From Flavobacterium sp. UBA807 (GTDB taxonomy: Bacteria > Bacteroidota > Bacteroidia > Flavobacteriales > Flavobacteriaceae), in NCBI GenBank assembly GCA_002296885.1, contig DBIH01000176.1:1-21994 (forward strand): a stretch of 21,994 bases of DNA, written 5' to 3'. Under the pieces are notes generated by a model, which saw nothing but the letters and a program-made list of their open reading frames with translations, did no database searches and was not told where the DNA came from. Below, in pieces: positions 1 to 21,994 of this stretch. Position numbers and translations under genes: made by a program. How positions within the stretch are numbered: the first letter of the stretch is position 1; every line of letters begins with the position of its first letter.

Positions 1-1142
1 ATTTTCTTGTTATCAACTCCAAGACAAATAATTGCTTTTACTTTTTCGCGCACCAACGACATGATTTCGCTGTAATCATTTCCTTTATCGACACCTCCGA
101 CAATCCAGATTGTTGGAACAGTCATACTGTCTAAAGCAAAAAAAGTCGCGTTCACATTCGTAGCTTTGCTGTCATTGATGTATTGAACATTTTGAATTTT
201 AAGCACTTTTTCCAAACGATGTTCAACACCCTGGAAGTTTGACAGGCTATCGCGGATAGTGTCTTTCCTGATTTTCATCAGTTGCGCTACAGCTGTAGCT
301 GCCATAGCGTTTTTCATGTTGTGCTTACCTTCCAGAGAAACTTCTCCGGTTTTCATTTCAAATTCTTCTTCGTTGATAATGATGCTCATAGTATCGTCTT
401 TTATAAATGCTCCTTTTTCAAGTATTTGTGTCAATGAAAAAGGAACTAATTGTGCTCTTGTTTTGTTTTTTTTGAACCACCCTGAGATCGCATCGTCATC
501 TGCGTCATAAATGAGAAAATCCTTCTCGGTTTGGTTCATGGTTATTCTAAATTTTGATGCGATATAATTGTCATAGTTATATTCGTATCGGTCCAGATGA
601 TCCGGGCTTATGTTTGTTATTATGGCGATGTCCGGTCTGTACTTTATGATTCCGTCTAATTGAAAGCTACTCAGCTCCAGCACATAGTAATCATAATTTT
701 CTTCGGCAACCTGCCAGGCAAAACTCTTTCCGATGTTTCCTCCCAATCCTACATTCAGCCCACCTTGTTTCAGCAAGTGATAGGTTAACATCGTTGTAGT
801 TGTTTTCCCATTACTTCCTGTGATTCCAATGGTTTTTGCATTGGTATACTGAACTGCGAATTCAATTTCAGAAATCACCGGAATTCCTTTTTCTATTAGC
901 TTTTTTACGATGGGTACTTTTTCCGGAATTCCCGGACTTTTCATCACCACATCAGCATTCAGTATTAGGCTTTCGGTATGGGTTTCATCTTCCCATTTAA
1001 TCTCATATTGTTTAAGAACTTCTCTGTATTTATCTTTAATTTCCCCAAAGTCAGAAACAAAAACATCATATCCCTGTTGCTGTCCCAAAATGGCTGTTCC
1101 AACGCCACTTTCACCTCCACCAAGTATTACCAATCGTTTCAT
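1..1142 (-). CDS. murD: MurD, UDP-N-acetylmuramoylalanine--D-glutamate ligase (3' end outside window)
   Basis: Cytoplasmic ATP-dependent Mur ligase that adds D-glutamate to UDP-MurNAc-L-Ala. The translation begins [19 protein letters not shown], a nucleotide-binding N-terminal domain typical of MurD. The ATP-binding loop follows at about residue 105 as GITGSNGKTTTT, with Ser where many family members have Thr. Further motifs visible are ELSSFQL, TNISPDHLDRY and NDSKATNVNAT, all characteristic of MurD and not of MurC, E or F. About 380 of an expected 440-450 residues are present. The C-terminal domain is cut by the left window edge. The ATG at 1142-1140 shares one base with the mraY stop (TAATG), which implies translational coupling and fixes the start. 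Last gene of the operon visible here; ftsW and murG usually follow. Confidence 0.96.
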   Translation of the reverse strand, partial: MKRLVILGGGESGVGTAILGQQQGYDVFVSDFGEIKDKYREVLKQYEIKWEDETHTESLILNADVVMKSPGIPEKVPIVKKLIEKGIPVISEIEFAVQYTNAKTIGITGSNGKTTTTMLTYHLLKQGGLNVGLGGNIGKSFAWQVAEENYDYYVLELSSFQLDGIIKYRPDIAIITNISPDHLDRYEYNYDNYIASKFRITMNQTEKDFLIYDADDDAISGWFKKNKTRAQLVPFSLTQILEKGAFIKDDTMSIIINEEEFEMKTGEVSLEGKHNMKNAMAATAVAQLMKIRKDTIRDSLSNFQGVEHRLEKVLKIQNVQYINDSKATNVNATFFALDSMTVPTIWIVGGVDKGNDYSEIMSLVREKVKAIICLGVDNKK

Positions 1143-2368
1143 TATCTCAATTTTAATGTGACAATAGAAACTATGGCCAGCAGAATCGCTACAATCCAGA
1201 AACGGGTAACAATTTTACTCTCGTGATATCCTTTCTTTTGGTAGTGATGGTGTAGCGGCGACATCAGGAAAATCCGTCTTCCTTCGCCAAATCGCTTTTT
1301 GGTGTATTTGAAATAAGAAACCTGCATTACCACTGATAAATTCTCAGCAAAAAAGATGGCGCACAATACTGGAAGTAACATTTCCTTTCTAACCGAAATT
1401 GCCAAAACAGCTATGATTCCACCGATGGTCAAACTCCCCGTATCACCCATGAATACTGATGCCGGATAAGAATTGTACCAAAGAAATCCGATTAATGCAC
1501 CAACGAAAGCCGAAATGAAAACCGTCATTTCTCCCGAGTTTGGGATGTACATAATATTCAAATAGCTCGACAACACCAGGTTACCCGAAACGAAGGCAAA
1601 AATTCCGAGTGCGAGCACTGATATTGCTGAAGTTCCGGCTGCTAAACCGTCGATTCCATCCGTTAGGTTTGCTCCGTTTGAAACAGCTGTTATGATGAAA
1701 ATTACAATTGGAATAAATACCAACCACGCCCAGTTTTCATAGCCATCACCTGTCCATTCGATGATTTTGGCATAATCCAATTCGTTGTTTTTGGTAAAAG
1801 GAATGGTAGTCACTGTTGATTTAATTTCAGATGGTGCCTGAGAAACTACAGTTTCAGTCTGATTAAAATTTATTGGGGTTTTAGATCTTTCTCTTACAGT
1901 TACATTCGGATTGAAATACAATACCGAGCCCACGATTAATCCTAATCCTACCTGACCAATTACTTTGAAAATTCCTTTTAATCCCTGTTTGTCTTTTTTG
2001 AAAATTTTGATGTAATCATCAATGAATCCGATAGTTCCCATCCAAAGCGTTGTTACCACCAAAAGGATGATGTAGATATTATTCAGTTTGGTTAACAGTA
2101 AAACCGGAATCAACGTAGCAATGATGATAATCAATCCTCCCATTGTAGGCGTTCCCGCTTTTTCGTTTTGTCCCTCTAAACCTAATTCACGTACAGTTTC
2201 TCCCACCTGTTGATTTCTCAGGAAAGTGATGATTTTCTTTCCGTAAATAGTTGAAATCATGAGCGAAAGAATCAATGCTAAAGCCGAACGGAATGTGATA
2301 TACTGGAAAACTCCTGCTCCGGGAACATCCATTGTTTTGTCGAGGTATTCAAATAAATAATATAACAT
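1142..2368 (-). CDS. mraY: MraY, phospho-N-acetylmuramoyl-pentapeptide transferase
   Basis: Integral membrane enzyme that moves phospho-MurNAc-pentapeptide to undecaprenyl phosphate, making lipid I. Hydrophobic segments run through the whole protein. The catalytic and nucleotide-binding motifs are all present: FIDDY (D117-D118), [10 protein letters not shown] (D237), FMGDTGS (D309) and the HHH box at 373-375 ([11 protein letters not shown]). At 408 residues it is longer than the roughly 360-residue E. coli enzyme. The extra length lies mainly in a polar stretch at about residues 155-212, between the membrane segment after the DDY loop and the one before NLTDG. The gene starts 6 nt after the murE stop and overlaps the murD start by one base. 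murF, which sits between murE and mraY in E. coli, is absent. Confidence 0.97.
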
Positions 2369-2374
2369 AATCGG

Positions 2375-3838
2375 CTATTTATTGAGTTGTTCTAAAATTT
2401 CTTTCACAATCTGCATATCATCAAAATCGTGGCGGACACCATTGATTTCCTGATAGGTTTCGTGGCCTTTTCCTGCAATCAGGATGATATCATTTGGGCT
2501 TGCCAATTGACACGCTGTTTTTATTGCCTGCTTTCTGTCGACAATAGACAAAGTCTTTCTTTGATTTTGTGGTTCCACACCCGCTTCCATATCGGCAATG
2601 ATATCAATCGGATCTTCAGTCCTTGGATTGTCTGAAGTAATGATCACCTGATTGCTCATTGTAGTGGCAATATTTGCCATGACTGGTCTTTTAGTTTTAT
2701 CGCGGTCACCACCACAACCTACCACCGTGATTAATTTTTCATTATTGGTGCGGATGTCGTTGATGGTTTTCAATACATTTTCCAAAGCATCAGGCGTGTG
2801 GGCATAATCCACAATCGCGGTGATTTGTGTATTGGAAACAATGAACTGGAAACGACCGGAAACACTTTCGAGTTCAGACAATAACCGTAGAGCTTCTAAT
2901 TTGTCTAAGCCTAATTCGACTGCTGCTCCATAAATTGCCAATAAATTATAGGCATTGAAAGTTCCGATTAGCCGAACCCAAACTTCACTTTCATTAATCT
3001 TCAACAGCAAACCTGACAATTGGTTTTCCAGAATCTGTGCTTTATAATCGGCATACGATTTCAGAGCATACGTCAATTTTCGGGCAGAAGTATTCTGAAT
3101 CATCACCAAGCCATTTTTGTCGTCGATGTTGGTCAAGGCAAAAGCCGTTTTTGGTAAATGATCAAAAAATGATTTTTTCACATCGCGGTATTCAGCGAAA
3201 GTTGGATGATAATCTAAATGGTCGTGCGACAAATTGGTAAAAACGCCACCTTCGAAATGCAGGGCATCAGTACGCTTTTGATGGATTCCGTGTGAGCTTA
3301 CTTCCATAAAGCAGTATTCAACACCCGCTTCAAACATTTCTGCCAGATAATAATTGATGGTCAATGAATCCGGAGTTGTGTGCGTCGCTTTGTATTCGGT
3401 ATCATCAACCATGATTTTTACGGTAGATAGCAATCCAACTTTATAACCGGCTTTTTGGAATAATTGATATAATAATGAAGCGATAGTTGTTTTACCATTC
3501 GTTCCGGTAATTCCAACCAATTTTATATGTTGCGAAGGATTCCCATAGTAATTTGCAGCTAAAAATGCTAAAGCCGAATTGGTATCTCGCACTTGTATGT
3601 AGGTTACTCCTGTTACAATAATATCCGGCAAAGTATCACAAACAATTGCCACCGCTCCAAGGTTTATGGCTTTTTCAATAAAGTCATGACCATTGGAAAC
3701 GGTTCCGCGGATAGCCACAAAAACATCATTCTCCTGAACTTTTCTGGAATCGAATTCGATTTTATTAATCGTCATTTCCGTCGAACCTTTCACTGCTTCG
3801 ATGGAGACTTTATATAATATGTCTTTTAAAATAATCAC
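2375..3838 (-). CDS. murE: MurE, UDP-MurNAc-tripeptide (meso-diaminopimelate) ligase
   Basis: Cytoplasmic Mur ligase that adds the third amino acid of the peptidoglycan stem. The P-loop GTNGKTT lies at residues 112-118. Also visible are the SSHG segment near 181, the DHLDYH segment near 206, and a Lys pair at 221-222 that fits the carbamylated lysine of Mur ligases. The DNPR motif at 403-406 is the known signature for meso-diaminopimelate specificity, so the stem peptide should contain mDAP. Length (487 aa) is normal. The start is GTG at 3838-3836, overlapping the ftsI stop as GTGA. It gives the MIILKDILYK N-terminus expected for flavobacterial MurE, and no ATG lies nearby that would keep this region. 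The 4-nt overlap suggests coupled translation with ftsI. Confidence 0.97.
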   Translation of the reverse strand: MIILKDILYKVSIEAVKGSTEMTINKIEFDSRKVQENDVFVAIRGTVSNGHDFIEKAINLGAVAIVCDTLPDIIVTGVTYIQVRDTNSALAFLAANYYGNPSQHIKLVGITGTNGKTTIASLLYQLFQKAGYKVGLLSTVKIMVDDTEYKATHTTPDSLTINYYLAEMFEAGVEYCFMEVSSHGIHQKRTDALHFEGGVFTNLSHDHLDYHPTFAEYRDVKKSFFDHLPKTAFALTNIDDKNGLVMIQNTSARKLTYALKSYADYKAQILENQLSGLLLKINESEVWVRLIGTFNAYNLLAIYGAAVELGLDKLEALRLLSELESVSGRFQFIVSNTQITAIVDYAHTPDALENVLKTINDIRTNNEKLITVVGCGGDRDKTKRPVMANIATTMSNQVIITSDNPRTEDPIDIIADMEAGVEPQNQRKTLSIVDRKQAIKTACQLASPNDIILIAGKGHETYQEINGVRHDFDDMQIVKEILEQLNK

Positions 3839-5844
3839 GATAATTCGAGTATGATTGTTTTGTTTTTATCCAATGCTTCTCCGGCAGGAATCGATTGTTT
3901 TTTTACTTTCCCAACTCCAATAACTTTTACTTTCAGTTTTAAATTTTCCAAAAGAGCTACGGCGTCCATTCCGCTCATGCCTTTCATATTTGGAATCGTT
4001 TTAATTCCGGATTGGAGTTTGGCATAATAATCTGCGTAAGCGTTGTCTTGTTTTTTTACTTTTCGGTTGATATTCCTAACAACATTTGTAGAAGGAGAAT
4101 CAGTGAAAATCTTTTGTGCAATTCTTTTAAAAACAGGACCGGCTACATCGGCACCATAATAATTATTGCCCGAAGTATTTGGTTTATGAACGACAACAAT
4201 GCAGGAATATTTAGGGCTTTCGGCAGGAAAGAATCCGACGAAAGAAGAGATATAATGTTTATCCGCTCCACCATTAGTCGCATAGCCTGCCTGTGCGGTT
4301 CCGGTTTTACCAGCCATTGAAAAATCTTTGGAATACAGTTTTGAAGCGGTTCCTCTTTTAACCACATTCTGCATTACTGCTTTCAACTTTTTAATGGTTT
4401 CATCAGAACAAATTTTTGGATTGATAACTTCCTTGTTGTATGTTTTGATGGTTTTATTCCATTCTTTTATTTCTGAAACAAATTGCGGTTTTACCATTTC
4501 TCCGTTATTGGCAATGGCATTATATAAAGTCAATGTCTGCAAAGGAGTAACTGCTACGCCATATCCGAATGCCATCCACGGAAGTGTCGTTGCGTACCAG
4601 TTTTTTGCTCCGGGTTGCGGAATAGTTGGTTTACCTTCACCCTGAAACGGCAGTCCTAAAGGTTCGTTCAATCCCATTCTGTCGATGTGGTCAACAAATT
4701 CCTTCGGATTATTTCTATAGTTTTCATAAACAGCCTGAACCATTACCGTATTGGAAGAAACTTCAAAACCACGAGCCAATGAAATTCTGCCGTATCCACC
4801 TTCATGCGAATCACGTACTTTTTTACCATAATATTCAACGATTCCTCCATGACTGTCGTATACTTTGCTGGTATCAATTTTATGATCATCCAGCAACGCA
4901 ATCATGTCAACTAATTTGAAAGTCGAGCCTGGCTCATGAGCTTCGGCTATGGCGTAATTAGTCGTTTCGAAATAAGTTGAGTCAGCCGGGTTTAGTTTTC
5001 CTAAGTTTGAAATTGCCTTGATTTTTCCGGTTTTGGTTTCCATCACAACTACGCAGCCATGTTCCGCATTATAATCTTTAAGTTGTTTCAGCAATGCATG
5101 GTGTGCAATATCCTGAATGTAAACATCGATTGTAGAGATTACATCATAGCCATCCTGAGGATCAACCTCATTTACATCGCGGATTGGTTTCCATTGACCT
5201 TTGGCTATTTTTTGTTTCAGAACTTTGCCGTCTTTTCCGTTTAAGTATTTTCTGAATGACCATTCAATTCCTTTTCCAACACGGATTCCGTTTTCATCAA
5301 TTCGGTCATAACCAATAGTCCTTTCGGCTATTTGCCCAATCGGATGCTTGCGAACCGTTTCCTGCTCTGTAATCATTCCGCCTTTGTTAGCCCCAAGATT
5401 GAAAAGAGGAAAGCTCTTCATTTTTATGTATTGCGTATAACTTAAGTCACGTGCAATCAATAAATACCTGTTTTTATTGTCCCGAGCCATTCTTAGTTGG
5501 GTGTAATAAAAAGAACTTGGCTTACCCAGCATTTTTGACAATGAGTCAGCTAAAGGTTTCACATTTTTTTCAAAAGCGATTCCTTTAGGTGCAATTGCAT
5601 CGAATCGTATATTATAATTTGGAATGGATGTCGCTAACAAACTTCCATCGGCTGAATAAATATTCCCTTTATTTGCAGGAATTACAAAGTTTCTGACAGT
5701 TCTTTCCTTAGCCAGCTTTCTATAATAATCACCTTCAACCCATTGAATTCTCGTTAGTTTGAAGGTAATTGCAATAGTCATCAGAAAGATGCTGAAGGCT
5801 ACTAAATAAATTCGGTAAGAGATATGCTTATCTTCTACTGCCAT
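3835..5844 (-). CDS. ftsI: FtsI/PBP3-type division transpeptidase with C-terminal PASTA domain
   Basis: Class B penicillin-binding protein that cross-links septal peptidoglycan. A short cytoplasmic start is followed by one membrane anchor (about 11-28), a dimerisation/pedestal domain (about 50-230) and the transpeptidase domain. The active-site motifs are S307-TFK310 (SxxK, in HEPGSTFK), S363-S-N365 (SxN) and K513-TG (in AGKTGTAQ). Residues 615-669 (from TIPNMKGMSGMDAV) form a single PASTA domain, so the 669-residue protein is longer than proteobacterial FtsI and resembles the PASTA-bearing form. It starts 10 nt inside the end of the ftsL-like gene and ends within the murE start, as expected for a co-translated divisome/wall operon. 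Confidence 0.96.
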   Translation of the reverse strand: MAVEDKHISYRIYLVAFSIFLMTIAITFKLTRIQWVEGDYYRKLAKERTVRNFVIPANKGNIYSADGSLLATSIPNYNIRFDAIAPKGIAFEKNVKPLADSLSKMLGKPSSFYYTQLRMARDNKNRYLLIARDLSYTQYIKMKSFPLFNLGANKGGMITEQETVRKHPIGQIAERTIGYDRIDENGIRVGKGIEWSFRKYLNGKDGKVLKQKIAKGQWKPIRDVNEVDPQDGYDVISTIDVYIQDIAHHALLKQLKDYNAEHGCVVVMETKTGKIKAISNLGKLNPADSTYFETTNYAIAEAHEPGSTFKLVDMIALLDDHKIDTSKVYDSHGGIVEYYGKKVRDSHEGGYGRISLARGFEVSSNTVMVQAVYENYRNNPKEFVDHIDRMGLNEPLGLPFQGEGKPTIPQPGAKNWYATTLPWMAFGYGVAVTPLQTLTLYNAIANNGEMVKPQFVSEIKEWNKTIKTYNKEVINPKICSDETIKKLKAVMQNVVKRGTASKLYSKDFSMAGKTGTAQAGYATNGGADKHYISSFVGFFPAESPKYSCIVVVHKPNTSGNNYYGADVAGPVFKRIAQKIFTDSPSTNVVRNINRKVKKQDNAYADYYAKLQSGIKTIPNMKGMSGMDAVALLENLKLKVKVIGVGKVKKQSIPAGEALDKNKTIILELS

Positions 5845-6182
5845 AATTTTTGGAAGAAACTCTTTTCTTTTACTTTTTTAACTTTTATCTTTTGTGGCGG
5901 AACGGACGATGGAAAAATCTGTCTTTCTTTCATTTCTTCCGAAACTGTCGATTCCATTTTTAATTTCATTAATTCAGAACGTTTGTCTACAAATTCTGAG
6001 CGCAATTCTTTAACTTCATTTGTCAACTCAGTAATGCGGAAAACCTTTTGTTCAAATCGGTGTGTATTTGCAATCATTATAAGTGCCAACATGAACAGAA
6101 ACACAATAAAACGCCAGTTTCTGGTAGCGTCCTCATTGACTAAAAATCGAGCTTTTAATATGCTGTAAACCCCTTTTCTCAT
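5835..6182 (-). CDS. ftsL: FtsL-like divisome protein
   Basis: Small bitopic membrane protein of 115 residues. A basic N-terminus (MRKGVYSILKARFL) leads to one transmembrane helix at about 23-40 (RFIVFLFMLALIMIAN). A heptad-like charged coiled coil follows at about 45-85, rich in E, L, K and R (ELTNEVKELRSEFVDKRSEL). FtsL is poorly conserved in sequence, so the call rests on size, topology and position between rsmH and ftsI, exactly where ftsL sits in dcw clusters. It would form the FtsL/FtsB-type periplasmic coiled coil that recruits and activates FtsI. It begins 3 nt after the rsmH stop and overlaps the start of ftsI by 10 nt. Confidence 0.88.
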   Translation of the reverse strand: MRKGVYSILKARFLVNEDATRNWRFIVFLFMLALIMIANTHRFEQKVFRITELTNEVKELRSEFVDKRSELMKLKMESTVSEEMKERQIFPSSVPPQKIKVKKVKEKSFFQKLWQ

Positions 6183-6185
6183 TTC

Positions 6186-7091
6186 CTATTTCTTTTCGGC
6201 TACTCTTAGTTTTGCGCTTCTTGCTCTATTGTTTTCTTTTATTTCAGCATCGCTTGGAACGATTAATTTTTCAATGCTTTTGAATGGAACTGAAAAATTT
6301 CCGTAAAAATCCCGCTCCGGTTCTCCTTCAAACATTCCGTTTTTGATGAAGCGTTTTACCAATCTGTCTTCAAGCGAGTGATATGAAATCACACTTAAAC
6401 GTCCGCCTGGCTTCAATATTTCAAGAGATTGTTCCAAAAACTCTTTTAAAACATCCATTTCCTGGTTTACTTCAATTCGTATCGCCTGATAGATTTGAGC
6501 CAGAATTTTATTTTTATGTTGATCTGGTAAAAACCTTGACAAAACCATTTTCAATTGATCCGTTGTATTGATGTCTTTTTTTTCTCTTGCTTCTACAATT
6601 GTTCTTGCAAGAGCCGGAGCTACCTTTAATTCTCCATAATCCAAAAACACTCTTTTTAAATTGGCTTCATCATATTCGTTTACCACTTTATAAGCATCCA
6701 ACTCATTCTTTTTACTCATCCTCATATCCAATCCTGCATCAAACCGAGTAGAAAAACCTCTTTCTGGCACATCAAACTGATGTGATGAAACGCCCAAATC
6801 TGCCAAAATCCCATCAACACTTTTCACACCATGAAATCTCAAAAAACGCTTGATATATCTAAAGTTTTCAGGTATCAATACAAACCTTTCATCTTGCAAT
6901 GCATTTGCCTGAGCATCTTCATCCTGATCAAAACCAAACAGTTTCCCATTTGGGCCCAGACGTTTCAAAATTTCTTTTGAATGCCCTCCGCCGCCAAAAG
7001 TCACATCCACATAAATGCCATCAGGTTTGATATTCAGTCCGTCTACAGTTTCCTTTAATAAAACTGGGTTATGATATTCCATTGTCGTCAT
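6186..7091 (-). CDS. rsmH: RsmH (MraW), 16S rRNA m4C1402 methyltransferase
   Basis: SAM-dependent methyltransferase that N4-methylates C1402 of 16S rRNA. The N-terminal YHNPVLLKETVDGLNI is the family signature. The SAM-binding loop is YVDVTFGGGGHS (about 28-39), followed by GFDQDEDA, ILADLGVSSHQFD, and the C-terminal SYHSLEDRLVKRF and NNRARSAKLRV blocks. Length (301 aa) is normal. The ATG at 7091 begins inside mraZ (23-nt overlap). A second in-frame ATG at 7082 (MEYHNPV) is nearly as good, so the exact start is uncertain by three codons. Second gene of the operon. Confidence 0.97.
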   Translation of the reverse strand: MTTMEYHNPVLLKETVDGLNIKPDGIYVDVTFGGGGHSKEILKRLGPNGKLFGFDQDEDAQANALQDERFVLIPENFRYIKRFLRFHGVKSVDGILADLGVSSHQFDVPERGFSTRFDAGLDMRMSKKNELDAYKVVNEYDEANLKRVFLDYGELKVAPALARTIVEAREKKDINTTDQLKMVLSRFLPDQHKNKILAQIYQAIRIEVNQEMDVLKEFLEQSLEILKPGGRLSVISYHSLEDRLVKRFIKNGMFEGEPERDFYGNFSVPFKSIEKLIVPSDAEIKENNRARSAKLRVAEKK

Positions 7092-7542
7092 CGTTTACAC
7101 CCCCCATTACATCTTCGGCTAAATCTGCAAAATCAATATCATCGCCAGCTATAGCTTTTTCATATAAATCCTTATCCCAAACCTCTACTATATTAACCGC
7201 TGAAGACAATACAATGTCTTTAGATATTTTACTAAACGCCATTAAATCTTTTGGAATCAACAATCTTCCTTGGTCGTCGACCTCAACCACTTTTACACCA
7301 GCAGTAAAGCGACGAATGAAATCATTGTTCTTTTTAACAAAACGATTGAGTTTGTTTATTTTTTGCATCATCTGGTTCCACTCCGTCATTGGATATAATT
7401 CCAAACAAGGCTGAAAAACAGAACGCTTCAGGACAAAGCCATCCTGAAGGGAAGCTGAAAGCTGCTTTTTTAGTGCCGAAGGAATCATCAATCTTCCTTT
7501 GGCGTCAACTTTACATTCGTATGTCCCGATTATGCTGTTCAA
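7069..7542 (-). CDS. mraZ: MraZ, dcw-cluster transcriptional regulator (TTG start)
   Basis: AbrB/SpoVT-fold DNA-binding protein with two tandem MraZ domains. The first has GTYECKVDAKGRLMIPSALK (about 6-25) and the second has KVVEVDDQGRLLIPKDL (about 85-101). Each carries the DxxGR(L)xIP core used for DNA contact. MraZ proteins bind direct repeats upstream of their own operon and usually repress it. The start is taken as TTG at 7542-7540, because an in-frame TAA lies six codons upstream with no ATG or GTG between. The next ATG would delete the first domain's conserved strand. At 157 residues, with an acidic C-terminal tail, it fits flavobacterial MraZ. It is the first gene of the operon, downstream of a candidate operator at 7583-7632. 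Confidence 0.95.
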   Translation of the reverse strand: MNSIIGTYECKVDAKGRLMIPSALKKQLSASLQDGFVLKRSVFQPCLELYPMTEWNQMMQKINKLNRFVKKNNDFIRRFTAGVKVVEVDDQGRLLIPKDLMAFSKISKDIVLSSAVNIVEVWDKDLYEKAIAGDDIDFADLAEDVMGGVNDDDNGIS

Positions 7543-7564
7543 TTGGTTTTCTTTTCGTTATGAG

Positions 7565-7572
7565 CAAAAATA
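7565..7572 (-). promoter_or_regulatory. Candidate -7 promoter element of the dcw operon
   Basis: Read on the minus strand this is TATTTTTG, an exact match to the Bacteroidota -7 consensus TAnnTTTG. Transcription would start near 7558, about 16 nt before the mraZ TTG codon. TTG trinucleotides lie 15 or 25 nt upstream, neither at the preferred 17-23 nt spacing, so the -33 part is weak. The GTGGTA array covers the -33 region. Confidence 0.55.
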
Positions 7573-7582
7573 TAAAAATATT

Positions 7583-7632
7583 TACCACAATTTACCACAA
7601 AATACCACTTTGTTAATAAGTTTTACCACTTT
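7583..7632 (-). promoter_or_regulatory. Candidate MraZ operator: four direct GTGGTA repeats
   Basis: On the minus strand the hexamer GTGGTA occurs four times in the same orientation, at 7629-7624, 7608-7603, 7598-7593 and 7588-7583. The last three are spaced exactly 10 bp apart and the first lies 21 bp further upstream, so all sit on roughly one DNA face. The two upstream copies read AAAGTGGTA and the two nearest the gene read TTGTGGTA. MraZ is known to bind short direct repeats at 10-bp period upstream of mraZ: TGGG-type in E. coli and AAAGTG(K)-type in Mollicutes. The array covers the -33 region of the candidate promoter, so binding should repress. That role is inferred. Confidence 0.75.
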
Positions 7633-7868
7633 ACATTTATTTCTTATTAAAATTTGACAGCGTTTTTTCGGTCGCTTTTTTAACAAGCCATTAAGATTTC
7701 TTATTTTTAGAAGAAAACTTAAGAGAAAAAAATTGATTGAATTTGAATCCATTTTTGAGAAAATAACAGCAAAATACATTCTCAATTGTTGATAATTAAT
7801 TGATTGACATCAGAGTAACTTACGCAGTAAATAATCCATTCATAAGTGGGTTTTTATCTATAAAATCA
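7633..7868. other. AT-rich remainder of the divergent intergenic region
   Basis: mraZ and the hydrolase gene are divergent, with about 360 bp between them. Outside the MraZ-box array and the two -7 elements this stretch is AT-rich. It has only short imperfect inverted repeats, for example TTCTT/AAGAA around 7700. I see no supported gene or structured RNA; the minus-strand open frame through it has no family resemblance. Confidence 0.5.
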
Positions 7869-7876
7869 TATATTTG
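7869..7876 (+). promoter_or_regulatory. Candidate -7 promoter element of the alpha/beta hydrolase gene
   Basis: TATATTTG, an exact TAnnTTTG match, ending 26 nt before the ATG at 7903. No clear TTG lies at the preferred upstream spacing, so the -33 element is weak. Confidence 0.5.
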
Positions 7877-7902
7877 TTGCAGAGGTAAAAGTTAAAAAAC
7901 GC

Positions 7903-8667
7903 ATGGAAGGAAAATTTAAAAAAGAAGGAAGATATTCTTATTTTGAAGCTGGTGAAGGCACGCCAATCGTAATTCTTCATGGATTAATGGGCGGATTGAG
8001 CAATTTTGCCGAAGTTTCAAATCATTTTTCATCCATAGGCTACAAAGTTGTCATTCCCGAATTGCCTCTATACACACAAAACATACTGAAAACCAACGTA
8101 AAAGCCTTTGCAAAATATGTAAAAGACTTTATCACTTTTAAAGGTTTTGACCGTGTTATCCTTTTGGGAAATTCCCTTGGTGGACACATCGCTTTATATC
8201 ATGCAAAAGTTTATCCTGAGAAAGTAGCAGGGCTCGTCCTTACCGGAAGTTCAGGGCTTTACGAAAGTGCAATGGGCGACAGTTACCCAAAACGTGGCGA
8301 CTATGAGTATATCAAGAAAAAGGCAGAAGCTGTTTTCTATGATCCTGCAATTGCGACCAAGGAAATTGTAGATGAGGTTTTTGCAGTAGTAAATGATAGG
8401 ATAAAAGTTATCAAAACCCTTACGATTGCTAAAAGTGCTATTCGCCACAACATGGCTAAGGATTTGCCAAAAATGCATATGAAAACCTGCTTGATTTGGG
8501 GTAAAAATGACCAGGTAACTCCACCCGATGTTGCTGAAGAATTCCACAAACTGATGCCTAATTCCGAATTATACTGGATTGATAAATGTGGCCATGCCGC
8601 AATGATGGAACATCCTGCTGAATTTAACCGTCTGCTTGAAGAGTGGCTGAAAGAAGTTCATTTATAA
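7903..8667 (+). CDS. Alpha/beta-fold hydrolase
   Basis: Single-domain alpha/beta hydrolase of 254 residues with a full catalytic triad. The nucleophile is Ser91 in the elbow GNSLGG (89-94), the acid is Asp203 in WGKNDQVTP, and the base is His231 in CGHAAMMEHP. The oxyanion-hole segment is ILHGLMGG (24-31). A lid region lies at about 118-185. The N-terminus (MEGKFKKEGRYSYFEAGEG) has no signal peptide, so the protein is probably cytoplasmic. The motif pattern resembles the esterase/MhpC-type family, but nothing seen here fixes the substrate. It is transcribed alone, away from the dcw operon, and a terminator follows its stop before engB. Confidence 0.92.
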   Translation: MEGKFKKEGRYSYFEAGEGTPIVILHGLMGGLSNFAEVSNHFSSIGYKVVIPELPLYTQNILKTNVKAFAKYVKDFITFKGFDRVILLGNSLGGHIALYHAKVYPEKVAGLVLTGSSGLYESAMGDSYPKRGDYEYIKKKAEAVFYDPAIATKEIVDEVFAVVNDRIKVIKTLTIAKSAIRHNMAKDLPKMHMKTCLIWGKNDQVTPPDVAEEFHKLMPNSELYWIDKCGHAAMMEHPAEFNRLLEEWLKEVHL

Positions 8668-8670
8668 TCT

Positions 8671-8696
8671 AAAAGTCCGTTATGGACTTTTATTTT
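8671..8696 (+). terminator. Rho-independent terminator after the hydrolase gene
   Basis: AAAAGTCC (8671-8678), loop GTTAT, GGACTTTT (8684-8691), then ATTTTT. The perfect 8-bp stem with a 5-nt loop starts just after the hydrolase stop and ends just before engB, so engB is probably served by read-through or a promoter I cannot see. Confidence 0.75.
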
Positions 8697-8707
8697 TAAA
8701 ACAAATC

Positions 8708-9328
8708 ATGAAAATAAATAGCGCCGAATTTATAATCAGCAATTCCGACGTTAGCAAATGTCCGCTTGAACGTATCCCGGAATATGCTTTTATTGGACGT
8801 TCCAATGTTGGAAAATCATCACTGATTAACATGCTGACCAATCATAAAAATTTGGCCAAAACTTCAGGAAAACCGGGAAAAACGCAATTAATAAATCATT
8901 TCAAAATCAATTCGAATTGGTTTTTGGTAGATTTACCGGGCTATGGCTATGCGCGTGTTTCCAAAAAAACAAAAGAAGTTTTTCAGAAATTCATCACCGA
9001 TTATTTTGAAAAAAGGGAGCAGTTGGTTTGTGCTTTTGTTTTAATTGACGTTCGGTTGGAAGCACAGAAAATTGACTTGGAATTTATCAATTACCTTGGC
9101 GAAATTGAAGTGCCTTTCTGTATCATTTTTACTAAAGCAGACAAAATCAGTAAAACAAAAATTGATTCCAATATTGCAGCTTACCGCAAAGCACTTTTGG
9201 CAAACAACTGGGAAGAAATGCCACAATATTTTGTAACCTCATCGCTTGAAGCTACTGGTCGTGAGAAGCTTTTGGCATTTATTGATGGTGTAAACGAAGA
9301 TGTTTTTAAAGACCTGAATCAGTTTTAA
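8708..9328 (+). CDS. engB: EngB/YihA (YsxC) ribosome-biogenesis GTPase
   Basis: Translation-factor-class GTPase needed for large ribosomal subunit assembly, cytoplasmic. All G motifs are visible: G1 GRSNVGKSS (30-38), a G2 threonine in the segment around 51-60 (TSGKPGKTQ), G3 DLPGYG (75-80), G4 TKAD (142-145) and G5-like TSS near 178. Length (206 aa) and the start MKINSAEFIISNSDVSKCP match the family. The gene ends only 2 nt from the stop of the convergent gldC, with no terminator between. Proximity to gldB-gldC and nadE fits flavobacterial genomes. Confidence 0.96.
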   Translation: MKINSAEFIISNSDVSKCPLERIPEYAFIGRSNVGKSSLINMLTNHKNLAKTSGKPGKTQLINHFKINSNWFLVDLPGYGYARVSKKTKEVFQKFITDYFEKREQLVCAFVLIDVRLEAQKIDLEFINYLGEIEVPFCIIFTKADKISKTKIDSNIAAYRKALLANNWEEMPQYFVTSSLEATGREKLLAFIDGVNEDVFKDLNQF

Positions 9329-9330
9329 AG

Positions 9331-9666
9331 CTATTGCTTCAACTCCATTTTTTCGGCAAAATAATCGCAGAAATCTCTCATGGTATTCGACATTTTTTCG
9401 TCCTGCGTTGCACGCTGAAAAGTGTCAGACATCGCGACTAATGTTTGATGAAAAAACTTTTTCATTTCATCAACAGGCATGTCTTTTGTCCATAAATCGA
9501 TGCGAAGCGTTTCCTGAACTTTACTGTCCCAAATGGAAAGCATCATGGCTTTGGCTTCTTCTTTTTGAACACCACCATCTTGTGCTGACCAGGTTAGTTT
9601 TTCAGGAATGCGGTTTTCGTCTAATTCAACAGCTATTTTTATTTCGGAAGTGATGTACTTACTCAT
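9331..9666 (-). CDS. gldC: GldC, gliding-motility accessory protein
   Basis: Small cytoplasmic protein of 111 residues belonging to the GldC family, associated with flavobacterial gliding. Published work in F. johnsoniae indicates GldC improves but is not essential for gliding. Its biochemical role is not known to me. The start is set at ATG 9666-9664 (MSKYITSEIKIAVELDENRI), which matches the family and overlaps the gldB stop by 8 nt. An in-frame ATG at 9714 would add 16 residues from inside gldB and is less likely. There is no signal peptide or membrane segment. The middle has EEAKAMMLSIWD and the C-terminus has MRDFCDYFAEKMEL, typical of the family. Co-transcribed with gldB. Confidence 0.93.
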   Translation of the reverse strand: MSKYITSEIKIAVELDENRIPEKLTWSAQDGGVQKEEAKAMMLSIWDSKVQETLRIDLWTKDMPVDEMKKFFHQTLVAMSDTFQRATQDEKMSNTMRDFCDYFAEKMELKQ

Positions 9667-10630
9667 CTGCTTTTTTGGGTTTGTATTTTGACTTTTCAAA
9701 TAATTCTTTGGCATTCATCTTAAGCATGTCCTGCATCGAAACATCATTGTTTTCCATAAAGGAACGCACTATCTGCCATCCAATCCATTGCCCGACTCTT
9801 CCGGGTGATTCATTATCTATCTCAAGATAAAATTTGGAGAATGGTGCCAGATTTGTGAATCGGCTTGGTAATTTGGAATCGGTGCTGTACAATAGTTCTT
9901 TTTCTATAAAATAGCGCCAGATGTAACTTTCGTTTTCTTCGCACCATTTAATTTGCTCGGGAGTGTAGCCAATTTTTTCGGCGTTGGTATAGTCCGGAAG
10001 CATTTGGTCTTTCAAATACAATTGTTTCCCGTAATAAATCATTTGTTCAAGCAAAGTATGCTCGTTTCCGGGTGGAATTTTTGTTAGTGAAAAACTGGTC
10101 ACTATGTCCGGCATCATCTGCCTTTCTTCGAAATTTTGTTTTAAATATGCCGGAAAAGTATAAAATTTACTGTCTTTGCCAATGTACAATTCCAGTGCAA
10201 TAATGAGCTTATCATTAGCATAAATTGCTTTTGTATTATAATCCATATTACCGATTACCGTATAAATTTTGGGCATCACGGTTTGTGGATAGAAATATTT
10301 AAAATGCTTAAATAGATTTTCTATTTCGTCTGTTTGCTTATTAAAATCGGGATATTTTTTTTCTACAGCATTATACAAATCCCTCCAGTCCTTATTCTGC
10401 ATTTTCTCAATCCAGACAGCATCCGGAGTTCCGTCCTGAGGAAAGAAAAAAGGATATTCCGCTTTTAATTTTGGCAAATCCTGTGGAGTACTCTCAAAAA
10501 AAGCTTTATCAAAACGGTCAACCTTCAGGGAAACCGGCGGAGCTTCTTCAATTGCCTTCTCGACTTTCGATTTTTTATCACAGGAAGCAAAAGCTAAAAC
10601 AACCAAAAGTACGGCTACATATTTTCTCAT
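9659..10630 (-). CDS. gldB: GldB, gliding-motility lipoprotein
   Basis: Predicted lipoprotein of 323 residues. The signal peptide is MRKYVAVLLVVLAFA with lipobox FASC, giving lipidated Cys17. The rest is a soluble domain with aromatic-rich conserved blocks such as YNAVEKKYPDF, FKYFYPQTVMPKIYTVIGN, LYIGKDSKFY and RVGQWIGWQIVRSFM. GldB is one of the F. johnsoniae proteins required for gliding and linked to type IX secretion; its precise activity is unknown. The residue after the lipidated Cys is Asp and is followed by KK, unlike the surface-export signal seen in the lipoprotein at 18118. The gene overlaps gldC by 8 nt and diverges from nadE across a 92-bp intergenic region holding back-to-back -7 elements. 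Confidence 0.94.
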   Translation of the reverse strand: MRKYVAVLLVVLAFASCDKKSKVEKAIEEAPPVSLKVDRFDKAFFESTPQDLPKLKAEYPFFFPQDGTPDAVWIEKMQNKDWRDLYNAVEKKYPDFNKQTDEIENLFKHFKYFYPQTVMPKIYTVIGNMDYNTKAIYANDKLIIALELYIGKDSKFYTFPAYLKQNFEERQMMPDIVTSFSLTKIPPGNEHTLLEQMIYYGKQLYLKDQMLPDYTNAEKIGYTPEQIKWCEENESYIWRYFIEKELLYSTDSKLPSRFTNLAPFSKFYLEIDNESPGRVGQWIGWQIVRSFMENNDVSMQDMLKMNAKELFEKSKYKPKKADE

Positions 10631-10676
10631 ATAAAAATTAATATCTAATAAATCAATTCAAAAACCCTTGATTTTT

Positions 10677-10684
10677 TACATTTG
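10677..10684 (+). promoter_or_regulatory. Candidate -7 promoter element of nadE
   Basis: TACATTTG matches TAnnTTTG exactly and lies 38 nt before the nadE ATG. It abuts the oppositely oriented gldB -7 element at 10685-10692. No TTG is seen at the preferred -33 spacing. Confidence 0.5.
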
Positions 10685-10692
10685 CAAATATA
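10685..10692 (-). promoter_or_regulatory. Candidate -7 promoter element of gldB-gldC
   Basis: Read on the minus strand this is TATATTTG, an exact TAnnTTTG match 54 nt upstream of the gldB ATG. Together with the nadE element it forms the near-palindrome TACATTTGCAAATATA. Confidence 0.5.
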
Positions 10693-10722
10693 CAGTTCCG
10701 TTTTAAAAAACTTTCATAACAA

Positions 10723-11535
10723 ATGGCTAAAAAAAGCACAATTCAGGTAGAAAAAGTAAATCAACATATAGTAAATTGGTTAAAAGAATATGCGCAAAAA
10801 GCCAGAGTAAATGGATTTGTGATTGGAATTTCCGGCGGTGTAGATTCGGCTGTTACCTCAACACTCTGTGCTCAAACCGGTTTGACAACTTTATGTATTG
10901 AAATGCCTATCCATCAAGATAAAACCCAAGTTAGTCGTGGAAAAGAACATATCGATCAATTGAAAAAGCGTTTTCCAAATGTAAAAAACGATGTAGCTGA
11001 TTTGACCTCTGTTTTTGAAACTTTCAAAACAGAAGTACCCAGTTCTGATAATGAACCTAAACTTAGTTTGTCGTTGGCCAATACAAGAGCCCGATTACGC
11101 ATGACAACCCTATATTATTTTGCCGGAATTCACGGCTTGCTTGTAGCGGGAACTGGAAACAAGGTGGAGGATTTTGGTGTAGGATTTTACACCAAATATG
11201 GGGATGGCGGAGTTGACTTGAGTCCGATTGCTGATTTAATGAAAAGCGACGTATATGCACTTGGTGCTTATTTAGAAATTCCTACATCAATTCAGAAGGC
11301 TGCTCCAACCGATGGCTTGTTTGGAGATTCGAGAACCGACGAAGAGCAGCTTGGAGCTTCTTATGATGAGTTAGAATGGGCAATGCGTCAAGCTGAACTC
11401 AATAAAAAAGCTGAAAATTTTACCGGAAGAGAAAGGGAAGTATTTGAAATTTATAGTAAATTAAATACAATAAATCAGCATAAAATGAATCCAATTCCTG
11501 TTTGTTTAATTCCTTTGGACTACAAAAATTGTTAA
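10723..11535 (+). CDS. nadE: NadE, NH3-dependent NAD+ synthetase
   Basis: Cytoplasmic enzyme that amidates deamido-NAD to NAD using ATP and ammonia, the last step of NAD synthesis. The PP-loop pyrophosphatase motif is SGGVDS (37-42). Other family blocks are SLANTRARLRMTTLYYFA, VAGTGNKVEDFGVGFYTKYGDGG, DLSPIADLMKSDVYAL and the DGLFGDSRTDEEQLG loop. At 270 residues it lacks the N-terminal nitrilase-like glutaminase domain, so it should rely on free ammonia. The ATG at 10723 (MAKKSTIQVEKVNQHI) fits the family start. It diverges from gldB and precedes the response-regulator gene by 78 nt. Confidence 0.97.
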   Translation: MAKKSTIQVEKVNQHIVNWLKEYAQKARVNGFVIGISGGVDSAVTSTLCAQTGLTTLCIEMPIHQDKTQVSRGKEHIDQLKKRFPNVKNDVADLTSVFETFKTEVPSSDNEPKLSLSLANTRARLRMTTLYYFAGIHGLLVAGTGNKVEDFGVGFYTKYGDGGVDLSPIADLMKSDVYALGAYLEIPTSIQKAAPTDGLFGDSRTDEEQLGASYDELEWAMRQAELNKKAENFTGREREVFEIYSKLNTINQHKMNPIPVCLIPLDYKNC

Positions 11536-11613
11536 AGTTTTAGGAATTTTTCAATATAATTTTCTTAACTTTACGATTGAATTTCTATTAATTTTTTATC
11601 AAATACCACAATT

Positions 11614-12243
11614 ATGATAAATCTATGTGTCGCTGATAACTTTCCGGTAGTTCACTTTGGAATGAAGGCATACTTCAAGGATCACCCTGAAATAAATGTC
11701 GTTTCCAATGTAGGAAATTTTTTTATGGTTCCGGATGCATTAAGAAACAAAGAAATTGATGTTTTAATCATTGATTTAGAGCTTGAAGGTCTTAAGAGTA
11801 TTTATGAAGTCAAATCAATCATCAAAAATTTTCCAAGAACCAAAGTTGTCGTTTTTAGCAGTTTGTCAGAACACATCTATGCGCCAAATGCTATAAAAGC
11901 AGGTTGCGCAGGTTATGTTCATAAGACATCAAAACTTGAAAATTTAGGTATTGCAATTGTCAAAGTACACCAAGGACAAACCATCCTAAATGACGAAATT
12001 AAGAAGAACTTAGCCCTAATTGCTAAGCAAAATAAATCCGAACGTTTGTATCGCAAACTTTCCAATAGGGAAATCGAGGTGCTTCGCTTCTTAAGTGACG
12101 GTAAAAAAAACAATGAGATTGCTAAAATTTTAGCACTTAACGAAAAAACTATCAGTACCTACAAACTTCGTCTTTTGACGAAACTCAATGTAACGAATCT
12201 GGTTGACCTCGTTAACAAAGCTAAAACTTTAGAAATCGTTTAA
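11614..12243 (+). CDS. Orphan NarL/LuxR-family response regulator
   Basis: Cytoplasmic transcription factor of 209 residues. The receiver domain (about 1-118) carries phospho-acceptor Asp54 (LIIDLELEG), a conserved Ser in VVVFSSL near 85 and the Lys of GYVHKTSK near 105. The C-terminal LuxR helix-turn-helix (about 143-205) includes LSNREIEVLRFLSDGKKNNEIA and NEKTISTYKLRLLTKL. In the acidic pocket the usual Asp-Asp pair is Asp8-Asn9, so one Mg-binding acid is missing, which may weaken or alter phosphorylation. No histidine kinase gene is nearby. A strong bidirectional terminator follows its stop. Target genes cannot be read from this sequence. Confidence 0.93.
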   Translation: MINLCVADNFPVVHFGMKAYFKDHPEINVVSNVGNFFMVPDALRNKEIDVLIIDLELEGLKSIYEVKSIIKNFPRTKVVVFSSLSEHIYAPNAIKAGCAGYVHKTSKLENLGIAIVKVHQGQTILNDEIKKNLALIAKQNKSERLYRKLSNREIEVLRFLSDGKKNNEIAKILALNEKTISTYKLRLLTKLNVTNLVDLVNKAKTLEIV

Positions 12244-12252
12244 GAACTAAAC

Positions 12253-12288
12253 CCCGTCTCGTTCCAAAAAAAAGAGACGGGTTTTTTT
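12253..12288 (+). terminator. Bidirectional terminator between the response regulator and dnaG
   Basis: CCCGTCTC (12253-12260) pairs with GAGACGGG (12274-12281) around a 13-nt loop and is followed by seven T (12282-12288). Strong for plus-strand transcripts. On the minus strand the same hairpin follows dnaG but its downstream T-run is poor. The T-run runs into the dnaG stop codon at 12287-12289. Confidence 0.88.
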
Positions 12289-14266
12289 ATAGATAAGTGG
12301 AACGGATCCTTCCTATTTTATTGGTTAGGTTTACCTTAAGCTTATTATAATCATTGATCGTCGCTTTTATTTCCTCCAGATCATTTTCTTCTTCATTATT
12401 ATAACTACTCATCAAATCCATTATCAATTTATTAATTAAATATTCTCTTAGTGAAATAATGGTTTCAGAAACATATTGACTTACATTTTGATTTTTGGTT
12501 TTTACATAAATATGCTTGGTTTCCCAATTGTGAAGCAATTCTTTTTCTTCATTCATCAAAATATCAGTAACAACCTGCGAATGTTCGGGTGAGAGTTGCA
12601 TTAGATATTGCTCAAGATTGAATTCTTCATTTTGATTATAATAATTAATTAAATCGTTGTAGATTTCCTTGAATAAAGTATTTGCAAGCTCAACTTCATC
12701 TTCCTGTAGACTCAAAAAAATACGCTGATGAACTTTAGATGTATTCGTTTCCTTCTCTTCAATCATTTCACCTTCTTCATTTGCCTTTAAAATAAAATCT
12801 TCAAAGTCAGCTTCCTGAGAACCATAAAGTAAAAGCATTTCGATAATCTTTCGTTCTAATTCGTAAACGATATTGACTTTTTCCTGCGAAGATTGAGGTT
12901 CGGTTTTGACAACTTCTAAAGCCTTATATTCCTGCTTTAGTTTTTTTCCTGCCTCTGAAATGTCTTTCTGAACCAATTGCGCCAATGTGTTCAACAAAAC
13001 CTGTTCGGAAATATCCATAATTCTGGCGGTTTCCTGAATATAAATTTCGCGCTTGATTCGGTCAGGAATTTTAGAAATACTGACAACCATATCGCGAATC
13101 AAATCTGCTTTCTTGATTGGGTCGTTTTGCGCTTCGTCCATCAGAAGCGATGCTTTGAACTGAATGAAATCCTTAGCGTTGTTCTCCAAATAAGAAACCA
13201 AATCTTCATACGAGTTCTTTCTGGCAAAACTATCCGGGTCATCACCATCTGGGAATGTGCAGACTTTGACATTCATTCCTTCTTCGAGAATTAAATCAAT
13301 TCCGCGAACAGATGCCCGTAGTCCCGCAGCATCTCCGTCAAAAAGAACAGTTATATTTTTGGTCAGTCTATTGATTAAACGAATCTGATCTGGTGTCAAA
13401 GCCGTTCCCGAAGAAGCCACAACATTTTCAACTCCGGCCTGATGCAGCTGAATCACATCGGTATAACCTTCAACCAAATAACAATTGTTTTGCTTGGCTA
13501 TAGCCTGCTTGGCATGGAAAATTCCGTACAGAACTTTACTCTTGTGATAGATATCGCTTTCGGGTGAATTGAGATACTTTGCTGCTTTCTTATCATTTGT
13601 CAAAATTCTTCCGCCAAAACCTAAGTTCCGGCCGGACAAACTCTGAATCGGAAACATAACTCTTCCTTTGAAACGGTCAAAATGCTTTCCATCTTCACGC
13701 AGAATTGTAAGGCCTGTTTTTTCAAGGAATTCTAATTGATAACCTTTTGACAATGCTTCCTTGGTAAAAGCATCCCAGGTTTCGGGGGAATATCCCAAGC
13801 CAAATTTGGCAATCGTCTCATTGGTAAATCTTCTTTCCTTGAAATAGGACAATCCTATGGCCTTTCCTTCTTCTGTATTTAAAAGTGTGTCGCTGAAATA
13901 ATTTTTTGCAAATTCCGAAACGAGATACAAACTTTCCTTTTCATTGGCTTCCGCTTTATCTTCCTGAGACTGCTCAGTTTCTTCAATTTCAATATTGTAC
14001 TTTTTGGCTAAAAAGCGTATTGCTTCCGGGTAAGTGAAATGTTCGTGTTCCATAAGGAAAGTCACAACACTTCCGCCTTTTCCAGAACTGAAATCTTTCC
14101 AAATCTGTTTTACTGGAGAAACCATAAACGAAGGTGACCGTTCATCAGAAAACGGGCTCAGTCCTTTGTAATTGCTTCCGGCACGTTTGAGTTGAACGAA
14201 GTCGCCTATGACTTCTTCCACCCGTGCGGTTTCAAAAACTTTATCAATGGTTTCGCGACTGATCAA
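12287..14266 (-). CDS. dnaG: DnaG primase with zinc-finger ligands replaced (TTG start)
   Basis: Replicative primase of 659 residues that makes RNA primers at the fork. The N-terminal domain keeps the zinc-ribbon framework (YKGLSPFSDERSPSFMVSP, then QIWKDFSSGKGG), but all four usual ligands are changed: Cys to Ser37, His to Ser40, Cys to Asp58 and Cys to Ser61. The TOPRIM catalytic core is intact, with E266 in LVEGYTD, D310 and D312 in FDGDAAG, and the acidic cluster DGDDPD near 340-345. The C-terminal third (about 430-659) is acidic and helical, fitting the DnaB helicase-binding region. The start is TTG at 14266-14264 (MISRETIDKVFETARV), because a stop lies six codons upstream with no ATG or GTG between. 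It is convergent with the response regulator. Confidence 0.95.
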   Translation of the reverse strand: MISRETIDKVFETARVEEVIGDFVQLKRAGSNYKGLSPFSDERSPSFMVSPVKQIWKDFSSGKGGSVVTFLMEHEHFTYPEAIRFLAKKYNIEIEETEQSQEDKAEANEKESLYLVSEFAKNYFSDTLLNTEEGKAIGLSYFKERRFTNETIAKFGLGYSPETWDAFTKEALSKGYQLEFLEKTGLTILREDGKHFDRFKGRVMFPIQSLSGRNLGFGGRILTNDKKAAKYLNSPESDIYHKSKVLYGIFHAKQAIAKQNNCYLVEGYTDVIQLHQAGVENVVASSGTALTPDQIRLINRLTKNITVLFDGDAAGLRASVRGIDLILEEGMNVKVCTFPDGDDPDSFARKNSYEDLVSYLENNAKDFIQFKASLLMDEAQNDPIKKADLIRDMVVSISKIPDRIKREIYIQETARIMDISEQVLLNTLAQLVQKDISEAGKKLKQEYKALEVVKTEPQSSQEKVNIVYELERKIIEMLLLYGSQEADFEDFILKANEEGEMIEEKETNTSKVHQRIFLSLQEDEVELANTLFKEIYNDLINYYNQNEEFNLEQYLMQLSPEHSQVVTDILMNEEKELLHNWETKHIYVKTKNQNVSQYVSETIISLREYLINKLIMDLMSSYNNEEENDLEEIKATINDYNKLKVNLTNKIGRIRSTYL

Positions 14267-14318
14267 AATAAATTGAAAGATTTAAAAATTGAAAGACGGT
14301 AAAAATACATAAAAATAA

Positions 14319-14349
14319 AAAAAGATGCTCCTTGTAGAAACATCTTTTT
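14319..14349 (-). terminator. Terminator of the sigma/anti-sigma/barrel operon
   Basis: On the minus strand AAAAAGATG and CATCTTTTT form a 9-bp stem around a 13-nt loop, followed by a T-run (14323-14317). It lies about 70 nt after the stop of the outer-membrane protein gene. Confidence 0.65.
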
Positions 14350-14371
14350 CGAAGTATAAATAACCTAAACA

Positions 14372-14397
14372 ACACTTCGGCTTCGCTCAGTGTGACA
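14372..14397. repeat. Possible short dispersed intergenic repeat
   Basis: ACACTTCGGCTTCGCTCAGT with the following GTGACA has ACACT and AGTGT as inverted ends (14372-14376 and 14389-14393) and is much richer in GC than its flanks. I recall similar CTTCG...GCTCAGTGTGACA units scattered between genes in Flavobacterium genomes. Only one copy is visible here, so its status as a dispersed repeat needs a genome search. Confidence 0.4.
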
Positions 14398-14421
14398 AAT
14401 ATGAAATTCTAATTATTTTCT

Positions 14422-15489
14422 TTAATTGAAGTCAAAACGCACACCAAGTGAAATGTTGTTTTGTTTAATTGCATTGTCTTTAAACAATGGATTCAAATCA
14501 TATTTCAGATACAAACTGGTTTCTTTATAACCAATGTAAGTGCTTACTCCATAGATAAAATCATTAGTATTAAAACCTCCTTTTTCTTTTACGGTCACAT
14601 CATGGTCTCCTTCATCAAATTTTAAAATCTGTTTTGATTTCACTCTGAAACCTGCATAGCCTCCAATTCCGAAACGAACACTTTCATGAGTTCTGAAAAG
14701 CTTTTTCCCATCAGCATTTGTTTTTGGTTTGGTGAAATCAAATTCTAAATGAACAGGCACAGTCACATATACATTTCTGAAACGCGAATCATGAAGATTC
14801 ACAGAACTGGTTTCCAAATCAGTCTGATTTCCATTAGCAACAAACAAACGATTATCGGTTGGGCGAAGGTTGTTATACATTACAGAAACACCATATTTTA
14901 AATGCAGTAAATTGTCATTTTTAAATAGTCTTGTATTGTTTGTGAATCCCCATTCGTAAAAGTGTGAACCCCAATATCTGAAATCAGAATTTGCTACTGC
15001 CCCATCCGTAACCAAGTTGTTAGCACCTAAAGCAAAAACAAATTGTGATGTAGTTCTGCTTTCACCTCTACTTTTTCTGATAGAATCTTGTTTAGTCGTA
15101 TTTTTAAAACGTATAGTCCAATAATCATATTTGTCTTTGATCTTTCCGTCGACTTTTTGTTTTATCAGGTCTTTCAATTCGTCCTGAGCTGCACCTACTC
15201 TGGTTTCGATGTTTTTAGAACGGGTTTCTGCCAATTGCATTTTCTTTTCATCGGCTTGTGCTTTTGTAATAGTTCCGGCGTCCAATTCTTTGTTTACAGC
15301 TTCTAATTCTGTTTTCAAAGCTGCCTTTTCCTCTTTGGTTATGGCATCTATTTTATTTGAAATAAGCAGCACTCTGTCTTCAAATGAAGTTTGTTGTGTC
15401 TGATCGACTTTTTTGCTCGAGTCCTGTGCTGAAATTCGGCTTGCTACAAGGCAGGCTGCTACTGCTAAATAAAGGGTAAAATTTTTCAT
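14422..15489 (-). CDS. Outer-membrane protein with periplasmic coiled coil and beta-barrel
   Basis: 355-residue exported protein of unnamed family. The signal peptide is MKNFTLYLAVAACLVASRISA, with likely cleavage before Gln22. Residues about 36-125 are Lys/Glu/Ala-rich with a coiled-coil pattern (KAALKTELEAVNKELDAGT). From about 146 the sequence alternates polar and hydrophobic residues with many aromatic strand ends (FVFALGANNLVTDG, GWGL-like turns, SLGVRFDFN) and ends in a strand with an aromatic near the terminus, as in outer-membrane barrels. It resembles generic Bacteroidota outer-membrane beta-barrel proteins; I do not recognise a specific function. It is third in an operon with an ECF sigma factor and a membrane anti-sigma-like protein, 27 nt after the latter, suggesting it is part of an envelope response. 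Confidence 0.8.
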   Translation of the reverse strand: MKNFTLYLAVAACLVASRISAQDSSKKVDQTQQTSFEDRVLLISNKIDAITKEEKAALKTELEAVNKELDAGTITKAQADEKKMQLAETRSKNIETRVGAAQDELKDLIKQKVDGKIKDKYDYWTIRFKNTTKQDSIRKSRGESRTTSQFVFALGANNLVTDGAVANSDFRYWGSHFYEWGFTNNTRLFKNDNLLHLKYGVSVMYNNLRPTDNRLFVANGNQTDLETSSVNLHDSRFRNVYVTVPVHLEFDFTKPKTNADGKKLFRTHESVRFGIGGYAGFRVKSKQILKFDEGDHDVTVKEKGGFNTNDFIYGVSTYIGYKETSLYLKYDLNPLFKDNAIKQNNISLGVRFDFN

Positions 15490-15516
15490 GATGTTTGATT
15501 TAAATTTGATTAATGA

Positions 15517-16302
15517 TTATTCGTTATTCCTATTGGCCAAAGCCACTTTAACTTCTTTATAATTTTTAGATATTTTATTGATTACTTTTTCACGGAAAGT
15601 TTGTTCTAATTCGCCATCAACCTGCGAAAGCAAACTTTTAGCATCAATTTTTACTGATGATTTTTGGTTAGCAGATTGTTTTGCCGTTTTGTCTAAATCG
15701 GCTAACAAACTTTCATCTGACGCTGACTTAACAGGCTGAGTGACTTCTTTGGGTGTGATAACTTTCGGCAAATCTTTTAAAGCAACATCCGAACTGTTTT
15801 GAAATTCGATTTGCTTGTCGCGATTGATAAGCGGATTTTGATTGATTGATTGATTTTTGATCGTTGGTTTTTGATTATTGATTGAAACTGCTGATTGATT
15901 ATTATTTATTTTTTGTGATTTTGGATTTAACTCCGCTCTGTTCGACTCTGGCTCGAGTTGATTTCCTGTTGAAGCTACTGCTTTATTTTCCTGAACTTTC
16001 TCTAAAATCGGAGCATGAAATTGATTTGTGTCTTTCTTAATCGTGTCATTTTCAATTTCAGTTTCAGCAACATTATTCTGAGGCTCTGATTTTGCATTTT
16101 TTTGAGAGAAGAAAAACATACCAAGTGTTACTAAAACCAAAACGCTTGCAGCTATATACAACCAGCCAAAAGAACGTCTTGTTTTTTTTTCTTCAGCAAC
16201 CGAAAGCATTGCATCTAATCTGTCCCATGCCTGGGCTGATGGTTGAATTTCTCTCGAATTCAACTTTTCTCTTATCTGATTTTCTAATTTATTCGGTTCC
16301 AT
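15517..16302 (-). CDS. Anti-sigma-factor-like single-pass membrane protein with N/Q-rich tail
   Basis: 261-residue protein. A cytoplasmic N-terminal segment of about 45 residues (LENQIREKLNSREIQPSAQA, then WDRLDAML) precedes one membrane helix at about 46-65 (WLYIAASVLVLVTLGMFFF). The rest is a long periplasmic region. Residues about 110-170 are low complexity and Asn/Gln rich (INNNQSAVSINNQKPTIKNQ). The C-terminal end (LLSQVDGELEQTFREKVINK) is helical. No enzyme motif is seen. It overlaps the upstream sigma gene by 14 nt, the normal sigma/anti-sigma arrangement, and the N-terminal segment would be the sigma-binding part. The role is inferred from topology and context. Confidence 0.75.
   Translation of the reverse strand: MEPNKLENQIREKLNSREIQPSAQAWDRLDAMLSVAEEKKTRRSFGWLYIAASVLVLVTLGMFFFSQKNAKSEPQNNVAETEIENDTIKKDTNQFHAPILEKVQENKAVASTGNQLEPESNRAELNPKSQKINNNQSAVSINNQKPTIKNQSINQNPLINRDKQIEFQNSSDVALKDLPKVITPKEVTQPVKSASDESLLADLDKTAKQSANQKSSVKIDAKSLLSQVDGELEQTFREKVINKISKNYKEVKVALANRNNE
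15820..15930. repeat. Low-complexity TTGATT-type repeats inside the anti-sigma-like gene
   Basis: The plus strand shows many TTGATT/ATTG units, including ATTG three and a half times at 15841-15855, and more copies to about 15900. They encode the Asn/Gln/Ile-rich periplasmic stretch on the minus strand. The units are imperfect and the reading frame is intact. Confidence 0.55.
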
Positions 16303-16849
16303 TGTTATAATTTTTTAGTTTGCTTATATTGTCCTGAAGCATTTTCCGTGCGTGTGACAACTGCGATTTGGATGTTCCTTCATTTATTCCGAGCATAGCA
16401 GCAATTTCTTGGTGTTTGAATCCTTCGATGCAATACAGATTGAAAACCATCCGATAACCATCGGGCAAATTGTCTATCAAAAACTGAATGTCTTCAACAG
16501 AAAATTTACTTTCAATATCGTTGTGACGCTCTTCAAAATATTCTTCATCTTCAACGAACTTTACTTTTTTCTGAACCCTGATATACGAAATACATTCGTT
16601 AATCATGATTCTTCGAATCCAGCCTTCAAAATTTCCTTTGTGCTCAAAATTTTTAAGATTCGTAAAGACTTTCATAAAAGCCGTAATCATAATATCTTCG
16701 GCCTGATGCAAATCTTTTATATACTGACGGCAAACGCTTAACATTTTTGGAGCGTACTTAGAATATAATTTATGTTGTGCGTGGCGATTATTTTCGACAG
16801 CCAATTCGATTATTTCTTTTTCTTCCTGATGTAAGTTGATTACCTTCAT
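16289..16849 (-). CDS. ECF-family RNA polymerase sigma factor
   Basis: 186-residue sigma-70 family protein with only regions 2 and 4, the ECF layout. Region 2 spans about 23-92: AQHKLYSKYAPKMLSVCRQY, then the QAEDIMITAFMKVFTNL core-binding segment and FEGWIRRIMINECISYIR for -10 recognition. Region 4 spans about 118-175, with IDNLPDGYRMVFNLYCIEGF and the helix-turn-helix HQEIAAMLGINEGTSKSQLS. It heads the module with the anti-sigma-like gene (14-nt overlap) and the coiled-coil barrel gene. No TAnnTTTG element is seen upstream, unlike most other transcription units here, so it may use a different promoter, possibly its own. ECF autoregulation is common but is not shown here. Confidence 0.93.
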   Translation of the reverse strand: MKVINLHQEEKEIIELAVENNRHAQHKLYSKYAPKMLSVCRQYIKDLHQAEDIMITAFMKVFTNLKNFEHKGNFEGWIRRIMINECISYIRVQKKVKFVEDEEYFEERHNDIESKFSVEDIQFLIDNLPDGYRMVFNLYCIEGFKHQEIAAMLGINEGTSKSQLSHARKMLQDNISKLKNYNNGTE

Positions 16850-16940
16850 TTAGATTGTAGTGTTCTTAAATAATTTTGATTTTTAATGAATAACTGACTT
16901 CTATTGACATAGACGAGAATGGTTGAAAAATAGTTGCATA

Positions 16941-16977
16941 GTGATTTGAAAATTTTGTGATTTGAAAATTTGAAAAT
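16941..16977. repeat. Intergenic direct repeats, GTGATTTGAAAATTT
   Basis: GTGATTTGAAAATTT occurs perfectly at 16941-16955 and 16957-16971 (16-bp period). TTTGAAAAT occurs again at 16969-16977. The array lies between the sigma gene and the prenyl synthase gene, upstream of the sigma factor. It may be a dispersed repeat or a binding site. Confidence 0.7.
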
Positions 16978-17030
16978 GAAAAACATCAACAAAATCAATA
17001 CTTTACGACTTAAAAAATATTCAAAAAAAA

Positions 17031-18011
17031 TTATTTTTTTCGCTCGATGACGTAATTTACCATCAGAGAAAGTGCTTCTCTAAAGTCAGATTTAGGGAAA
17101 GTTTCAAGAATTAAAAGTGCTTCCTGCTGGAAATGAAACATTTTTTGTTCGGCATAAGTCAATCCGTTTTTATCTTTTACAAATTGGATGACTTCTTTAA
17201 CACGTTTCCTGTCTTTGTTGTGATTCTTAATCGAATTGATGCACCAGCTTTTTTCTTTTGGAGTACAATTATTCAGTGCATAAATTAAAGGCAAAGTCAT
17301 TTTTTGCTCTTTGATATCGATTCCGGTTGGTTTTCCGATAGCGTCATCCGTATAATCAAACAAGTCGTCTTTGATTTGGAAAGCCATCCCGATGAGTTCA
17401 CCAAATTTTCGCATCTTTTCGACAAGAATTTCATCTTCAGAAACTGATTTGGCACCAAGTGCACAGCAAGAAGCTATAAGAGTCGCTGTTTTTTTGCGGA
17501 TGATTTCATAATAAACTTCTTCAACAATATCAAGGCGGCGTGCTTTTTCAATCTGAAGCAGTTCGCCTTCGCTCATTTCGCGGACAGCGACAGAAATTAT
17601 ACGAAGCAAATCAAAATCGCCATTATCAATGGAAAGCAACAATCCTTTTGACAATAGATAATCACCAACGAGAACGGCAATTTTATTTTTCCACAATGCA
17701 TTGATAGAGAAAAATCCGCGGCGGCGGTTACTATCGTCAACCACATCGTCGTGAACCAAAGTTGCGGTATGAATCAATTCGATAACACTTGCTCCGCGAT
17801 AGGTTCTTTCGTTAACTTCATTTTTAGCAGACAACATTTTGGCAACCAAAAAAACAAACATCGGACGCATTTGTTTTCCTTTTCGGTTTACAATATAATA
17901 GGTAATGCGATTTAGCAGAGCAACCTTTGAAGTCATCGAATCGAAGAACTTTTTTTCGAAAAGTTCCATCTCTTTCTGAATGGGCTGTTTTATTTGCGAA
18001 GTAATGTTCAT
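17031..18011 (-). CDS. Long-chain trans-polyprenyl diphosphate synthase
   Basis: Cytoplasmic isoprenoid chain-elongating enzyme of 326 residues. The first aspartate-rich motif is D88-D89-xx-D92 (VHDDVVDDSNRRRG) and the second is D215-D216-xx-D219 (GMAFQIKDDLFDY). KGKQMRP near 44-50 and the KTATLIASCCALGA block are family hallmarks. The residue five positions before the first motif is Ala83, small, which allows long products. A C30-C40 chain for the menaquinone tail is likely (flavobacteria use MK-6), but this is inferred. The ATG at 18011 is preferred. An upstream TTG at 18020 is in frame but lies inside the candidate -7 element TATCTTTG, so it cannot be the start of a transcript from that promoter. 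Confidence 0.93.
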   Translation of the reverse strand: MNITSQIKQPIQKEMELFEKKFFDSMTSKVALLNRITYYIVNRKGKQMRPMFVFLVAKMLSAKNEVNERTYRGASVIELIHTATLVHDDVVDDSNRRRGFFSINALWKNKIAVLVGDYLLSKGLLLSIDNGDFDLLRIISVAVREMSEGELLQIEKARRLDIVEEVYYEIIRKKTATLIASCCALGAKSVSEDEILVEKMRKFGELIGMAFQIKDDLFDYTDDAIGKPTGIDIKEQKMTLPLIYALNNCTPKEKSWCINSIKNHNKDRKRVKEVIQFVKDKNGLTYAEQKMFHFQQEALLILETFPKSDFREALSLMVNYVIERKK

Positions 18012-18017
18012 TGCTTT

Positions 18018-18025
18018 CAAAGATA
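18018..18025 (-). promoter_or_regulatory. Candidate -7 promoter element of the prenyl synthase gene
   Basis: On the minus strand this is TATCTTTG, an exact TAnnTTTG match ending only 6 nt before the ATG at 18011. That would place the transcript start at or next to the start codon. No TTG is seen at the preferred -33 spacing. Confidence 0.4.
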
Positions 18026-18030
18026 CAATA

Positions 18031-18062
18031 TTGCACTCGTTAGAAAAAAAAATTTACATTTG
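18031..18062 (+). promoter_or_regulatory. Promoter of the 18118 lipoprotein gene
   Basis: TTG at 18031-18033 and TACATTTG at 18055-18062 are separated by 21 nt. This is a full match to the Flavobacterium consensus TTG-N17-23-TAnnTTTG. The start would be near 18069, giving a leader of about 50 nt. It is the best promoter in the window. Confidence 0.7.
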
Positions 18063-18117
18063 ATTAAACCTTTTTTGAAATAGAAATTCCTACTCCCAAA
18101 ACTTAAAAAAATAACTT

Positions 18118-18975
18118 ATGAAAACAAAATCTTTATTGGTAATGATGGCTTTAGTTGCTATTTTTTCGTTTGTAAGCTGTTCAAAAGACAACGACAGCTC
18201 TAACAAAGCTATAACTGCAGATGATGCCACTGCAAACAGCAAAATGGATCAGGCATCAAATGATATTTCAGATGTTACTGAAGATCAGTATTTACAACAA
18301 AACCCAACCGCTTCAGGTAAAACGACTACAGTTCCTGTATCTATTCTTCCTCCATGTGCTACAGTAACAACCGTTGTAACTTCTACAGATTGGACAAGAA
18401 CAGTTGATTTTGGAACTACTGGTTGTCCAATGCCAAATGGAAATGTTTTAAAAGGAAAAATAATCGTTAGCGGAAGTTTAGATTTCAGTTCTCCATATAC
18501 AATACATTACAGCTTTGATAATTTCTACCACAATGGAATCTTAATCCAAGGCAACAATACTACGACCCGAACTTTCGGAACCAGCGCAAGTTCATCAACA
18601 GCCCATCCTATTCATCTTATCAATATCAACATGACAGCTACTTTCCCTAATGGTGATGTTTACACAAGAGTAGGAACGCGCACCAGAGAATGTATAGCTA
18701 ATTTTGGAAATGGAAATTGGGGTGATAATGTATATGTATTCTTTGGAACTGTTACTACTACAAAACCTGACGGTTCACATCATACAAATGCGATTCTGGA
18801 AGCTACACCTTTAAGAATTGATATGGGCTGCCAATATAGACTTGTATCTGGTATAGTTACAATCTCAAACTCAAATCATTCGGCAGTTGTAGATTATGGA
18901 GCAGGAACTTGCGACAACAACGCTACAATTTCGATTGATGGCGGAACACCTGTAGCATTTACATTTGGAAATTAA
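18118..18975 (+). CDS. Predicted surface lipoprotein of unknown function
   Basis: 285-residue exported lipoprotein. The signal peptide MKTKSLLVMMALVAIFSF ends in lipobox FVSC, lipidating Cys21. The residues after it, S-K-D-N-D-S, resemble the lipoprotein export signal (Lys followed by acidic residues) known in Capnocytophaga and Flavobacterium, so surface display is likely. The mature part is Thr/Asn/Ser-rich and beta-like. A motif is repeated: TRTVDFGTTGC (93-103) and SAVVDYGAGTC (255-265). Five further Cys (80, 103, 192, 238, 265) could form disulfides. I do not recognise a named family. It has its own good promoter and a strong terminator, so it is a single-gene unit, probably lineage-specific. 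Confidence 0.85.
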   Translation: MKTKSLLVMMALVAIFSFVSCSKDNDSSNKAITADDATANSKMDQASNDISDVTEDQYLQQNPTASGKTTTVPVSILPPCATVTTVVTSTDWTRTVDFGTTGCPMPNGNVLKGKIIVSGSLDFSSPYTIHYSFDNFYHNGILIQGNNTTTRTFGTSASSSTAHPIHLININMTATFPNGDVYTRVGTRTRECIANFGNGNWGDNVYVFFGTVTTTKPDGSHHTNAILEATPLRIDMGCQYRLVSGIVTISNSNHSAVVDYGAGTCDNNATISIDGGTPVAFTFGN

Positions 18976-18995
18976 AAATTGCTAATTATAAAAGG

Positions 18996-19031
18996 AAAAA
19001 AGAGTCTTATTTTGAATAAGACTCTTTTTTT
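18996..19031. terminator. Bidirectional terminator between the lipoprotein gene and rlmN
   Basis: AGAGTCTTAT (19001-19010), loop TTTGA, ATAAGACTCT (19016-19025): a perfect 10-bp stem with A-run before and T-run after, so it works on both strands. The T-run overlaps the rlmN stop codon (19030-19032). Confidence 0.9.
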
Positions 19032-20070
19032 ATGATTTATTTGCTAATTGTCCACAGGCGGCATCAATGTCTTTGCCCCTGCTTCGGCGCACTTTGGCTA
19101 CAATATCATTCCTTTCCAAAGCTTTGATGTAATTGTCAATAGCATCGTCAGATGCCTGTTGGAATTCTCCATCATCTATTGGATTATACTCAATCAGATT
19201 GACTTTACACGGAACATATTTGCAGAATTTTACCAACGCATCAATCGAAGCTTTATCGTCGTTGATTCCTTTCCAAACCACATATTCATAAGTGACTTTG
19301 CTTTTGGTTTTTTGATACCAATATTGCAACGCTTCTTTCAAATCGGGCAATTGAAAATTCTTGGTAAAAGGCATGATGTGATTTCTGGTTTCTTCGATGG
19401 CAGAATGCAACGAAACTGCCAGTTTGAATTTCACCTCATCATCAGCCATTTTCTTAATCATCTTTGAAATTCCGGAAGTAGAAACTGTAATCCGTTTTGG
19501 CGACATCCCAAGACCTTCTTCCGAAGTAATCATATCAATGGCTTTCATGACATTGTTATAATTCATCAGCGGTTCACCCATTCCCATAAAAACAATGTTT
19601 GAAAGCGGTCGATTATAATACAAACGACTTTCCCTGTCAATGGCAACTACCTGATCGTAGATTTCTCCGGGTTCCAGATTTCGCATTCTTTTTAAACGTG
19701 CTGTAGCACAGAAATTACAATCAAGGCTACAGCCAACCTGGCTTGAGACACAAGCTGTAGTTCGGGTTTCTGTTGGAATCAAGACACTTTCGACTATCAA
19801 TCCGTCATGAAGACGCACAGCATTTTTTACGGTGCCGTCTTCGCTTCGCTGCATTTGATCAACCTTGATGTGATTGATTACGAAGTTGTTTTCGAGCATC
19901 GTCCTCGTTTCTTTGGAAACATTGGTCATGTCTTCAAAACTGTGCGACGCTTTGCTCCAAAGCCACTCATAAACCTGATTCCCGCGAAAAGCCTTGTCTC
20001 CATTGGCCACAAAAAAATCACGCAATTGTTCTTTTGTTAAACTTCGAATATCTTTTTTCTCGGTTTCCAT
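19030..20070 (-). CDS. rlmN: RlmN, 23S rRNA/tRNA adenine-C2 methyltransferase
   Basis: Radical-SAM enzyme that methylates C2 of A2503 in 23S rRNA and A37 of some tRNAs. The 4Fe-4S cluster motif CxxxCxxC is C114-SLD-C118-NF-C121. The catalytic Cys107 lies seven residues before it (TTACVSSQ) and the methyl-carrying Cys is C339 in DIDAACGQL, corresponding to C118 and C355 of E. coli RlmN. Other blocks are FMGMGEPLMNY and RITVSTSG. Length (346 aa) and the start METEKKDIRSLTKEQL are normal. It is convergent with the lipoprotein gene and divergent from the O-methyltransferase gene. Its candidate -7 element ends only 4 nt before the ATG. Confidence 0.97.
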   Translation of the reverse strand: METEKKDIRSLTKEQLRDFFVANGDKAFRGNQVYEWLWSKASHSFEDMTNVSKETRTMLENNFVINHIKVDQMQRSEDGTVKNAVRLHDGLIVESVLIPTETRTTACVSSQVGCSLDCNFCATARLKRMRNLEPGEIYDQVVAIDRESRLYYNRPLSNIVFMGMGEPLMNYNNVMKAIDMITSEEGLGMSPKRITVSTSGISKMIKKMADDEVKFKLAVSLHSAIEETRNHIMPFTKNFQLPDLKEALQYWYQKTKSKVTYEYVVWKGINDDKASIDALVKFCKYVPCKVNLIEYNPIDDGEFQQASDDAIDNYIKALERNDIVAKVRRSRGKDIDAACGQLANKS

Positions 20071-20074
20071 GTCG

Positions 20075-20082
20075 CAAATTTA
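20075..20082 (-). promoter_or_regulatory. Candidate -7 promoter element of rlmN
   Basis: On the minus strand this is TAAATTTG, an exact TAnnTTTG match, with only 4 nt between it and the ATG at 20070. It implies a leaderless or nearly leaderless transcript. No TTG is seen at the preferred -33 spacing. Confidence 0.4.
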
Positions 20083-20109
20083 GGCTATTTTTGGTTAGTT
20101 GTTAATTAG

Positions 20110-20117
20110 TACTTTTG
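20110..20117 (+). promoter_or_regulatory. Candidate -7 promoter element of the O-methyltransferase gene
   Basis: TACTTTTG matches TAnnTTTG, with a TTG at 20091-20093 spaced 16 nt upstream, one short of the preferred range. The start would be near 20124, just before the ATG at 20132. This excludes an upstream in-frame TTG (20099) as the start codon. Confidence 0.5.
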
Positions 20118-20131
20118 TAAAAAATATAACC

Positions 20132-20773
20132 ATGCATTTCCTTTCGGACGAATTAGATAATTATGTAACGCAGCATTCAGAAAACGAACCTGAATTATTG
20201 ATACAACTTAACCGGGAAACCCATCAAAAAATATTACAGCCAAGAATGTTGAGCGGTCATTTTCAGGGCAGGGTTTTAAGCATCCTTTCCAAAATCATCA
20301 ATCCAAACACTATTCTTGAAGTTGGAACCTATACCGGTTATGCTACGCTTTGCCTTGCTGAAGGTTTGGCCGAAAACGGAACTATAGATACTATCGACAA
20401 TGAAGAAGAATTATTCGATTTTCAGCGAAAGTATTTTGACAAATCGCAGTGGTCAAGCCAGATTACACAACATCTTGGTGATGGTTTGGATATTATACCT
20501 ACTCTAAATAAAAAATACGATTTGGTTTTTATTGATGCCGATAAGGAAAACTACATCAACTATTTTCATTTGATTGTTCCGATGATGAACAAGGGTGGAA
20601 TTATTTTATCAGATAATGTTTTGTGGAGTGGAAAGGTTTTGGAAGAACTGAATCCGAAAGATGTTTCTACTAAAGTGCTTTTAGAATATAATCAGTTATT
20701 GAAAGACGATCCACGAGTAGAAACTGTTTTATTTCCAATTCGCGACGGACTTACAGTTTCACGAGTTCTTTAG
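20132..20773 (+). CDS. Class I SAM-dependent O-methyltransferase
   Basis: Cytoplasmic methyltransferase of 213 residues, similar to the family 3 (caffeoyl-CoA/catechol type) O-methyltransferases. The SAM-binding motif is ILEVGTYTGYATLCLAEGL (about 66-84). TIDTIDNEEE supplies the acidic end of strand 2. DLVFIDADKENYINYF holds the metal-binding Asp residues of this family. DNVLWSGKVL completes the metal/substrate site. The natural substrate cannot be read from the sequence. The start ATG 20132 (MHFLSDELDNYV) fits the family and lies just after the promoter. The 3' end overlaps the end of the convergent PAP2 gene by 15 nt. Confidence 0.93.
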   Translation: MHFLSDELDNYVTQHSENEPELLIQLNRETHQKILQPRMLSGHFQGRVLSILSKIINPNTILEVGTYTGYATLCLAEGLAENGTIDTIDNEEELFDFQRKYFDKSQWSSQITQHLGDGLDIIPTLNKKYDLVFIDADKENYINYFHLIVPMMNKGGIILSDNVLWSGKVLEELNPKDVSTKVLLEYNQLLKDDPRVETVLFPIRDGLTVSRVL

Positions 20774-21316
20774 AATATATTTTCGGTAAATCTTATAGCA
20801 AATAAACCCGAAAATTACTCCAAAAAAATACCCTGTCAATATATCACCCGGAAAATGCAATCCAAGATAAATTCGGCTGTAAGCAAATATCAGTGGAAAT
20901 AAAAACAGCAGATAACTGTGTTTATAGTATTTCTTCAGAATCATAAAAGCAAAAACCGTTGTCGCTAATGAATTTGCTGCGTGAGCCGAAAAGAAGCTAA
21001 ATGTTTTACTCGATTTGACTACGCGGATGACTCCTTTTATTTCTTCATCATTGCAAGGTCGAAGACGATGAAAATATTCCTTAAAAAAATTGGCGGTTTG
21101 ATCACAGATGAGGATTAAAACTGCTGTGAAAAGTATGTAATACCCAAACTTTTTCCAACCAAGCTTCTTTTGCAAAAGATAGAAAATAAATAAAAATACG
21201 GGCGCCCAATAAACCTGTTTAGTAATGATTAGCCACAAGTCATCAAAAGTTGGCGAACCTAATCCGTTTAGGTAAATGAGAAGTTCCTTATCGAGCTGAA
21301 TGATTTTTTCCAACAT
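20759..21316 (-). CDS. PAP2-family membrane phosphatase
   Basis: 185-residue integral membrane protein of the type 2 phosphatidic acid phosphatase family, with about five hydrophobic segments. The three active-site motifs are KEYFHRLRPC (motif 1, KxxxxxxRP), SFFSAHAANS (motif 2, Ser-x-His with SAHA in place of the common PSGH) and SRIYLGLHFPGD (motif 3). Likely substrates are undecaprenyl diphosphate or lipid-linked phosphates; I cannot choose between them. Its ATG shares one base with the tatA stop (TAATG), so the two are co-translated. The 3' end overlaps the O-methyltransferase gene tail-to-tail by 15 nt. Confidence 0.92.
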   Translation of the reverse strand: MLEKIIQLDKELLIYLNGLGSPTFDDLWLIITKQVYWAPVFLFIFYLLQKKLGWKKFGYYILFTAVLILICDQTANFFKEYFHRLRPCNDEEIKGVIRVVKSSKTFSFFSAHAANSLATTVFAFMILKKYYKHSYLLFLFPLIFAYSRIYLGLHFPGDILTGYFFGVIFGFICYKIYRKYILKNS

Positions 21317-21639
21317 TAAAGCTGTCTTTTTATTGGTCCGGTTAAGTCATCCAGTTCTTCTTTGGTCTTATTTATTTCGGGTAAAATATTAGCGTCTAAA
21401 CCTGATTTTACTTTTTCGACTTCATCCGTAAATGTAGAAGTCAGTTCCTGCATTGATTTATCCAGTCCCTGAGATTCGACACCTTTCTGGATTTCGCTTT
21501 TGATTTCGTTTGTCGCATTTTTGAATTGCGCCATAGCTTTACCCATAGTACGCGCCACATCCGGAATTTTTTCAGATCCAAACAGCATTAATGCAATAAA
21601 AATGATAAAAATTAATTCGCCGCCACCTATTCCAAACAT
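21316..21639 (-). CDS. tatA: TatA/TatB-family twin-arginine translocase subunit
   Basis: 107-residue membrane protein. The start MFGIGGGELIFIIFIALMLF forms the short N-terminal transmembrane helix. A hinge (FGSEKIPDVART) and amphipathic helix (MGKAMAQFKNATNEIKSEIQ) follow, then a charged C-terminal tail. This is the TatA/B layout that builds the protein-conducting part of the Tat pathway with TatC. Glu8 in the membrane helix is more typical of TatB, and Bacteroidota often have such TatA/E proteins, so the exact subunit class is open. tatC is not in the window. Co-translated with the PAP2 gene. Confidence 0.92.
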   Translation of the reverse strand: MFGIGGGELIFIIFIALMLFGSEKIPDVARTMGKAMAQFKNATNEIKSEIQKGVESQGLDKSMQELTSTFTDEVEKVKSGLDANILPEINKTKEELDDLTGPIKRQL

Positions 21640-21664
21640 AATTTCTAATTTTCTAAATGAGTCG

Positions 21665-21672
21665 CAAAGTTA
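21665..21672 (-). promoter_or_regulatory. Candidate -7 promoter element of tatA-PAP2
   Basis: On the minus strand this is TAACTTTG, an exact TAnnTTTG match in the 46-bp gap before tatA, ending 25 nt before the ATG. The -33 part is weak. Confidence 0.45.
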
Positions 21673-21685
21673 CTTAAATTGCTAT

Positions 21686-21994
21686 TTAATTTTTTAATAT
21701 TTCCAAATATTTAACGGCCAAATCCGAGAAAATAAAACGCGCCTGCATTTTGTTTTTAGCATTCAGTGCTTTCTCTAAATTTGGGTCTTCAACAGCATAA
21801 TACCAAAATCCTCTCAGGTAATCTTTTGGGATTTTCAGGTTTTGCAAAAAATATTCTTCCTTAAACATATATTCTATTTTTTGAAGCAGGAATTCTTTTC
21901 TTTCCACTACAACTTCTTTTTTCAACATTGCGGTTCGTCCGGATATCGCATTCAATAATGGATCTAATCCAAATGAACCACCCATCATTGTTCC
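21686..21994 (-). CDS. C-terminal part of an uncharacterised protein (5' end outside window)
   Basis: At least 103 C-terminal residues are visible, and the frame stays open to the right window edge. The sequence includes FGLDPLLNAISGRTAMLKKE, FLLQKIEYMFKEEYF and FWYYAVEDPNLEKALNAKNK, and is helical and charged. The two adjacent Met codons at 21988 and 21985 are probably internal, because the reading frame continues Gly-Thr upstream of them. The LLN-SGRTAMLKKE pattern and helical end recall the C-terminus of flavobacterial carboxypeptidase-regulatory-like (CarboxypepD_reg) secreted proteins of about 250 residues. That is only a recollection, and I give the function as unknown. It lies 46 nt upstream of tatA on the same strand. 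Confidence 0.7.
   Translation of the reverse strand, partial: GTMMGGSFGLDPLLNAISGRTAMLKKEVVVERKEFLLQKIEYMFKEEYFLQNLKIPKDYLRGFWYYAVEDPNLEKALNAKNKMQARFIFSDLAVKYLEILKN

Follow-up and report, generated by a model that had tools for sequence, protein, structure and literature searches.

A DnaA-box-like element inside a predicted MraZ operator of Flavobacterium hints at replication and division under one switch

Two questions are open: how replication is coordinated with division beyond the classic models, and which input MraZ feedback works against. Here we ask what controls the dcw promoter of a Flavobacterium, using a 21,994-nt stretch of its DNA (the window) in which mraZ and rsmH follow an array of short repeats. 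The original prediction described four GTGGTA hexamers in the same orientation at spacings of 21, 10, and 10 bp, upstream of a −7 element, and took them to be an operator of MraZ. A pattern search confirmed the hexamers and their spacings. The features of the region, in the direction of mraZ transcription, are these.

7624..7629, minus strand: predicted distal MraZ box (AAAGTGGTA), beyond the DnaA-like element; assigned from GTGG found 21 bp out in relatives

7611..7619, minus strand: DnaA-box-like element TTATTAACA, a TTATYAACA-type site 11 bp ahead of core box 1; assigned from conservation, spacing, and recurrence at dnaB, gyrB, hup, and the likely origin

7603..7608, minus strand: predicted MraZ core box 1 (AAAGTGGTA); conserved 10-bp grid

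7593..7598, minus strand: predicted MraZ core box 2 (GTGGTA); conserved 10-bp grid

7583..7588, minus strand: predicted MraZ core box 3 (GTGGTA), closest to the promoter; conserved 10-bp grid

7565..7572, minus strand: candidate −7 element TATTTTTG (consensus TANNTTTG, as we assume it); conserved distance to the boxes

7069..7542, minus strand: mraZ, with a TTG start at 7542; Pfam MraZ

6186..7091, minus strand: rsmH (mraW), the next gene of the dcw cluster; Pfam MraW methylase

The mraZ product matches Pfam MraZ (2.5e-27) in two stretches and, by sequence, solved MraZ chains, among them 1n0e (2.2e-16) and 9qlg (2.5e-15); judged by these matches, the gene encodes a genuine MraZ. The candidate −7 element begins 16 nt past the start of the last GTGGTA box, and the −7 and −33 positions were assigned with a consensus and spacing that we take to be those of Bacteroidota promoters. 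AAA precedes two of the boxes, those at 7603 and 7624. The 21-bp gap between the distal box and the core triple is filled by TTATTAACA at 7619–7611, which the original prediction had missed.

Such repeats might be accidents of AT-rich DNA; the spacers are indeed AT-rich, and nothing else was found in favor of this explanation. The window contains 10 GTGGTA against 3.78 (s.d. 1.95) expected, a number reached in 1 of 100 shuffles, and 4 of the 10 are packed into 47 bp. A GTGGTA pair at 10 bp in the observed orientation never appeared when the intergenic region (7543–7902) was dinucleotide-shuffled 2000 times. This result, the exact period, the conservation, and the loss of the array together with MraZ (both described below) all stand against chance, the probability of which we regard as practically nil.

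Conservation was counted in 175 regions upstream of mraZ, namely 30 from the genus, 46 from the family, 38 from the order, 22 from the class, and 39 from the phylum, where each rank excludes the narrower ones. The genus set includes the window's own region and consists of the best 30 of 60 matches in 61 genomes, with L001 and L002. The family set, from other genera, consists of the six best matches and 40 of the matches listed, chosen by handles that are multiples of three. Drawn among the matches listed, the samples are biased towards better query matches; L156 was left out for its overlap with L114.

Within the 150 bp that precede mraZ, GTGG pairs spaced exactly 10 bp apart were found in 159 of the 175 sampled regions (29/30 for the genus, 45/46 for the family, 36/38 for the order, 15/22 for the class, and 34/39 for the phylum). 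The corresponding counts for GTGGTA pairs were 28/30, 39/46, 15/38, 4/22, and 2/39. Reversed and complementary control patterns occurred 0 or 1 time per rank group, and shuffles were near 0. Across the phylum a GTGG grid of 10 bp is widespread, and spelling as GTGGTA characterizes the family; outside the family, GTGGG and GTGGGG are frequent by eye. The 10-bp phase that the original prediction expected to find before mraZ in relatives is borne out by these counts. An exact GTGGTA pair is present in 102 of 120 family genomes; in the window's own genome both of its two matches belong to this array, and other genomes have some of theirs at different places.

The fourth box, GTGG placed 21 bp out, is found in 30/30 genus loci versus 13/46 loci of other genera, and is spelled in full as GTGGTA in 9 of the 30. 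The conserved unit of Flavobacteriales is three core boxes with TTATYAACA one turn upstream. Its position relative to the promoter is also kept, as the distance from the start of the final GTGG to TANNTTTG is 15 or 16 nt in 72 of the 76 genus and family regions.

The array disappears where MraZ does. Twenty genomes had no MraZ match at E 0.001, of which 13 have rsmH and 7, lacking it, were left out. GTGG-N6-GTGG was absent from the 1.5 kb upstream of rsmH in all 13, where the absence of MraZ was judged with one query protein and a diverged MraZ was possibly missed in some. The 13 genomes that keep rsmH (L327–L339) include one of Flavobacteriaceae (G023), six of family f23, and two tiny ones of f53. 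Incidentally, in three loci of family f46 (L091–L093), MraZ has a different N-terminus (ILETF or ILETY) and TTATYAACA is missing, yet the 10-bp GTGG boxes are retained. With its GTG-core direct repeats at a 10-bp period, an adjacent MraZ gene, and no counterpart where MraZ is lacking, the GTGGTA array is a predicted MraZ operator of an already known type.

The MraZ site of Mollicutes is (AAAGTGK-N3)3 (Fisunov 2016 as quoted in PMC5282649). Both there and here, GTG-core direct repeats with a 10-bp period precede mraZ, and two of the four Flavobacterium boxes read AAAGTGGTA. On the other hand, the Flavobacterium grid is spelled GTGGTA and contains TTATYAACA. The original prediction considered two boxes close to the Mollicute form despite the evolutionary distance. 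AAA does precede both, but the likeness is unsurprising at that distance, as a GTG core is common to the MraZ repeats of distant bacteria according to PMC7761207. The same paper describes four 7-nt repeats with 3-nt spacers, bound by MraZ, in the dcw promoter of Burkholderia cenocepacia. Their 10-bp period agrees with ours. However, the repeats of Burkholderia, and of E. coli as quoted there, are downstream of −10 and overlap the start site, whereas the Flavobacterium array ends before −7. The operator originally proposed is thus upheld by the conserved 10-bp array, its absence without MraZ, and its fit with GTG-core repeats elsewhere, but its composition is revised, since the conserved unit also includes TTATYAACA and the fourth box is mostly of the genus.

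What, then, is TTATYAACA doing in the grid? The exact element precedes mraZ in 30/30 genus, 41/46 family, and 28/38 order regions, and the looser form TTWTYMACA in 30, 41, and 34, making 105 of 114 Flavobacteriales loci. Family loci missing the element include one-base variants, for example TTATGAACA in L007 and L028. Outside the order it is rare, with the exact form in 1/22 class and 0/39 phylum regions.

Its spacing is nearly fixed on both sides. From the element start to the next GTG, the distance is 11 bp in 30/30 genus regions, 11 bp in 28 and 12 bp in 9 of 41 family regions, and 11 bp in 19 and 21 bp in 9 of 34 order regions; the 21-bp distance preserves helical phase with one box fewer. 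From the element start to TANNTTTG, it is 47 bp in 28/30 genus regions and 45–48 bp in all 41 family regions measured, and among the 21 of 38 order regions that were measurable, 46 bp (8) and 56 bp (7) are commonest. Another candidate role for TTATYAACA, that of −33 element in a promoter facing the other way, was set aside, as no conserved divergent −7 was visible in the regions inspected by eye.

The DnaA box is TTATCCACA in E. coli and TTTTCCACA in cyanobacteria (PMC4674748). TTATYAACA is one change away, and TTATTAACA differs from a DnaA nonamer of the TTATNCACA type at position 6. At the homologous position before mraZ, TTATCCACA stands in L080 and L280, which both belong to the same other family, and TTTTCCACA in L100, from another order.

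The same element recurs at other genes. We chose dnaB and gyrB since other searches had shown it next to them, and tested them in a draw of genomes (G000–G040) that shares G021 with the dnaB discovery set. The element lies within 260 bp upstream of dnaB in 28/30 family loci, and the homologous site in L270 reads TTATCCACA. It lies within 250 bp upstream of gyrB in 27/28 loci (leaving out L305 and L325, where no start was found), compared with 0.025 per 250 bp in flanking DNA. In 33 complete genomes, TTATYAACA pairs gave 45 matches, spread over 27 genomes, versus 16 for the reversed control, and among the 30 pair loci retrieved, motifs identified 18 as hup and 4 as dnaB. The extended form AASTTATYAACAAA was not enriched genome-wide, with 25 matches in 12 genomes versus 25 for its reversed control; by motif 7 of them are hup, 3 mraZ, 3 gyrB, and 1 dnaN, three further ones are hup by sequence or neighbors, and eight lie elsewhere. 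Pfam confirmed gyrase B, DnaB helicase, an HU-type DNA-binding protein, and DNA polymerase III beta among the products near the element.

At these promoters too, the distance to TANNTTTG is set. It is 57 or 58 bp from the reversed box of gyrB in 25/27 loci and 57 bp in all 18 measured of 27 hup loci, so that the settings of mraZ (47) and of gyrB and hup (57–58) are one helical turn apart. Upstream of four gyrB genes (L297, L298, L300, and L301), TTTTCCACA, the cyanobacterial form of the DnaA box, is found a few bases from a reversed TTATCAACA. In one genome, three tandem TTATYAACA at 12-bp spacing lie in or beside a histidine phosphatase-like ORF (L243, G014:C1:3873311-3873343).

Does the element also mark a replication origin? 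We mapped skew in a complete Flavobacterium chromosome of 3,452,143 bp (G208) at third codon positions with strand correction, because raw GC skew is confounded by gene strand. Running from 2.63 Mb past the end of the sequence to 0.9 Mb, the GC3 skew is negative or close to zero (0.002 at 175 kb); between 1.05 and 2.47 Mb it is positive. Its fine-mapped minimum is at 1,040,933. Adjoining this minimum is a 0.73-kb stretch between rpiB and a short ORF next to rnr (Pfam LacAB_rpiB and RNB). It contains three exact TTATYAACA against 0.15 expected, while 0 of 1000 shuffles contained three, and near matches are nowhere denser within 180 kb (10 in 500 bp versus a mean of 1.1).

The region before rpiB was then counted in 77 of 80 records obtained with an RpiB query from a genome of the same genus, at 90–95% identity and all but two titled Flavobacterium; L377, L414, and L446 were too short upstream and were left out. 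In the 740 bp before rpiB, these 77 records, which are close relatives and not independent, contain a mean of 2.83 TTATYAACA versus 0.12 after shuffling and 0.03 with the pattern reversed. At least one is present within 1 kb of rpiB in 75 of the 77, and TTATYCACA appears once in the 77. An origin upstream of rpiB is likely, as deduced from the GC3 skew of one chromosome, G208 being the one in which skew was mapped.

Two alternatives were rejected. An origin adjoining dnaA is not supported, as the dnaA promoter has a single box-like site and the G208 skew minimum is ~1.04 Mb from dnaA. Pairs of TTATNCACA, considered as an origin marker, were found in 4/33 complete genomes, at no shared location. 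In Elizabethkingia meningoseptica, the predicted origin is also away from dnaA and has TTATCCACA-like boxes, according to PMC8994065. Because TTATYAACA is common to dnaB, gyrB, hup, and the likely origin, we do not count it as a MraZ box.

The simplest view is that TTATYAACA would be the flavobacterial DnaA box, and by it we infer binding of DnaA. Its clustering at the likely origin, in G208 and the 77 Flavobacterium records, is a trait of DnaA boxes, as is its placement near replication genes. In the linear chromosome of Cyanothece, TTATCAACA is among the DnaA boxes of an origin that DnaA domain IV bound in vitro, more weakly than it bound perfect boxes (PMC4674748).

Unlike the DnaA box, the Flavobacterium element usually has A at position 6, and it keeps a fixed phase in the mraZ, gyrB, and hup promoters. 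The dnaA promoter itself also differs. Of the 30 dnaA loci (L157–L186), three had no usable upstream DNA, and in 22 of the remaining 27, TTGTTCACA, TTATTCACA, or TTATCCACA stands directly before TATTTG (by eye). These sites keep C at position 6, whereas mraZ, dnaB, gyrB, and hup keep A. Two further observations speak against a DnaA box, the lack of enrichment of AASTTATYAACAAA over its reversed control and the rarity of the mraZ element beyond Flavobacteriales. The conserved box before TATTTG is likely a DnaA autoregulatory site overlapping the dnaA promoter. Seven Flavobacterium DnaA proteins close with a domain IV that contains RDHATV, the counterpart of RDHTTV in E. coli DnaA; that this residue change accounts for A at position 6 is a guess.

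As the dnaA promoter site has C at position 6, a separate activator is kept as the chief rival. A different, unnamed protein would bind TTATYAACA next to the MraZ operator and serve division, gyrase, and HU genes without DnaA. The split between C at dnaA and A at mraZ, dnaB, gyrB, and hup agrees with such a protein, and the fixed 47 or 57–58 bp to the −7 element would suit any activator. However, the same nonamer clusters at the likely origin, TTATCCACA takes its place at homologous positions in L080, L280, and L270, and the known targets having the element are replication genes. On balance we consider a separate activator rather unlikely. Our confidence in the DnaA reading is nevertheless tempered, since skew placed the origin in a single genome and the dnaA promoter carries a different site.

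DnaA boxes outside origins can serve as sinks. Accordingly, the element could be passive, titrating DnaA or bending DNA while MraZ plainly autoregulates and dcw transcription is unaffected by TTATYAACA. One box per mraZ promoter, in fixed phase to both the array and the −7 element, looks like an architecture of promoters rather than of titration, and we find a passive role quite improbable.

We therefore return to the reading with DnaA. On balance we favor, with more confidence than doubt, 7565–7629 being a composite dcw operator-promoter, in which MraZ on the GTGGTA repeats would repress and DnaA on TTATTAACA would activate or tune. An oligomeric MraZ ring would bind the three core GTGGTA, and the distal fourth, on one face of DNA. 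The array stops 16 nt short of the −7 element, so bound MraZ would overlie the −33 region and could thereby repress its own operon, as the geometry suggests. One turn upstream, TTATTAACA would be a DnaA box of the flavobacterial type, occupied by DnaA. Bound there, 47 bp ahead of the −7 element, it would be in an activator-like position, which recurs at gyrB and hup one turn further out (57–58 bp), and from there it may activate or at least tune division-gene transcription. MraZ, on sites flanked by DnaA and RNA polymerase, would feed back negatively, and with the distal box the MraZ grid would enclose the DnaA-like site. The switch at the dcw promoter would have two inputs, with DnaA probably activating and MraZ repressing, where we infer both the signs and the cell-cycle role.

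A wider model, to which we give slightly less than even credence, is that DnaA of Flavobacteriales uses the lineage-specific TTATYAACA to activate a small regulon for replication and division (dcw, gyrB, hup, and dnaB) from helically phased promoter positions. At dcw the DnaA box would occupy a slot of the MraZ grid and couple replication to division. An element common to the mraZ operator and the likely origin hints that both processes are under one switch.

Among the open-licence papers listed, judged from titles and the beginnings of abstracts, we found no recognizable treatment of a DnaA box before mraZ or of a flavobacterial MraZ operator. What seems new here, from sequence, is a predicted MraZ operator joined with a DnaA-like box common to gyrB, hup, dnaB, and the likely origin. 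A conserved DnaA-like box inside a MraZ operator would be a direct link between replication and division, open to mutation and measurement. Should TTATYAACA prove to be the DnaA box of flavobacteria, searches based on TTATCCACA will miss flavobacterial origins, and the DnaA regulon (gyrB, hup, dnaB, and dcw) becomes predictable.

On the other side of the 360-bp intergenic region, an alpha/beta hydrolase gene (7903–8667, plus strand) diverges from mraZ, and its promoter may therefore share the mraZ control region.
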